A stretch of DNA of 64,000 nucleotides. Origin: Anaerolineales bacterium (lineage in GTDB: Bacteria > Chloroflexota > Anaerolineae > Anaerolineales > Villigracilaceae). The stretch covers positions 1-64,000 of the forward strand of contig JADZCC010000010.1 in the NCBI GenBank assembly GCA_020851785.1. Direction: 5' to 3'. Made by a program: the position numbers and the translations under genes. Shown one piece after another: positions 1 through 64,000 of this stretch; the first letter of the stretch is position 1; each line of letters starts with the position of its first letter. The notes under the pieces were generated by a model. The model worked only from the letters and a program-made list of their open reading frames with translations, searched no databases and was not told the origin of the DNA.

Positions 1-122
1 CGTAAACGCGTGCATTCATCCTTGAAGTACTTGACCCCGACTGAGTTTGAGACCGCCTGGTTTTCCAAGCACAATCTTGATAGCCACGCGCCCCTTTAGT
101 GTTCAGTTTTATGGGTGCATTA
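1..122 (+). mobile_element. Right end of an IS3-family insertion sequence (transposase C-terminus, then IS terminus)
   Basis: Frame 1 from base 1 reads RKRVHSSLKYLTPTEFETAWFSKHNLDSHAPL* (stop 97-99), a typical IS3 OrfB/integrase-core C-terminus; followed by tgttcagttttatgggtgca, resembling an IS3-type terminus. Not in the ORF track because the start is outside the window. Confidence 0.85.
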
Positions 123-344
123 CAAGCTTGAATACTTTGTATTGCAATCTTCACATGCTGGAAATTGAAATTGATCAAATGCGAATTTCCTAAACTCTAA
201 ACTTGATGTTTTTGAGTTCCAAAGAGGTCCAAAGTCTGCCATACGATTAGAGTCGCCAGTGAACTCAATCAGCCACTTTGGGATTACATGCTCGTTGTTT
301 TTGTTTTTAGGCTTATTTCCACAAAATACGCAAAACTTTTCCAT
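120..344 (-). pseudogene. HNH endonuclease-like protein, 5' part only, interrupted by the IS end
   Basis: MEKFCVFCGNKPKNKNNEHVIPKWL...FPACEDCNTKYSSL*: CxxC, EHVIPKW and CxxCN motifs of HNH-like proteins; the frame stops at the junction with the IS terminus. Confidence 0.7.
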
Positions 345-428
345 TTTATATGATTTCTTTCACTTCATCAGCATTATTCACTTTTCTTTTACTGGCACAT
401 CATTTCTAGCCGCCATAATTATTAATTC

Positions 429-463
429 CTACTTCCTCAGCATCAACCGCGCCGCTCGGCGAA
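429..463 (-). pseudogene. Duplicated 3' end of the adjacent FAD-dependent oxidoreductase gene
   Basis: Reverse strand reads RRAARLMLRK*; the intact gene ends GRRAARLMLGK*. DNA ctacttcctcagcatcaaccgcgccgc matches ctacttccccagcatcaaccgcgccgc at 596-622. Confidence 0.75.
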
Positions 464-475
464 ACTTATATTACA

Positions 476-571
476 AGACCTGACAGGTCTTCATAGAAGT
501 TTGATTGAAAAATAAGTTGAGTATCAAAATCGTTTTGATTAACAATGACGAAAGTAAGACCTGTCAGGTCT
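476..571. repeat. Element bounded by two 15-bp palindromes
   Basis: AGACCTGACAGGTCT at 476-490 and AGACCTGTCAGGTCT at 557-571; each near-palindromic and exact reverse complements of one another. Confidence 0.8.
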
Positions 572-595
572 AAAACTTTACTTACCAATTACTTC

Positions 596-1876
596 CTACT
601 TCCCCAGCATCAACCGCGCCGCCCGTCGCCCAATCTCTACCGCGAAATTCGTGCCGCGATCCCACGGGTAGACCTGACTCATCGAAGCGAAGTACAGCCC
701 GTCAATTGGCGTTTGAATGGCAGGCACGTTTTTGGAATGATTGATCAGCGGAATCGGTTGCGCGTAATGGGTCTTGTGCACCCAAATCTTTTTAATCCAC
801 TCGCGCGAAAATTCGGGATTGAACTTTTGAAACGCGGGGATAAATTTTTCCAGCAATTCTTCGTCGCTCAACGAAAAATATTCGTGACCCACTTCCAGAT
901 AATCGCCCGCGTAGATGATGTGGTCGCCGCCAAAATGCTCGCTCGAAACGAAGTTGGTATGTTCCACCAGCGCCAAAAACGGATAACCCTCCTCTTTCGG
1001 CACGTTGAACCAGTAATAGCCTTCCTTTGAAATCGAATGTTTTAACGATAACGTCATCACCACCGCCCCCATGGATTTCAATTCCAGCAAGCCTTTCAAA
1101 TAATTTTCCGGGAGTTCCGGGCATAACTTGGTTAATAAATTCGGCGATGTGGTGACCAAAACCTGATCAAAAGATTCGCCGTCCACGCTCAACCTACCCG
1201 AAGCTTGATCCCGTTTAATCGACTTAATGCTTACGCCTAATCTAATCGCTACGCCCAAGGCTCGCAGTTTTTCCGCAAATAAATCTGAAAAATTTTGAAA
1301 GCCGCCTTCAAACGTCCCCAGCCGCGTGGAGCGGGCGTGCATTCGCGCCCAGAGCCAGGCCATGTTAATCTCTTTATAAAACGAAGCAAACTTGCCCACC
1401 AACAACGGGCGCCACATCTGCTCATAGACTTGTTTGCCCGCATATTTCAGCATCCACTCATGGGCGGTGACTTTTTCCAACGCCTTCCAATTCTTCGTCA
1501 GGCGCAGGTACAGCCCAACGAAGCCAAAGCGAATTTTGTTCAACCCAAAGCCCAGCCCGGGAAAACGAAGCGCATTGAGAATCGAATCAAAGGGATACCA
1601 TTTACCCTTATAAAGCATCACCGTCAATGGGCGCGGAAAGATGACTTTGTCTTCCAATCCCAGTTCACGAATCAAGCCCAGCATTTCGCTATCCGATTGA
1701 AACCAGTGATGATAAAACTTCTCAACCGACCAATCCCAATGTGGTTCTTTGAATCCGCTGGCTAGGCCGCCTACGTAGTTGGCCGCTTCAAAAATGGTCA
1801 CGTCATGCCCCGCTTTTTTTAAATCCCAGGCGGCCGCCATGCCGCCATATCCTGCTCCGATAATTGCAATCTTCAT
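596..1876 (-). CDS. NAD(P)/FAD-dependent oxidoreductase (amine oxidase / protoporphyrinogen oxidase-like)
   Basis: N-terminal MKIAIIGAGYGGMAAAWDLKKAGHDVTIFEA dinucleotide-binding motif; C-terminal FASMSQVYPWDRGTNFAVEIGRRAA. Confidence 0.9.
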   Translation of the reverse strand: MKIAIIGAGYGGMAAAWDLKKAGHDVTIFEAANYVGGLASGFKEPHWDWSVEKFYHHWFQSDSEMLGLIRELGLEDKVIFPRPLTVMLYKGKWYPFDSILNALRFPGLGFGLNKIRFGFVGLYLRLTKNWKALEKVTAHEWMLKYAGKQVYEQMWRPLLVGKFASFYKEINMAWLWARMHARSTRLGTFEGGFQNFSDLFAEKLRALGVAIRLGVSIKSIKRDQASGRLSVDGESFDQVLVTTSPNLLTKLCPELPENYLKGLLELKSMGAVVMTLSLKHSISKEGYYWFNVPKEEGYPFLALVEHTNFVSSEHFGGDHIIYAGDYLEVGHEYFSLSDEELLEKFIPAFQKFNPEFSREWIKKIWVHKTHYAQPIPLINHSKNVPAIQTPIDGLYFASMSQVYPWDRGTNFAVEIGRRAARLMLGK

Positions 1877-1896
1877 TGACGATCCTTAAGTTTATT

Positions 1897-2000
1897 TCTA
1901 GCGACCTGACAGTTTCTAAATTGGACGCGAATAATCATCTTTTTTTCTCAAAGCTATCCGCGTTTTCTGCGTCCTAAAAGAAACGTATCAGGTGGCCAGA
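1897..2000. repeat. MITE-like intergenic repeat, copy A (internally shortened)
   Basis: ctagcgacctgacagtttctaaattggacgcg ... tatccgcgttttctgcgtcctaaaagaaacgtatcaggtggccag; ends match copies at 9872-10118 and 39072-39220. Confidence 0.75.
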
Positions 2001-2001
2001 T

Positions 2002-2634
2002 TTATTTTTTCTTCTGCTCAAGCCGCACCGAAATGGATTTCAACTTGCCCCATTCCTGTTGAATGGCGTAAATCATGGCCAGGGCTTCCAGCCAGCGCGT
2101 TTCGCAAGCCGGGTTTTCCGCAAGTTTTTCAAACACTTGCGTGGCTTCCGCATCGGTGCGCCCTTCGCGCATATAGGCGAAGGCGGTTTGTTCCAGCGCG
2201 TTGATCCTGATCTTTTGCGATTGCGTGGTGGGCGGGCTGGCCTGCGCGGGCATTTTTTGGGCGAGGTCTTGAATCGCCGCTTCCAACTCTTCGATGATGA
2301 ACGGCTTGGCCAGATAGTGACGAATGCCCAACGCCTGCGCGGCGCTTTCAGTGACCGGGCTTTTCTCGCCGGAAATGAGGATGCAACCTGTTTGCGGATA
2401 CGCCTGCAGGATGTGCTTGAAAGCCGTCAGGCCGTCCATCTCCGGCATGTTCACGTCCATGATGACAATGTCCGGGCGTTGTTCCTTGACCATTTCAACG
2501 GCCTGTTTCCCGTTGGGGGCAATCGCGACTACTTCCACATGGTCAATCGCGGCCAGCATCAAACGGGTGTTGCGCCGCGTCTCTTGCACGTCGTCGGCAA
2601 TCAGAATGCGAAGTTTTTTATCCGTTGGACTCAT
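2002..2634 (-). CDS. Response regulator (CheY-like receiver plus C-terminal helical region)
   Basis: ILIADDVQETR, PDIVIMDVNMPEMDG phosphoacceptor region, ...LAKPF. Confidence 0.9.
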   Translation of the reverse strand: MSPTDKKLRILIADDVQETRRNTRLMLAAIDHVEVVAIAPNGKQAVEMVKEQRPDIVIMDVNMPEMDGLTAFKHILQAYPQTGCILISGEKSPVTESAAQALGIRHYLAKPFIIEELEAAIQDLAQKMPAQASPPTTQSQKIRINALEQTAFAYMREGRTDAEATQVFEKLAENPACETRWLEALAMIYAIQQEWGKLKSISVRLEQKKK

Positions 2635-2683
2635 GGTTCACGCGCCTCTTTCGCTAGGTTTTAAGTATAACCTCAAGCCGGAG

Positions 2684-3694
2684 CTATTCGGCGGTTTCGG
2701 CGCGAAGCGAATCGCTCCATTTGATTCCTTCGCGCGTCAGGTAATAGGCCCCCAACAAGGTGATCGGAAGCCAGAGGGCGACGTGCAGGGTCAACGTATA
2801 GCCCGCGGCGGTGGCCTGATCCACGCCATAGGCGCTGAGGACGGCGATGCCCGGCGCGTCGAACGTGCCAATATACCCGGGCGCAGAGGGAATCGTCGTG
2901 GCCAGGTTGACGATGCCATTCATCAACATCAACGCGAAGAAGGAGACGTTGAAATCGAAGGCGTGCATGACCAGCCAATACTTGCCCGTCTCCAACAGCC
3001 AGATGATGATTGAAGTGAGAAAGACCATCAACACGTTCAGCGGCGATCGAAGCGAAGCCAATCCATCCAGAAATTTGTGCAGGATTCCGCTGAGCTTTTC
3101 ATGGAAACGTTTTGGCGTGAGACGCGCGATCAGCCACGCGCCGAGGCGGATGCTTGTCTGCGGAAACATGGCCGCGAGGAGGAAGATTGCCAGCGCGCCC
3201 AGAAAGACTCCAGTCCCGATCAGGGCCACTTGCTGAATGTTGCCCACAAAGCCGGACGCGCCGGTAAGTTTCGCAAGCTCCGCAAGGTTGACGAAGATAA
3301 ACGAGAGCATCACCACGCCGTCGAAGATTCTTTCAACGATGATGGTGGCCAGCGAAGCGGAAACCGGCACGCCTTCTTTACGTTTGAGGATCACCGCCCG
3401 CAAAACTTCGCCCGCCCGCGCGGGATAAATATTGTTGCCCATATAACCAATGGTGACGATGGGAAACATCGTTTGGGTTGGAATTTCCTTGATGGGCTTA
3501 AGCAGGTAATGCCAGCGCCAGGCCCGCACCCACACGCCGAGGAAGTACACGCCAATCCCCGGAACCAGCCAGAGATAATTGGCTTTTTGCACCGTCCCCC
3601 AAAATTCGTTCAGTTTTAATCCGCGCAGGGAAAGCCAGATGAACAACACGCTAACCCCAAGGCCCAGCCAAAATTGCCATTTTTTGATTTGCAT
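2684..3694 (-). CDS. Lysylphosphatidylglycerol synthase TM-region / flippase-like integral membrane protein (UPF0104 type)
   Basis: Multi-TM protein with RAWRWHYLLKP, GYMGNNIYPARAGEVLRA and PSAPGYIGTFDA motifs; start reassigned to MQIKKWQFW. Confidence 0.85.
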   Translation of the reverse strand: MQIKKWQFWLGLGVSVLFIWLSLRGLKLNEFWGTVQKANYLWLVPGIGVYFLGVWVRAWRWHYLLKPIKEIPTQTMFPIVTIGYMGNNIYPARAGEVLRAVILKRKEGVPVSASLATIIVERIFDGVVMLSFIFVNLAELAKLTGASGFVGNIQQVALIGTGVFLGALAIFLLAAMFPQTSIRLGAWLIARLTPKRFHEKLSGILHKFLDGLASLRSPLNVLMVFLTSIIIWLLETGKYWLVMHAFDFNVSFFALMLMNGIVNLATTIPSAPGYIGTFDAPGIAVLSAYGVDQATAAGYTLTLHVALWLPITLLGAYYLTREGIKWSDSLRAETAE

Positions 3695-3761
3695 AGAAGG
3701 GGATTTTACTATGGGTTGCCGGATGGCTGTTTTTTTCAAGGTAAAATCTGCGGCAAACCCT

Positions 3762-4646
3762 ATGAAAAAATATTTTCCCACCATCCGAGATTACGCCCTA
3801 ATCGTCGTTTCCAGTTTAATTCAAGCCATCAGCTTGCGCCTGTTCTTCATCCCGGCCAACTTAGCTTCGGGCGGGGTGAGCGGCATCGCCCAATTGATCA
3901 ACTATTACACGGATTGGCCCATCGGTTTGATGGTGCTGATCGGCAACATCCCCTTGTTTTTGCTCGGCTGGCGCTTTTTGGGCGGGTACAAATTCGCCCT
4001 GCGGACAGCCGTGGCAATTGTCACCTATTCCATCTTCACCGATTTACTGTTGAAGATTCCATACTTTGTGGAATACGCTCAAATCTTGATCAACGATTTG
4101 AGCGGCGATATTTTCCTGAACTCATTGTACGGAGCCATCGTCAGCGGCGTGGGTTATGGCATGGTCTATCGCGCGCGCGGCACGAGCGGCGGCTCGGACA
4201 TTCTGGCGCGCATCCTCAACCATTGGCGCGGCGTTTCAATGACGCAAAGCTACCTAATGGTGGACTCGGCTGTGATTCTTTCGGCAGGGTTTATCTTCGG
4301 TTGGAAGGAAGCGCTCTACGCCCTGATTGCCTTATACGTCAGCGGATTGGTTTCTGAAACCGTGCTGGAAGGCGGAACCACCGTCCGCGCCGCGATGATC
4401 GTCACCTCCAAACCGGAAGAGATTTCAGCCCGCGTGATGGAGGAACTCCAACGCGGCGTCACCTATCTGGAGGGGCGCGGCGCATATACCGGCAATTCGC
4501 GCCCGGTTTTGTATTGCGTCGTCCCGCTGGCCGAAGTTTCTTCGCTCAAGGCCATCGTGCAGGGATGCGACCCGGAAGCCTTTTTGGTAATTGGCACGGC
4601 CCACGAAGCGCTGGGCGAAGGGTTTAAGCCGTTGAAGGGTAAATAG
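3762..4646 (+). CDS. YitT family membrane protein (DUF2179 C-terminal domain)
   Basis: ASGGVSGIAQLINYYTDWPIGLMVLIGNIPLFLLGWRFLGGYKF and GTSGGSDILARILN; start reassigned to MKKYFPTIRDYALI. Confidence 0.92.
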   Translation: MKKYFPTIRDYALIVVSSLIQAISLRLFFIPANLASGGVSGIAQLINYYTDWPIGLMVLIGNIPLFLLGWRFLGGYKFALRTAVAIVTYSIFTDLLLKIPYFVEYAQILINDLSGDIFLNSLYGAIVSGVGYGMVYRARGTSGGSDILARILNHWRGVSMTQSYLMVDSAVILSAGFIFGWKEALYALIALYVSGLVSETVLEGGTTVRAAMIVTSKPEEISARVMEELQRGVTYLEGRGAYTGNSRPVLYCVVPLAEVSSLKAIVQGCDPEAFLVIGTAHEALGEGFKPLKGK

Positions 4647-4703
4647 TTTGGAGTCAGGGAGCTTGCTCCCGCGAGCGCAAGAGCAAGCTCTTGCATTCCA
4701 AAA
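4647..4703. terminator. Tandem perfect hairpins between convergent genes (bidirectional terminator / REP-like)
   Basis: GGGAGCTTGCTCCC (4657-4670) and GCAAGAGCAAGCTCTTGC (4677-4694) flanked by tttggagt / attccaaa. Confidence 0.65.
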
Positions 4704-5606
4704 TTATTTTTTCTTCATATATCCCAACAGCCGCAACGTGTTCGGGTTGTTGCGCCAGTCTTTTTCCACCTTCACGCGCAATTCCAAAAACACTTTGCGC
4801 CCGCCCATTTCTTCAATTTGTTTGCGCGCGGCCGAACCGATGGATTTCAACATGCGCCCGCCTTCGCCAATCACAATCCCTTTTTGCGAGTCGCGTTCCA
4901 CCAAGAGCGTGGCGGCGATGTAGGCCATGCCGTTTTCGCGCTCCTTGAATTCATCCATCCGCACGGCCAAACTGTGCGGCACTTCGTCGCGCAGTTGAAG
5001 CAAACAAGCCTCGCGGATTAAATCGGCGGCGATTTCTTTTTCATACAAATCGGTGATTTGATCTTCAGGATATTCCGCCGCTCTCTGCGGGAGAAGTTGA
5101 ATCAGTTTCTCGATCAGTTCGCCCAGCCCAAGCCTTTTGCTCGCGGAAATGTTCAGCAGGGTCGGCGCGTTGGCCAACTGTTGGTATTCGCTTTCACGCG
5201 CAGACAATTCATCAGCGGGGAGGATGTCAGTTTTGTTTAACGCCAGCGCCAGCGGAGTCCGGCGCGTAGCGCTCTTGAGTAAATCTGCGATGGACTGGTC
5301 TTCATCGGTTGGCGCGGAAGACGCATCCACCAGCCAGAGGATTAAATCCACGCCTTCGAGCGCTTCCTGCGCTTCCTGATTGAGGAACTCGCCAAGTTTG
5401 TGTTTGGATTTATGCAAACCGGGCGTATCCACAAAAATAATTTGCGCGTTGGGCAAAGTGAGGATGCCGCGTTGTTGTACGCGCGTGGTTTGCGGGCGCG
5501 GCGAAACGGCCGCAACCTTTTGACCGAGCAAGGCGTTCAACAATGTGGACTTGCCCACATTGGGCTTGCCGACGATGGCCACAAAACCGGATTTGTGTTC
5601 GCTCAT
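4704..5606 (-). CDS. era: GTPase Era
   Basis: GFVAIVGKPNVGKSTLLNALLGQKVAAVSPRPQTTR, DTPG, NKTD; KH-domain VEKDWRNNPNTLRLLGY. Start reassigned from 5843 to MSEHKSG. Confidence 0.97.
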   Translation of the reverse strand: MSEHKSGFVAIVGKPNVGKSTLLNALLGQKVAAVSPRPQTTRVQQRGILTLPNAQIIFVDTPGLHKSKHKLGEFLNQEAQEALEGVDLILWLVDASSAPTDEDQSIADLLKSATRRTPLALALNKTDILPADELSARESEYQQLANAPTLLNISASKRLGLGELIEKLIQLLPQRAAEYPEDQITDLYEKEIAADLIREACLLQLRDEVPHSLAVRMDEFKERENGMAYIAATLLVERDSQKGIVIGEGGRMLKSIGSAARKQIEEMGGRKVFLELRVKVEKDWRNNPNTLRLLGYMKKK

Positions 5607-6478
5607 GCTGGCTTTTCTCCCCAATTGGCAATGGCCAAACTGCCGACGATGAGGATGGCGCCGACGATGATTTGCCAGGTCACGGCTTCGCCGAGGAAGA
5701 CGGCCCCAAGCGTTACGCCGCTTAACGGAAATAAATAAGTGACCATGGTGGCGCGGGTGGGGCCGATTTCGTGCATGAGATAAAACATGATCAGAAAGGC
5801 CACGCCAGAGCCGAGGATGCCCAACCATAACAACGCAATCCACGTCATGGGCAGGCTGGGGATTTTGAGCGGCGCTTCAATGATGGCCGCGGAAACGCCC
5901 ATCACCACTGTGGAGGAGGCCAGCGGCCCCATGCTCCGCATGATTCCGGCGGTGTCTTTTGTGAACAGGCGCGTGTAAACGGAACTTCCCGCATAGAAAA
6001 CGCAGGCGAGGATGACGGCCAACTGACCCCAAACCGAGCCCGCCGAAGAGCCGACGTCTTCGCTAAGCAAGACCACCACGCCCGCAAAACCCACCAGCAA
6101 ACCCAAAACTTTTGGCAGGCTCATCTTGTCGTCATCCAACATGAAGTGGGCGATCAAGATGGTGAAGAGCGGCACGGTCGCGTCCAAAATGGAAGCGACG
6201 CCGGAGTCGATGGATTTTTGTCCCCAGGTGATTAATGCGAACGGGATGGCGATGTTGGTCAACCCCAGGATAATGAGCGGAGTCCACTCTGCGCGGGTGC
6301 GCGGGATGGGAATCTTTTGGAGAAAGACCACGACCAGCCCAAATAAAAAGCCGAAAAAGACGCGAAAGGCCACCAGGGTAAACGGGGCCACTTCGCGCAG
6401 GCCAATTTCGATCCACATAAAAGACGAGCCCCAAATGAGGCCCAGCAGGATAAAAAGAATCCAGTGTTTTGTTTTCAA
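5603..6478 (-). CDS. EamA/DMT family transporter
   Basis: Ten hydrophobic helices; LIWGSSFMWIEIGLREVAPFTLVAFR; overlaps era start by 4 nt. Confidence 0.9.
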   Translation of the reverse strand: MKTKHWILFILLGLIWGSSFMWIEIGLREVAPFTLVAFRVFFGFLFGLVVVFLQKIPIPRTRAEWTPLIILGLTNIAIPFALITWGQKSIDSGVASILDATVPLFTILIAHFMLDDDKMSLPKVLGLLVGFAGVVVLLSEDVGSSAGSVWGQLAVILACVFYAGSSVYTRLFTKDTAGIMRSMGPLASSTVVMGVSAAIIEAPLKIPSLPMTWIALLWLGILGSGVAFLIMFYLMHEIGPTRATMVTYLFPLSGVTLGAVFLGEAVTWQIIVGAILIVGSLAIANWGEKPA

Positions 6479-6550
6479 GAATGCTCCTTGTGCAACTCTG
6501 TGAAATCTAAAAGTTCGCCTTACGCAGTTTTGCGAAGATTTGTAAATTCT

Positions 6551-6617
6551 CCCTCACCCTAACCCTTCTACCCTTTCGGGCACACGTCCCAAAAGGAGAA
6601 GGGCAGGGGATGAGGGC
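6551..6617. repeat. Intergenic inverted repeat CCCTCACCCTAACCCTTCT...AGAAGGGCAGGGGATGAGGG
   Basis: Arms imperfectly complementary across 67 bp; related arm sequence at 44896-44968. Confidence 0.7.
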
Positions 6618-6790
6618 GCGTAAAGTGAGTTAAAAAGAAAAGATGTTCTGTTTACGAAAGTATAACACCGAGTGGATTGAGTTATAAGCCATAACTTTCC
6701 AGCAAAATTTTCTAAAAATAGGCCCAGTTTTGGGGAGCTTGAGCCGAAAATTGAAATAAATCAAGTTCGTTATTCATAAATTCAAAAAGC

Positions 6791-6842
6791 TTATTGATTT
6801 TATAAATAAATTACTTGACAAAATCAATAAAATCTGTAAAAT
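6791..6842 (+). promoter_or_regulatory. Promoter with overlapping inverted-repeat operator upstream of MFS gene
   Basis: TTGACA (6815-6820), 16-bp spacer, TAAAAT (6837-6842); perfect 11-bp inverted repeat TTATTGATTTT (6791-6801) / AAAATCAATAA (6820-6830). Confidence 0.6.
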
Positions 6843-6905
6843 TGTTTGTAAATACATTCAAGAAACTAAATTATCTTTACAAAACCCTTGAATTACGGAG
6901 CATAT

Positions 6906-8165
6906 ATGGAAAACTCAAATTCACATTGGGCAAGGCGTTTCTACACCCTCTGGAGCGGGCAGGCTTTATCCCTGCTTGGCAGTCAGTTGGTGCAATTTGC
7001 CATCATTTGGTATCTCACCGAGAAGACGCAATCGGCCACCACCCTGGCCATCGCCTCGATGATGGGTTTACTGCCTCAGGTATTGCTCTCCCCCTTCATC
7101 GGCACATGGGTGGATCGGGGCAATCGGCGTTTGATCATGATCGTTTCCGATTCCATCGTCGCGCTGGCCACCGCCGCCCTCGCCATTTTATTTATGGCAG
7201 GCATTGTCCAGGTTTGGCATATCTATATCGTTTTGCTCATTCGCGCCGTGGCTGGCGGTTTTCATCAGTCCGCGTTTGGGGCTTCGGTGGTTTTGCTCGT
7301 GCCAAAAGACGAACTCGCCCGCGTGCAAGGCTTTAATCAGGCTCTAAATGGCGGCATGAACATTATCTCCGCGCCGTTGGGGGCATACCTGCTGGCCATT
7401 TTGCCCATGCAGGGCATCCTCGCCGTGGATTTTGCGACCGCCCTCATTGCCGTCACCATCGTTTTTCTGACGCAAATTCCACAGCCGGAGAAAAGCGCCA
7501 GCGCCGCCTCAGCCAGCTTCTGGCAGGATTTCAAAGCTGGATATCGTTACATCATCGCCTGGCGCGGGCTGGTCATCCTGCTTTTGCTGGCGATGGTGAT
7601 CAACTTCTTCTTCAGCGCCACTGAACCGCTGACTCCGCTCCTGATTACGAAGCATTTCAACGGCAACGCTTCGCAACTCGCCTTATGGCTGTCTCTGTTT
7701 TCTGTGGGTATGCTCCTCGGCGGACTCATCCTCGGCGTGTGGGGCGGTTTCAAGAAAAAGATGATCACCGTTTTGGCTGGTTTAATCCTCATGGGAATCT
7801 GCACGTCGGGAATTGGCGTGATCCCATCCAATTTATTTACGGTTGGTTTAATCGTCAATGTCGCCTTCGGGGTTTTACTTCCAATTGTCAACGGATCGCT
7901 TGGCGCGATTTTACAATCCAGCGTGACCCCTGAAATGCAAGGCCGAGTCTTTGCGTTTATGCAGAGCATTGCCATGCTGGTTTCGCCGCTGGCCTTAATC
8001 ATCGCCGGGCCGTTTGCAGACCGTTTTGGCATTCAGCCGTGGTTTATCCTGACGGGCGTTATCTGCCTCTTGCTGGGAATCGTCGGTTTCTTCTTCCCCG
8101 AGGTGATGAGCATGGAAGCGAAAGCGCAGGAAAACGAGATTAGCGCTGTTATCCAACCCTCTTAA
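6906..8165 (+). CDS. MFS transporter (macrolide efflux-like)
   Basis: MENSNSHWARRFYTLWSGQALSLLGSQLVQFAIIWYLTEKT..., 12-TM pattern, WVDRGNRR. Confidence 0.9.
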   Translation: MENSNSHWARRFYTLWSGQALSLLGSQLVQFAIIWYLTEKTQSATTLAIASMMGLLPQVLLSPFIGTWVDRGNRRLIMIVSDSIVALATAALAILFMAGIVQVWHIYIVLLIRAVAGGFHQSAFGASVVLLVPKDELARVQGFNQALNGGMNIISAPLGAYLLAILPMQGILAVDFATALIAVTIVFLTQIPQPEKSASAASASFWQDFKAGYRYIIAWRGLVILLLLAMVINFFFSATEPLTPLLITKHFNGNASQLALWLSLFSVGMLLGGLILGVWGGFKKKMITVLAGLILMGICTSGIGVIPSNLFTVGLIVNVAFGVLLPIVNGSLGAILQSSVTPEMQGRVFAFMQSIAMLVSPLALIIAGPFADRFGIQPWFILTGVICLLLGIVGFFFPEVMSMEAKAQENEISAVIQPS

Positions 8166-8176
8166 TTAGACGCTGG

Positions 8177-8212
8177 ACAACAGACCGCAGACGATGGTCA
8201 GCGGTCTGTTGT
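8177..8212. terminator. Bidirectional hairpin terminator
   Basis: acaacagaccgc ... gcggtctgttgt perfect 12-bp stem between convergent genes. Confidence 0.75.
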
Positions 8213-8218
8213 CTACGG

Positions 8219-9865
8219 TCAAATACTCTTCACCAGATAATATTCCCCGCGTTCAAAGCCGCGATCTAAATAATAGCCGCGTGTGCCAACCGCAGAGATG
8301 ACAGCCAGTTTCCCAAACCCATTTTGTCTGGCTACAGTTTCCGCTTCTTCGAGCAGGCGCGTGCCCAAGCCCACATGTTGCGCCGCGCCGGTTTTTTCCG
8401 CGCCCACGGCCAGCGACTGGCCATAAACATGCACTTCGCGGATTAAGGCCGCGCCGTTCAAATCCGCCAGGCCGGTAGCGGGGGAATCTTTGGAGGGCAA
8501 AGACAAACGGATAAATCCCGCCAGCCCATCGGCTTGCGTCACGAAGGAAATAAAATGTTCTTCGGCTTTCCCCGCCGCGTAAACTTGATCTTGCAATTGC
8601 AGGGCCTTTAATTCAACGGACTGGCCTTTCACTTCGCGGCATCGAACACACTGACATTTCGTCCCGCGCTTTTTCATCTCTGCCTGCACGTCCTGCCGCA
8701 AACTGGTGCGCGTGTTGCCTTCGACCACGTTGTTGCCGGGAATATCGCGGATGATGCGATTGACGCGGCAATAGCGCGGAATGGACGGCTTGATATCGGC
8801 GATTAACTCCACCAGTTCCTGCGTGGTGTAGGGTTGAAATTCTCCGCGTTGCCAGTATTGGTATAGCTCCGCATTGGCGAGCAATTGATTGGGATAAATC
8901 TTAAGCTCGTCGGGGCAGAAATCCTGCCACAGTTTGGCAAAGTCCGCGCGATCCGCTTGCGGCGTGGCGCCGAGCAGGTTGGGCATCCAATGTAAAACGA
9001 GCTTGAATCCAGCGGCGCGAAGCAGGGCCGTCGCCTGGCGCGTGCGCTCCACGTCATGCCCGCGCTTGTTGATTTCCAAAATATGATCGTCAAAACTTTG
9101 CGCGCCGAGTTGCACTTTGGTGACGCCCAAATGCCTGAGCCATTGAATTTCATCGGAATTGATTTCATTCGGGCGGGTTTCGATCACCAGCCCCACGTTG
9201 CGATGCGCGGAAGTTTCGTTGAGCGCCTGCGTTTGCGCCAGTTCAAAATCCGGGTGGGCGCTTCGGTCTTGCGGCTCAATTTGAAAACGCTCCTCATTGA
9301 CGCCGTTCATCGCGTCGAAGCATCTTTTGATGAACCATTCCTGATAATCGCGCCGATACGAAGACCACGTGCCGCCCAAAATTAACAACTCGATTTTGTC
9401 GGTGGGATGGCCGAGATTTTTCAGCGCCTGAATGCGCGAAGCGACTTGCGTGTACGGATCAAATTGATGTTCCAGCGCGCGCATGGCGCCGGGTTCGTCG
9501 GGCAGGTAACTCTTGGGCATGCGCGCATCCGTCGGGCAGAAGATGCACTCCGCCGGGCAGGGATAGGGCTTGGTTAACACCGTCACGGTGGTGACGCCTG
9601 AAAGCGTGCGCATGGGTTTCATGCGAATGCGTTCGAGCAAGGCCACATCCGCTTGCAAACTGCCCTCGGCCACCATTTCGTTATACGCGGCCACTAACGC
9701 GGCCTTGTTGAGATACCCGCCAGCAGGTAGCGGGTGGCGCCGCAGGACGCTCATCACTTCCTGACCGGCGCGAATCTCATCCAGAATATGCCGCGCCAGC
9801 TCCAGCTTTTGCGGAGTGAGCGCGTTGATCTTCTTCCAGCGTTGACGTTGTTCTGAAAATTCCAT
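8219..9865 (-). CDS. elp3: Elp3 family radical SAM / GNAT tRNA uridine-34 modification enzyme
   Basis: VLTKPYPCPAECIFCPTDARMPKSYLPDEPGAMRA, LGGTWSSYRRDYQEWFIKRCFDAMNG, C-terminal GNAT VGLGTRLLEEAE. Confidence 0.95.
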   Translation of the reverse strand: MEFSEQRQRWKKINALTPQKLELARHILDEIRAGQEVMSVLRRHPLPAGGYLNKAALVAAYNEMVAEGSLQADVALLERIRMKPMRTLSGVTTVTVLTKPYPCPAECIFCPTDARMPKSYLPDEPGAMRALEHQFDPYTQVASRIQALKNLGHPTDKIELLILGGTWSSYRRDYQEWFIKRCFDAMNGVNEERFQIEPQDRSAHPDFELAQTQALNETSAHRNVGLVIETRPNEINSDEIQWLRHLGVTKVQLGAQSFDDHILEINKRGHDVERTRQATALLRAAGFKLVLHWMPNLLGATPQADRADFAKLWQDFCPDELKIYPNQLLANAELYQYWQRGEFQPYTTQELVELIADIKPSIPRYCRVNRIIRDIPGNNVVEGNTRTSLRQDVQAEMKKRGTKCQCVRCREVKGQSVELKALQLQDQVYAAGKAEEHFISFVTQADGLAGFIRLSLPSKDSPATGLADLNGAALIREVHVYGQSLAVGAEKTGAAQHVGLGTRLLEEAETVARQNGFGKLAVISAVGTRGYYLDRGFERGEYYLVKSI

Positions 9866-9871
9866 GCTTGA

Positions 9872-10118
9872 TTTCTATCTACCTGACAGTTTCTAAATTG
9901 GACGCAGACGAGCGCTGATGGACGCGGAAAAAACTATTTTAGAATTTACACAAAAACCCAAGACCAAGCCACGAATTTCGCTAATTCACGCGAATTGTTT
10001 TTTAAAAATTAGCGAAATTCGCGTAATTCGCGGCAAAAGATTTTGATCTGCGTAAGTCATGTATTTTTCATATCCGCGTTTTCCGCGTAGATCTGCGTCC
10101 CAAAAGAACGGCATCTAA
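9872..10118. repeat. MITE-like intergenic repeat, copy B (with nested second inverted repeat)
   Basis: ctacctgacagtttctaaattggacgcagacgagcgctgatggacgcggaaaaaa ... tatccgcgttttccgcgtagatctgcgtcccaaaagaa; nested 15-bp repeat cgaatttcgctaatt (9972-9986) / aattagcgaaattcg (10007-10021). Confidence 0.8.
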
Positions 10119-10126
10119 AGAGCGCT

Positions 10127-10876
10127 TTATTTTTCTTTAGGCTCCAGTTGAAAAGCCTGCTTCACTTCAGAAATTTCCTTCTTTGTAAACATCTCGGTGT
10201 GCAGGCCGCATTCCGTCTTGCCGCGCCCGGCCCAACGACCGGCGCGTTCGTCGTCGTTGACGCCAATTGCAATCGTGCAGGGCGCGCACCCCACGCTTCG
10301 ATAGCCTTTTTCATATAACGGATGCTTTGGCAGGTTGTTTTCTTCCATGTAGTTTTGCACGTCGGCCTTCGTCCAATTCAACAGCGGATTGACCTTCAAC
10401 AAGCCATCGGCCTGCAATTCCAAAATTTTGGCGTGCGCGCGCACGCTGGTCTGATCGCGCCGAATGCCGCTGATCCAGGCCTTAATATCTTTCAGCGCCT
10501 TTTGCATGGGCTGAACCTTGTGCAAATAACAACACAAATTGGGGTCTGTCGCCGGGAGGGTGCGGGTATGTTGCCGCGCAAAATTATCCCAGCGCGAATC
10601 GCGATACAAATCAATCACGTTAATCTTCCATTCAGAGGCGATCTTTTCGCGGAACTCCAGCGTCTCCCAAAAGTGATAGCCGGTATCCAGAAAGAAAACC
10701 GGAATGCCGCGCTTGAGCGAAGTGACCATGTGCAAGAGCGGCATGGACTGCGTTTGAAAGGAGGAACTCATGGCAATTTCCGGCCAGTAATTATTCACCG
10801 CCCACATGATAATTTCCTGCGGCGTTTTGGTTTCAAACTCCGCCGCCAGTTTCTCAACCTCAAGTACAGATAACAT
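10127..10876 (-). CDS. cysH: Phosphoadenylyl-sulfate (or adenylyl-sulfate) reductase
   Basis: FLDTGYHFWETLEFREKI, RRDQTSVRA, SVGCAPCT and C-terminal ECGLHTE motif; start reassigned to MLSVLEVEK. Confidence 0.93.
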   Translation of the reverse strand: MLSVLEVEKLAAEFETKTPQEIIMWAVNNYWPEIAMSSSFQTQSMPLLHMVTSLKRGIPVFFLDTGYHFWETLEFREKIASEWKINVIDLYRDSRWDNFARQHTRTLPATDPNLCCYLHKVQPMQKALKDIKAWISGIRRDQTSVRAHAKILELQADGLLKVNPLLNWTKADVQNYMEENNLPKHPLYEKGYRSVGCAPCTIAIGVNDDERAGRWAGRGKTECGLHTEMFTKKEISEVKQAFQLEPKEK

Positions 10877-10913
10877 GCCGTCATTATACCGCCCGCCTGA
10901 GTATAATTTGCGC

Positions 10914-11624
10914 ATGGAAGCGCGCATTGCAAAACAGTTAATTGAACTCAACCGCCAATTTTATGAACAGTTTGGCGCGTCGTTTTCGGCCACCCGCCAA
11001 CGCCTACAGCCCGGCGTACGCAAAATTTTAGATTCTTTGAGCGCGATTGATTCCGCTTTGGATTTGGGATGCGGCAACGGGCATTTTCTGCGCGAGCTCC
11101 AACGCCGCAACCCGACCGCCACGCTCCTGGGCGCGGACTTTAGCCTGCCTCTGCTTCGAGACGCAGAATCCACGCTGGGGGTGGAGTTCCGCGCGCTGGA
11201 CCTGACGAAGCTTTCCGCGTTTCGTCATCAACTCCAGGCGGAAGGCCCGTGGGAAGTCATCAGCCTGTTTGCAACGCTCCATCACATTCCCGCGCACGCG
11301 GCGCGTTTGGAATTTTTAGAAATCGTCCGTCAATTGTTACAACCCAATGGGCGCTTTTATCTTTCCAATTGGCAGTTTTTGAACAGCGAAAAACTCAGCG
11401 CCAGAATCCAGCCGTGGAGTCGGGTGGGCTTAACCGACGCAGAGGTGGACGCGGGCGATTACCTGCTCGATTGGCGAAGCGGCGGAGAAGGCTTGCGGTA
11501 CGCGCACCATTTTTCAGCGGAGGAACTGCATGGGTTGGCCGCGCAGGCCGGGTTTCAGGTCGAGGCGGAATTTTTATCCGATGGGGAAAACGGCCGCTTG
11601 GGGTTATATCAAATTTGGAGCTAG
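10914..11624 (+). CDS. Class I SAM-dependent methyltransferase, Trm9/ALKBH8-MT-like
   Basis: FYEQFGASFSATRQRLQPGVRKILDSLSAIDSALDLGCGNGHFL; ATLHHIPAHAARLEFLEIVRQLL; LRYAHHFSAEELHGLAAQAGF. Methyltransferase certain, Trm9 affinity tentative. Confidence 0.85.
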   Translation: MEARIAKQLIELNRQFYEQFGASFSATRQRLQPGVRKILDSLSAIDSALDLGCGNGHFLRELQRRNPTATLLGADFSLPLLRDAESTLGVEFRALDLTKLSAFRHQLQAEGPWEVISLFATLHHIPAHAARLEFLEIVRQLLQPNGRFYLSNWQFLNSEKLSARIQPWSRVGLTDAEVDAGDYLLDWRSGGEGLRYAHHFSAEELHGLAAQAGFQVEAEFLSDGENGRLGLYQIWS

Positions 11625-14600
11625 CTATCCCGATTGCGCCACTTGATTGCGCCCCTTGTGTTTGGCAATGTATAACGCCTGATCGGCATATTTGATTAAT
11701 ACATCCAGATTCGTCAGCTTTGCAGTTTTAAATGCAATGCCCAAACTGGCCGTGAGGTTTAATTTGACATCTTCTTTCACGCGGAAGGGCGTTTGCTCAA
11801 CGCTCTGGCGAATGCGTTCGGCCACGCGGGCGCACACATCCAGCGCGGTGTCGGGCAGGAGGATCAAAATTTCCTCGCCGCCATAGCGCCCAACAATATC
11901 CGCCTCGCGGACGCTTTTTTTGCAGATATCTGCGATGGCTTTTAAAACCAGGTCGCCCACATCGTGGCCGTGCGTATCGTTCACCGCCTTGAAATGGTCA
12001 AGGTCCAGCATAATCGCCGAGAAGTTGCGCTCTTGCTCCACAGCTTGTTGAAATTCAACTTCGCCGATTTGAAACAAGCCGCGCCGATTATACAAACCGG
12101 TGAGCGGGTCCATCAGGGTTTGATCTTGCGTGGCTTTGAAGCGTTGCGAGTTGGCCAGCGCGCCCGCCACTTGATTGGCAAACAAAGCCAAAATGTTCAG
12201 GTCTTCCACGGTAAAATCATCCGGCTCGGAGCTCTCGGCCGTGAGCAGGCCGATGATCTTCTCATTGGCGATCAGCGGAACGCCCAGCCAGGCGCGCACA
12301 TGATCGTTCGGCGCTTCTTGAAAGCGCGCGTACTGTAACGTCACATCTCCTATCATTTGGGGCACGCCGGTTTTCAGCACCAGGGTATTGGGGTTATCGC
12401 CCGGGATGGGGAATTTCATGCCGATAATTTTATTTAAATCTTTAAAACCGCTTCCGCCCACGATCTCCAGTTCGTTGCCTTTCAAGAGTTGCACCGAAGC
12501 GCTGTCATAGGGGACCACCTGTTGTAATTCCTGCAGGACTCTGGAAATAATTTCATCCGTTTCCAGCGTTTGCGTAATGGCCGCTCCAGCCTTGCGTAAA
12601 GTTTCAGAAGTTTGCGCGCGGCGTTGGGCTTGCTCCATCATTTGAAATTTTTCGCTGGCGAGGGCAATCAGGCTGGCGGCTTGTTCGGAAATTGAAATTT
12701 CCTCCGCTGTAAACGTATGCGGATGATAGAACGCGAGCAAAATTGTGCCGAGTTTTTTCTGCATGGCTTTAAGCGGCACGACGATTAAAGATTGATACGG
12801 CGAATCGGCAATCAGGGCGGTATCCGCATACTTGGAGGTTGGCACGTCTTCCACAACGAGCGTTTTATCCAAACTTAACGCCGAGCCGCTGAAGGTTAAT
12901 TGCCGGGAATCTACCTTCAAGCCGGAATATTTCTGTTTGTGCTCCCCATGAATCGCCAGCGGATAAGTAACTTGATTCGCTTCATCCCACAGGGTGATGA
13001 AGCAACCATCCGCGTTGATTAACGAAGCGACATCAGCGACAATATCCTGCGCCATCGCGTTCAGGTCTTTAGCCTGCAGGGCTTCGCGCACCATGGCCTG
13101 TAAAAGCGCCAACGCGTTCTGACGACGTAAAAGTTTTTGCTCGGCGCGCGTGCGCGCTTCGGCGGAGCTAAAAATGGTCGCCAACGCCTGAAAGGCCTTC
13201 ACTTCAATTTCTTTCCAATAGCGCGTAAAGCCGCACTCATCCACCAACAAAAAGCCCCACCATTTCTGATTCACCAAAATGGGAAACGCCATCATGGAGA
13301 TGGAGCCCATCGGCTGAAGGAAGGCTTGTTCGGCCGGGGGCAGATCTTTCACCAAACTCAACACCCGCTGTCCCTGCGCAAAGAAATTTTTCCAGCGTTC
13401 CAGCCCGGCCGCTTGAATGGCGCAATGCCGAAAGGCCGGGTTTTCAATCTGCGCTTGCGCTTCGGGGGCCGCCCATTCATAACACAGGCTGGTGAAAACC
13501 TGTTTGTCTTTATCCGTATAGTTAATAAATACATACACATGGCTCACGTCCACTGCGGAGCCAATGTTTTTCAACGCGCCGGGAATCACCTGCTCCCAGG
13601 CGGATTCGTTCAAAAAATCCACCGTGGCAGAACTGATCGCAGACATGACCAACTCACGGCGGTGTAAGGCCCGTTCCGCTTCCAGGCGCTGGGTGACGTC
13701 GTAGAGCGTAATCATCCGGTCTGGAATGCTTTCTTTCGTTTTGGATTTAGTCGAAAATGCGGCGGAGACGGTCGTTTCATACACTCGGGCCTGCTCGCCA
13801 TCCCCCAGCTTTAACTCTCCCTGACTCATCCCAGAACTGGCCAGCGCCACGAGGTCGTTTCCATACATGGGGGAGAGTCTGTTCAAGGGCTGTCCTATGG
13901 CCTCAGCCTCGGAACGGCCCAGTAAATTTTCCGCAACCGGATTGATATACAAAACCCGATTGAGCGTGTCAATTACGATCACGCCTTCGCGCATGCCGCG
14001 CAGGACGCTTAAATGCTCAATGGGCAAAACTTTGGAGAGGCGGTGTTTCAGCACCACCCAATAAAGCGCGAAGGCCGTGGGGATGAAGAAGAAAGGCGTG
14101 AAATCTAATTTGCTAATCACGCCCGTATCCGTGATGAAGATGAAGTTGCCAATCAGCGGGCAGAGCAGACCAAGCAGGATGAGCGCCGTTTGCGAGCGAA
14201 TCAACTCCCGACTTTTGAGCAGTTCCCGGAGGAAGAGCAGGTTGCTGGCCAAGACCAGCAGATAGGAAAAGGCAACCTGAATCCAGATAAAAAGCCGATA
14301 GTTAAGGTGTAGAAGGTAAAAGCCGGAGTTACGGACAATGGACGCCTGACTCCAAAGCAAATGATGCAGTTCGTTCGTCCAGGCCAGCGCGATAAAAAAA
14401 GACGGAAACAGCCATAACAGCGTTTCCGTCTTTTGCGGCAAGAGGTGTCGCTTCCCAATGAATTCCAGCGAAAAGACGAACAGGAAAACCGGAATGCTGG
14501 CCATGCCCAGATATTCAAATTTTATCGCCAGGAGTTTCAGGAAGATCGTGGGCGCGAGGATTTCCAACCCGTACCCAAACGACCAGACGGACATGCCCAG

Positions 14601-14732
14601 CATGGCCCAGGAAAATGGAATCACGGCCACGGCCGGGCGCTTGCGCCACGCCGTTAACCCCAGCCAGGCGTAGGGCCAGGCCGTGGCAAAAAAGAGCAAA
14701 GCCAGATAGAAATTAAGTGACGAGTTTCGCAT
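11625..14732 (-). CDS. 7TM - PAS - multi-GAF diguanylate cyclase (GGDEF)
   Basis: N-terminal 7TM (HisKA_7TM-like), PAS (NRVLYINPVAENLLGRSEAEAIGQPL), GAF repeats, DPLTGLYNRRG...RYGGEEILILLPDT. Confidence 0.93.
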   Translation of the reverse strand: MRNSSLNFYLALLFFATAWPYAWLGLTAWRKRPAVAVIPFSWAMLGMSVWSFGYGLEILAPTIFLKLLAIKFEYLGMASIPVFLFVFSLEFIGKRHLLPQKTETLLWLFPSFFIALAWTNELHHLLWSQASIVRNSGFYLLHLNYRLFIWIQVAFSYLLVLASNLLFLRELLKSRELIRSQTALILLGLLCPLIGNFIFITDTGVISKLDFTPFFFIPTAFALYWVVLKHRLSKVLPIEHLSVLRGMREGVIVIDTLNRVLYINPVAENLLGRSEAEAIGQPLNRLSPMYGNDLVALASSGMSQGELKLGDGEQARVYETTVSAAFSTKSKTKESIPDRMITLYDVTQRLEAERALHRRELVMSAISSATVDFLNESAWEQVIPGALKNIGSAVDVSHVYVFINYTDKDKQVFTSLCYEWAAPEAQAQIENPAFRHCAIQAAGLERWKNFFAQGQRVLSLVKDLPPAEQAFLQPMGSISMMAFPILVNQKWWGFLLVDECGFTRYWKEIEVKAFQALATIFSSAEARTRAEQKLLRRQNALALLQAMVREALQAKDLNAMAQDIVADVASLINADGCFITLWDEANQVTYPLAIHGEHKQKYSGLKVDSRQLTFSGSALSLDKTLVVEDVPTSKYADTALIADSPYQSLIVVPLKAMQKKLGTILLAFYHPHTFTAEEISISEQAASLIALASEKFQMMEQAQRRAQTSETLRKAGAAITQTLETDEIISRVLQELQQVVPYDSASVQLLKGNELEIVGGSGFKDLNKIIGMKFPIPGDNPNTLVLKTGVPQMIGDVTLQYARFQEAPNDHVRAWLGVPLIANEKIIGLLTAESSEPDDFTVEDLNILALFANQVAGALANSQRFKATQDQTLMDPLTGLYNRRGLFQIGEVEFQQAVEQERNFSAIMLDLDHFKAVNDTHGHDVGDLVLKAIADICKKSVREADIVGRYGGEEILILLPDTALDVCARVAERIRQSVEQTPFRVKEDVKLNLTASLGIAFKTAKLTNLDVLIKYADQALYIAKHKGRNQVAQSG

Positions 14733-14819
14733 CAGGTTTTAAGTGAAGGCGCATCCTCTTAATCTAATTTTACTTTGAGTTTAAGCCAATACGAATGCTA
14801 AATTCAATGCGAGTCTGGC

Positions 14820-17204
14820 TTAAGGGGTTTGGGCGACATACACCTGCCCGCGCACGGAGATGAAGAGATAATGACTGGGACTGACCGCCACTGCGTCCAC
14901 TGGAGCGGCAGGAAGCAGGTTGGAGCCGTCTGTGGCCGGGCGATATTGATTTTGCAATTCCAGCGAGCGCGGCGTAAAGCGCATGACGCCCTGCGTGTCG
15001 GCGTCCAACAACAGGATGGATTGATCGGGCGGGGCGGCGAATAACATTTGCGTAAAATGGGCCGAGGCGAATAAATCCTGGCCTTGATAGGCCGGAAAGG
15101 GATTAATCAACGGAAATGGGTCTTTGCATTTCTGCGGGCTGGTTTCAATCCGATTATAAGAACAGTTGGAGATATGGCCGTCGGCATGGAGCATGTATAA
15201 CTCGTCGCCGGAGACGATCATATCAATCACATCCTGCGTGGGCGTTTGCTCGTTGAAAAAGAAATACGGGCGGTCAATAAAATTACCGTCCTTGCCCACA
15301 TAAACCCACACGGCGCGGGAAGGCGCGTCCATCACATACAAATTTCCGCCATCCAAACTAAAGGCGGTGACGCGCCCCCAGTTGGTATCCGGCACGGGCA
15401 AAGGGATGGCCCGCGGCAGTTCGCCGGGCGCGCAATAGAGCAAATTGCCGCTCGCGTCAATGCCCAGCAAAGTGGCATTAATCGTCGTCAGCGTGGGCAT
15501 GGCGATGATATCCACCAGCGGGCCCACGGTATAGTCGCCGTACGCGCCGGGTTTGCAATTAAAAGAAGTATCCAGTTGAAAACCGGCGCTGTTGGTCAAC
15601 TGGGCGCGGAGCGCTTCGCCGCTTTCCGCGTTGAGCATAAACAAATCCGATTCGCTGGCCGCCATGCGGCTGATATCTATGCCCAGGTTGGAAGCAAAGA
15701 TCGGGTTATAAGACAGGCGCGTAATGCCCAGCAAGGTATCCAAATGGCCGTTCGCTTCCTGACGCAATTTGAGCGACTCATCCGTGACGCTATGTTCTTC
15801 CGCCTGAAGCGTGTTCGTCAGCACGGCTTCCCAGCTTTTACGCTGTTCAACCGGGTCGGTTAATAAAACCGCCTGTTCGCGTTTTTGTTTGGCTTCGTAG
15901 ATGTAGGTATCGTATTGTTGACTGCGCCCATACTTGAAGTAGACCACCATCACCATCACTACCACCACCAAAGGCGCCACCAGGGCAATCGCCAGCATGG
16001 AGAAGTCCGACGGGTTGGAAAGTTCTGGCTGGTGGGCCTCGGCGTTGGGCAATAAGCGCGGTAAGAAGTTACGCAAACGCGCGCCCAGCGCCGCGCTCCA
16101 TTTACGCGAAACTTGAATCCAACCGGCCAGCCGTTTTGCGGCATGGCGGGCTCGTGGCGAAGGTTCGCGCGGTGTGAGCGCTTCCGCTTCCTTTTTTTCA
16201 GGGGCTGGTTCAGGCTCGGGCGCTTCGGTGGATTTTGAATCCGCCTGCGCCAAAGAGTCGAGGACTGCATCCAAAGAAGAAGCCGATGGCGAATTTTTCC
16301 CAGCCGGGTTGCGCGGCAAACTGGCCAGAACGTCTGTGTTTCGTTTCGGCTCTTCCGATTCAGGAGAGGCGCTATAAGCGGAGGGTTGCACAGTATGCGC
16401 CGGAGGCGGAAGGGCAGAATCCGCTGGCGGCGTAGGCATAGGCTCTTCGCGGCGGGGCAGGCTGGGGGGAAAGGTGGGCGGCGCGTGTTTTTCTTCCGCT
16501 TTGGTTTCGGGGCTGGTCATCCCGCTTAATAAATTCATCCCGCCTGCGCCGTTGGACGTTTGCATTAACACGGCGTTCAAATCCTCGGTGGTGACCGCGC
16601 TCAACCGCCGTCGCAACGCCTCCAGCGAAGAAGCGGTTGGGTCCTTCAACACGGCCTGCCAGGTTGTAGGGACTTTGCCGCAAAAGATCAGGCGGTCGCC
16701 AATTTGCAATTGGGTTTGGGCGTAATGCAGGCTGGCGCGCTGACTCATGCCCAGCCCCTTGCCGGAAACGTTTTGCTCAAAAATATGGCGCGCTTCGTTT
16801 TTGCCAAAATAGAAAGCGTGCATGGGGCCGCTCAACAAAAAGGTAATTTGCAAATCGCGCAGGGCGCCCAAGGCCAGCCAGCCCAGCGCGTATTGGCCAC
16901 GACTGCTCGTTTCCAGGTTGCGCGCCAGCAGGGTTTGGTTAATGGACTCGGCGGCGACCTTCAACGCGTTCGTTTGCGAACCGGTTGTGGCGTAAAAAGT
17001 CTTTGCGGCCGTTTCGGCCACTTGCATATATTCGTTGGTGGTAAAAACAGAATTGCCGGTCAGTAAAAGATAAACCACCAGGCGGTCCTGGTCTCGGCCG
17101 CGGGCCGCCGTACGCGGCGGAGTCAGAGTCAACAGGCCCGGCATGGTTGGAACTTCCTGCCCGTTGATGCGATAAAGTGGGGAAATTGTAAGGTCAAGAG
17201 CCAT
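14820..17204 (-). CDS. Uncharacterised protein: degenerate PP2C-like N-terminal domain, Pro/Ser-rich linker, one TM, C-terminal propeller-like region
   Basis: NALKVAAESINQTLLARN, LSGPMHAFYFGKNEARHI and LQIGDRLIFCGKVP resemble PP2C motifs without metal-binding Asp; TM MLAIALVAPLVVVVMVMVVYF. Confidence 0.6.
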   Translation of the reverse strand: MALDLTISPLYRINGQEVPTMPGLLTLTPPRTAARGRDQDRLVVYLLLTGNSVFTTNEYMQVAETAAKTFYATTGSQTNALKVAAESINQTLLARNLETSSRGQYALGWLALGALRDLQITFLLSGPMHAFYFGKNEARHIFEQNVSGKGLGMSQRASLHYAQTQLQIGDRLIFCGKVPTTWQAVLKDPTASSLEALRRRLSAVTTEDLNAVLMQTSNGAGGMNLLSGMTSPETKAEEKHAPPTFPPSLPRREEPMPTPPADSALPPPAHTVQPSAYSASPESEEPKRNTDVLASLPRNPAGKNSPSASSLDAVLDSLAQADSKSTEAPEPEPAPEKKEAEALTPREPSPRARHAAKRLAGWIQVSRKWSAALGARLRNFLPRLLPNAEAHQPELSNPSDFSMLAIALVAPLVVVVMVMVVYFKYGRSQQYDTYIYEAKQKREQAVLLTDPVEQRKSWEAVLTNTLQAEEHSVTDESLKLRQEANGHLDTLLGITRLSYNPIFASNLGIDISRMAASESDLFMLNAESGEALRAQLTNSAGFQLDTSFNCKPGAYGDYTVGPLVDIIAMPTLTTINATLLGIDASGNLLYCAPGELPRAIPLPVPDTNWGRVTAFSLDGGNLYVMDAPSRAVWVYVGKDGNFIDRPYFFFNEQTPTQDVIDMIVSGDELYMLHADGHISNCSYNRIETSPQKCKDPFPLINPFPAYQGQDLFASAHFTQMLFAAPPDQSILLLDADTQGVMRFTPRSLELQNQYRPATDGSNLLPAAPVDAVAVSPSHYLFISVRGQVYVAQTP

Positions 17205-17255
17205 GTAAGAATACTGCCTAAGCGCCCTTCATTATACTGGTAAAATTCTTCGCCT

Positions 17256-18266
17256 ATGAATTACACACTTCACGCTAACTTTTCTGAACTGAACCCTCAA
17301 ACCTGGAACGACCTGCTCAAAGAATCCGTCAGCGACACGCCTTTTTTGCGTTATGAATACCAAGCCGCCTGGTGGCAGTATCGCGGCGGCGGGGAATGGC
17401 AAAACGCCCAACTCCTCCTCATCTCCGCCAGCGAAGGCGAAAGCCTGATCGGCATTGCCCCGCTCTTCCTCGCCGAATACGAAGGCCAAAAAGCGATCCT
17501 CTTAAACGGCAGTATCGAAATTTCCGATTATTTAGATGTGATCGTCCGCCCGGAAGATCACGCCCAATTCATCGCCGGATTGCTCGACTTCCTCGCCACC
17601 GCCCTAACCGATAATTGGTCCAGCCTCGATTGGTATAACCTCCCCGATTCATCGCCCACGCTCGCGGCCCTCAAAGAAGAATCCGCCAAACGCAACTGGA
17701 CGCATCGCGCAGAGATGTATCGCCCCACGCCGCGCATTCCATTAAACAAAACCTTCGACGAATATCTGGCCGGAATTGATAAAAAACAACGCCATGAAAT
17801 TCGCCGCAAAGCCCGCCGCGCCGAAGAAAGCGGGCGCAACGTCCGCTGGCACATCTCCGCCATGCAAGACCCGGAAGCGGAAATAGACGCCTTCATCGCT
17901 TTGATGGAACACGACGCCAACAAAGCCCAATTTCTCACCGAATCCATGCGCGCCCAAATGAAGGCCATCCTGCGGGCCGCACATCAGGGCGGGTGGTTAT
18001 GGTTGGCTTTCCTCGAAGTGGACGGTCAACGCGCGGCCGCGGCCCTCAACTTTGACTACAACAATAAACTCTGGGGCTACAACGCCGGAGTGAACCGCGA
18101 TTTTATGGAACTCTCCCCCGGCTGGGTTTTGCTCGGCTACATCCTGCAATGGTGTTGCGACAACCAGCGCAGTGAATTTGATTTCATGCGCGGCGACGAA
18201 GAATATAAATATCGCTTTGGGGCGGTCAATCAACAGGTCATGCGCGCAAAGGTGAGCAAGCCGTAA
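17256..18266 (+). CDS. GNAT/FemAB-like acetyltransferase (CelD/BcsL type)
   Basis: TPFLRYEYQAAWWQYRGGG, KKQRHEIRRKARRAEE, LNFDYNNKLWGYNAGVNRDFMELSPGWVLLGYIL. Confidence 0.85.
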   Translation: MNYTLHANFSELNPQTWNDLLKESVSDTPFLRYEYQAAWWQYRGGGEWQNAQLLLISASEGESLIGIAPLFLAEYEGQKAILLNGSIEISDYLDVIVRPEDHAQFIAGLLDFLATALTDNWSSLDWYNLPDSSPTLAALKEESAKRNWTHRAEMYRPTPRIPLNKTFDEYLAGIDKKQRHEIRRKARRAEESGRNVRWHISAMQDPEAEIDAFIALMEHDANKAQFLTESMRAQMKAILRAAHQGGWLWLAFLEVDGQRAAAALNFDYNNKLWGYNAGVNRDFMELSPGWVLLGYILQWCCDNQRSEFDFMRGDEEYKYRFGAVNQQVMRAKVSKP

Positions 18267-18396
18267 AATACCATTTGGCGAAGATGCATAGTTTTGTCCT
18301 CGCTCCACTTCCTCATTCTTGTGAATAAGTATAAAAACAACTGAAAATTGCGCGGCTTAAGTCAAGCTCTATTCACTCGTGTTGTATAATTAACCT

Positions 18397-18687
18397 ATGA
18401 CGCGCAGAACCGTGATTACCAAAATTCGAAAACAGCGCGCCCAGTTAACAAAATTGGGCGTAAAGTCCCTGGCGCTGTTTGGGTCGGTTGCGCGCGGAGA
18501 GCAAAATAAAAACAGCGATGTGGATATTCTCGTTGAATTCAAAGGCAAAGCCACCTTTGACCGCTATATGGATACAAAGTTCTACCTGGAAGATTTATTG
18601 GGGCGCAAAGTGGATTTGGTTACATTAAAAGCGATCAAACCGCGCATGAAACCTTATATTATGCGGGATTTAATTCATGTCGCGTGA
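18397..18687 (+). CDS. MNT-type minimal nucleotidyltransferase (antitoxin of HEPN/MNT module)
   Basis: SLALFGSVARGEQNKNSDVDILVEF. Confidence 0.92.
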   Translation: MTRRTVITKIRKQRAQLTKLGVKSLALFGSVARGEQNKNSDVDILVEFKGKATFDRYMDTKFYLEDLLGRKVDLVTLKAIKPRMKPYIMRDLIHVA

Positions 18688-19018
18688 CGAGTCGCTTTAT
18701 CTTGCCGATCTTCAGGAAGCTTGCGAAAAGATTTTGCGATTCACAAAAGGGCTGACCTACAAAGATTTTGTTAACGACGACTTACATTTTGACGCGGTTT
18801 TACGAAATTTAGAAATCATCGGCGAAGCGGTAAAAAACATATCTGAAAAGACGCGCCAAAAATATCCGGATACAAAATGGCGAAAAATTGCGGGGCTTCG
18901 TGATATTGTGGCGCATCAATATTTTGGAGTTAACGAGGAAACAGTTTGGGATGTTGTTCAAAATGAAGTCCCGGTGTTATTAGAAACTGTAAAAACAATC
19001 CTTGAGGAAATTAATTAA
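18677..19018 (+). CDS. HepT-like HEPN ribonuclease toxin (DUF86)
   Basis: RNLEIIGEAVKNIS...WRKIAGLRDIVAHQYFGVN (RxxxxH HEPN motif); overlaps MNT by 11 nt. Confidence 0.92.
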   Translation: MSRDESLYLADLQEACEKILRFTKGLTYKDFVNDDLHFDAVLRNLEIIGEAVKNISEKTRQKYPDTKWRKIAGLRDIVAHQYFGVNEETVWDVVQNEVPVLLETVKTILEEIN

Positions 19019-19110
19019 TCAGCGTCATGGTCTTTGGTATTTACGGGGAAATCGTCAGGCTTGGGCTTTGCACATGCTATACTCAACAAAGTTATTGCTA
19101 AAGAGCAAAC

Positions 19111-19696
19111 CATGAAAAAGCGCTTGTTGATTTTGCTGGCATTTCTCCTTGCGGCCTGTGGCGCGCCAAACGCAACGGCGCCTGCAACGCCGTTAGCGAC
19201 GGCTACCCAAACGCCGAGCGTCTCGCCCACGCCCCTCTGCCCGCCGCACACGCCCACCCAGGCGGAAGTCAACGCCGCGCTCAACGTCCCAGACGGTTTA
19301 TTCGACTCAACCGCATGGGAGCAAAACCACACCGCGCAAGATAATAAAATTTCCGTAGTCTGGCAAAATATTCCGCAAAGCGCCGTGGTGTATCTGGAAG
19401 AAAACTTCTATCCCTGCGGAAACCAGCCCAACCTGAATGACACCTATTGGGATGCGCTGTTTGCAAACTATGCCGAATATCAACTCCTTAAGGAATGCGC
19501 GGCGGGCGCAATTTTGCAGTTGGCCGAATTCAAAGCCGTCAATCAGGGATTTAATTACCACGTGCGCTATTGGTTTTACAACGCCGCCAAAAAAATAACG
19601 ACCACAATGATGATTTTTCCATTTGGCTCCGAAGCTCAAATGGACCAGTATGCGCTTCAGCTATTTCCCAAATTACCCTATTGCCCCGCAGAATAA
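19111..19696 (+). CDS. Putative lipoprotein (paralogue of next gene)
   Basis: MKKRLLILLAFLLAACGAPN lipobox; ...LFPKLPYCPAE. Confidence 0.75.
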
Positions 19697-19707
19697 GGAA
19701 ACCCTCC

Positions 19708-20259
19708 ATGAAAAAAATGTTCAGCGTCCTCGTCTTAATTCCGCTTCTGATCGGTTGCGCTCCCAGCCCAACGACGGGGATTGGCTCCAATTGTGATTCT
19801 CTCCAACCCACCGCGGGCGACGTGCAATACGCGCTCGATTTTGGAAAAGACTTATTCACCGAAGCGGTCTGGAGCCAAAGCTACACCGTCCGCGAGTTGG
19901 ATGCGGTGGTCAATCGCACGCACCGGAGCGTCTCGGCCTTGGCGGATATTTCGCTTTTACTGTTCTGTAACGAGAACGGAACCGGCGACTTGGAACTGTT
20001 TTACAACAACCAGACCGTGCAGGAAGGGTTTTCAAATTATCAAAACGCCAGCGTGGTCAAATCCTGCCAACAGGACGACTTGTTTTTATACGAAGTGAGC
20101 GGCGCGGCAGACGGCGTGGAATATTCCATCCATCAATGGGTGCAAACGTTAAGTAAGACGCGCGTATTAACTGTGGTGACGGTGTTTCCAAAAGATGAAG
20201 CCGCTTTGGATGAAAAATACAGCCAGACGCTCTTCCCCAAATTGCCGGCCTGCCCCTAG
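19708..20259 (+). CDS. Putative lipoprotein (paralogue of preceding gene)
   Basis: MKKMFSVLVLIPLLIGCAPSP lipobox; ...LFPKLPACP. Confidence 0.75.
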   Translation: MKKMFSVLVLIPLLIGCAPSPTTGIGSNCDSLQPTAGDVQYALDFGKDLFTEAVWSQSYTVRELDAVVNRTHRSVSALADISLLLFCNENGTGDLELFYNNQTVQEGFSNYQNASVVKSCQQDDLFLYEVSGAADGVEYSIHQWVQTLSKTRVLTVVTVFPKDEAALDEKYSQTLFPKLPACP

Positions 20260-20310
20260 CGAGGGAAATGCCGTTCGCGGCGCATCAGCCTGCCGTTAAG
20301 GGTGTGGCGC

Positions 20311-21180
20311 TCATTCCCCCATCAGCCAATCCATAAATCCACGCCTTTTTTTATTGTGCGTTTCATCCACGTGGGGCATGGAGAGCAGAGCCACGGTGAT
20401 GTTGTCGTGTCCGCCGCGCTCGTTGGCCACTTCCACCAGTTTTTCGGCGGCGGCTTTCAAATCTTTTTTGGAGTTGACGATGTTCATCATTTCGTCGCTC
20501 CAAACCAAATCGGTCAGTCCGTCGCTACAGAGGATGATGGTATCGCCGTGTTGTAAGTGAAAGCCCTGATTGCTTTCAGATTCGGCGCGGGTTTCTTCGT
20601 CGTCAATGCGTAAACGAAAATCCACCTCCGGCAGTTTCAGCCCGCCCAAATGCCGGCGAATGACGTGCAGGTTGGGATGGTCGCGCATTTGCTCGGCGGT
20701 GATGATGCCTTTTTCAAAGGCCTCCTGCACCCAGGTGTGATCCACCGTTAATTGTTGAATGTGATTTCCGCGAATAAGATAAATGCGCGAATCCCCCACA
20801 TAGGCCGTATACAGTTTATTTTCAATGATCCAGACGCAGGCGCAGGTGGAGCCCATGCCCTCTTCCTCTTCTTTTCCAGCAGAGTGTGAGGCGATGGCCT
20901 GACTGGCGTCGTGAATTGCATTTTCTAAAATATAAATGGGTTTCTTGGCGTTGCTTTCGGCGACCCCCTTGGTGATGTAGTTCACAGCCAACTCGGCCGC
21001 CACCTCCCCCGCACGATGCCCGCCAATGCCATCCGCCACTACCGCCAAAAGCGCCGGGCGCGAATCGTCCACTCCCAATTGGAAGGCGGTGACTGCGTAG
21101 CGATCTTCATTGTTTTTGCCCGTCATTCCCGGGTGACTGTAAGCGGCAACGTGCAAATGAGGAAGCGATGTGCGAATCAT
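20311..21180 (-). CDS. PP2C family protein serine/threonine phosphatase
   Basis: GMTGKNNEDRYAV, VVADGIGGHRAGEVA, AYVGDSRIYLIR, CSDGLTDLV, GGHDNITVALL. Confidence 0.95.
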   Translation of the reverse strand: MIRTSLPHLHVAAYSHPGMTGKNNEDRYAVTAFQLGVDDSRPALLAVVADGIGGHRAGEVAAELAVNYITKGVAESNAKKPIYILENAIHDASQAIASHSAGKEEEEGMGSTCACVWIIENKLYTAYVGDSRIYLIRGNHIQQLTVDHTWVQEAFEKGIITAEQMRDHPNLHVIRRHLGGLKLPEVDFRLRIDDEETRAESESNQGFHLQHGDTIILCSDGLTDLVWSDEMMNIVNSKKDLKAAAEKLVEVANERGGHDNITVALLSMPHVDETHNKKRRGFMDWLMGE

Positions 21181-23081
21181 TCTTCAGGCGGCAAAACTGT
21201 AATGGTAGGTCTCTTAACCTCAGGAGTGGTGGGGAGCGTGAATCTGTAAATCAGCCTGCCAAAGTGTACCATATCCCCGGCCCGTAACCTGCGGCCTTCG
21301 CGCGGCACAAGTTCGTAATTCACCCAGGTTCCAGCAATCGAGCCGCCATCTAAAAGCAAAAAGCCGCCGTCTTCGGTTTGGCGTAAACGTGCATGAACGG
21401 AAGCGATGGAACGGTCGTCTAAAATTTGCGTGCATTGCACGGGGTCGGCGCCAAAGACCATTTCTTTTTCGAAGATGGTAATCGGCGTCACGGCGATGGG
21501 TTGACCTTCGGCCGTGATGCGCATGAGGGCCCCAGCCGCCTCTGGTTTGGACCTTTCGCCTGATCCGGCTTTCTTGAGCTTGCCCCTCACTTTGAGCGTT
21601 TCCACTTGATGGGCTTGCGTTGCAGAAATGGGTTGCGTTAATGGGTCGGTGGAGGCGCGGCGCGCTGACTGCGCGGCGCGTAACGATGGCAGGCGCAACC
21701 TTCCGCTGGAGAGGATGAGGATCAGCGCCAGCCCGGCTAAAAGGATTGCCCCAACGGTGAGCGCGTTGCGATACCGGGCCAACAAAGCCAACGGCCCGCT
21801 GGGCGGCTTGACGACGGTCACAGTCACCGGAGTGGCCATGCTCGATTTGCTCAATCCCAATTCGTCCACGGCTTCCACCGTCAGCTGGTGCGCGCCGGAA
21901 GCGGTGATGGCCGTTAAGTCCCAGGTAAATTGATCGAACGGTTCGGCGGTGTTTTCATCCACAATCTGCCCATCAATGTACAGCGTGGTGCGAGTGATTT
22001 TTCTGGGATGCCCGTCTGGAAATTCGAGGATGATTTCAATCTGCTGTTCTTTGGGCAATAAAATCTCGATGTTGTAGGGGTCGTCTTCCGGGGGTTGGCG
22101 CACGATCTGCAAAGAAGATGTGACCGGAATGGGGTTGGGCGGTTGAATATCCAGGTTGACTTGTTGTTCGTTCGATTTAAGTTCCCCGGCCGCAGTATCC
22201 GCCTGAAAGCCCACTTGATGCGCTCCGGCGGTCATAATCCGCGAGGTGTAGGTGGCCGTATAAACGCGACGAAGCGGGGAAAAATACGCTTCCAAATCCG
22301 GGAAGCGCTCCACGCCGGAATAAGTGAAGAGGCTTCCGCCAGTTTGCTGGGCCAACGCGTTGAACACAGCGGCGCTGGTGCTGGTAAACGTGGTGTCCAA
22401 ATCCACCAGCCAGACGAAGATGTGAATTTTATTTTCAAGGGCGCGTTGGAGTAACGGATCCAGCGTGGCGGCTAAATTTCCGTCGCTCATGTTGGGGGTG
22501 ATGAAGAGAATCGCGCGCTTCATGCCCAGCCGCGGCGTCTGCGCGCTGACGGTGTCAATGGCAATCGAAAGCGCCTGCAGGTTGGGAGTTGCGGAGCGAA
22601 AGTCTGGCTGAAAGGAGCTTAAGCCGGTTGCAAATTCGGCGGCGCTGGCATGGTTAATCACCGCCCCGGCCTGGCTGACGAGGCTAAAGTCATCGGGCAG
22701 GTCGGCGGGCAGGGTTTGGGCCCATTGCGTAATCACTTGCGAAGCGCGTTGAAAGCGCGAAATGCTCGTGGCGTCGCGGGTATCCAATTGCGCGCCCTGA
22801 TTGACCGCCACTGTAATTTGAAGCGGAATGGCAATTTCGCTCAACGAATCCACCGGCAGGGATTGGCCATCTTCAAAGATGGTCAGCGCTTGCGGCGTTA
22901 AGCCGGAGACGAACACGCCGTTCGCGTCGAACACGTCCAGCAAGGCGGACGATTTTGGGAAGGTGGAATAATCTGCAATGTAGAGCGTGGCGGAAGCCAA
23001 AGTTTGGTTTTGAGCGTAGGCGGAAGTCGCCGCGCTCAAAACCAAACTACAAATAAACAAAAATGCGCCAAGTTTACGCAT
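21177..23081 (-). CDS. VWA-like domain - TM - FHA domain protein
   Basis: Signal sequence; VWA-like repeats; TM NALTVGAILLAGLALILIL; FHA region VFGADPVQCTQILDDRSIASVHARLRQTEDGGFLLLDGGSIAGTWVN. Confidence 0.85.
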   Translation of the reverse strand: MRKLGAFLFICSLVLSAATSAYAQNQTLASATLYIADYSTFPKSSALLDVFDANGVFVSGLTPQALTIFEDGQSLPVDSLSEIAIPLQITVAVNQGAQLDTRDATSISRFQRASQVITQWAQTLPADLPDDFSLVSQAGAVINHASAAEFATGLSSFQPDFRSATPNLQALSIAIDTVSAQTPRLGMKRAILFITPNMSDGNLAATLDPLLQRALENKIHIFVWLVDLDTTFTSTSAAVFNALAQQTGGSLFTYSGVERFPDLEAYFSPLRRVYTATYTSRIMTAGAHQVGFQADTAAGELKSNEQQVNLDIQPPNPIPVTSSLQIVRQPPEDDPYNIEILLPKEQQIEIILEFPDGHPRKITRTTLYIDGQIVDENTAEPFDQFTWDLTAITASGAHQLTVEAVDELGLSKSSMATPVTVTVVKPPSGPLALLARYRNALTVGAILLAGLALILILSSGRLRLPSLRAAQSARRASTDPLTQPISATQAHQVETLKVRGKLKKAGSGERSKPEAAGALMRITAEGQPIAVTPITIFEKEMVFGADPVQCTQILDDRSIASVHARLRQTEDGGFLLLDGGSIAGTWVNYELVPREGRRLRAGDMVHFGRLIYRFTLPTTPEVKRPTITVLPPEE

Positions 23082-24018
23082 TAAACGCTGAAGCGTTAAT
23101 TGGGGCGTTTGGGTCATTTGGCGTGGCCAACTGCAAGTAGCTCAACGTCCAGACCGCTTTTACATAACTGGTTAAGATGCCGCTAATTAGGAGGAGTACT
23201 GGATAATATAAACCGCAACAGGTCAAAGAAACGATTACCCCAGGCGCGGTGAAGGAGCCTTGTTCGAAAATCAGGGAGGTGAATAATGGTATGAGCGCAA
23301 GGATCATCGGAATCATTAATACCAGGCCGATGATAAAACTGCCAACCCCAAGGATTAATGACATCACGATCATGCCGCCAATGTCCGATTTGACAATTTC
23401 ATAGCCGCGTTTTACCCCATCCATCATGCTCAGGTCTTCCTGCACAATCGCCACCTGCGCCTGCTCCAAAACGAGTCCCACCGCCCAACTCACCGGAATC
23501 AGCAGACAGAACAATGGAAACAAGCAAGCCAGAAACGGTACGCCAAAGCTGAGAAACGCAATTGCCACAAATGGCAGGAATAAAATCAGAAAGGCCAGCC
23601 CCAGCAAAAGGTTCAGCCCAAAGAAGCGCCAGAAAAACGGGAAACTCTCAGCCCAAATTTCTGCAAAAGCCAGACGCTCGGCCCCGTTTTGCGCCTTCAC
23701 CACCCCTTTAATCAGGCCAATGCGCCCCATCATGCCCAGCGCGTAAAATGCCAGCCCGAGGAGGATCAAAACCAAGGCCGCGAAAATGACGATCAAGAGA
23801 TATTCTTGCAGGAACTCCTTGAAGCGCTCGGTGGCGGCGACGATCTGACGCTCGTCCAATGGCGCGCCATTATTGGAATTTGAGTTGTTTAGGCTGTTGC
23901 TGTTCCCACCAGACCGGTTTTCAGCAAAACCCGCAAAAATGCCGAAGACCCACAGAATTTTATATTTCCAAATGATTTCCCCTGCGCGGGCCAGAATATA
24001 TCCAAATTTGAGTTTCAT
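23074..24018 (-). CDS. Integral membrane protein of unknown function
   Basis: Six or more hydrophobic segments; IIWKYKILWVFGIFAGF N-terminus. Confidence 0.75.
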   Translation of the reverse strand: MKLKFGYILARAGEIIWKYKILWVFGIFAGFAENRSGGNSNSLNNSNSNNGAPLDERQIVAATERFKEFLQEYLLIVIFAALVLILLGLAFYALGMMGRIGLIKGVVKAQNGAERLAFAEIWAESFPFFWRFFGLNLLLGLAFLILFLPFVAIAFLSFGVPFLACLFPLFCLLIPVSWAVGLVLEQAQVAIVQEDLSMMDGVKRGYEIVKSDIGGMIVMSLILGVGSFIIGLVLMIPMILALIPLFTSLIFEQGSFTAPGVIVSLTCCGLYYPVLLLISGILTSYVKAVWTLSYLQLATPNDPNAPINASAFNA

Positions 24019-24085
24019 GCTTCCTCCAAATCAACGTTAGCGGTATCATACCGCACTCAAAATATTCCGTCTACCAGCCGCTTGC

Positions 24086-25624
24086 TTATTCCCATTCAAT
24101 TGTGGCGGGCGGCTTGCTGGTCACGTCATAGGCCACGCGGTTAATGCCATCCACTTCATTCACCACGCGGCTGGAAACTTTCGCCAACACATCATACGGC
24201 AGGCGCGCCCAATCCGCCGTCATAAAATCATCCGTCAGCACGGCGCGAATCACCGCCGCTTCCTGATACGTTCGGTAGTCGCCCATCACGCCCACCGACT
24301 TTACCGGCAATAAAACCATAAACGCTTGCGAAGTTTTTGCGCCTTTGCCAATCAGCCCTTCTTTGGCGAGTTCTTCCAAAAGGATTTTATCCGCCGCGCG
24401 CAAACGGGCGACGCGCTCCGGCGTACACTCCCCAAGACAGCGCACGGTCAACCCCGGACCTGGAAACGGTTGCCGCCAAACCAAATTTTCACTCAACCCA
24501 AGCGCTTCGCCCACCAAGCGCACTTCATCTTTGAACAAGTAGCGCAACGGCTCAACAAGTTCAAACTTCATATCTTTGGGAAGCCCGCCCACGTTGTGAT
24601 GCGTTTTGATCTTATCCGCCTTGTTCCGGTCGGGCGCGGAAGATTCCACCACGTCGGGATAAATCGTTCCCTGCACCAAAAACTTTGGCAGGCCCACCTG
24701 CTTGGCTTGCTCTTCAAACGTGCGGATAAATCTCTCCCCGACGATTTTTCGCTTTTGTTCAGGATCAACCACCCCTTGGAGCGCGCCGAGGAAATCGGCG
24801 CTGGCGTCCACGGTGATTAATTCCGCGCCGAGTCCGTTGCGAAAGGCCGCGGCCACATCCGCGCCTTCGTTATGCCTGAGCAAACCCGTATCCACAAACA
24901 CGCACACGAGTTGATCGCCAATTGCCTTGTGTACCAACGCCGCCGCAACGGAAGAATCCACGCCGCCCGAAACCGCCGCCAAGACTCGTTGTTTGCCAAC
25001 TTGTTCCTGAATCCTTTTGACGCTTTCATCAATAATCGAAGCGGACGTCCATTCTGGTTTGGCGCCGCAAATCTCGACGGCAAAATGTTTGAGCAATTGG
25101 ATTCCATTGGGCGTATGATTCACTTCGGGGTGAAATTGCACGCCGAAATAACGCTTCTCTAAATTTCCCATTGCGGCATAGGGACTGTTCTCGCTTTTGG
25201 CCAGCGGGATGAACCCCGCTGGCAGTTGCGTAATTTTATCGCCGTGCGACATCCACACCTGCGCAAGCGCGGCAAGCAAAGGCGTGGCCGTCAGCGACTC
25301 AATTTCCGCGAAACCAAACTCCCTTTCGTTGGAGGGGTTGACCTTCCCGCCCAGCGCATGAGTCAGGGCCTGCATTCCATAACAGATTCCCAGAATCGGC
25401 AGGCCCGATTCTAAAATAAACTTTTGAATGTACGGCGCATTTTCTTCATAAACAGATTTCGGCCCGCCAGAAAGGATGAAACCTTTGGGTTGAATGGCTA
25501 AAATCTTTTCCTGCGGCGCATCCCACGGGAACAACTCGCAGTACAGGTTAACTTCACGAATGCGGCGCGCAATAATCTGCGCGTATTGCGAGCCGAAATC
25601 CAGAATGGCGATTGAATCTAGCAT
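24086..25624 (-). CDS. guaA: GMP synthase (glutamine-hydrolysing)
   Basis: ILGICYGMQAL, VQFHPEVNHT, VLAAVSGGVDSSVAAAL, RQPFPGPGLTVRCLG, C-terminal SKPPATIEWE. Confidence 0.98.
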   Translation of the reverse strand: MLDSIAILDFGSQYAQIIARRIREVNLYCELFPWDAPQEKILAIQPKGFILSGGPKSVYEENAPYIQKFILESGLPILGICYGMQALTHALGGKVNPSNEREFGFAEIESLTATPLLAALAQVWMSHGDKITQLPAGFIPLAKSENSPYAAMGNLEKRYFGVQFHPEVNHTPNGIQLLKHFAVEICGAKPEWTSASIIDESVKRIQEQVGKQRVLAAVSGGVDSSVAAALVHKAIGDQLVCVFVDTGLLRHNEGADVAAAFRNGLGAELITVDASADFLGALQGVVDPEQKRKIVGERFIRTFEEQAKQVGLPKFLVQGTIYPDVVESSAPDRNKADKIKTHHNVGGLPKDMKFELVEPLRYLFKDEVRLVGEALGLSENLVWRQPFPGPGLTVRCLGECTPERVARLRAADKILLEELAKEGLIGKGAKTSQAFMVLLPVKSVGVMGDYRTYQEAAVIRAVLTDDFMTADWARLPYDVLAKVSSRVVNEVDGINRVAYDVTSKPPATIEWE

Positions 25625-25645
25625 GAAGCTCCCTCAGTCAACAAG

Positions 25646-26218
25646 TTAATCAACAAATTCGATGGTTCCAGCGTCCATGGATTTAATGCGGGCGATGGAT
25701 TCAATGGGCACGTTCACCGCTTTCAATAAATCGCGCCCGCCTTCAAACGTCTTTTCGATCAGCGCGCCAATGCCCACCACTTTTGCGCCGGAGGCTTCCG
25801 CAAGCCGCACCAACCCCAAAATGGTTTGGCCGCTGGCGAGAAAGTCGTCAATGATCAAAATCTTTTCGCCATTGGAAAGATACTCAGGCGAGACGATTAA
25901 CTCCACCATGCGGCCTTTGGTATGCGAAGGCGCGAGCGTCAGGTACACCTGATCCGGCATGGTGATGGGCTTGCTTTTGCGGGCATAGACCACCGGTAAG
26001 CCCAGGTGAATGCCGGTGGTCAGCGCGGGCGCAATGCCCGAAATTTCCGCGGTTAAAATTTTGGTGGCGCCAACTTCCGCAAAGAGCCGCGCAAAAAGTT
26101 GACCGCATTCATTCATCAATGTCGGGTCCACCTGATGGTTCACAAAGCTATCCACCTTGAGGATGCCCTCGCCGAGATTTTTCCCCTCTTTTAATATCCG
26201 TGCCTGCAGTGCATTCAT
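25646..26218 (-). CDS. xpt: Xanthine phosphoribosyltransferase
   Basis: MNALQARILKEGKNLGEGILKVDSFVNHQVDPTLM, KILIIDDFLASGQT. Confidence 0.95.
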   Translation of the reverse strand: MNALQARILKEGKNLGEGILKVDSFVNHQVDPTLMNECGQLFARLFAEVGATKILTAEISGIAPALTTGIHLGLPVVYARKSKPITMPDQVYLTLAPSHTKGRMVELIVSPEYLSNGEKILIIDDFLASGQTILGLVRLAEASGAKVVGIGALIEKTFEGGRDLLKAVNVPIESIARIKSMDAGTIEFVD

Positions 26219-26325
26219 TACGCCTCCAACCCGGTTGGGTTCATCCATTTTTCTCGTGCATTTTATCACCTGAAAGATGGAGTTATGATAAACTCGCCAA
26301 CGCAATTTTCATTCAAGGAGTCTTT

Positions 26326-26874
26326 ATGTCTGACAATTTTTACGCTATTGAAATCGCCGGAATTAAACGCGAACTGCGCCTGTTTGAAGTTAAGCCAGGC
26401 TTGAAGATTGCCATCTTGAACATCCTCGGCGATACCGAATTAATTCAAGCCGCGGCCAAGGCTCTTGCCGAAAAACTCGCCGCCTTGAAGTATGATCTAA
26501 TCGTCACCGCCGAAGCGAAGTCCATCCCTTTGGCGCACGCGCTTTCAGTGGAAACGCACAAGCCGTATGTGGTTTTGCGAAAGATGTACAAGCCCTACAT
26601 GGGCGATGCCCTCAAAGCGGAGACGTTATCCATCACCACCGGGCAACCGCAGGTTTTAATTTTAGATGAAAAAGATCGGGGATTGGTTCAGGGCCAGCGC
26701 GTGCTGATTGTGGATGATGTGATTAGCACGGGTTCGACGCTTCAGGGGATGCGACTGGTGTTGGACAAAGCCGGGGCGGAGGTGGCCGGCGAAGCGGCGA
26801 TCCTCACCGAAGGCGACCGCGCGCAATGGTTACAGATCGTCTCGCTGGGGCATTTGCCCTTGTTTACAGAATAG
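26326..26874 (+). CDS. Phosphoribosyltransferase family protein (adenine PRT-like)
   Basis: VTAEAKSIPLAHALSVETHKPYVVLRK, VLIVDDVISTGSTLQGM. Confidence 0.88.
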   Translation: MSDNFYAIEIAGIKRELRLFEVKPGLKIAILNILGDTELIQAAAKALAEKLAALKYDLIVTAEAKSIPLAHALSVETHKPYVVLRKMYKPYMGDALKAETLSITTGQPQVLILDEKDRGLVQGQRVLIVDDVISTGSTLQGMRLVLDKAGAEVAGEAAILTEGDRAQWLQIVSLGHLPLFTE

Positions 26875-27018
26875 AAGCGGTTATAGCAAGGGGCTCTCCC
26901 GTTTTATGCTACACTTGTTAGAGGATGTCATGTAATGACCATTCATAGTAGCGTTCAGATTGGCAATGTAATTCGTAACGCTGTTGCATTTAACGTCAAA
27001 AACTGGCAAGGTGGCGCG

Positions 27019-27591
27019 ATGAATTCTGACTCTTTAATTCAGTCTACCCGGGATTTTTTCACAGTTTTAGAAGAACGCAAAGTTGATTATGTTCTGGTTG
27101 GGGGCATCGCCATGCTTCACTATGTTGAGGGTCGAAATACCCAGGACTTGGATTTACTCATGGCGGTTTCGTCTTTGGATAAACTGCCCGAACTCAAAAT
27201 TACCAGCCAGGAGATGTATTTCGTCCGCGCAAATTATGGCGCATTACAAATTGACGTTTTACTGACGCAAAACCCGCTTTTCAAGAAAGTTCACAAAGAA
27301 TATTCACAAGTTCAAAAGTTTCTGGATCAAAACATCCCGCTGGCGACTGTGGAAGGTTTGGCGCTTCTCAAACTATACGCGCTCCCCTCTTTGTATCGGC
27401 AGGACAACTTTGCCAGAGTTGGCATTTATGAAAATGACATCGCTACCTTGCTTCATTATTATCAGCCAGATACAACCGCTTTACTGGATGAAATTTCAAA
27501 ATATGTAAACGAAACTGATTTTGAAGAAATTAAAGGCATTATGTCTGATATACAAAATCGGATCAAACGTTTCAAAAACGACTCGCGCTAA
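27019..27591 (+). CDS. Nucleotidyltransferase-fold protein (AbiEii-like/DUF)
   Basis: YVLVGGIAMLHYVEGRNTQDLDLLMAV. Confidence 0.65.
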   Translation: MNSDSLIQSTRDFFTVLEERKVDYVLVGGIAMLHYVEGRNTQDLDLLMAVSSLDKLPELKITSQEMYFVRANYGALQIDVLLTQNPLFKKVHKEYSQVQKFLDQNIPLATVEGLALLKLYALPSLYRQDNFARVGIYENDIATLLHYYQPDTTALLDEISKYVNETDFEEIKGIMSDIQNRIKRFKNDSR

Positions 27592-27603
27592 GCAAACTGG
27601 TTC

Positions 27604-27861
27604 TCAGCCGTTTACCAATCCCGCCTCAACTAAAATCATCTTTTGTTTTCGACGAAGAGCCTTAATGGCTCTTTCTCTTTTTAAGGCCGTAATTTTATCC
27701 GGCTGGGGTTCCAGGTACACCAACTTCACCGGTCGGCGGGTTTTGGTGTATCGCGCCCCCTTTCCCGCATTATGTTGTTTAACTCTTCGATCCGGGTCGG
27801 TCGTCCAGCCGGTGTAATAGGTTCCATCCGCGCATTCAAGGATGTAGCAAAAGCAGGGCAT
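27604..27861 (-). CDS. GIY-YIG nuclease family protein
   Basis: CYILECADGTYYTGWTTDPDRRVKQHNAGKGARYTKTRRPVKLVY. Confidence 0.93.
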   Translation of the reverse strand: MPCFCYILECADGTYYTGWTTDPDRRVKQHNAGKGARYTKTRRPVKLVYLEPQPDKITALKRERAIKALRRKQKMILVEAGLVNG

Positions 27862-27868
27862 GACCCAA

Positions 27869-28849
27869 TCACTTCTTTTTGACTTTTCGACCCGTAATCG
27901 AACCAAAGAGCCTTTCGCTCAGGGAGGGATAATCGGCGGGGGATTTTTGCAGTTCCACCCAATTGGCGGAAATCCTTTCGTTCAGCCAGTTCTCGCGGCC
28001 TTCGTAGGCGGCGGCAATCCGCGTTTGAAGCGCTTCTGCGTCTTCATTTTCAAGGTCTGCGCGCAAATCCTGCAAGGCCGCCAACATCCGGTCAATCGCG
28101 TGAAGCGCGTTGGCTTTGTTGTGCAAAGCCAACGTTTTCAAGGCTTCGGCGCTTTCAAACTCCACGGCGGAGGCGGCGGAATGATACGCGCCGCCCGCCA
28201 TTTTACGCACGTCCTTCCAGCCCGGCTGGTTGATTGTGGCGTTGAGCAGGGCCGTGGAAACCAATTGCGGTAAAAGGTGCGCCGAAGCCATCAACCCGTC
28301 GGATTCGAGCAAATCCGTAAGCAGGGGCGTCGCGCCCAAAAATTGAACGAAGGTGGAGGCCAGTTCCACCGCTTCGGCGGGACAGCCAGAAGGCGCCGAA
28401 ACGAGGAAAATGCTGTTTTTGAAAAGATCAGGCTTGGCTGAGTCCAGCCCGGTTTTTTTATCTTCCAAAAAATCTGCGCCCACGGCTGGGGCCAGTCCCA
28501 CATAATAGGCGTGTTCGGGCAAAAGCTCTTTGGCCCATTGGGCTACTGCGCTTTTCACCGGCGCGGTATCTAAAATGACCACGCCATCCTGTAAATCCTG
28601 GGCAATGTAGTTGAGCGTCTCGCGGATTTCCGTAACCGGCAAAGCCAGCACGATGACCTTTGCGTCTTTGACGGCGTTGGGCAGGTTGTGTTCGGCTTGG
28701 TCGAGCGCGCCGCGTTTGAGGGCTTCACGCTCCACGCTATATTCTTTATCGTGACCCACGCGCAATAAACGGTCAGTATGTTTGGAAAGCGCCAACCCAA
28801 TGGATGCGCCGATTTGTCCGAGACCGATGATGGTGACTTGAATTGCCAT
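27869..28849 (-). CDS. Prephenate dehydrogenase (TyrA)-like protein, atypical active-site motif
   Basis: VTIIGLGQIGASIGLAL Rossmann motif, ALPVTEIRETL; VGLAPAVGADF where typical TyrA has xGxHPMxG. Confidence 0.75.
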   Translation of the reverse strand: MAIQVTIIGLGQIGASIGLALSKHTDRLLRVGHDKEYSVEREALKRGALDQAEHNLPNAVKDAKVIVLALPVTEIRETLNYIAQDLQDGVVILDTAPVKSAVAQWAKELLPEHAYYVGLAPAVGADFLEDKKTGLDSAKPDLFKNSIFLVSAPSGCPAEAVELASTFVQFLGATPLLTDLLESDGLMASAHLLPQLVSTALLNATINQPGWKDVRKMAGGAYHSAASAVEFESAEALKTLALHNKANALHAIDRMLAALQDLRADLENEDAEALQTRIAAAYEGRENWLNERISANWVELQKSPADYPSLSERLFGSITGRKVKKK

Positions 28850-28905
28850 GAGTTCCTCGCTTGGTAAGATGCAAGGATTATACCCAGATTGCCCCGTTAA
28901 ATTGC

Positions 28906-28934
28906 GAGAACCGCGGACGCCGACCGCGGTTCTC
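28906..28934. terminator. Strong hairpin
   Basis: gagaaccgcgg acgccga ccgcggttctc, perfect 11-bp stem. Confidence 0.6.
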
Positions 28935-29072
28935 TCTTGAAAGGAGGAGAAGAGAAATCACCTTACGCCCGTAAATTTATCATGTTTGTCGGAATTCTAC
29001 TTGACGCTAAACCTACGCTTCCCCTACGATTGTTCGACAACTAACAGGATTGCAAATAAAATTGGGCTGGAG

Positions 29073-29600
29073 ATGAAGATGCAGACTTCCACAACTCAAA
29101 AAATTTATCTGGGCGAGTTAAATCATACGCCGCTGGGAGATTTACGCTTCGCGGCCTCCGACTTGGGCCTGCTGGCCATCGAATGGGCCACCGCCCAGCC
29201 CGAGCTGGACGCCTTCCTGCTCAAGTTAAAACGTCCCGTTGAGGTTAATCAATTCAAAGTTAAACCGTACGCGCAGGCCGTGCGCGAATACCTGCAGGGG
29301 AAACGCCGTCCATTTGATTTGCCAATTGAGTGGGCCGCGCTTACGCCGTTTCAACAAAAGGCTCTGCGCGCGGTATACAAAATTCCGTATGGCGAGACGC
29401 GCACCTATCAGGAGATTGCCATTGCCATTGGACATCCACATGCGCCGCGCGCCGTGGGGCGGGCCAACGCCACCAACCCCATGCCGCTGGTGATTCCCTG
29501 TCACCGTGTGCTGGGCACAGATGGCAAACTGCATGGCTATGGCGGCGGAACTGGCCTGCCCACGAAAGCCTGGCTCCTCAAGTTGGAGGGGGCTTTATGA
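29073..29600 (+). CDS. ogt: Methylated-DNA--[protein]-cysteine S-methyltransferase
   Basis: IPYGETRTYQEIA, GRANATNPMPLVIPCHRVLGTDGKLHGYGGG. Confidence 0.95.
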   Translation: MKMQTSTTQKIYLGELNHTPLGDLRFAASDLGLLAIEWATAQPELDAFLLKLKRPVEVNQFKVKPYAQAVREYLQGKRRPFDLPIEWAALTPFQQKALRAVYKIPYGETRTYQEIAIAIGHPHAPRAVGRANATNPMPLVIPCHRVLGTDGKLHGYGGGTGLPTKAWLLKLEGAL

Positions 29601-30302
29601 ACAGCGCACCTGGAAATTAATGCGTTCGTTCAAGGGGGTGGGGCTTAGGAAGTTTAACTGCACCCAATAATCGCCTGCCGCGTTAACTTGAAAATATTGG
29701 TTCAAAATTTTTGTTCCGGCTTGCTCAAAGGCCAGCGAACCGGTTTCGATGATCCCGTCGTCGCGGGCTTCCCATTGCCATTGCGCGATCAACGGCCCGT
29801 CGGCGGCGACTTCGGCTTTGAAGAAAAAGGTTTGCGGAAATTGATAGCAATTGACCTCCATGTATTGCGGCTCCACGCTGAGGGTTAGGCTGAGGAGGCG
29901 CGTTCCGGGAGCCTGCCGAATGGGCAGTCGGCTGGTCTCTCCCTCCGCCTGGCTAACGCTGGCCGCCACCCAGCAAAAGCCGTTGGGCCTGCCTGGGTCT
30001 TGAATGTACCACCAGTCGGAATTTACATCTCTACCCACTGCGCGGACCACTTGACCTTCTTTTAGTTCATTGATCAACTCAAAGACCACGCCAGGGCCAG
30101 AGCGGCAATTAACCACAGGCTGGAGGATTTTCAAATTGAGGATGAGTGGCGTGGCGGTGGGAAGCGGCGTAACGGTGGGGGTGGGGGGCTGTGTGGCAGT
30201 CGGCGCAAGCGTCAGCGTGGATGTGGGCGGAGGCGGCGTGGCAGAATTGCAGGCCGTCAGGAAAATCAAAATCAACCCGGTTTGCAGGGCGCGGCGTAAC
30301 AT
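29595..30302 (-). CDS. SH3b domain-containing lipoprotein with Thr/Pro-rich linker
   Basis: LILIFLTACNS lipobox; VVNCRSGPGVVFELINELKEGQVVRAVGRDVNSDWWYIQDP. Confidence 0.85.
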   Translation of the reverse strand: MLRRALQTGLILIFLTACNSATPPPPTSTLTLAPTATQPPTPTVTPLPTATPLILNLKILQPVVNCRSGPGVVFELINELKEGQVVRAVGRDVNSDWWYIQDPGRPNGFCWVAASVSQAEGETSRLPIRQAPGTRLLSLTLSVEPQYMEVNCYQFPQTFFFKAEVAADGPLIAQWQWEARDDGIIETGSLAFEQAGTKILNQYFQVNAAGDYWVQLNFLSPTPLNERINFQVRCS

Positions 30303-30419
30303 CTTTCCTCCTTAAGTTTTTATGGCGGTTTTCTCTTCAAATTAATGTAACCGCAAATTTGAAGTTCTGATACGAAGCCGCCCGCCGATTGAAGGAAATT
30401 GGTACTTAAGAGCGATAAA

Positions 30420-33400
30420 TTATTTCACCGTGAAGTAGAACGTTGATCCCTGTCCGGGCTCGCTTTCCACCCAAATGCGCCCGCCGTGGATTTCGACAAT
30501 TTTCTTCACCAAAGCCAGCCCAATGCCCGTGCCTTCGCTTTTCGCATCCAGCTTATTGAACAGGCCAAAGATGCGTTCGTGATATTGCGGCTCAATGCCC
30601 AGCCCGTTATCGCGGACGAAGAAAATCATTTCGCCGGTTTCCTCCGTTTTGGCGCCAATCTCAATTTGTGGGTTGGGCTGATTGCCCATATATTTGGCGG
30701 CGTTGTCAATCAGGTTTTGCAGGGCCTCAATCAGCCGCGGTTTATCTCCATGAATGGCTGGCAGGTTCGGCTGGATGTGAACCGTGATTTTTTTCGCGGC
30801 GAGTTGCCCATGCGTCAATTCCAACGCTTCGCGCGCCAACTTCTCAAAGGGGGCGGTCTCTGGCGCGTTAATCATCCGCCCCACCCGCGAAAGTTCCAGC
30901 AGTTCGTTGAGGAGTTGTTGCATTTTCAAGACCGCGTTTTGAATCCTCTGCAGGTCGCTTTCGATACGCTCCGGTTCTTTGGATTGAATATCCTGTTTTA
31001 GATAGCCGAGAAACCCGTTGATGGTCACAAGGGGAGATTTCAAGTCATGCGAGACCGTATAGGTGAAATCGTTCAGTTCGCGGTTCTTCATCTCCAATTC
31101 GGCGATGAGCGCCGTGCGTTGATCCAGTTCTTGTTGCAGGGTCTCTTTATCCTTTTGGCGCTTGATGGCCGCGCCGAGGATGTTCGCCGCAATTTGTAGG
31201 ACTTCCACTTCCAGCGTCTGCCATTCGCGCGCGTGGTTTTTTTCATCAAAACCCAATGCGCCCCAATATTGGCCATCCACCATGATGCGCGTTTCCAGCA
31301 GAGCTTGAATGCCATTGGCTCGGTCGCGTTCGCTGATCTCGATGATCTGCGATGAATGCCCAATGAAATACTCTCTGGCGTGGAGGTAATTTTCAGGCGT
31401 GGAGTCGTCTAACGGCACGTTTTGATAAACCGGATTATCCAAATCTGGCGTTTGCCCGGGGGCCGTCCATTCATACCGAAGCGAATTCACAAAAACGCCC
31501 TGCGGCGTGAGGTGATTTTCAAAGAGATAGGCGTGCGAAAGGTTGAAGACCCTGCCCAGTTGTTCAAGGACCGAGGCGATTGCATCCCGCCAGTTTTGAT
31601 TCTGTAAAAATTCCTCCGCCGAAAAGGCAATTACAGATAGAACGGCCTCGCGGTGGCGCAGGTTGGCTTCCACCTCGCGCCTTTCGGTAATATCCTGCAT
31701 GATGCCAATAGAAGCGTAGGGGCGGCCGTTTTCGTTAAATAGTTCCACTGCGCTATCGCTCACCCAGCGGCTTTGGCCGTCGCGGGCGACGATGCGATAA
31801 TCGCATTGCCAGGTTTTGACCTGACCCTGCCAGACCAGTTGAGTCGCGTCCTTTTCGGAATAGGCTTCCAAATCGCCAAGCATGCGCGCTTCTTTGACAA
31901 TACTATTCCAGCGGGCCAAGTCCATTTCTTCGGCGGAATATCCGGTAATGGTTTCAATGCCCATGCCCATAAATTGCAGGCGTTCAACGCCGTATTCATG
32001 ATAATAAGGAACGGCCCCGGCCGCTTCAATGGCGCGGCGATATTTACGTTCGGACTCGCGAACGGCTGAGTCAATTTCCTGACGCTGAATGCTGGCGCCA
32101 AGAATCCCTCCCGCAATTTTAACTGCGTCTATTTCTGCGTTGCCCCAGACCCTTGCCTGTACAAAATCGTCCAACCCAAGCGTGCCCCACCAGCCGTTGT
32201 GCACAAAGACCGGAACCTCCAGGACTGATTTAATCCCCAAGGCGGAGAAATGTTTTTTTTCCGCCTCGCGGAATGTAAAAGCGTTGCCCGTAAAGGCCTC
32301 GTTCATTTGCATCAAGTTGTAATATTCGCCAAAGCCGCTGGCCACCGGTGGGACATTTTGAAACCTGAATAATTCCGGAGGGTAGCCTGCGGCCGTCCAT
32401 TCGTAGCGCATGGAACTGCCCATTTGCCCGTTTGGCAATATGTGCCGCTCAAACAGATACACATGCGTGGCATGGAGCGTTGCGCCGAAGCGCTCCAAAA
32501 TCGAATCAATATGCGCGCGCCAATCCACTGCATTGATCAATTTTTCGGCGGTAAACGTGACCGCCTGTAATAAAGCCTCCTGTTCAAACAGGCCTTTTTC
32601 AACGCGATTGCGCTCATTTGATTCTTTTTGAAACTGGTCGAAAAGCGCGGCTCTTTCAATGCCAATGGCGGCCTGGGCTGTAAAACTTTCCAACAGGCGA
32701 ATTTGCTCCGCCGAATACGCGTCCACTTCCTTGCTTTGCACCGAAAGCACGCCAAACACCTTTCCGCTGACGACGAGCGGGACGCCCAAAAATGAGTGGA
32801 GGTCTTCCCGATAGGTGTTGGCGATGGGAACGTATTTTGTCCGCTGGTCTTCCAGGGTAATATCTTTAAGGTACACGGTCTTGCCGCCGAGAATCACCTC
32901 GCCGGAGAAGCCGGGCGTTTCTTTCAACTTCCGCTTGGTAATTAAAAACGGTTGATTATCATTGAAAGAGATGGGGTAATGGATGACGTCTGTTTCCCAA
33001 TCGTAAATGCCCACATAGAAAACATCCGCTTTGAGGGTGCGGTTAATTTCGTCGTGCAGGGCGGCCAAAGCCTCGTAGAGGTTGCGGCCGGAAGCAATCG
33101 CCACCCCGAGGCGGTGCAGTAAAGCGATTTCATCCGCCTGTTTTTGCGCGGCGAGTTCGTTCTTTTGTTGGGACTTGAGGAGTTCGATTTGTTCAGTTTG
33201 CAGGCGCGTCCGCTCTTCGAGGCGGGTCAGTTTGCGAAAGGTCCGCAGGATGGGCGGCATAATGAGCAGGGGAGTCAGAATGGAAACAAAGGTACTCAGT
33301 CCAATCAATTCCGGGATGATGACCTGCCAACGCCAGACGCTAAAAACACAAACGACAGCGTTGGAAATCAGCGTGGCGCTCAGGATGGAAAGCAGGGTAA

Positions 33401-33452
33401 GTTTCCATACCGATTGCGCAACAATAAACTTTTTAAGCCGCTCCCGGAGCAT
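30420..33452 (-). CDS. Multi-GAF/PAS sensor histidine kinase
   Basis: GAF LGVPLVVSGKVFGVLSVQS; PAS; FTYTVSHDLKSPLVTINGFLGYL H-box; ATPase EGTGIGLALVKKIVEIHGGRIWVESEPGQGSTFYFT. Confidence 0.95.
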   Translation of the reverse strand: MLRERLKKFIVAQSVWKLTLLSILSATLISNAVVCVFSVWRWQVIIPELIGLSTFVSILTPLLIMPPILRTFRKLTRLEERTRLQTEQIELLKSQQKNELAAQKQADEIALLHRLGVAIASGRNLYEALAALHDEINRTLKADVFYVGIYDWETDVIHYPISFNDNQPFLITKRKLKETPGFSGEVILGGKTVYLKDITLEDQRTKYVPIANTYREDLHSFLGVPLVVSGKVFGVLSVQSKEVDAYSAEQIRLLESFTAQAAIGIERAALFDQFQKESNERNRVEKGLFEQEALLQAVTFTAEKLINAVDWRAHIDSILERFGATLHATHVYLFERHILPNGQMGSSMRYEWTAAGYPPELFRFQNVPPVASGFGEYYNLMQMNEAFTGNAFTFREAEKKHFSALGIKSVLEVPVFVHNGWWGTLGLDDFVQARVWGNAEIDAVKIAGGILGASIQRQEIDSAVRESERKYRRAIEAAGAVPYYHEYGVERLQFMGMGIETITGYSAEEMDLARWNSIVKEARMLGDLEAYSEKDATQLVWQGQVKTWQCDYRIVARDGQSRWVSDSAVELFNENGRPYASIGIMQDITERREVEANLRHREAVLSVIAFSAEEFLQNQNWRDAIASVLEQLGRVFNLSHAYLFENHLTPQGVFVNSLRYEWTAPGQTPDLDNPVYQNVPLDDSTPENYLHAREYFIGHSSQIIEISERDRANGIQALLETRIMVDGQYWGALGFDEKNHAREWQTLEVEVLQIAANILGAAIKRQKDKETLQQELDQRTALIAELEMKNRELNDFTYTVSHDLKSPLVTINGFLGYLKQDIQSKEPERIESDLQRIQNAVLKMQQLLNELLELSRVGRMINAPETAPFEKLAREALELTHGQLAAKKITVHIQPNLPAIHGDKPRLIEALQNLIDNAAKYMGNQPNPQIEIGAKTEETGEMIFFVRDNGLGIEPQYHERIFGLFNKLDAKSEGTGIGLALVKKIVEIHGGRIWVESEPGQGSTFYFTVK

Positions 33453-33454
33453 GG

Positions 33455-36400
33455 TTACGACCCCACCGTTGGCAGGGTAAAGAAGAAGGTCGCGCCCTGC
33501 CCGAGGGAGCTTTCCACCCAGATGCGCCCGCCGTGAACTTCGATAATGCGTTTGACGAGGGCCAGCCCAATCCCTGTGCCGCCATCGTTCGGGTTTAATT
33601 TATTGAACAAGCCGAAGATTTGTTCGTGATAGGGCTTGGCGACGCCCATGCCGTTATCGCGGACGAAGAAGATCGGCATTCCGTTTTCCTCACCCGCCCG
33701 CCCAATTTCAATGTGCGGGTTGGGTTGCGCTCCCATAAATTTGGAGGCGTTATCCAGCAGGTTTTGGAGGACTTCAATCAGCCTTTGCCGATCTCCATAA
33801 ATGGCTGGCAGGCCAGGTTGAGTTTGCACCGTAATGCGTCCCGCTGACAATTGCCCGTGGACGGCCTTCTGCGCTTCGGAAATTAAATCTTCAAAGGCCA
33901 GTTCTTCAGGCGGGTTCATCATCCGCCCAACGCGGGATAACTCCAGCAGGTCGTTGAGGAGTTGGTGCATTTTATTCACAGCGTCTTGAATGCGCGTCCG
34001 GTCTTGTTTGACCCGTTCAATTTTTCCGCTGGCCAGGTCGGCCTCCAGATAGCCGAGAAAACCATTAATCGTCACCAGCGGAGATTTGAGGTCATGCGAG
34101 ACGGTATAGGTAAAGCGTTCAAGCTCCGAATTTTTGAGTTCCAATTCGGCGATTAATTCCTGGCGAGCGGTCAGTTCGGCTTGTAGTTCGGCGAAGAGGT
34201 GCGCGTTCTCCAGCGCCACCGCCACCTGATTGGCAAAATCCATCGCCAGTTCGGCATGATGTTGGGTAAATTGGTTTTTAGCGTAGCCATCCAGCGCAAT
34301 TAAGCCCAGAATCCTTCCGCGCGTTTTTAAGGGAATCGCCAGCCAGGAGTTAATCAAGTTATCTGGATATTCGCTGAAATCCGTCAAACTGGCTTGCACG
34401 TCGTTCTCCAAACGATAGGAAGCTTGGCCGTTAATAATTAAAAAGGCGGAGTTGCTTTCGTCGTTGGGCCATTCGGGATGGCTGGCCACATGTTCGGCGG
34501 GCAGGTTGCGATAGGCGATTAACTTCTGCGCGTTTTTTTCAATAGTCCAAACCGAAGCGCTATCGTAGGGGATGACCTTCTGAATCTCATCGAGCGTGCG
34601 TTCGATAATTTCATTAAACTCAAAGGTTTCCACTAAAGTAGCCAGCGTCTTACGCAGGGTTTCAGATTCTTGATTTTGGATTTCCAACTGGCGAATCAAT
34701 TCCTCGCGATCGGCCTCCAACTTCTTTTGCGCGCTAACGTCATAAAACATGGCAAGGACGCAATCCTGGTCTTCGATTTGAATCAATTCATAAAAGGCAA
34801 TGACCGGCTTGTATCTGCCGTCTGGATAATAGAGGAGCATCTCATCTACATTGCTCAGGGATTGCTTCTGTTTTAAGGTTTCAATAAATTTGGGGCGATC
34901 CAGCGGCTTCAGCCTAAATTTGATTTCTTCCACCGTTTTGCCAAGCGTCATTTCGGCGGAATAACCGGTCATATTCCAATAGGCCTGGTTGGCGTCCAGC
35001 AGGCGGCCTTCGGTCAGCGTGGCGATGAAGATGGCAATTGGGCTGGCCTGAAAAATACTCCGAAACCGTTTTTCGGAGCGCTGAAGCGCATTTTGGACGC
35101 GTTTGCGGTCGGTGATTTCCCGTTGGATGCCGAAGAAGCCCACAATCCGTCCTTGATCGTCATATAAGCAGGCGTAATCGCCTTCCACCCAAATTTGCGA
35201 ACCGTCTTCGCGGCGTTCTTCGGTTTCGATATGGGTTTTTCCGCCGTCAAAGACCATATGGCTTAACCTGCGGCCCTGTTCGGGATCGTGCCTAAAAAAG
35301 TAGTTCGGCGTCAGGCTGAGGAACTTTTCGCGCGTCAGCCCATATTGCTTTAGCAAGGCGTCATTAACATCCGTAAAGCGCTGGGTCTTGTAAATATGGT
35401 CAAGGAGCGCGTCCTTGTCTACGGCATCGTTCCACTCCACCGGCTGGTCAAACATGCTAAAGAAGAAGCCGTTCAGAGATTGGGAGAAGAGAGCTTGTAG
35501 ATAAGTCCTTCTTTCTTCGGCGTTTTTGCGCGGCGTAATGTCTTCTTCCGTACCAATGAAATAAAGGATTTGACCGTCGCGATTTTCAATTGCCTTGGCG
35601 TTGACTGAAGTCCAGAAGGTGGAGCCGTCTTTGCGGTATTTCAAAATTTCAAAATCTTTAATCGTCTTTCCGGCGAGCAGTTCTTTTTTGAGGAAGGCCC
35701 TGCGTTCCGCGCTGACGTAAACCTGTGTGGCAATGTCGGAGACGCTTTGAATCATGTCTTCAGGCGAATCGTATCCGTGCATGGCGGCTAAGGCGGGGTT
35801 GGCTTTAAGGATTTTCCCCTGCGGCGTGCTTTGAAAAATGCCGTCAATCGAATTTTCAAAAATGCTCCGGTAGTTTTCTTCCGCCAGCCTGCGCTCCTGC
35901 AATTCCTTTTGTAACAAGCCATAGTTTTTATACAGCGCTTCGGCGATCTGGCGCGTGAGGACAGCCGTGAGAATACAGATCAAGCCGACTGCAATAAATT
36001 CGCTGAGGGAACTGCCCTGCGGCGCGGCTGGAACGTACCAGCGAGACATTTCCCCAAAGGTCAGCCAGCCCACACAGAGCAGGTTGTACAACAAAATCAA
36101 CGTCAGGCTTCTTTTCCGCGCGGTCAGCCCGGCGGTGACGATCAGCGCGGGAAAGACCACGATGGCGATGTGATGAATGCCGGAAGTGAAGGTGGCGATT
36201 AATGTGATGACTGTAATCAGGATGACTGAAAGCGTAACTGCGGTCTGATCAAATTCCTGCTTGCGAGTCAAATAGAAGGGAATACTTAACGCGCCCAAAC
36301 CAGCCAGGAGGATCCAAAGAATATTGTGATTCCCGTTCAACTCGGCGACCAGAAGAGCCAGCCCCAACCCCACAACGACAATCCAGAGCGCCCGATTAAA

Positions 36401-36493
36401 CAACCTGGCGGCTTGTTGAAAATCGCCCTGAAAAATAATCGTTACAAAGAAATTGGCTTTCTTTGACTCAAAGTCAAAATCCATTCTTCGCAT
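33455..36493 (-). CDS. Membrane-bound multi-PAS/GAF sensor histidine kinase
   Basis: N-terminal TM segments; several PAS repeats; FTYTVSHDLKSPLVTINGFLGYL; GTGIGLALVKRIIEVHGG. Confidence 0.95.
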   Translation of the reverse strand: MRRMDFDFESKKANFFVTIIFQGDFQQAARLFNRALWIVVVGLGLALLVAELNGNHNILWILLAGLGALSIPFYLTRKQEFDQTAVTLSVILITVITLIATFTSGIHHIAIVVFPALIVTAGLTARKRSLTLILLYNLLCVGWLTFGEMSRWYVPAAPQGSSLSEFIAVGLICILTAVLTRQIAEALYKNYGLLQKELQERRLAEENYRSIFENSIDGIFQSTPQGKILKANPALAAMHGYDSPEDMIQSVSDIATQVYVSAERRAFLKKELLAGKTIKDFEILKYRKDGSTFWTSVNAKAIENRDGQILYFIGTEEDITPRKNAEERRTYLQALFSQSLNGFFFSMFDQPVEWNDAVDKDALLDHIYKTQRFTDVNDALLKQYGLTREKFLSLTPNYFFRHDPEQGRRLSHMVFDGGKTHIETEERREDGSQIWVEGDYACLYDDQGRIVGFFGIQREITDRKRVQNALQRSEKRFRSIFQASPIAIFIATLTEGRLLDANQAYWNMTGYSAEMTLGKTVEEIKFRLKPLDRPKFIETLKQKQSLSNVDEMLLYYPDGRYKPVIAFYELIQIEDQDCVLAMFYDVSAQKKLEADREELIRQLEIQNQESETLRKTLATLVETFEFNEIIERTLDEIQKVIPYDSASVWTIEKNAQKLIAYRNLPAEHVASHPEWPNDESNSAFLIINGQASYRLENDVQASLTDFSEYPDNLINSWLAIPLKTRGRILGLIALDGYAKNQFTQHHAELAMDFANQVAVALENAHLFAELQAELTARQELIAELELKNSELERFTYTVSHDLKSPLVTINGFLGYLEADLASGKIERVKQDRTRIQDAVNKMHQLLNDLLELSRVGRMMNPPEELAFEDLISEAQKAVHGQLSAGRITVQTQPGLPAIYGDRQRLIEVLQNLLDNASKFMGAQPNPHIEIGRAGEENGMPIFFVRDNGMGVAKPYHEQIFGLFNKLNPNDGGTGIGLALVKRIIEVHGGRIWVESSLGQGATFFFTLPTVGS

Positions 36494-36600
36494 CCTTTGG
36501 GGGGTGGGGTCGCTTCCCGTTTGGCGCTACGCAAACAGGTTTTACGAAAAAGCTGGCGCGTCTCTTAGTTCAACTGATAATTGTACTGCCTCGCCAGAGA

Positions 36601-38967
36601 TTAACGAAGTTTAATTTCCCAAATATGGACTTTGGTGGGCGAGGGAGTCTTGGGGTCAAACATTTCAATGGTAAGTTTTTTGACGGTCGTGGCTGTCGGA
36701 AGGTCAAAGGACAGTTTCGGTTGTTGGATCGAACCCTGCCCGGTAAACGTATAAATCACCGGCTGGCTATTTTCATCCGCATAGCATTTCAGGGTAATTT
36801 GCGCCTGCGCCGAGCCAATCACGATGGAAAAGCCATTGACCGTGCGCGGGGTTGGAAAGGTCAATTCGACGACGAAGGGATTGGCTTCGTAGGTTTTCGC
36901 CAGCGAGAGTTCGTCTCCGTCGAAGAGGAGTTTAATCGCTTCGGACTGCGCCTCTTCCTGGTCGCCCGCATCGAGATACGAATGCCGCACCTTGACGGCT
37001 TGCCCGTCAATCTTCACGAAAGATTCGCGCAGGGCCGCACGGAAGGCTTTTTCGGCGGCAAAGAGTTCGTCTGCCTGTGGAGAATATTTGAGGCGCACAA
37101 AATAAAAGCCTGGCAAGCCATTGGGATAGGAGACGATTTTTTCGACATGCACGTCGCTAAACTTGGGTTCTTCGGCCGCGGCCGCGTATTCTTCGGGGAT
37201 CATGACAAACACGGTGTTTTCATCGAGCGGGAGTTTTGCGGTAATGTGACCGGCCACGCTGGCGATTTCAAACGGCGGGAGATCTTTATAAAAGAATTGA
37301 GCCACAATGTTTGTGCCGTTGGCCCAATTGGGCGAGAAGATGATCTGCGCTGTGGGGTGTTTGCGTTGATAGTCTTTAATCGCGTCGAAGATTTGAAACG
37401 CGCCATATTGCAGGCCGCCCATGCCATAATCTTGATACCAGAGCGGGCCGTTCTTGAGCGCGTCGTAGAGCAGGTAGCTATTTACGCCGGCGAGGGAAGC
37501 GAAAAGCGTCAGCGCGAGAACGGTTTGGGAGATGAATCCTGTTCGGGGGCGGTTTGAGGCGTTTTTCCGATTTAGAAAATAGCTCCAAAAATCTGCCCAG
37601 TTCTGCACGAGTAGAATGAAAATCAGCGCCAGCAGAGAGATTTGGTTGACGGGCTGTTTGGCCAGAAAAGCGGCAAAACCGCCAAGCCCTAAAATTAGCA
37701 GGCTGAAGATTATGCGCTTGCCACTGAAGGTTGGTTTTTCGTTTTCAGCGGACGCCGATGGCCAGGGGTTTTGAATCCAGTTTAAAAACCTTTCCGCGCC
37801 GATGGCAGTGAGAATGGCCGCCGGGACGACGAATGCCAATACGCGGGTAATGCTGATGGCGATGAGCGCGCTGGACACGGGCATGATCAGGAGCGTGAGC
37901 AGGAGGTTACGATTGGACGACTCGCGCAGGTTGGCAAGGATTTTGGCCAACCCTAAAATTGTAAAGGGCAGGGTGGCGATTAAGATTTGCCCGTAGTTTT
38001 TCATCAGGTGACGGGGCAGGTCGCGGTTGTTGGGCGTGTACCAATATTCAGGGCTGAGTCCAAAGCCATATTCGGAGAAATATCTTTGAATTTTTTCAAG
38101 CAGGCTGATTGGCTCCACCAGATAGGAGCCAATGATATGCAGGTGGGCATAGGCCGCGCCCGGGTATTCCATGCGGTAACGCAGATACGGGATGACCATG
38201 ACGAGCAAAATGGGCAGTCCTTTGAGGGTCGTATTTCTATTTTCCCAATGGTAACGCCAGTCTGAGATCAGAAAGGCCAGCGCGGTGATTGGAACGATTA
38301 ACTGGCCGGGGTTGTATGAATAAAAGGCAAACGCCGCAAACACGAAGGTTAGGTAAATATATTTTGGAGATTTGTAACGATAGAGCAGATAAAAATATAA
38401 AGTCCCCGCGTAAAAGGCGGTAAATTCCGCAGTTTCAAACGCAGTGCGCGAATGCAAAAACCAGGCCGGGGTGATGGAGAGGAAGAGCGTTCCGGCCCAC
38501 CAATATTTGTTTTGAAAAATGTCGCGCAGGATAAGGCCAACCGAGAGCGCGGCGATGCATGTGATGAGGACGGAAGTTCCGCGCGTGACCAGGGCTGATT
38601 TTCCAAAGATCAGCAGGGGTAGCCACTGGAGGTAAACGCTTAAACTTAAATTGGCGTACTCTCCATTTCGAAAATAGGATGGAAATAAAACGTCCTGAAT
38701 GTCTTTGTAGTGGTTGGCGATCAAATCCGCCATGGATTGGGTTTGAATGGCTTCGTCGGTAAAGAAATAAATGGGGAAGTGGGTTAGCCCAATGAGGCGG
38801 GTCGCCAAATAGAGCCCCAGCGCAAGGAGGAAGAGCCAGAAGGCCAGGTCGCGTTGTTTCAGGCGCTGAAAAAACGCCCCAACCCGGCTGACAGGTTTGG
38901 GCGCCTCCGACGGGCGGTTTTCGGATTCCAAATCCAATGGCGGTTGTGACTCGTTAGCAAAATCCAT
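36601..38967 (-). CDS. GT-C type (family 39/ArnT-like) membrane glycosyltransferase, predicted
   Basis: Multiple TM helices with FPIYFFTDEAIQTQSMADLI and WFLHSRTAFETAEF loops; C-terminal extracytoplasmic domain. Confidence 0.7.
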   Translation of the reverse strand: MDFANESQPPLDLESENRPSEAPKPVSRVGAFFQRLKQRDLAFWLFLLALGLYLATRLIGLTHFPIYFFTDEAIQTQSMADLIANHYKDIQDVLFPSYFRNGEYANLSLSVYLQWLPLLIFGKSALVTRGTSVLITCIAALSVGLILRDIFQNKYWWAGTLFLSITPAWFLHSRTAFETAEFTAFYAGTLYFYLLYRYKSPKYIYLTFVFAAFAFYSYNPGQLIVPITALAFLISDWRYHWENRNTTLKGLPILLVMVIPYLRYRMEYPGAAYAHLHIIGSYLVEPISLLEKIQRYFSEYGFGLSPEYWYTPNNRDLPRHLMKNYGQILIATLPFTILGLAKILANLRESSNRNLLLTLLIMPVSSALIAISITRVLAFVVPAAILTAIGAERFLNWIQNPWPSASAENEKPTFSGKRIIFSLLILGLGGFAAFLAKQPVNQISLLALIFILLVQNWADFWSYFLNRKNASNRPRTGFISQTVLALTLFASLAGVNSYLLYDALKNGPLWYQDYGMGGLQYGAFQIFDAIKDYQRKHPTAQIIFSPNWANGTNIVAQFFYKDLPPFEIASVAGHITAKLPLDENTVFVMIPEEYAAAAEEPKFSDVHVEKIVSYPNGLPGFYFVRLKYSPQADELFAAEKAFRAALRESFVKIDGQAVKVRHSYLDAGDQEEAQSEAIKLLFDGDELSLAKTYEANPFVVELTFPTPRTVNGFSIVIGSAQAQITLKCYADENSQPVIYTFTGQGSIQQPKLSFDLPTATTVKKLTIEMFDPKTPSPTKVHIWEIKLR

Positions 38968-39071
38968 ACAGGCAAAAGCTCCCAGGCTCTTTGGAGATTA
39001 TAACCTTGAAGCGTTGCCTGGCTTTCACCGCTCCATTGCGGGAAGGCGACAATTTTGAGAAGTTTTGATTT

Positions 39072-39220
39072 TTCTAGCTACCTGACACTTTTCTTTTGGG
39101 ACGCGGATTTACGCGGAAAACGCGGATACTTTCAGCATTTTGATTAAAAAGGCGTTTTTTTTTCCGCGTCCATCAGCGCTCGTCTGCGTCCAAATTTTGA
39201 AACTGTCAGGTGGCTAGCGA
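39072..39220. repeat. MITE-like intergenic repeat, copy C (most complete, opposite orientation to copy B)
   Basis: ctagctacctgacacttttcttttgggacgcgg ... ccgcgtccatcagcgctcgtctgcgtccaaattttgaaactgtcaggtggctag; terminal inverted repeats CTAGCTACCTGACA / TGTCAGGTGGCTAG. Confidence 0.85.
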
Positions 39221-39234
39221 TTTTTTATTTCACC

Positions 39235-40857
39235 CTACACGCCGGGCAGGGTGAAATAAAAGGTGGAGCCTTGCCCGACTTCGCTTTCCACCCAAATCCG
39301 TCCGCCGTGTAATTCGATAATTCTTTTGACGAGCGCCAGCCCAATGCCGGTGCCTTCCGTGGACGAATCCAATTTGTTGAACAGCCCAAAGATGCGCTCG
39401 TGATGTTCGGAGGCCACGCCCATGCCGTTGTCGCGGACAAAGAAGAGGGGTTCTCCTTCCGGCATATTTTGATGGCCAACTTCAATGCGCGGGCGCGTTT
39501 GCGTTCCCATGTATTTGACGGCGTTATCCAGCAGGTTTTGCAAAACTTCAACCAGCCGGGCCTGATCTCCGTGGACGGTTGGGAAATCCGGGTGGATGTA
39601 GAGGATGGCTTTTTTGTCGTCCAGGCGGCCGCGCACCAGTTCCACCGCCGCCCGAACCAACGCTTCAAACGGAAGGGTTTCCGGTTCGTTCAAAATGCGC
39701 CCAACGCGGGAGAGTTCGAGCAGTTCGTTAAGCATGGTGTGCATCCGGGTCACTGCGTCTTCGATGCGCCGTTTATCTTTTTTGAAGCGTTCCACGTTGC
39801 CGCTCACGGCAGATTGTTCCAAAAAGCCGAGATAGCCGCTAATGGTCACCAGCGGAGATTTGAGGTCGTGCGAAACCGTGTAGGTAAAGCGCTCCAACTC
39901 GGCGTTTTTCGTCTCCAACTCGGCAATCAGGCGGCGACGGTCGGCCAACTCCCGTTGCAGTTGTTCAAGCAAAATGGATTTTTCGATGGCCACGACCACC
40001 TGTGTGGCGATCGTCTCCAACAGACGAATTTGATCTGGCGAAAAAGCTTGCGGCAAGATGGACTGAACGGACATGACGCCAATGACGCGCTCGCCTGAAA
40101 TCAGCGGAATGCCCAGGTAGGAGCGAATCGGCGCTTCTACGATCACCAGGATGTGATGGTCGCGCCGCGTTTGAGGGTCGGTAATATCTTCAAGGTAAAT
40201 CGTTTTTTGAGTGGAGATCACTTCCAAGGCCAAGCCGGGCTTCTCGTGGAGCTTTCGCGCAGGCGGTTGGAGGTCTTCTTCTGCATTTAGAAAAAGGGAA
40301 TATGCAAAAATATCGGTTTCCGGGTTGTAAAGCCCAATGTGAAAAGCGTCAATGGTCAGCGCTTTCTTTAATTCGTCGGCAAAGGCGCGCAAGGTGTGAT
40401 ACAGATCTTCGCCTTTGGAAAGCGCCAGGCTGAGGCGGTAAAGCAAATCCACTTCGTTGGCGCGGCGGCGAATCTCCAACTCGAGGGTATGGCGTTCGGT
40501 TAAATCCACAATCGAAGCCAAAACAAAGGCCTCCCCTTCCACCGTTAACGGGATCAGCCCGACTTCAGCCGCAAAGACCTGACCATCTTTACGCCGCGCA
40601 TTCAACTCCCGCCCAGCCATTTGCCGCGCAAAAGGCTGTTGATTAAAAGAAGCGCGACTCCGTTCATGTTTTTGACGCACGTCTTCCGGGGTTAATTGCT
40701 CAATGCTCGCTCCGATCAATTCCTGCGCCGCATACCCCAGCAGGCGATTCGCCTGCTGGTTGGCAAAGACAATCTGCCCCGCCGTGTCTGACACGACCAT
40801 CGCCACCGGGTTTTTATCGAAGATTTCCAAAAAGTGGATCTCTGAAGCGTTCATCAT
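39235..40857 (-). CDS. PAS-GAF sensor histidine kinase
   Basis: PAS QIVFANQQANRLLGYAAQELIG; GAF; FTYTVSHDLKSPLVTISGYLGFL; GTGIGLALVKRIIELHGG. Confidence 0.95.
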   Translation of the reverse strand: MMNASEIHFLEIFDKNPVAMVVSDTAGQIVFANQQANRLLGYAAQELIGASIEQLTPEDVRQKHERSRASFNQQPFARQMAGRELNARRKDGQVFAAEVGLIPLTVEGEAFVLASIVDLTERHTLELEIRRRANEVDLLYRLSLALSKGEDLYHTLRAFADELKKALTIDAFHIGLYNPETDIFAYSLFLNAEEDLQPPARKLHEKPGLALEVISTQKTIYLEDITDPQTRRDHHILVIVEAPIRSYLGIPLISGERVIGVMSVQSILPQAFSPDQIRLLETIATQVVVAIEKSILLEQLQRELADRRRLIAELETKNAELERFTYTVSHDLKSPLVTISGYLGFLEQSAVSGNVERFKKDKRRIEDAVTRMHTMLNELLELSRVGRILNEPETLPFEALVRAAVELVRGRLDDKKAILYIHPDFPTVHGDQARLVEVLQNLLDNAVKYMGTQTRPRIEVGHQNMPEGEPLFFVRDNGMGVASEHHERIFGLFNKLDSSTEGTGIGLALVKRIIELHGGRIWVESEVGQGSTFYFTLPGV

Positions 40858-40954
40858 GCCATCTCTTCAACCAATATTCTTCCAATAGAATTATGTACGT
40901 TCCGTCCAGCGGTATCTTACTGTAGTGCGCGGTACGCTTCAAGCCAGGAGGTCG

Positions 40955-43393
40955 TCACTTTATCGGTAACGTAAAATAAAAAGTAGAGCCTGTTCCCCAT
41001 TCGCTTTCAACCCAAATTTTGCCGCCATGCACTTCAATAATGCGCTTCACCAGGGCCAGTCCCACGCCGGTGCCTTCGGAGGACGCATCCAGTTTATCAA
41101 ACAAGCCGAAGACGCGCTCATAATATTCCGGCGCAATGCCCATGCCGTTATCTTTGACGAAGAAGGTTTGTTGCCCATCGCCTCCGCCGGCATCTGCCGA
41201 GCCGATTTCGATTTGCGGATTCGATTGATGGCCCATATATTTGGCGGCGTTATCCAACAAGTTTTGCAAAACTTCCATCAGGCGCTGACGATCTCCGTAG
41301 ACGACGGGCAGGCCCGGCTGAGTCCCGGGCGGGGATGCAATCTGAACCGTGACGCGACGCGCTTCCAACTGCCCATGCACCATCTCCAGCGCGTTACGGA
41401 CCAGATCCGCAAAGGGAATCTCCTCCGGCGCGTTCATCACCCGCCCGATGCGCGAGAGTTCGAGCAGTTCGGTGAGGAGCGCGTGCATTTTGAGGGTGGC
41501 CTCGCGAATGCGCTGGGCGTCTTCTTTTAATCGCTCCAGATTGCCGGATGAAGCGTCTTGTTCGAGATAACCAAGAAACCCGTTGATGGTAACCAGCGGA
41601 GATTTGAGGTCGTGCGAAACGGTGTAGGTGAACTGCGTCAATTCGGCGTTTGAATTTTCCAGTTCCTGAACGCGCAATTTCAATTCTTCATTCAAGCGTT
41701 GAACTTCCGCTTCGCGTTGTTTGCTTTCGGTAATGTCGTGCAAGATGCCTAAAATTTGCGTGACCTGACCCGCCGGGTTGCGGGTGAAAACCGTGTCGTG
41801 GCTTTGCACCCAGCGCCAATTTCCATCTTTGCCGCGAATGCGATAATCCACTGTGAACGTTCCCTCATCGTCCAATGCCGCTTCAAGGCGTTGACGGTGT
41901 TGCATAATCTGCGGCAGGTCGTCCATATTGAGCAATTGCTCCGTATCATCGCGAATTTCCGGGACTTCCTGTTTGGAATACCCGTAGTTCGTGAGCCAGT
42001 TCTTGTTGACGAAGACGTTTTTATTTTCCTGAAAGTCGTAAATATAAACGGCGCCCGGCTCGGCTTCTAAAATCGTTTCGATCAGGTGTTGGCGCTCCAG
42101 CAGGTTTTCGGCAGTGGTCTTGGCGATGGTCACATCCGTCAGCGCGCCTTCGTAATAGAGCGTATTTCCCTCCGCGTCAAAAATCGAATGAATATCCAGC
42201 GAGCCCCAAAACTGCGAGCCGTCTTTCCGTTGCAAGCAGACTTCAAAGCCAATTACTTTTGATTCGCGCGCCAGGCGACGTTGCAGGTCTTCGCGCGTTT
42301 CGACGTTGACATAAATTTGCGTGGCAATATCAGTAACCTGCTCCACCATGGCCTGTGGCGATTCGTAGCCATACATACGCGCCATGGCCGGGTTCACCTT
42401 AAGGAAGCGTCCGGCGGGCGTGCTTTGAAAGATACCGTCGTTGGCGTTTTCAAAGATCGCGCGGTATTTCTCTTCGCTTGCGCGCAAGGCAGATTCGGCG
42501 CGCCTGCGTTCGGTCACAATGCTTCCGGTTAACAGCCCGGCCAGCGTGGCCATGAGCAAAAAGAACTGCGCTTCGATAATCATCTCCGGGCTGATTTGCA
42601 AACTTGGCGTTAAAACCAAGACGCTGACGGTCATGACCAAAGACGCCCAGGCCGCGCCGGTCATACCGCCCGCCAGAGCGGCCCACAAAATGGGCAGGAG
42701 GGCCACATACAAGCGCGAGATGGAGGTATCGCCTTGTGTGGACAACGAGACGAAAATTGTCAGCGGGATGCTGAGTAAAATTAACGCAGTCTGAAATCCT
42801 ATCCGCTTGTTACGCAGTAATTCATAATTAATCCCTCCTTGAACCCACAAAAGGATCACCGGCGTTAACGTCAGACACGGAATGACGTTGGAAATCCACC
42901 AGCCGGTGGCAATAGTGGCAAACGCTGAGCGCGGAGCGAGCCCGGTGAGCACATACACAGCGGCGGCGGCCAGGCATTCCACAAAGACGGCCAAAAATAC
43001 AATCAGCGCAAACAAGGTCACGTCGCGCGCAGTTTGAAAGCGAAACCCGCGGAAAATCCTTCTCAGCCCGGCCAGCGCAATGGCGGGCGAAATCATGGAA
43101 GCCAGCCCAATGCCGACCACTGCAATTGAAGGAATATCTGGAGAATGAAGCGTAACGAGGACCGAAAAAACGGGGTTGAGGAAAGCCAGCGGCAGGGCCC
43201 ACCAGCCCAGCAGGAGGATCGCCGCCATGTATAACCCCGCCGGAGGGTAGCAAATGGCCAACCCGGTTTGAAGCACAAATGCCCCGCTGGCCAAATCCAA
43301 AAGGACGGCCAACGCAAGATACCCACCTACATACAGGATTTTATCTCGATACTTATGGAACCATTCCACGTCATATCTCCTGAAAGGCTTCAA
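40955..43393 (-). CDS. MASE1-like membrane sensor / multi-PAS histidine kinase
   Basis: N-terminal 7-8 TM MASE1-like region; PAS repeats; FTYTVSHDLKSPLVTINGFLGYL; GTGVGLALVKRIIEVHGGK. Confidence 0.93.
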   Translation of the reverse strand: MKPFRRYDVEWFHKYRDKILYVGGYLALAVLLDLASGAFVLQTGLAICYPPAGLYMAAILLLGWWALPLAFLNPVFSVLVTLHSPDIPSIAVVGIGLASMISPAIALAGLRRIFRGFRFQTARDVTLFALIVFLAVFVECLAAAAVYVLTGLAPRSAFATIATGWWISNVIPCLTLTPVILLWVQGGINYELLRNKRIGFQTALILLSIPLTIFVSLSTQGDTSISRLYVALLPILWAALAGGMTGAAWASLVMTVSVLVLTPSLQISPEMIIEAQFFLLMATLAGLLTGSIVTERRRAESALRASEEKYRAIFENANDGIFQSTPAGRFLKVNPAMARMYGYESPQAMVEQVTDIATQIYVNVETREDLQRRLARESKVIGFEVCLQRKDGSQFWGSLDIHSIFDAEGNTLYYEGALTDVTIAKTTAENLLERQHLIETILEAEPGAVYIYDFQENKNVFVNKNWLTNYGYSKQEVPEIRDDTEQLLNMDDLPQIMQHRQRLEAALDDEGTFTVDYRIRGKDGNWRWVQSHDTVFTRNPAGQVTQILGILHDITESKQREAEVQRLNEELKLRVQELENSNAELTQFTYTVSHDLKSPLVTINGFLGYLEQDASSGNLERLKEDAQRIREATLKMHALLTELLELSRIGRVMNAPEEIPFADLVRNALEMVHGQLEARRVTVQIASPPGTQPGLPVVYGDRQRLMEVLQNLLDNAAKYMGHQSNPQIEIGSADAGGGDGQQTFFVKDNGMGIAPEYYERVFGLFDKLDASSEGTGVGLALVKRIIEVHGGKIWVESEWGTGSTFYFTLPIK

Positions 43394-43492
43394 TTTATCA
43401 GCCTATTTTACACGATGCAGGCGCTCAAATTACTATCCTTTTCCCCGCCCAGCGGATAGGATTAGTAGAGAATTCTCCCGAAAGGTCCGTGC

Positions 43493-44050
43493 ATGGAAGA
43501 GCAAAACGCAATCGTACAACTCAAGCAAGGCAAACTCAACGGTCTCGAAATTCTTGTCGAGCGCTATCAGGCCAGGGCGACGCAAGCCGCGTATTTAATC
43601 ACGCACGATCGCGCCTCGGCGGAAGATGCGGCACAGACGGCATTCATCAAAGTTGCCGAGCGCATCCAACAGTTCGATGAAGCGCGCCCTTTTGCGCCCT
43701 GGTTTTTTCGCATCGTCATCAACGAAGCGCTCAAACTGGCCAAGCGGATGAAGCGCCAAACCTCGCTGGAGGATGTGGATGAAGACACTGCGGCTCTTGC
43801 CGCGCGGTTGGCGGATTCGGCTCCCCAGCCTGAGTCAACGCTGGAAGCGAAGCAAATCCGCGAGCATATTTTGCAAGCCATTCACAGCCTGCCGCCCGAA
43901 CAACGCGCCGTCGTCGTCATGCGCTACTACCTCGACATGAGCGAGGCGGATATGTCCGCACAGTTGGAGCGCCCGCTTAGTTCCATCAAGTGGTGGCTAA
44001 GAGACGCGCGCAAACGCCTGAGCCAATTACTCGCCTACGAGAGGAATTAA
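43493..44050 (+). CDS. ECF-type RNA polymerase sigma factor
   Basis: sigma-2 AEDAAQTAFIKVAERIQQFDEARPFAPWFFRIVINEALKLAKR; sigma-4 LPPEQRAVVVMRYYLDMSEADMSAQLERPLSSIKWWLRDARKRL. Confidence 0.95.
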   Translation: MEEQNAIVQLKQGKLNGLEILVERYQARATQAAYLITHDRASAEDAAQTAFIKVAERIQQFDEARPFAPWFFRIVINEALKLAKRMKRQTSLEDVDEDTAALAARLADSAPQPESTLEAKQIREHILQAIHSLPPEQRAVVVMRYYLDMSEADMSAQLERPLSSIKWWLRDARKRLSQLLAYERN

Positions 44051-44052
44051 TC

Positions 44053-44841
44053 ATGGACAAGAAAAACATCCAAGCCATTTTGCAAGCCGAACTGGAAAAA
44101 GAAATTCCGGCTTCCGAAGTTCATCTCTGGCAGACCGTGCAAGCCCGCCTTGTTGAGAAACAGAAACCAACAGGAGCAACCATGAACGTAATCAAATCAC
44201 GTCTTACTTATGCAACGCTGGCGATCCTCGCCATGCTGGCGCTGGCCTTTGTCACCCCACAGGGACGCGCCTTCGCGCAAAGCCTTTTCCAATTCTTCGT
44301 CCGCGCCGATCAAGATCGTTATCCGCTTCAAGACTGGCAGATGACTCCACCCGCGCAAACCTCATCCGAATCGCCGTTTAAATATTCAGTGCAAGAAGCG
44401 GAAGCGCTGGCAGGCTACGACGCGCTTAGTCCAGTGGATGTACCGACGAACATGATTTTTGTCGGCGCGTCTTACGATGCAAAATATCACAGCGTGGCAC
44501 AGGCGTTCGGCCCCAGCGCGGAGTTTACCGAACTCTCGCTCTGGCAACAACCGCTGGAAGATTATCAACCCTGCGGCGACATCACCCAAATCTGCGACAA
44601 CATGCTGGGTGGTAACCTGGCGGGCAACAGCGCCGACATTCAAGCTGTACAAATCGGCGGGCTGGCGGGCGAGTATGTGGAAGGCGTTTGGGAATTGACT
44701 GACAATGGTCCCGTTTGGAATCCGATTCCCTTTGCCAAGACACTGCGCTGGAAGAACGAGACCACGATCTTTCAACTGGTCTACAACGGAATGAACCTGA
44801 CCCGCGACGATTTAGTCAAGTTCGCGGAAGGCCTTCGGTAA
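44053..44841 (+). CDS. Single-TM protein, candidate anti-sigma factor
   Basis: 2 nt downstream of sigma factor; cytoplasmic N-terminus, TM LTYATLAILAMLALAFV, extracytoplasmic C-terminus. Confidence 0.6.
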   Translation: MDKKNIQAILQAELEKEIPASEVHLWQTVQARLVEKQKPTGATMNVIKSRLTYATLAILAMLALAFVTPQGRAFAQSLFQFFVRADQDRYPLQDWQMTPPAQTSSESPFKYSVQEAEALAGYDALSPVDVPTNMIFVGASYDAKYHSVAQAFGPSAEFTELSLWQQPLEDYQPCGDITQICDNMLGGNLAGNSADIQAVQIGGLAGEYVEGVWELTDNGPVWNPIPFAKTLRWKNETTIFQLVYNGMNLTRDDLVKFAEGLR

Positions 44842-44895
44842 CCAATCATCCAAGTTGCTATAATTCCATAGACTCTCGTCGTGTTCCGGAAAAAG

Positions 44896-44968
44896 CCCTC
44901 ACCCTGCCCTCTCCCAACGGGAGAGAGCTAAGCCTCCCGCTCAAGAATCACGCCAATCGGGGTGAGGG
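44896..44968. repeat. Intergenic inverted repeat CCCTCACCC...GGGGTGAGGG
   Basis: ccctcaccctgccctctcccaacgggagagag...ggggtgaggg; related arms at 6551-6617. Confidence 0.65.
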
Positions 44969-44998
44969 AAGATTTGAAAAGCATGGTTGGATTTAATA

Positions 44999-45032
44999 CA
45001 AAGGTAGCCGCCTTTACCAGCGGCTATCTTTG
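44999..45032. terminator. Hairpin terminator
   Basis: caaaggtagccgc / gcggctatctttg stem. Confidence 0.7.
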
Positions 45033-45106
45033 TTAAACACTGCGCCAGAAACCGCCAAACCCAACTGCGATATAATCGAAGAAACTCTTCTTTAGGATAC
45101 GGTGGT

Positions 45107-45610
45107 ATGAAATCAAAATTAATCTGGTGGAAACTGCTTGCAGGCTATCTTTTATTTGTCGTCTTTCATGAAATTTATGGGTGGCTGGGCGGAAGTCCGC
45201 TGGGGACGATCCTCGGCGAAGGCATCGAATCGGTGTACGCGCACATGAAGATGTATTTCTACGCCTACCTCATCATCAGCGCGGTGGAATATTATTGGCG
45301 CCGCAAGGAACTGAAACCCGGCTTTTGGACTTCGCGCCTGTTAATCGCCGCCGCCTTTCCGTGGATGGCCATCGTCATTTGGTTTATCCCCGAAGCGCTG
45401 GGAATGAGCCTCGGCAAGGCCGAACTCGCCTATTCGCTGGCGCTGACGCTGATTGGCTTATTCTTTGCCTTTTGCCTCGACGAAGATCTGGAATCTGTGG
45501 AGTTCCGCCCCATCACTCAAGTTTTCATCTGGATCGCTTTCGCCGCCGCAGTGATTACCTACGTTGGCTTTTCCTTCCACGTGCCGGGCAATTTCTTCAT
45601 CGTTTCGTAA
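45107..45610 (+). CDS. Integral membrane protein of unknown function
   Basis: About five TM helices; FHEIYGWLGGSPLGTILGEGIESVYAHMKMYFY. Confidence 0.75.
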   Translation: MKSKLIWWKLLAGYLLFVVFHEIYGWLGGSPLGTILGEGIESVYAHMKMYFYAYLIISAVEYYWRRKELKPGFWTSRLLIAAAFPWMAIVIWFIPEALGMSLGKAELAYSLALTLIGLFFAFCLDEDLESVEFRPITQVFIWIAFAAAVITYVGFSFHVPGNFFIVS

Positions 45611-45625
45611 AAACAGTTCATGCCA

Positions 45626-45662
45626 AAAAGAGACAGCCGCAATAAGGCGGCTGTCTCTTTTT
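45626..45662. terminator. Rho-independent terminator
   Basis: aaaagagacagccgc aataag gcggctgtctcttttt. Confidence 0.9.
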
Positions 45663-45745
45663 GATTCAGTTTAAACAGGCTATGACCTTTCGGGCATGGG
45701 TAAAAACGAAAACAGGAATATACTTTGTTTCAAGGAGTTGATTCC

Positions 45746-46318
45746 ATGAACAATAAAACTATCGGCGTTTTTCTGCTCTTCATCTGGTGTATTTTCATGG
45801 GCGTTACCGCCATTTCCATTGGGTTCGGCGCGCTCTTTCCTTCCATGAACCGCATCGCCAAGCCGTTCGTCTGCCCGCGCGGAGAAATGCAGTTGGAAAC
45901 GCAAGAATACAATCCCTCGCCCATCGAAACAATCACCACGCTGACGTGGTATTGCGTGAATAGCGCCAGCGGAGAAAAAGCTGAACTCGGCATTTTCCCC
46001 ATGAGTTTATATGCCGGAGCGATCTATGGATTCCTGCTCTTCCTCATCGTCTATGTGGGACTGAGAATCTGGGGAAGCAGGGCCGCTTCGAGCGAATCGC
46101 CCATTCAAAACGCCATGCTGGGCACGGCGAAGCGAGCCAGCGAACTGTCCGAACAAATTCATCGCGCCAATCTGGAATTCGAGAATCGCAGGACGAGCGC
46201 CAGCGCGTCGCTCGATACGTTGAATCGGATGAAAGAGTTGAAGGAAATGCGCGACTCGAACCTGATCAGCGAAGTTGAGTACCAGGAAAAGCGCGCCGAG
46301 ATTCTCAAAGGGCTGTAA
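45746..46318 (+). CDS. Two-TM protein with C-terminal SHOCT-like domain
   Basis: TM helices; C-terminal LDTLNRMKELKEMRDSNLISEVEYQEKRAEILKGL. Confidence 0.7.
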   Translation: MNNKTIGVFLLFIWCIFMGVTAISIGFGALFPSMNRIAKPFVCPRGEMQLETQEYNPSPIETITTLTWYCVNSASGEKAELGIFPMSLYAGAIYGFLLFLIVYVGLRIWGSRAASSESPIQNAMLGTAKRASELSEQIHRANLEFENRRTSASASLDTLNRMKELKEMRDSNLISEVEYQEKRAEILKGL

Positions 46319-46347
46319 ATTTTATTTTCGACCCTGCAGAAAAAAAC

Positions 46348-46374
46348 GCCCCACAGGCTAAGAGCCTATGGGGC
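46348..46374. terminator. Hairpin terminator
   Basis: gccccacaggct aag agcctatggggc. Confidence 0.75.
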
Positions 46375-46407
46375 TAAATCTTTTAGCTATCTCAGCGCAG
46401 TCTCTCG

Positions 46408-46827
46408 CTATTTAACAATCACGGTATAGGTCTCCGTTCGCTCCGGCGCCGTTGCGTTTGGGTCGGGCGGATAATAGCCCAGCGTAATTTGCGTTTGTCC
46501 CGCAGAAACGGCTTTGAAAACCCATACATCCACGCCGCCAGAGCCAGGTATGACCGGTTCGTCCGCAGTGTATTCCGTGGAGACAAATTCGACTCCGCTC
46601 AGGTCGCCGACAATTTCCCAGTGATAGCCGGTGGATGGGTTTGAATCAATCACGACATGAAACGTATCGCCGGTCTGGACTTCGATGGGTTGAGCAGGGT
46701 CAATCAACTCTGGGCGCGTGCCGCCTGCCGGGTTGCTGGCTGGCTCCGTCGGCTGGTTAGAACACGCGGCAAGCAGACTCACAAAAAAAGCAAACGTTAA
46801 AACGGGTGTGAATATTTTTTCAGACAT
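46408..46827 (-). CDS. Chagasin-like (I42 family) protease inhibitor lipoprotein
   Basis: SLLAACSN lipobox; SNPSTGYHWEI loop motif; GGVDVWVFKAVSAGQTQITLGYYPP. Confidence 0.8.
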   Translation of the reverse strand: MSEKIFTPVLTFAFFVSLLAACSNQPTEPASNPAGGTRPELIDPAQPIEVQTGDTFHVVIDSNPSTGYHWEIVGDLSGVEFVSTEYTADEPVIPGSGGVDVWVFKAVSAGQTQITLGYYPPDPNATAPERTETYTVIVK

Positions 46828-46908
46828 GATTTTTTCCTTTATTGCAGAAAAGACGCGATTAAGAATCGTTTTGTTCCCAGGAAAGTAGCGAAGGCTGGCG
46901 GGATATAA

Positions 46909-46941
46909 AAAGCACAGCCATTTGTGCGGTGGCTGTGCTTT
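46909..46941. terminator. Hairpin terminator
   Basis: aaagcacagcca / tggctgtgcttt stem. Confidence 0.75.
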
Positions 46942-46980
46942 GGGCGGCGTTTTATATTCCGCTCAACCAACCAAAGGGAA

Positions 46981-47574
46981 TTACCCAGAGTTGTTCAGCT
47001 TCTGAACTTCTTCAAAGCGTTCTTTGACTTGGGCAATGTAGGAACGTAGCTCCACCGGCTCAGCGGAATGCTGTACCAAATTTTCCATATTGTCCAAAGT
47101 AAACAACATGAAATGATGGATACGCGCCAATTGCTGATTTTGCTTTTCGAGGCGGGACTTCTGATCCTCCATGCGTTGTTCATTTTCTTTTCGTTCGCTA
47201 ATATCGCGGATGGCGGCGGTGAAATACCTTGCCCCAGCAACCGTCGTTGGCGAGATGCGGAGTTCAATCGGAAACACCCTGCCGTTTTTATGCAATCCTT
47301 CCACCTCCACGCGCACGCCGAGAATATGTGCCACGCCGGTATTCAAGTACCGCTCCATGCCTGTATCGTGTTCGTGCCGATATTTTTCAGGCATGATGAC
47401 ATGAATGTGTTTTCCGACCAGTTCAAGCGGCGCGTACCCAAAGATTTTATCAATCTCCGGGTTGGTAACCAGGATCTGGTTCTGACTATCAATGCTGATG
47501 ATGCCTTCTTCAACTGTATTAAAAGCCGCGCGCATCAACGTATTTTGTAATTCGGGTTTGGGTTGTTGATCCAT
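46981..47574 (-). CDS. Stand-alone PAS domain protein with coiled-coil C-terminus
   Basis: EEGIISIDSQNQILVTNPEIDKIFGYAPLELVGKHIHVIMPEKYR. Confidence 0.88.
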   Translation of the reverse strand: MDQQPKPELQNTLMRAAFNTVEEGIISIDSQNQILVTNPEIDKIFGYAPLELVGKHIHVIMPEKYRHEHDTGMERYLNTGVAHILGVRVEVEGLHKNGRVFPIELRISPTTVAGARYFTAAIRDISERKENEQRMEDQKSRLEKQNQQLARIHHFMLFTLDNMENLVQHSAEPVELRSYIAQVKERFEEVQKLNNSG

Positions 47575-47665
47575 AAGAAATCTCCATAGAGGGAATAGCG
47601 AGGCTCGTAAACTGCCAGCCAGTCCCGATTGTCATTTTTATCAATAAAGAGACAGGCGCCTTAAA

Positions 47666-48703
47666 TTATGTCGCCTTCATGGTAAAGAAGGATTGCTTAT
47701 CAATCAACGCCTGCCTGGCCCGGTTGATCACTTCAGAAGGGACGACATTGGGTCCTGAGTTCTTAATCAGGTTATATAGTTCGGGGTGATTAAGCAGTTC
47801 CATCCATTGATTAAAATCCATACTGAGCGCCTTCGCTTCCACTTGCGCCGCTTCCTCGGTGTTAATTTGCAGACCGATCACTTTTCGGATGGAAAAAAGA
47901 GCCAGCATTTTAGACATCCCCATGACTTCCGCCATCGCGTCGCCAACAATGTTAAGTACCGCCTGGGCCTGCTCGTGAAGACGCTCGGCCGCGTGTTCCT
48001 TTTGGTCACGGTTCAGCCATTGACGAAAACTTTCAGGCATGACCCATACTAAAAATTGCAAAGCGACGCTGGCAATTTGCATCAACAGCGTCAGCAGGCC
48101 CATGAATGAACCAAGTTGGTTCGTCGTTACGCCGCCTGCAAGGAGTGTGCGAATGATAGACGCGACGCCGCCAATCATCACAAGCGCTGAGTACCAGATC
48201 ATCAATCGGTAGCGTGATTTGATCCAGTCCTCGACCGCCATTTCCCGTTTCAATTCCTGAAGCGCCTGATACGCCGCCCAGGCATGCCAGCCCCAAACCA
48301 GCAGTTGCGTCGGGAGGTAAGCCGCCGCCCAGGGAGATTGGTTGAAATTTGATTCTGAAATGAACACGCCATAAAGCGTGGCAACCCCCGTGATGGCAAA
48401 GATAATCCAATACTCCATGATTGGACTATTCCTGTCTTGATAAAACGTACCATGATTGAAGACAATCAACATGGACTGCGTGAGCAGAACCCCAAACACC
48501 GTCAGCAGGAGCAGACTGGCCGATAGGTTACCCAGCGGATTGCCCTGAACTGGCGCGAAGATGGCGCCAAAGGCAAACAAAATGAAATAGAGGCCCAGCC
48601 AATTTAAGTTTGGCAAATTGTTCTGGCGCGCCAGGGCAAACAGGCGGAGGCCAATCACCACCCGCAACAATATCAATATCAATAACAGAATATTTATAGC
48701 CAT
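47666..48703 (-). CDS. 7TM-type membrane protein with C-terminal cytosolic region, unknown function
   Basis: Repeated hydrophobic segments in the first ~225 aa, then soluble region. Confidence 0.65.
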   Translation of the reverse strand: MAINILLLILILLRVVIGLRLFALARQNNLPNLNWLGLYFILFAFGAIFAPVQGNPLGNLSASLLLLTVFGVLLTQSMLIVFNHGTFYQDRNSPIMEYWIIFAITGVATLYGVFISESNFNQSPWAAAYLPTQLLVWGWHAWAAYQALQELKREMAVEDWIKSRYRLMIWYSALVMIGGVASIIRTLLAGGVTTNQLGSFMGLLTLLMQIASVALQFLVWVMPESFRQWLNRDQKEHAAERLHEQAQAVLNIVGDAMAEVMGMSKMLALFSIRKVIGLQINTEEAAQVEAKALSMDFNQWMELLNHPELYNLIKNSGPNVVPSEVINRARQALIDKQSFFTMKAT

Positions 48704-48893
48704 AACGCCTCCTGCTTGAATCTAACCAATCATATTTAAGGTCGTCTAGGTCAAATTTTACCCGATACAGGGTTAAATCCTGGCCGGGCTTTTCTTGCAG
48801 TATCGTTTCGTCAGCGGAGCAGTCGCAAGACGTATTTTGGCAACCAAGTTACCCGTAGTAGATGCAACGATCAGCATAGGCAGACAGCGCCAC

Positions 48894-48931
48894 TTGACAA
48901 TATTATATACACATATATAATATACGTATAT
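48894..48931 (+). promoter_or_regulatory. Near-consensus sigma-70 promoter with palindromic operator
   Basis: TTGACA (48894-48899), 16-bp spacer, TATAAT (48916-48921); palindrome ATATACGTATAT (48920-48931). Confidence 0.75.
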
Positions 48932-48950
48932 ATCATAAAGGAGCGTAGTT

Positions 48951-49370
48951 ATGTGGTCTGCTGAACATACCGTTGTAACCGATGTTTCGAAAGAAGCGCT
49001 GTGGAAAACCTGGGCGGATGTGGAAAACTGGAAAGTATGGGACGAAAGCGTGGAGTGGTCTCACTTGAAGGGCGCATTCAAAACAGGCGCCAGCTATGCC
49101 TTGAAACCCAAAGGCGGCTTGGCCGTTACATCCACCATCGTAAATTGTGAACCCTTGAAACAATTCTCCTGCACGACCCAACTGCCGCTGGCGAAGTTGG
49201 AGTTTATTCATGAATTACGCGAAGAACAAGCTGGCCTGCATGTTACCCATCGCCTGCTGATCTCAGGGTTTCTTGGCTTTTTCTTTGCCCAGATCATTGG
49301 CAAGGGAACTGCCAGAGACTTTCCGAAAACGATTGGGAATTTGATCCGTACAGCAAAGGAATCAAAATGA
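48951..49370 (+). CDS. SRPBCC family protein
   Basis: VSKEALWKTWADVENWKVWDESVEWSHLKGAFKTGASY. Confidence 0.85.
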   Translation: MWSAEHTVVTDVSKEALWKTWADVENWKVWDESVEWSHLKGAFKTGASYALKPKGGLAVTSTIVNCEPLKQFSCTTQLPLAKLEFIHELREEQAGLHVTHRLLISGFLGFFFAQIIGKGTARDFPKTIGNLIRTAKESK

Positions 49371-49804
49371 GCGAGAAGCGTTACTGGATGATCGTCGCCT
49401 CCAAAAACCATATCTTACGCGGCGTGCAAGCGGGCGTCGCGCAAGCGAATCATGGCAAGGCGGCTCCGCTCAAACGGATGCATGTCCATGACCGAGTTTT
49501 ATACTATTCGCCAAAAGTAACCTTTGAGGGTAACGAGAAACTGCAGGCCTTTACAGCCATTGCCGATGTAGTGGGCGAAGCGGTCTATCCGTTTGACATG
49601 GGCGGAGGCTTTGTTCCGTATCGGCGGGACGTAAAATATTTAGCGTGTAACGAGTTGCCCATCCGGCCCTTAATTCCAACCTTGACTTTTATTAAAAACA
49701 AGTCAAGTTGGGGGGTTGCGTTTCGATACGGTTTTTTTGAAATCCCTAAAGCGGATTTTGACCTAATTGCGGGAAACATGGTGAAGGAGAAAGCGAATGC
49801 CTAA
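49367..49804 (+). CDS. EVE domain-containing protein (UPF0310-like)
   Basis: RYWMIVASKNHILRGVQAGVAQANHGKAAPLKRMHVHDRVLYYSPK. Confidence 0.9.
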   Translation: MSEKRYWMIVASKNHILRGVQAGVAQANHGKAAPLKRMHVHDRVLYYSPKVTFEGNEKLQAFTAIADVVGEAVYPFDMGGGFVPYRRDVKYLACNELPIRPLIPTLTFIKNKSSWGVAFRYGFFEIPKADFDLIAGNMVKEKANA

Positions 49805-50255
49805 ACCTGTGTTTCAAGCAGACGCCGCAGAAGACAGCCCAGGGTTTTCTTTGTGGCAGGTTTCCAGTTTGTGGCAGAGGAAGCTCAACGCAAGTCTGCG
49901 CCCATTTGAGTTGACCCACGCTCAATTTGTCTTGCTAGCCTCCTTGTTATGGCTGGCAGATCGAGCTAGGCCTGTGACTCAAGCAGAACTGGCTTCCTAC
50001 GCCAAGATGGATACGATGATGGCCTCCAATGTTTTGCGGACTTTGGAAGGCAAGGGGTTGCTAGTTCGTAATCCGCATCCAACAGATACAAGGGCGAAAG
50101 CGCTTGCGCTCACGGCGCAAGGGCGCAAGTTGGCCGAACAGGTTGTGCCTGTGATAGAAGATATTGATCAAGCATTTTTTATGGCGCTTGGAAACGCCGC
50201 AGATCAGTTCAATCAGTATTTATTGAAATTGATTGAAGCGAATCGGATGGAGTAG
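49797..50255 (+). CDS. MarR family transcriptional regulator
   Basis: LTHAQFVLLASLLWLADRARPVTQAELASYAKMDTMMASNVLRTLEGKGLLVRNPHPTDTRAKALALT. Confidence 0.93.
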   Translation: MPKPVFQADAAEDSPGFSLWQVSSLWQRKLNASLRPFELTHAQFVLLASLLWLADRARPVTQAELASYAKMDTMMASNVLRTLEGKGLLVRNPHPTDTRAKALALTAQGRKLAEQVVPVIEDIDQAFFMALGNAADQFNQYLLKLIEANRME

Positions 50256-50257
50256 CG

Positions 50258-50290
50258 AAAAGACAGCCACTTTCAAGGTGGCTGTCTTTT
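50258..50290. terminator. Rho-independent terminator
   Basis: aaaagacagccac / gtggctgtctttt. Confidence 0.85.
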
Positions 50291-50330
50291 TAGTTGCACG
50301 AGGGCAATTCGTCAGATAAATCTTGCAACG

Positions 50331-50520
50331 CTACCGCTTCAACTGCCAATACTTCACCCGATGCGGGGTAATATCCTTGCCAATTTTTTCCAGCATCATC
50401 GCTTCGTAGTCAGACCAGTTGCCCAAATACATCTTCGCAACCGAATCTCCCTCAAACACAATCAAACGCGTGCAGATGCGGTCGAGGAACCAGCGGTCGT
50501 ACGAAACAAAGGCAACACAG
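50331..50520 (-). pseudogene. Duplicated 3' fragment of ettA
   Basis: Reverse strand reads VAFVSYDRWFLDRICTRLIVFEGDSVAKMYLGNWSDYEAMMLEKIGKDITPHRVKYWQLKR*, nearly the C-terminus of the intact EttA at 51081-52751. Confidence 0.9.
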
Positions 50521-50540
50521 AATTGAGGCTTGCAACTCTG

Positions 50541-50816
50541 CTATTTCTTGAACATACGGATCAGCTTATTGTATTCTGCGTGAGAGCCAATCCAAAACCA
50601 GATGATTTCATCACTAGCGCGCGTACCAACTACCCGATAATTGAGCCCGACACGAATCGAATATATTGGGCGCGAGGAATGAACAGATTTGAAATGCAAG
50701 CCTGGGTGATGGGGATTTTCGATAAATAAACGATATGCCTGCCGCGCTTGATTTTGAACGTCGGCAGGCAATTCTGCAAAGGCTTTCCGAAACTTTTCCG
50801 TAATGCGCAAAATCAT
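50541..50816 (-). CDS. RelE/HigB-like toxin
   Basis: SIRVGLNYRVVGTRASDEIIWFWIGSHAEYNKLI. Confidence 0.85.
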   Translation of the reverse strand: MILRITEKFRKAFAELPADVQNQARQAYRLFIENPHHPGLHFKSVHSSRPIYSIRVGLNYRVVGTRASDEIIWFWIGSHAEYNKLIRMFKK

Positions 50817-51028
50817 AATGTTTCAGGGTCGAGGGGCTGGGTCTTCTTTGTCTTATGTTCCGCCAAAGCCTCGTCCGCAAGTTGCGTTAACATATCGCTG
50901 GATTTTGCGAACAAGGTTGCCCAGCGCTTTTCGGAATGCAACTCTTCCAGAATCCACGTCACAAATTCATTTTGTTCAGCGGGAGAAAGTTTCTGAATTT
51001 CAGCGAAAGCCAACTCTAATTGGGTCAT
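50813..51028 (-). CDS. Cognate antitoxin-like protein
   Basis: Small ORF overlapping toxin by 4 nt, immediately upstream. Confidence 0.75.
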   Translation of the reverse strand: MTQLELAFAEIQKLSPAEQNEFVTWILEELHSEKRWATLFAKSSDMLTQLADEALAEHKTKKTQPLDPETL

Positions 51029-51080
51029 GGTTTTGCTCCTTACTCTGACGGGATTTTAGAATAAATTCCAATCTCATCCG

Positions 51081-52751
<1,671 letters not shown>

Positions 52752-52857
52752 GGGGTTCCGCTAGTAGAGATTTGATATTCGATAATTCGGGCGTATTGTA
52801 TCAGAGAGTGAGGGTTGGAAAAAAGAGGTAAAATAAGTTTGTAGCAAGGAGTTTGAA

Positions 52858-53055
52858 ATGACAATTCATGAAATTGAAAAGGCTGTTACTGAATTACCTC
52901 CACATGAATTAGCGCGCTTTCGCAAATGGTTTGATGAATTTGACGCTCAAATATGGGACGAACAACTTGAGCATGATGTTAAAGCTGGCAAGTTAGACGA
53001 ACTCGCCACGAAAGCCATTGCAGACTTTCGTGCAGGCAAAGCCAAAGAACTATGA
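52858..53055 (+). CDS. Antitoxin-like protein of RelE module
   Basis: 65-aa ORF directly upstream and overlapping a RelE-like gene by 4 nt. Confidence 0.75.
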   Translation: MTIHEIEKAVTELPPHELARFRKWFDEFDAQIWDEQLEHDVKAGKLDELATKAIADFRAGKAKEL

Positions 53056-53306
53056 GGCATTTTGCCAGCCCATCATTTTGGAAAGCCTACGAAGAATTAC
53101 CTGTAGCCATTCAAGAATTAGCGGATAAGAATTACAAGTTACTCAAATCTGACCCCAAACACAAGTCATTGCGCTTTAAGAAAATCGGTAAATACTGGTC
53201 TATTCGAGTGGGTAGAAAATATCGCGCACTAGGCGTTGAAATAGAAGAAGGTACTTTATGGTTTTGGATTGGCGCTCACGCTGAATACGATAAGTTGATT
53301 GGATAA
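53052..53306 (+). CDS. RelE/HigB-like toxin
   Basis: YWSIRVGRKYRALGVEIEEGTLWFWIGAHAEYDKLIG. Confidence 0.85.
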   Translation: MRHFASPSFWKAYEELPVAIQELADKNYKLLKSDPKHKSLRFKKIGKYWSIRVGRKYRALGVEIEEGTLWFWIGAHAEYDKLIG

Positions 53307-53348
53307 AACAAAACTCCGAGTCTGTAAAACGCCTTGGAGTTTTGTTTT
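53305..53348. terminator. Hairpin terminator
   Basis: aaaacaaaactcc / ggagttttgtttt. Confidence 0.75.
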
Positions 53349-53428
53349 GAGTGCACAAGGTTTGTTTGGAGCGCTTCGTGCGATCTTCCCACCTTCCGCT
53401 CTGTTTGACCAAGTCTGCTCAGAGTAAG

Positions 53429-53482
53429 TATAGAAAAGTAAGACAAAATAATATTGACTTACTTTTCTATATACGATAGAAT
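53429..53482 (+). promoter_or_regulatory. vapBC promoter with inverted-repeat operator
   Basis: Perfect 14-bp inverted repeat tatagaaaagtaag (53429-53442) / cttacttttctata (53458-53471); TTGACT (53454-53459), 17-bp spacer, TAGAAT (53477-53482). Confidence 0.75.
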
Positions 53483-53513
53483 TCTGGCGTGAATTCAGAA
53501 AGGAGCGTAAACA

Positions 53514-53744
53514 ATGGAAACTGTCGCCACTTCCAAGGGGCAGGTTGTGATTCCCTCCAAGATCCGCAAGCAATTGGGCATCAAGGACGGGACCTACCTT
53601 CAAATTGACGTGAACGCCGTCACCCGGCAGATCATCCTCACCCCCGTCACCCGCGAATACGTCCGTTCTTTGCGTGGCAAGTACAAGGGCAAGGGGTTGA
53701 TGAAAGCGCTGACGGCGGAAAAGAAACGCGAAAGGGAGTTATAA
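53514..53744 (+). CDS. AbrB/MazE/SpoVT-fold antitoxin (VapB-like)
   Basis: ETVATSKGQVVIPSKIRKQLGIKDGTYLQIDV. Confidence 0.92.
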   Translation: METVATSKGQVVIPSKIRKQLGIKDGTYLQIDVNAVTRQIILTPVTREYVRSLRGKYKGKGLMKALTAEKKREREL

Positions 53745-53745
53745 G

Positions 53746-54156
53746 ATGGCGAAGAAAGCCAAAGCGTACGTGCTGGATACCTGGGCGGTGATCGCCTATC
53801 TTGAGGATGAGCCTTCGGGGGAACAAGTGGAGGATTTGATCGCCACCGCGCATGAAGAGCAAATTCCGCTTTACATGAGCGTGGTCAACGTGGGCGAAGT
53901 TTGGTACACGCTGGCGCGGGAAATTTCAGAAGAGGAAGCCAACGCCAGCGTAAAATCCCTGCGGGATTTACGGATTCAATTTGAACCCGCGGATTGGGAA
54001 ACCACGCAGGAAGCGGCGCGCTTCAAGTCACGGCATAAAATGTCCTACGCAGACGCTTTTGCCGCCGCGCTGACCAAATCCCTGAAAGCGGAACTGGTCA
54101 CCGGCGACCATGAGTTCAAGCCGCTGGACGGCGAAATCAAGATTGCGTGGGTGTAG
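53746..54156 (+). CDS. PIN domain toxin (VapC-like)
   Basis: AYVLDTWAVIAYLEDEPSGEQVEDLI, SVVNVGEVWYTLAR, MSYADAFAAALTKSLKAELVTGDHEFKPL. Confidence 0.93.
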   Translation: MAKKAKAYVLDTWAVIAYLEDEPSGEQVEDLIATAHEEQIPLYMSVVNVGEVWYTLAREISEEEANASVKSLRDLRIQFEPADWETTQEAARFKSRHKMSYADAFAAALTKSLKAELVTGDHEFKPLDGEIKIAWV

Positions 54157-54930
54157 GTGAAAATGCCATCTAATAAGTGGACACGCGCAGAGTTGACACT
54201 TGCATTTAATTTGTATTGCAAAATCCCTTTTGGAACAATCCATATTCGTAATCCTCAAATTATTGAGCTTGCAAAGGTTTTGAAGCGGACACCTTCCGCG
54301 GTCTCATGGAAGCTTGCAAACTTCGCAAGGCTTGACCCATCTCTACAAAGCAGAAATATTGCCGGCGCTTCACATGGAAGTAAATTGGATGTCGAAATTT
54401 GGGACGAGTTTAACCATGATTGGGAAAAGCTTGGCTTTGAAAGTGAAAAGCTTTTAGCCGAAAAAATCGGTAAGCAGATTGAAGAAGCGACTGAGATTGA
54501 GGTTTTTGATTTACCGAAAACAGGAAAAGAACGAGAAGCGATTGTAAAAGTTCGCGTCAATCAAAATTTCTTTAGAAAAGCTGTGCTTGCGGCTTACGAT
54601 TTCAAGTGCTGTATTACGGGGCTGGGAATATCTGAGTTATTAAACGCCAGCCATATTGTCCCTTGGTCAAAGGATGAAATTAATCGCGTAAATCCGCGTA
54701 ATGGGCTTTGCCTCAATGCTATTCACGACAGAGCGTTTGATAGAGGCTTATTAACAGTCACGCCTGAATTCAAAGTGCGAATTTCAAAGTCAATTCAACG
54801 CGACGGGACCACAAATGCCACTCAAGATTTTTTGCTTCGTTACGATGATGCCGATGTCAAATTACCCACAAGATTCTTGCCAGATATTACATTCCTGAAA
54901 TATCATAACGAAAATATTTTCAAACAGTAA
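54157..54930 (+). CDS. HNH endonuclease domain protein
   Basis: FKCCITGLGISELLNASHIVPWSKDEINRVNPRNGLCLNAIHDRAFDRGLLTV; GTG start abuts the vapC stop (ATG alternative at 54163). Confidence 0.88.
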   Translation: MKMPSNKWTRAELTLAFNLYCKIPFGTIHIRNPQIIELAKVLKRTPSAVSWKLANFARLDPSLQSRNIAGASHGSKLDVEIWDEFNHDWEKLGFESEKLLAEKIGKQIEEATEIEVFDLPKTGKEREAIVKVRVNQNFFRKAVLAAYDFKCCITGLGISELLNASHIVPWSKDEINRVNPRNGLCLNAIHDRAFDRGLLTVTPEFKVRISKSIQRDGTTNATQDFLLRYDDADVKLPTRFLPDITFLKYHNENIFKQ

Positions 54931-54982
54931 TTCAAATTTTACAGAAGTGTCATTTTTCGGATTAGAGAAAATCAGGGTGGGA

Positions 54983-55102
54983 GTTGTCCGCGTGTGGGAA
55001 CATGAATTGAAATTTCCAGAAAAAGTTGCCGCAAAGTTAAGTAAGCAGTCGGAACAGCCAAAGCCAAAGAAAAGACCTTTTCCCGCTTGTGCGACATGTT
55101 GA
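54983..55102 (+). pseudogene. C-terminal remnant of Vsr-like / type II nuclease
   Basis: Frame reads VVRVWEHELKFPEKVAAKLSKQSEQPKPKKRPFPACATC*, resembling the RVWExEL C-terminal segment of Vsr endonucleases; no start. Confidence 0.4.
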
Positions 55103-55164
55103 GGCTTTCCTGAAGGAAAGGGCATGGTGTTGACTTCTATCTTGTCCGCTGGCGCGGAGTTGGG

Positions 55165-55368
55165 TGGCAGGAACTGCGCGCGAACAAACTGGGCGTTCAT
55201 TTCAGAAGGCAACAGGTCATTCAAGGATTCATCGTTGATTTTTACTGCCATAAGTCCGCGCTGGGGCTGAGGATTGTCCGCTTTGGGAATGATGAGGTGG
55301 TGAGGGATGCTTCGCGATCCGCGGTGGTGGGGAGGATAAGAGAGTTGGTTTTGGCGCAAAAACAGTAA
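55165..55368 (+). pseudogene. DUF559 remnant, copy 1 (no start, central catalytic part missing)
   Basis: WQELRANKLGVHFRRQQVIQGFIVDFYCHKSALGLRIVRFGNDEVVRDASRSAVVGRIRELVLAQKQ*. Confidence 0.8.
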
Positions 55369-55396
55369 TTCAGATTGTGCTATACTCTGAAAATAC

Positions 55397-55675
55397 ATGC
55401 CCAAAATCGAACCAATCCACGAATTTGTTTTCACCGACCATGCTCTGAACGAAATGGCTCGCCGTCAAATTACAGAAGATGATGTGAAAATAGTGTTGGC
55501 AAAGCCTGAGCAAATGGAAATGGTTCGTGAAGGTCGAGCGGCGTACCAGTCAAGGCTGGAGATGGGTGAACCGTCGAAAACCTATCTATTGCGAGTTTTT
55601 GTAGATATAGACCTTGTCCCACCCTTTGTGGTCACCGTTTATCGAACGAGTAAGATCGAGAAATATTGGAGATAA
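55397..55675 (+). CDS. DUF4258-like protein (putative toxin)
   Basis: FTDHALNEMARRQITEDDVKIVLAKPEQMEMVREGRAAYQSR. Confidence 0.8.
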   Translation: MPKIEPIHEFVFTDHALNEMARRQITEDDVKIVLAKPEQMEMVREGRAAYQSRLEMGEPSKTYLLRVFVDIDLVPPFVVTVYRTSKIEKYWR

Positions 55676-55678
55676 GCC

Positions 55679-55885
55679 ATGAAAGTTATTTATGATCGCG
55701 AAACCGACACCCTGACTGTCATTTTTGCAGATACTCCTGTTGCGGAGAGCGACGAGGATAAACCAGGCGTGATCCTAGATTATGACAAGAGCGGAAATCT
55801 CGTCTCATTGGAAATACTCGATGCTTCGCGGCGGGTGAGTGTGCCAAGCAAGATTGAGTATCAAGTTGCGCCTGTGGCAGGATAA
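55679..55885 (+). CDS. DUF2283 protein (putative antitoxin)
   Basis: MKVIYDRETDTLTVIFADTPVAESDEDKPGVILDYDKSGNLVSLEILDASRRV. Confidence 0.92.
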   Translation: MKVIYDRETDTLTVIFADTPVAESDEDKPGVILDYDKSGNLVSLEILDASRRVSVPSKIEYQVAPVAG

Positions 55886-55891
55886 GAAATG

Positions 55892-55920
55892 AACTCCGAG
55901 GAAACTCGGAGTTTTGTTTT
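55892..55920 (+). terminator. Rho-independent terminator of DUF4258/DUF2283 pair
   Basis: aactccgag gaaa ctcggagtt ttgtttt. Confidence 0.85.
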
Positions 55921-56107
55921 AGAGGAACTGCGGGCGAATAAGTTGGGCGTTCATTTCAGAAGGCAACAGGTCATTCAAGGATTCATCGTTGATTTTTACT
56001 ACCACAAGTCCGCGCTGGGGCTGAGGATCGTCAGATTCAGAAATGATGAGGTGGTGAGAAATCTGTCCACGGTGGTGGGGAAAGTCAGAAAAGAAATTTC
56101 AGAGTGA
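55921..56107 (+). pseudogene. DUF559 remnant, copy 2
   Basis: EELRANKLGVHFRRQQVIQGFIVDFYYHKSALGLRIVRFRNDEVVRNLSTVVGKVRKEISE*; same internal gap as copy 1. Confidence 0.8.
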
Positions 56108-56130
56108 TATAATCTTCAAAAGGAACAGAA

Positions 56131-56463
56131 ATGACTACTGTAACCGTTCAAAACAAATTCACCGAAATCCTGGCGGCGTTTGGCGACGTGCAGGAATCTG
56201 TCAACGCGGCTGTGCAACGGTACACGATTGAACAAATCACCAACAAGATCACTGAATTACGCCGCAAGGATGAGGAGTTTCAGAAGAAATACGGGTTGGA
56301 ATATTCCGCTTTCGCAAAAAGCGCAAGCGAGGACGATGAGTTTGTCAAAACCGTAGAAGCCAACATCAGTAAGACATGGGAAGCAGATTTGCTCGATTGG
56401 GAATTCTGCCACAAGGGGGTTGAGGATTGGACGAAAAAACTTCAAGACATTTTGCTGAAATAA
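56131..56463 (+). CDS. Small protein, putative antitoxin partner of next gene
   Basis: 110-aa helical ORF overlapping the next gene; TA-like organisation. Confidence 0.6.
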   Translation: MTTVTVQNKFTEILAAFGDVQESVNAAVQRYTIEQITNKITELRRKDEEFQKKYGLEYSAFAKSASEDDEFVKTVEANISKTWEADLLDWEFCHKGVEDWTKKLQDILLK

Positions 56464-56816
56464 TCGAGCTTGCCCAATCCGCTTTTAAGAACGTCACGTA
56501 CGAAATCGACGCGACGCCAGATCGGTCTATTTTGCGTATCAATGCGGGGTATGACAAATATCAGATTCTCGTCACGGAATTATTCAGCGATGGGGTTCGT
56601 AAATACCGTTATTACATCATGCGTGGGGATTGGGTTGAGGCGGGCTTTGATAATGCGCCTGATCCACGCGCTATTCGGCTCAAATATGGGAAAATTGGAG
56701 AAGGGCACGCGGGAGAAAATGTCCCACATTTACATCGGGAAGATAAGACTGAACTCTCCTTAACAAAGGAAATGACCTTTCAAGATTTTGTCACATGGCT
56801 GAAAGGAAATTTGTAA
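56427..56816 (+). CDS. DUF6516/TumE-like putative toxin
   Basis: KYRYYIMRGDWVEAGFDNAPDPRAIRLKYGKIGEGHAGENVPHLHREDKTELS; TTG start assumed. Confidence 0.55.
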   Translation: MDEKTSRHFAEIIELAQSAFKNVTYEIDATPDRSILRINAGYDKYQILVTELFSDGVRKYRYYIMRGDWVEAGFDNAPDPRAIRLKYGKIGEGHAGENVPHLHREDKTELSLTKEMTFQDFVTWLKGNL

Positions 56817-56845
56817 CGAAAAACTTGAATACGAAAAGAACTCCG

Positions 56846-56994
56846 CCGCGAAATGACTCCTGCCGAGAAACTTCTGTGGCAGGAAGTCCGTACGAATAAA
56901 TTGGGTGTTCGGTTTAGACGGCAACAAGCCACACCTGTACTTGCGTGCTAGCGCAAGTGTTGTGAGGTTCATCGCTGGCTTTTACTATCACCCC
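56846..56994 (+). pseudogene. DUF559 remnant, copy 3 (N-terminal part, disrupted)
   Basis: LRREMTPAEKLLWQEVRTNKLGVRFRRQQA then a short hairpin-containing insertion, then FIAGFYYHPVKL. Confidence 0.75.
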
Positions 56995-57019
56995 GTAAAG
57001 CTCAAACGGGATCTTCGAC

Positions 57020-58759
57020 TTACTTCTTCTTCCCGCCCTGCACCATTTGCCGGGCGCTCTGGAGCAGTTCATGCGCCGAGCGGAGCGTGCCTTCGCCCAC
57101 TTCGCCGAGCATTTGCGAAAGCTCCAGCAAACGCGGCTCGCCGTCCAACGGCTCGACACGCGTCAACGTGCGGCCCTTGTCCACTAATTTTTGAACCTGA
57201 TAATGCTGGTCGCCAAAGACGGCCAATTGCGGCAGATGCGTCACGCAAAAAACCTGATGCGTGCGCGAAAGGTTCCACAGTTTTTGGCCCACCACCATGC
57301 CCACGCGCCCGCCAATCCCCTGATCAATTTCATCGAAGATTAAAGCCGGGACTTCATCCGCGCGGGCCATGACGTTTTTGAGGCCCAACATCAGGCGCGA
57401 AGTTTCGCCGCCCGAAGCGATCTTGGCCAGCGGCTTCAGCCCTTCGCCCGGGTTGGGGGCGACGAGAAACTCCACGCGGTCGAATCCGTTTTGGTCGAAG
57501 GCGATGCGCGTTCCATCTGCCAGCGGCGCGCCGTTCACATCTGGTTTGGTTTGGAAGTCCACGCCAAATTGCGCCGAAGCCATCTTCAAGTCGTCCAATT
57601 CCAACTCAATGCCTTTGCTCATGGTTTGCGCGGCGGCTTTGCGTTTTTCCGTCAGCGCGTGGCCCTGCCGGCCAAGTTTTTCCAGCAATTTGGCTTCTTC
57701 CAATTCCAGTTCGGCGATGCGATCCGCCGCGCCGGTGATCGTCTCCAATTGTTTGCGCGCGTCGGCGCCATAAGCCAGCGCCGCCGAAATACTGCCGCCA
57801 TATTTGCGCGTCAGCAAATGAATCAAATTCAAACGTTCTTCCACATGGTCCAAACGCTTGGGATTAAATTCAATTTCATCCAGATAGCCGCGCAAGCCGT
57901 GAATGATTTCCGAAATTGTATCCAGCGCTTCGTCCGCCTGGTCGGCCAACTCCCTTTGGCCCTCGTCAATTTTAGCCAGCGCGGTTAAAGCCTGCGCGGC
58001 CTGGCCGAGCAAGTCGGTGGCGGCGGGCGTTTCCGGCGAGCCTTCTTCCAGCACGGCCAAAGCCTCTTGCGCGTTCTGCGCCAAAGACTCAGCGTTCGCC
58101 AGCCGGTCGCGTTCTTTGCGTAGCTCTTCGTCTTCGCCGAGTTTCAATTGCGCGTCTTCAATTTCTTCGGCCTGATACGTCAGCGTTTCGATGCGGCGGT
58201 TGGCGTCGGCTTGCGTTTTGCGCAAGGCGCTTAATTCATGGCGCAGAGTTAACAGCGTGTGATAGGTCTGCCGGTACTCTATCAGCGGCTTGGAAACTTC
58301 GGCGTAGCGATCGAGCAGGCCGAGGTGGGCGCGCGGATCGAGCAGGGAGAGATGTTCGGCCTGCCCGTGGATATCAATCAACAAGGCGCCCAATTCCTTA
58401 AGCAAGCCCACGTTCACCGTGCGCCCATTGACGCGGGCTACACTGCGCCCCTCTTTGCGGACTTCGCGCATCAGCACGACATAATTGGGATCGTCCATTA
58501 ACTCTTCGCGATTTAAGACTGCGTGCACCGCCTCTTTTTCTGGACCTTTGAGTTGGAACACGGCCTCAACAAAGGCGGCGTCTGAATCAGCGCGCACAAA
58601 GGCCGGGTCGGCTTTGCCGCCAATCAACATCACCACCGCGTCGAGGATGATGGATTTGCCCGCGCCGGTTTCGCCGGTGAGGATGATCAGCCCCGCGCCA
58701 AAGCGCAGGTCTAATTTATCAATGATCGCAAAGTTTTGGATGTGCAGTTCGGTCAGCAT
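57020..58759 (-). CDS. recN: DNA repair protein RecN
   Basis: MLTELHIQNFAIIDKLDLRFGAGLIILTGETGAGKSIILDAV; LASGGETSRLMLGLKNVMA; DEIDQGIGGRVGMVVGQKL. Confidence 0.97.
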   Translation of the reverse strand: MLTELHIQNFAIIDKLDLRFGAGLIILTGETGAGKSIILDAVVMLIGGKADPAFVRADSDAAFVEAVFQLKGPEKEAVHAVLNREELMDDPNYVVLMREVRKEGRSVARVNGRTVNVGLLKELGALLIDIHGQAEHLSLLDPRAHLGLLDRYAEVSKPLIEYRQTYHTLLTLRHELSALRKTQADANRRIETLTYQAEEIEDAQLKLGEDEELRKERDRLANAESLAQNAQEALAVLEEGSPETPAATDLLGQAAQALTALAKIDEGQRELADQADEALDTISEIIHGLRGYLDEIEFNPKRLDHVEERLNLIHLLTRKYGGSISAALAYGADARKQLETITGAADRIAELELEEAKLLEKLGRQGHALTEKRKAAAQTMSKGIELELDDLKMASAQFGVDFQTKPDVNGAPLADGTRIAFDQNGFDRVEFLVAPNPGEGLKPLAKIASGGETSRLMLGLKNVMARADEVPALIFDEIDQGIGGRVGMVVGQKLWNLSRTHQVFCVTHLPQLAVFGDQHYQVQKLVDKGRTLTRVEPLDGEPRLLELSQMLGEVGEGTLRSAHELLQSARQMVQGGKKK

Positions 58760-58762
58760 AGG

Positions 58763-59275
58763 TTAATGGGTCAGTTGGATTCCAGAAATCCGCGCATAGA
58801 CGGTAGGCGCGGCGATGACGACATAAATTCCGAGTCCGAGCAGGGCAAACAAATTACCGGTGAAAAATAAAAGCGCGGCGATGGGCAGAGCGCCAACGAC
58901 CACGCCCGCGGCGCAGGCCATGAACAAGATTTTGGAGCGGCGTTTTTTGATGGCGCGCAAAGCCAGGTTGCCGATGAAAGCACCCGCGCCGCCGCCCAAC
59001 GCCACGCCGACAAAGAGGATGTAAAAGCCGAGGAAACTGGCCGCCAACCCAACCAGAATGCTGGCAATCAGCGACAGCGCAAACGTGACGCCAAAGCCGA
59101 TCAAGGGATCGTACCAGACGGCGGTGTCGAAAGACTTTTCATGCTGGCGTACGCACTCTTTGCATAAATATCCGGTGGGCGTATGCACGGCGCAGGCGGT
59201 GCAAATATATCTTTCACAGCGCTTGCAACGCAGGGAAGTTTCGCGGGTGGGGTGAGCGTAACAAAAAGTAGTCAT
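58763..59275 (-). CDS. B-box-type zinc-ribbon plus multi-TM membrane protein
   Basis: CYAHPTRETSLRCKRCERYICTACAVHTPTGYLCKECVRQH followed by about four TM helices. Confidence 0.82.
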   Translation of the reverse strand: MTTFCYAHPTRETSLRCKRCERYICTACAVHTPTGYLCKECVRQHEKSFDTAVWYDPLIGFGVTFALSLIASILVGLAASFLGFYILFVGVALGGGAGAFIGNLALRAIKKRRSKILFMACAAGVVVGALPIAALLFFTGNLFALLGLGIYVVIAAPTVYARISGIQLTH

Positions 59276-59276
59276 C

Positions 59277-60140
59277 TTAGCGGGGCAATCCTAAAGAGTT
59301 TTCGTTCATGTGCGCGGTCAGGTTGCGATAAAAATAACCGGCGTCGCCAAAGCGCACAAATTGCGCGGTCACGTCCGCCGCGCGAATGTTGATCAGGTCG
59401 TCTTCGAGCAGGGGCGTGGGCGGCTGGCCATCTATGCTAATGATGGCGTTTTCGCCGTTGATCTTAATCGTCACTGAAGCGCCTTCAGATAACACCACCG
59501 CGCGATCCACCGATAGATGCGGCGCAATGGGAACCAGCAAAATGTTGCGTAGCTCCGGCGGCAAAATGGGCCCGCCCGCGGCCAGCGCGTACGCCGTGGA
59601 GCCGGTGGCCGTGGCGGCGATCAATCCGTCCGCCACATAGCTGGTTAATTGAAGGCCGTCCACAAAGGCGGTAAAGCGCACCGGACGCAAGTTCTGCCCG
59701 CGCCCCACCACCACTTCGTTCAGCGCGTTCCAGTTCCCAATTTCTGCGCCGCCACGCACATGGCTGGCGTTGAGCATCATCCGGTTTTCGATCCAGGCTT
59801 CGCCGTTGAATAATTTTTCAAAATAAGCGCGCCAGTCTTCGCGTTCGATCTGAATCAGAAAGCCAATGCGCCCGAGGTTTACGCCCAAAATGGGCAGGTT
59901 GGCCGGCGCGCATAAATGCCCGGCGCGGAGCATACTGCCGTCGCCGCCGACGACCACGAGCAAATCAAACTCGCCCTGTTGAACGCGTTTGCGTAAGGCT
60001 TCATCGTATAACGAGCCGCACGGGGCGACCACGCCTCTGGCTTTTAAATGCTCGGCAATGGCTTCGCCTTCGGCCAACGCTTCCAATTTTTTGGGGTAAG
60101 CGACGATCACCGGTCGTTGTGGAATAAAGGGCTTGGGCAT
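59277..60140 (-). CDS. nadK: NAD(+)/NADH kinase
   Basis: VVVGGDGSMLRAGHL, GVNLGRIGFLIQ, NEVVVGRG, DGLIAATATGSTAYALAAGGPI. Confidence 0.96.
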   Translation of the reverse strand: MPKPFIPQRPVIVAYPKKLEALAEGEAIAEHLKARGVVAPCGSLYDEALRKRVQQGEFDLLVVVGGDGSMLRAGHLCAPANLPILGVNLGRIGFLIQIEREDWRAYFEKLFNGEAWIENRMMLNASHVRGGAEIGNWNALNEVVVGRGQNLRPVRFTAFVDGLQLTSYVADGLIAATATGSTAYALAAGGPILPPELRNILLVPIAPHLSVDRAVVLSEGASVTIKINGENAIISIDGQPPTPLLEDDLINIRAADVTAQFVRFGDAGYFYRNLTAHMNENSLGLPR

Positions 60141-60168
60141 ATTGCGGAATTATACCTGTATGAAGCGC

Positions 60169-60687
60169 CTAGGCGAGTTTCTGGTCGCAAAGGTTGCGAA
60201 AGCCGCATCCTTTACAACGGGAAGCCTGCTCGTGCGAACGAGCGACCTCACGCTTGAGGTCGTCTTCCTTCATGTCGGCCAGCAGTTCAAATAAAGCGGA
60301 TTCCAATTCAGGGGTGTAGTCAATTGCAAAGTCGCGGTTTTCGTAATGGATGATTCCGTAGGGCGGGCGTTTGGCGTAAGTCTTTTCAACCAGCAGGCAA
60401 TAGGAAGCCAGTTGAAAGATGTGCGCGTCGTACGGCGCTTCGGGCGCGCGCCCGGATTTAACTTCCACGGGAATGAGTTGACCGTTCTTTTCAATTAAAT
60501 AATCGGGCTTGCCGGTCAAATCCAGCGCGGCGTAAAAGAGCGGCTTTTCCACTTTGCCCCAGCCGTGCGTATCCGTGTACACCACCCGCCCGCCGGGTAA
60601 ACCCGCAGATTTTTGCTGGCGGCCGGATTGGAAGAAAAAGATCAAGGCGAGGAGCAGGAGGACGAGCGCGAGGATGGGCGTAGTCAT
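60169..60687 (-). CDS. Cas4/Dna2-like PD-(D/E)XK protein, C-terminal half with N-terminal TM anchor
   Basis: TM ILALVLLLLALIFFF; GKPDYLIEKNGQLIPVEVKSGRAPEAPYDAHIFQLASYCLLVE; CKGCGFRNLC. Confidence 0.85.
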   Translation of the reverse strand: MTTPILALVLLLLALIFFFQSGRQQKSAGLPGGRVVYTDTHGWGKVEKPLFYAALDLTGKPDYLIEKNGQLIPVEVKSGRAPEAPYDAHIFQLASYCLLVEKTYAKRPPYGIIHYENRDFAIDYTPELESALFELLADMKEDDLKREVARSHEQASRCKGCGFRNLCDQKLA

Positions 60688-60691
60688 GGAA

Positions 60692-60928
60692 TTAGACGAC
60701 CTGCAGGGTGCAATAGGCGACCAGCAAGAGAACAGCCGCGAGAAACAGAATCAGGCCCACGGTCCGGGTGATGAGCGAAGCCAGGACCTGCCGCCCGTGC
60801 TTCTTATGCAATTCAGTCCCGGCCGAAAGCTCCGCCTGATTTTGCGAAACTGCGCCATTTTTTTTGTACCACCAGGCGCGACGACAATACAGGTAATTGC
60901 CAATGTCTGAAGAGCGGATGATGCGCAT
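60692..60928 (-). CDS. Cas4-like N-terminal half with C-terminal TM anchor
   Basis: MRIIRSSDIGNYLYCRRAWWYKKNGAVSQNQAELSAGTELHKKHG then TM VGLILFLAAVLLLVAYCTL. Confidence 0.7.
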   Translation of the reverse strand: MRIIRSSDIGNYLYCRRAWWYKKNGAVSQNQAELSAGTELHKKHGRQVLASLITRTVGLILFLAAVLLLVAYCTLQVV

Positions 60929-61032
60929 GGGCGAAGTATAGCACAAATTTTCTATTTCCTTTCTGGTTTTTGAGGAAAAAACGCCGATTTCGCCGGCAAG
61001 CCCCCAAAAAAGGATGTGTTAGAATCTTAAGC

Positions 61033-61689
61033 ATGAGTCTGGTTTTGGCCTCCAGTTCCCCGCGTCGCAAACAATTATTTGGTTTGGGGAACTGGAATTT
61101 TGAAGTGATCGTCGCTGACCTTGACGAAAGCGTCCTCCCTGGCGAAACGCCGCGCGCGTACGTCTTGCGGCTGGCGCAGGCCAAGGCTTTGGCGGTGGCG
61201 CCCAAAGTTTCAGGCGATTCGATCATCGTCGGCTCGGATACTTCGGTGATTGACGGCGCCGAGATTTTAGGCAAACCCACCGACGCGGAAGATGCGGCGC
61301 AGATGTTGCGCCAATTGCGCGGGCGGACGCATCAGGTCTTTACGGCTATTGCAATCTATCGCGCAAGCGACCAAAAACTGGCAACAGATTTGTGCGTGAC
61401 GGACGTCCCCATGCGGGACTATACCGAAGCCGAACTTCAGGCTTACATCGGCACTGGCGACCCGTTGGATAAAGCCGGAGCCTACGCCATTCAACACGCG
61501 GAGTTTAACCCCGTGGTTGAAATGCAGGGTTGTTTTGCCGGAGTGATGGGCCTGCCGATGTGTCATGTGACGCGCGCACTAAAAGCCTTTGGCGTGCAAC
61601 CTAATGCGGACGTGCCGCTGGGCTGTCAGAAATTATTAAAGTACGAATGTTTGGTTTCGGGCGCAATTTTGCGCGGCGAAATGGTTTGA
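61033..61689 (+). CDS. maf: Maf family nucleoside triphosphate pyrophosphatase
   Basis: LVLASSSPRRKQLFGL, VGSDTSVIDGAEILGKPTDAEDAAQMLRQLRGRTHQVFT, DKAGAYAIQ. Confidence 0.95.
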   Translation: MSLVLASSSPRRKQLFGLGNWNFEVIVADLDESVLPGETPRAYVLRLAQAKALAVAPKVSGDSIIVGSDTSVIDGAEILGKPTDAEDAAQMLRQLRGRTHQVFTAIAIYRASDQKLATDLCVTDVPMRDYTEAELQAYIGTGDPLDKAGAYAIQHAEFNPVVEMQGCFAGVMGLPMCHVTRALKAFGVQPNADVPLGCQKLLKYECLVSGAILRGEMV

Positions 61690-61699
61690 AAGGAAACGC

Positions 61700-63949
61700 A
61701 TGAAATTTTTACGTTGGATGAATCTGCTTTTGGCCGTGACTTTACTTTCCGCGTGCGACAGTACCGGCCAGACGAACGGCGGCACGCCGGAGCCGGGCGG
61801 GCTGAGCGGACTCTTTTCTTCCGAGACTTCCACGCCCCTACCGACTGCGCCGGTGACGATCATCCCCGCGCCAGACGCAAAAGCCGTGGTGACGAAGTAT
61901 TTGGAAGCGCTCCAAAAAGACGACTACGAAACGATGTACAACCTGCTGACTGCCGAAAGCCAGTCCAGCGTTACGCTGGAAGATTTTTCCAAGCGCTGGA
62001 ATGATTCGCTCAATGAGATGAGCGCCAAAGCGATTGATTTTACCGTCGGCTCCTCCTTATTAAGCCCCTATAAAGCGGAAGTGGGGTATGCGGTCACTTA
62101 TCAAACCGTCCTGGCGGGAGACATTCAAAGGAACATCGTCATCCGCATGAATTTGGAAAACAAGGCCTGGAAGATCGTTTGGGAAGATAGCCAAATCCTC
62201 CCCGAACTGGCGGGCGGCAACACCCTGCGCATGGAATACAGCGTTCCAGCGCGCGGCGACATTTACGACCGCGAAGGCCAGGCGATTGTTTCGCAAGCCG
62301 ATTCGTTCGCCTTCGGGATTCAAACCGACCAGATCAACTACGAATTGTTTGGCTCGTTAATTTCCGAATTTGGCAAATTATGCGGCTACGACCCGGAATA
62401 CATCAAAGATCAAATTGAATCGCTGGGGTCGGGCTATTACATCCCCATGTGCGAAGGCACGCGCGACGAAGCCCAACGCCTGCTTTCGATTAACCCGGGC
62501 GGCATGGTCGCTTCGGAATACAACTCGCGTTATTATTTCAACACGGGCGTGGCCCCGCAAGCCGTGGGCTACACTCAACTGATCTCGCCAGAACAGCTAA
62601 ATCAATATCGCCGCCTCGGATATCGCGGCGATGAACGGATTGGCCAATCCGGCATCGAAGAATGGGCGGAGGATTATTTAGCCGGAAAGCACGGCGGAAC
62701 CCTGCGCGTCGTCGCGCCGGATGGAAGCATCCTCGCCACGCTGGGGCAAAGCGCCGCCGAACCCGCCGATTCCGTTTACCTGACGCTCGACCGCAACCTG
62801 CAAATTCAGGCCCAAAAAGCGATTGAGTTCTTCCGCGGCGCGATTGTAATTATGGAAGTGGATACCGGCCGCGTGTTGGCCATGGCCTCCGCGCCGGATT
62901 TTGACCCGAATTATTTTGAACCAAACAACCCCAACTACATTGGGCTAGGCAATTTAATCAACGACCCAAACAACCCGCTCTACAACCGCGCCACGCAGGG
63001 GCAATACCCGCTTGGCTCGGTCTTCAAAATCATCACCATGTCTGCCGCGCTGGAAAGCGGCTTGTATCTCAAAGACACCACCTACGATTGCCAATATGAT
63101 TTCACCGACATCCCCGGCATTGAACCGCGCCACGATTGGACGTGGGAGCATTGTCAGCAACGCCTGCAAAATGGGCAATCCTGCAACACTTCCGACAGCA
63201 AACCCTCCGGGTTGGTCACGTTACAGGAAGGCCTCATGCGCTCGTGCAACCCATACTTCTGGCATATTGGTTTGGATTTATTTGCCAATTGGGATCGCGC
63301 CGGAGACATCGCCAAAATGGCGCGCGGCTTTGGGCTGGCGGCCCCCACCGGCATTGAGCAAGTCCCTGAAGCCAGCGGCCAAATCCTCGTCCCCGCCAGC
63401 GATATTGACGCGATCAATCAGGCGATTGGACAAGGCGACGTGCAGGTGACGCCCCTGCAAGTGGCGAACTTCATCGCCGCCATCGCCAACGGCGGGACCT
63501 TATACCGGCCCCAACTCGTTGAGAAGATTCTCCCCGTGGAAGGCGATCCGCTCCTCGTCTTCAAACCAGAGGCGCGCGGCACGCTCCCCTTAAGGAAAGA
63601 AAACCTGGAAACGCTTCAGGAAGCCATGTTTATGGTGACGCAAAACCCATTGGGGACGGCGCGCTTCAACATTCGCGGTTTGCAGTTTAACGTGGCGGGT
63701 AAAACCGGCACGGCCGAATCGGGGAGCGGCTTATCCCATGCGTGGTTTGCAGGTTACACCTACAACCAGGCCAACACGCAGAAGCCGGATATCGCAATTG
63801 CGATCATCATTGAGAATCGCGGCGAAGGCTCGGACTGGGCCGTGCCGCTCTTCCGCGCGATGGTGGAAACGTATTATTATGGAAGCCCACAACGCTATAA
63901 CTACGAAAAATTTGAAGTGGATCAGCCGCCCTACACCCCCGCGCCATAA
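61700..63949 (+). CDS. Penicillin-binding protein, class B, with MecA-like NTF2 N-terminal domain and lipobox
   Basis: LLSACDS lipobox; NTF2-like region; RGDIYDREGQAI; transpeptidase SVFK, SCN, KTGTAE motifs. Confidence 0.93.
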   Translation: MKFLRWMNLLLAVTLLSACDSTGQTNGGTPEPGGLSGLFSSETSTPLPTAPVTIIPAPDAKAVVTKYLEALQKDDYETMYNLLTAESQSSVTLEDFSKRWNDSLNEMSAKAIDFTVGSSLLSPYKAEVGYAVTYQTVLAGDIQRNIVIRMNLENKAWKIVWEDSQILPELAGGNTLRMEYSVPARGDIYDREGQAIVSQADSFAFGIQTDQINYELFGSLISEFGKLCGYDPEYIKDQIESLGSGYYIPMCEGTRDEAQRLLSINPGGMVASEYNSRYYFNTGVAPQAVGYTQLISPEQLNQYRRLGYRGDERIGQSGIEEWAEDYLAGKHGGTLRVVAPDGSILATLGQSAAEPADSVYLTLDRNLQIQAQKAIEFFRGAIVIMEVDTGRVLAMASAPDFDPNYFEPNNPNYIGLGNLINDPNNPLYNRATQGQYPLGSVFKIITMSAALESGLYLKDTTYDCQYDFTDIPGIEPRHDWTWEHCQQRLQNGQSCNTSDSKPSGLVTLQEGLMRSCNPYFWHIGLDLFANWDRAGDIAKMARGFGLAAPTGIEQVPEASGQILVPASDIDAINQAIGQGDVQVTPLQVANFIAAIANGGTLYRPQLVEKILPVEGDPLLVFKPEARGTLPLRKENLETLQEAMFMVTQNPLGTARFNIRGLQFNVAGKTGTAESGSGLSHAWFAGYTYNQANTQKPDIAIAIIIENRGEGSDWAVPLFRAMVETYYYGSPQRYNYEKFEVDQPPYTPAP

Positions 63950-63952
63950 CTT

Positions 63953-64000
63953 GTGACTGAAACGACTCACGCTGGTTTAATCGTCAAGGCTCAATCTGGT
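63953..64000 (+). CDS. rsgA: N-terminus of probable ribosome small-subunit GTPase RsgA (runs off window)
   Basis: GTG start, (M)TETTHAGLIVKAQSG in frame to the last base; resembles RsgA N-terminal OB segment. Only 16 codons visible. Confidence 0.4.
   Translation, partial: MTETTHAGLIVKAQSG

What the first reader, a model, noticed from the sequence alone, without database searches (positions are those of the whole stretch)
60169..60928. Cas4/Dna2-like nuclease split into two membrane-anchored half-proteins in a nadK-recN operon, with no CRISPR
Seen: two adjacent co-directional ORFs 4 nt apart. The first has the Cas4-type N-terminal signature (SSDIGNYLYCRRAWWYKKNG...GTELHKKHG) and ends in a TM helix. 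The second starts with a TM helix, then carries GKPDYL..., PVEVKSG (ExK), QLASY and CKGCGFRNLC. Each half alone lacks part of a Cas4 fold: the lone N-terminal Cys plus His, versus the D/ExK/Q core and three Cys. Together they could complete a 4Fe-4S cluster and active site. Topology fits: both soluble lobes would be cytoplasmic, joined by a two-helix membrane hairpin. Established: Cas4/Dna2 family exonucleases use N- and C-terminal cysteines around a PD-(D/E)XK core. Inference: a membrane-tethered nuclease in DNA repair or uptake, given neighbours nadK, a B-box membrane protein and recN. I do not recall a described two-gene transmembrane Cas4.
Basis: partly seen in the sequence, partly recalled or inferred. 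Interest (0 to 1): 0.75.

Follow-up and report, generated by a model that had tools for sequence, protein, structure and literature searches.

The report
Cas4-family nuclease split across membrane
Two small neighbouring genes each encode half of a Cas4-type DNA-cutting enzyme fixed to the cell membrane; the halves are inherited as a pair across a bacterial phylum and also occur on plasmids of two other phyla, so this looks like a real, apparently undescribed two-part nuclease whose job in the cell is still unknown.

Summary
Window 60692-60928(-) (78 aa) and 60169-60687(-) (172 aa) match complementary parts of Cas4 profiles. Each has one transmembrane helix, placed so that the two would form a hairpin. 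This is not a frameshift: in 108 relative loci holding both, they are separate ORFs. In about 35 a whole gene (HEAT-like or L,D-transpeptidase) lies between them, and in three genomes the halves sit on different contigs. They co-occur in 54 of 56 Chloroflexota genomes that have either, out of 201 searched; one exception is a natural single-ORF fusion. Invariant residues divide between the genes: Cys and His in the N-half; Asp, ExK, Gln and three Cys in the C-half. AlphaFold2 folds the joined halves confidently (pLDDT 93, pTM 0.88); the model matches type I-C Cas4 better (TM 0.64-0.66) than the C-half alone (0.39-0.40). Split C-halves form one side of a supported branch against single-chain Cas4s of the phylum. 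The same pair occurs on Bacillus subtilis and planctomycete plasmids. CRISPR in this genome is type I-E, elsewhere. Solo-Cas4 in 'many Chloroflexi' is published; a two-gene membrane form was not found in the papers searched. Nuclease activity, Fe-S binding and cellular role are untested.

The parts
60692..60928 (-). N-half gene (78 aa): Cas4 N-terminal lobe with Cys15 (first Fe-S ligand), Gly37/His41 (RecB motif I), then a C-terminal transmembrane helix (about 57-75)
60169..60687 (-). C-half gene (172 aa): N-terminal transmembrane helix (about 1-19), then Asp62, Glu75-x-Lys77, Gln92-x3-Tyr96 and Cys158, Cys161, Cys167
60688..60691 (-). 4-nt gap between the N-half stop codon and the C-half start codon
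58763..59275 (-). B-box-like zinc-binding membrane protein, conserved in the same gene order in Anaerolineae relatives

Best explanation
The two genes encode the subunits of one Cas4-family (solo-Cas4 type) nuclease. The small subunit supplies the first Fe-S cysteine and the motif-I histidine. The larger one supplies the Asp/ExK/Gln active site and the other three cysteines. Each subunit adds one transmembrane helix at the break point, so together they form a hairpin that holds the assembled enzyme on the inner face of the cytoplasmic membrane. Shown by computation: the split, its conservation, near-perfect co-occurrence, the joint fold, the residue complementarity. Inferred: that an Fe-S cluster bridges the chains and locks the heterodimer, and that it cuts DNA, probably single-stranded ends as other Cas4s do. 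The cellular role is a guess: a chromosomal DNA-processing enzyme acting on DNA at the membrane, with tethering and splitting keeping it away from the chromosome. I put about 0.4 on a housekeeping role of that kind and about 0.3 on restricting incoming DNA.
For: Complementary profile matches. Of 108 loci with both halves none is fused; 70 have a gap of at most 100 nt and 35 have an intervening gene. Co-occurrence 54 both, 1 C only, 1 N only, 145 neither; Fisher P about 8e-47, not corrected for relatedness. In G096, G037 and G152 the N-half is on a different contig from the C-half. The one 'C only' genome, G022, holds a single ORF with both halves and two central transmembrane segments. Conservation across A4 rows: N Cys 62 of 62 true N rows; the three C-half Cys 63 of 63; Asp 59, Glu 59, Lys 61, Gln 61 of 63. 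AlphaFold2 of the joined halves: pLDDT 93.0, pTM 0.88; the first 40 residues and the last 25 (Cys module) at 93-98. Foldseek: type I-C Cas4 8d3l TMt 0.64-0.66, then Dna2, ACE1, SSO0001. C-half alone: pTM 0.70, Cys module pLDDT 62-40, TMt 0.39-0.40 to the same Cas4. Split C-halves form one side of a branch, support 96/97, against 26 single-chain Cas4s. Same gene pair on plasmids of Bacillus subtilis, Paludisphaera and Singulisphaera.
Against: No experiment. The two halves were folded as one chain with a two-residue linker, not as a true complex. The C-alone control used a shallower alignment (17 rows). Catalytic residues are lost in a few lineages (L109 and L112 clearly, L106 and L143 in part), so at least some members are probably not nucleases. 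Gene neighbourhood differs between lineages and gives no single function.
Confidence: 0.82

Rival explanations
1. The two ORFs are one gene broken by a sequencing error, a frameshift or a real pseudogenising mutation.
For: The ORFs lie 4 nt apart and together cover one Cas4 profile; one relative has both in a single ORF.
Against: Separate in 108 of 108 loci that hold both, with a whole extra gene in between in about 35 and on different contigs in three genomes; purifying selection; same arrangement in three phyla.
Confidence: 0.02
2. The C-half is the working protein (a membrane nuclease or DNA-binding protein) and the N-half is a separate small membrane protein kept next to it, not part of its fold.
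For: The C-half alone carries the D/ExK/Q core and is modelled fairly well by itself (pLDDT 84).
Against: The N-half keeps the exact Cas4 residues (Cys, Gly, His) that the C-half lacks, co-occurs with it almost perfectly, is fused to it in one genome, and the Cys module is well ordered only in the joint model.
Confidence: 0.08
3. Same two-part membrane protein, but its main business is a membrane-held Fe-S cluster (sensor or structural DNA-binding module), with nuclease activity secondary or absent.
For: The four cysteines are kept in all lineages while the catalytic residues decay in L109 and L112 (ExK and Gln gone) and partly in L106 and L143. An inactivated Cas4 used as a viral nucleocapsid protein is known (PMC5704561).
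Against: Catalytic residues are kept in 59-61 of 63 rows, so most members look active.
Confidence: 0.12
4. A defence device that cuts incoming phage, plasmid or transforming DNA as it crosses the membrane, as SNIPE does with a different nuclease.
For: SNIPE shows that a membrane-tethered nuclease can do this and that the anchor protects host DNA (PMC13190303). A Cas4-like protein reduces plasmid transfer or maintenance in Synechococcus (PMC10653904). Plasmid copies lie beside MmeI-type or N6 methylase genes.
Against: In Chloroflexota the pair sits among housekeeping genes and largely follows the host families in the tree. No match in phage records and none confirmed in viral contigs.
Confidence: 0.3

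Closest known systems
solo-Cas4 (Cas4 family proteins outside cas loci; Hudaiberdiev et al. 2017, PMC5704561)
   Same: Catalytic motifs and four cysteines; encoded outside cas loci; that paper reports solo-Cas4 as present and monophyletic in many Chloroflexi.
   Different: Two genes, each with a transmembrane helix inserted between motif I (His) and motif II (Asp). The passages found in that paper by search do not mention a split or membrane form.
CRISPR-associated Cas4 (type I-C Cas4, PDB 8d3l)
   Same: Best fold match of the joined model (TMt 0.64-0.66); TIGR00372 match above cut-off for the C-half.
   Different: Not linked to cas1-cas2; the genome's own CRISPR system is type I-E-like, on another contig, without a second Cas4.
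Dna2, AdnAB/AddB, MGME1, RecE-type PD-(D/E)XK nucleases
   Same: Same fold class by Foldseek; Dna2 and AddB also have the N-Cys plus three C-Cys layout (own knowledge).
   Different: Those are single chains or domains of large helicases, without membrane helices.
ACE1, Argonaute-associated Cas4 family protein (PDB 9iab, 9iac)
   Same: Cas4 family member outside CRISPR; fold match E 2e-5.
   Different: Single chain; no argonaute gene was looked for or noticed beside the pair.
SNIPE (PMC13190303)
   Same: Works like it in one respect: nuclease domain tethered to the cytoplasmic face of the inner membrane.
   Different: SNIPE is one protein with a GIY-YIG nuclease and DUF4041; no homology to this pair.

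Membership tests
Cas4 family (PF01930 / TIGR00372) | PD-(D/E)XK catalytic motifs (motif-I His, Asp, ExK, Gln/Tyr) | tested here: met
   Present in the window, divided between two genes, and conserved in 59-61 of 63 rows for Asp, Glu, Lys, Gln; lost in a few lineages.
Cas4 family (PF01930 / TIGR00372) | Four conserved cysteines, one N-terminal and three C-terminal | tested here: met
   N Cys 62 of 62 true N rows, C Cys 63 of 63, in separate proteins.
Cas4 family (PF01930 / TIGR00372) | Profile score above curated cut-off | tested here: met
   C-half over cut-off in both libraries; N-half below on its own; joined 50.7 bits in Pfam.
Cas4 family (PF01930 / TIGR00372) | Cas4 fold | tested here: met
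   Joined model pTM 0.88, best PDB match type I-C Cas4.
Cas4 family (PF01930 / TIGR00372) | Single soluble polypeptide (usual form, not a defining feature in the profiles) | tested here: not met
   Two genes with one transmembrane helix each; 26 ordinary Cas4s of the same phylum are single chains without the helix hairpin.
Cas4 family (PF01930 / TIGR00372) | Fe-S cluster and nuclease activity | not testable with these tools
   Needs purified protein.
CRISPR-associated Cas4 (CAS-Cas4) | Encoded with cas1 and cas2 | tested here: not met
   Neighbours are nadK, B-box protein, recN and maf; cas genes are on another contig.
solo-Cas4 | Cas4 family gene outside any cas locus | tested here: met
SNIPE | DUF4041 plus GIY-YIG nuclease | tested here: not met
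   No such Pfam match in either half; SNIPE domains from PMC13190303.

The most novel reading that the evidence does not exclude
A widespread two-subunit membrane nuclease whose active site and Fe-S cluster are assembled between two proteins that meet through a transmembrane hairpin, so that the enzyme exists only where and when both subunits come together at the membrane: a built-in safety catch for a nuclease acting on DNA that crosses the membrane.
Probability: 0.35. Interest if true: 0.85.

Novelty: new variant of a known kind. Interest (0 to 1): 0.68.

Why it matters
Cas4-type nucleases outside CRISPR have no agreed function. Here one is fixed to the membrane and divided between two genes across several classes of Chloroflexota, and on plasmids of Bacillota and Planctomycetota. 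That narrows where it acts and makes the role testable. Current annotation hides it: on the plasmids the C-half is called 'Dna2/Cas4 domain' or 'PD-(D/E)XK nuclease' and the N-half a hypothetical protein, so half of a catalytic protein goes unrecognised. An Fe-S site shared between two subunits of a PD-(D/E)XK nuclease would also be an unusual way of controlling assembly.

Tried and rejected
Frameshift or assembly error: rejected by intervening genes, different contigs and three-phylum conservation. Stop-codon read-through: rejected, since among close pairs the two frames are in phase in only 12 of 74. CRISPR partner: rejected, the cas operon is type I-E-like on another contig. First mixed alignment A3 misaligned C-half rows onto the N-half; replaced by A4, in which rows spanning both genes anchor the two parts. 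A broad all-pairs dN/dS summary was set aside as unreliable; only close named pairs are quoted. The HEAT-like gene was not folded; it is absent from the window's own genome at the threshold used, though that search had no positive control.

Full report
What is there. On the - strand, window 60928-60692 encodes a 78-aa protein and 60687-60169 a 172-aa protein, 4 nt apart. They precede nadK, a B-box-like membrane protein and recN in the same direction; the divergent neighbour is maf. The N-half matches the first 47 positions of the NCBIfam cas4 model and the C-half positions 58-178. Joined in silico they score 50.7 bits against Pfam Cas_Cas4, against 37.5 and 16.7 apart. The N-half ends in a transmembrane helix with positive charge before it; the C-half begins with one with positive charge after it. 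This fits both soluble lobes being cytoplasmic.

It is not a broken gene. The C-half was found in 58 of 201 Chloroflexota genomes by single-sequence search, a few of them ordinary single-chain Cas4s, and in 67 loci of the genome collection, which by their titles are Chloroflexota. In 108 locus records with both halves (some from overlapping genomes) they are separate ORFs. In 70 they are at most 100 nt apart or overlap. In 35 a whole gene lies between them: a HEAT-like protein of about 210 aa, sometimes two, or an L,D-transpeptidase. In G096, G037 and G152 the N-half lies on another contig. Counting genomes: 54 have both, one has C only, one N only, 145 neither (P about 8e-47 without correction for relatedness). 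The 'C only' genome G022 turns out to hold both halves in one 353-aa ORF with two transmembrane segments in the middle; its sister genome G124 has them split. The 'N only' genome G062 is 82% complete.

Residues. Across 17 diverse rows the invariant N-half residues are Ser7, Cys15, Gly37, His41. The invariant C-half residues include Asp62, Glu75, Lys77, Gln92, Cys158, Cys161, Cys167. These are the Cas4 catalytic and cluster residues, divided between two genes. In the larger set the N Cys is kept in 62 of 62 true N rows, the three C-half Cys in 63 of 63, and the catalytic residues in 59-61 of 63. All 114 N-halves have a hydrophobic helix; the C-halves without one are single-chain Cas4s or two sequences cut by a contig end. 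In two genomes of one family (L109, L112) ExK and Gln are gone but all four cysteines stay.

Fold. The two genes were joined through a four-letter codon (GTCT=V; linker Asn-Ser) and aligned with 113 relatives, some spanning both genes. AlphaFold2 gave mean pLDDT 93.0 and pTM 0.88, with a long helix from motif I running into the first membrane helix. The best solved match is the type I-C Cas4 (TM 0.64-0.66 by target length over about 265 columns), then Dna2, ACE1 and SSO0001. The C-half alone gave pLDDT 84.2 and pTM 0.70, its three-Cys segment fell to 62-40, and the match to the same Cas4 fell to 0.39-0.40. The control alignment was shallower, so the comparison is indicative.

Origin and spread. 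In a tree of the catalytic core, 37 split members form one side of a branch against 26 single-chain Cas4s from the same phylum (support 96/97), and split members mostly group by host family. This fits one origin of the split and largely vertical descent. The same two-gene arrangement is on plasmids of Bacillus subtilis (L165: 4685-4930 and 4935-5423), Paludisphaera (L166) and Singulisphaera (L168), with Cys and His in the small gene and the rest in the large one. No match was found in phage records, and viral-contig scans confirmed none.

Context. N-C-nadK-Bbox-recN order holds in many Anaerolineae relatives. In Roseiflexus-like and other lineages the pair follows rseP (L119, L120, L127, L128). 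A C-half without a neighbouring N-half in L123 follows rarA, and a pair in L107 follows dnaE. Neighbourhood therefore does not fix a function. The genome's CRISPR system is type I-E-like on contig C97, and no other Cas4 was found in the genome.

Known work. Hudaiberdiev et al. 2017 (PMC5704561) report solo-Cas4 in many Chloroflexi and state that all Cas4s keep the catalytic motifs and four cysteines; the passages found there by search do not mention a split or membrane form. 'Split Cas4' returned no occurrence among the papers listed, and the library lacks most subscription journals. SNIPE (PMC13190303) is a precedent for a membrane-tethered nuclease whose anchor protects host DNA. A Cas4-like protein limits plasmid transfer or maintenance in Synechococcus (PMC10653904).

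Verdict. A two-subunit, membrane-anchored member of the Cas4 family: by residues, profile and predicted fold it belongs to that family, and by gene organisation and membrane hairpin it is a new variant. What it does in the cell is open; a housekeeping role on DNA at the membrane and restriction of incoming DNA are the leading ideas.

Noticed in passing
G000:C97 (L140:429-8731): Type I-E-like cas operon (cas3, cse1, cse2, cas7, cas5, cas6, cas1) running to the contig end in the same genome; names assigned by gene order and appearance, only cas1 by profile.
   Followed up: partly
L077:3301-3930, L056:2640-3937, L072:2638-3912: HEAT-like gene family of about 210 aa inserted between the two halves in about 33 loci, in tandem duplicate in L056 and L072; absent from the window's own genome at the threshold used. 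Function unknown.
   Followed up: partly
L143:7352-8410: Natural single-ORF fusion of both halves with two central transmembrane segments, in a Chloroflexota genome whose sister keeps them split; catalytic Asp changed. Could be a real fusion or an indel.
   Followed up: partly
L109:4352-5292 and L112:4422-5434: Pairs in one family that lost ExK and Gln but keep all four cysteines: probable pseudo-nucleases with an intact metal site.
   Followed up: partly
L165:2342-5663: On a B. subtilis plasmid the pair lies downstream of a DinG/XPD-type helicase (Helicase_C_2) and upstream of an Hfq gene: a possible helicase-nuclease set.
   Followed up: no
L166:4514-7393 and L168:1-1868: On planctomycete plasmids the pair is next to an MmeI-like restriction-modification gene or an N6 DNA methylase.
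   Followed up: no
window 58763-59275: B-box-like zinc-finger membrane protein between nadK and recN, conserved in order with the pair across Anaerolineae; function unknown.
   Followed up: no
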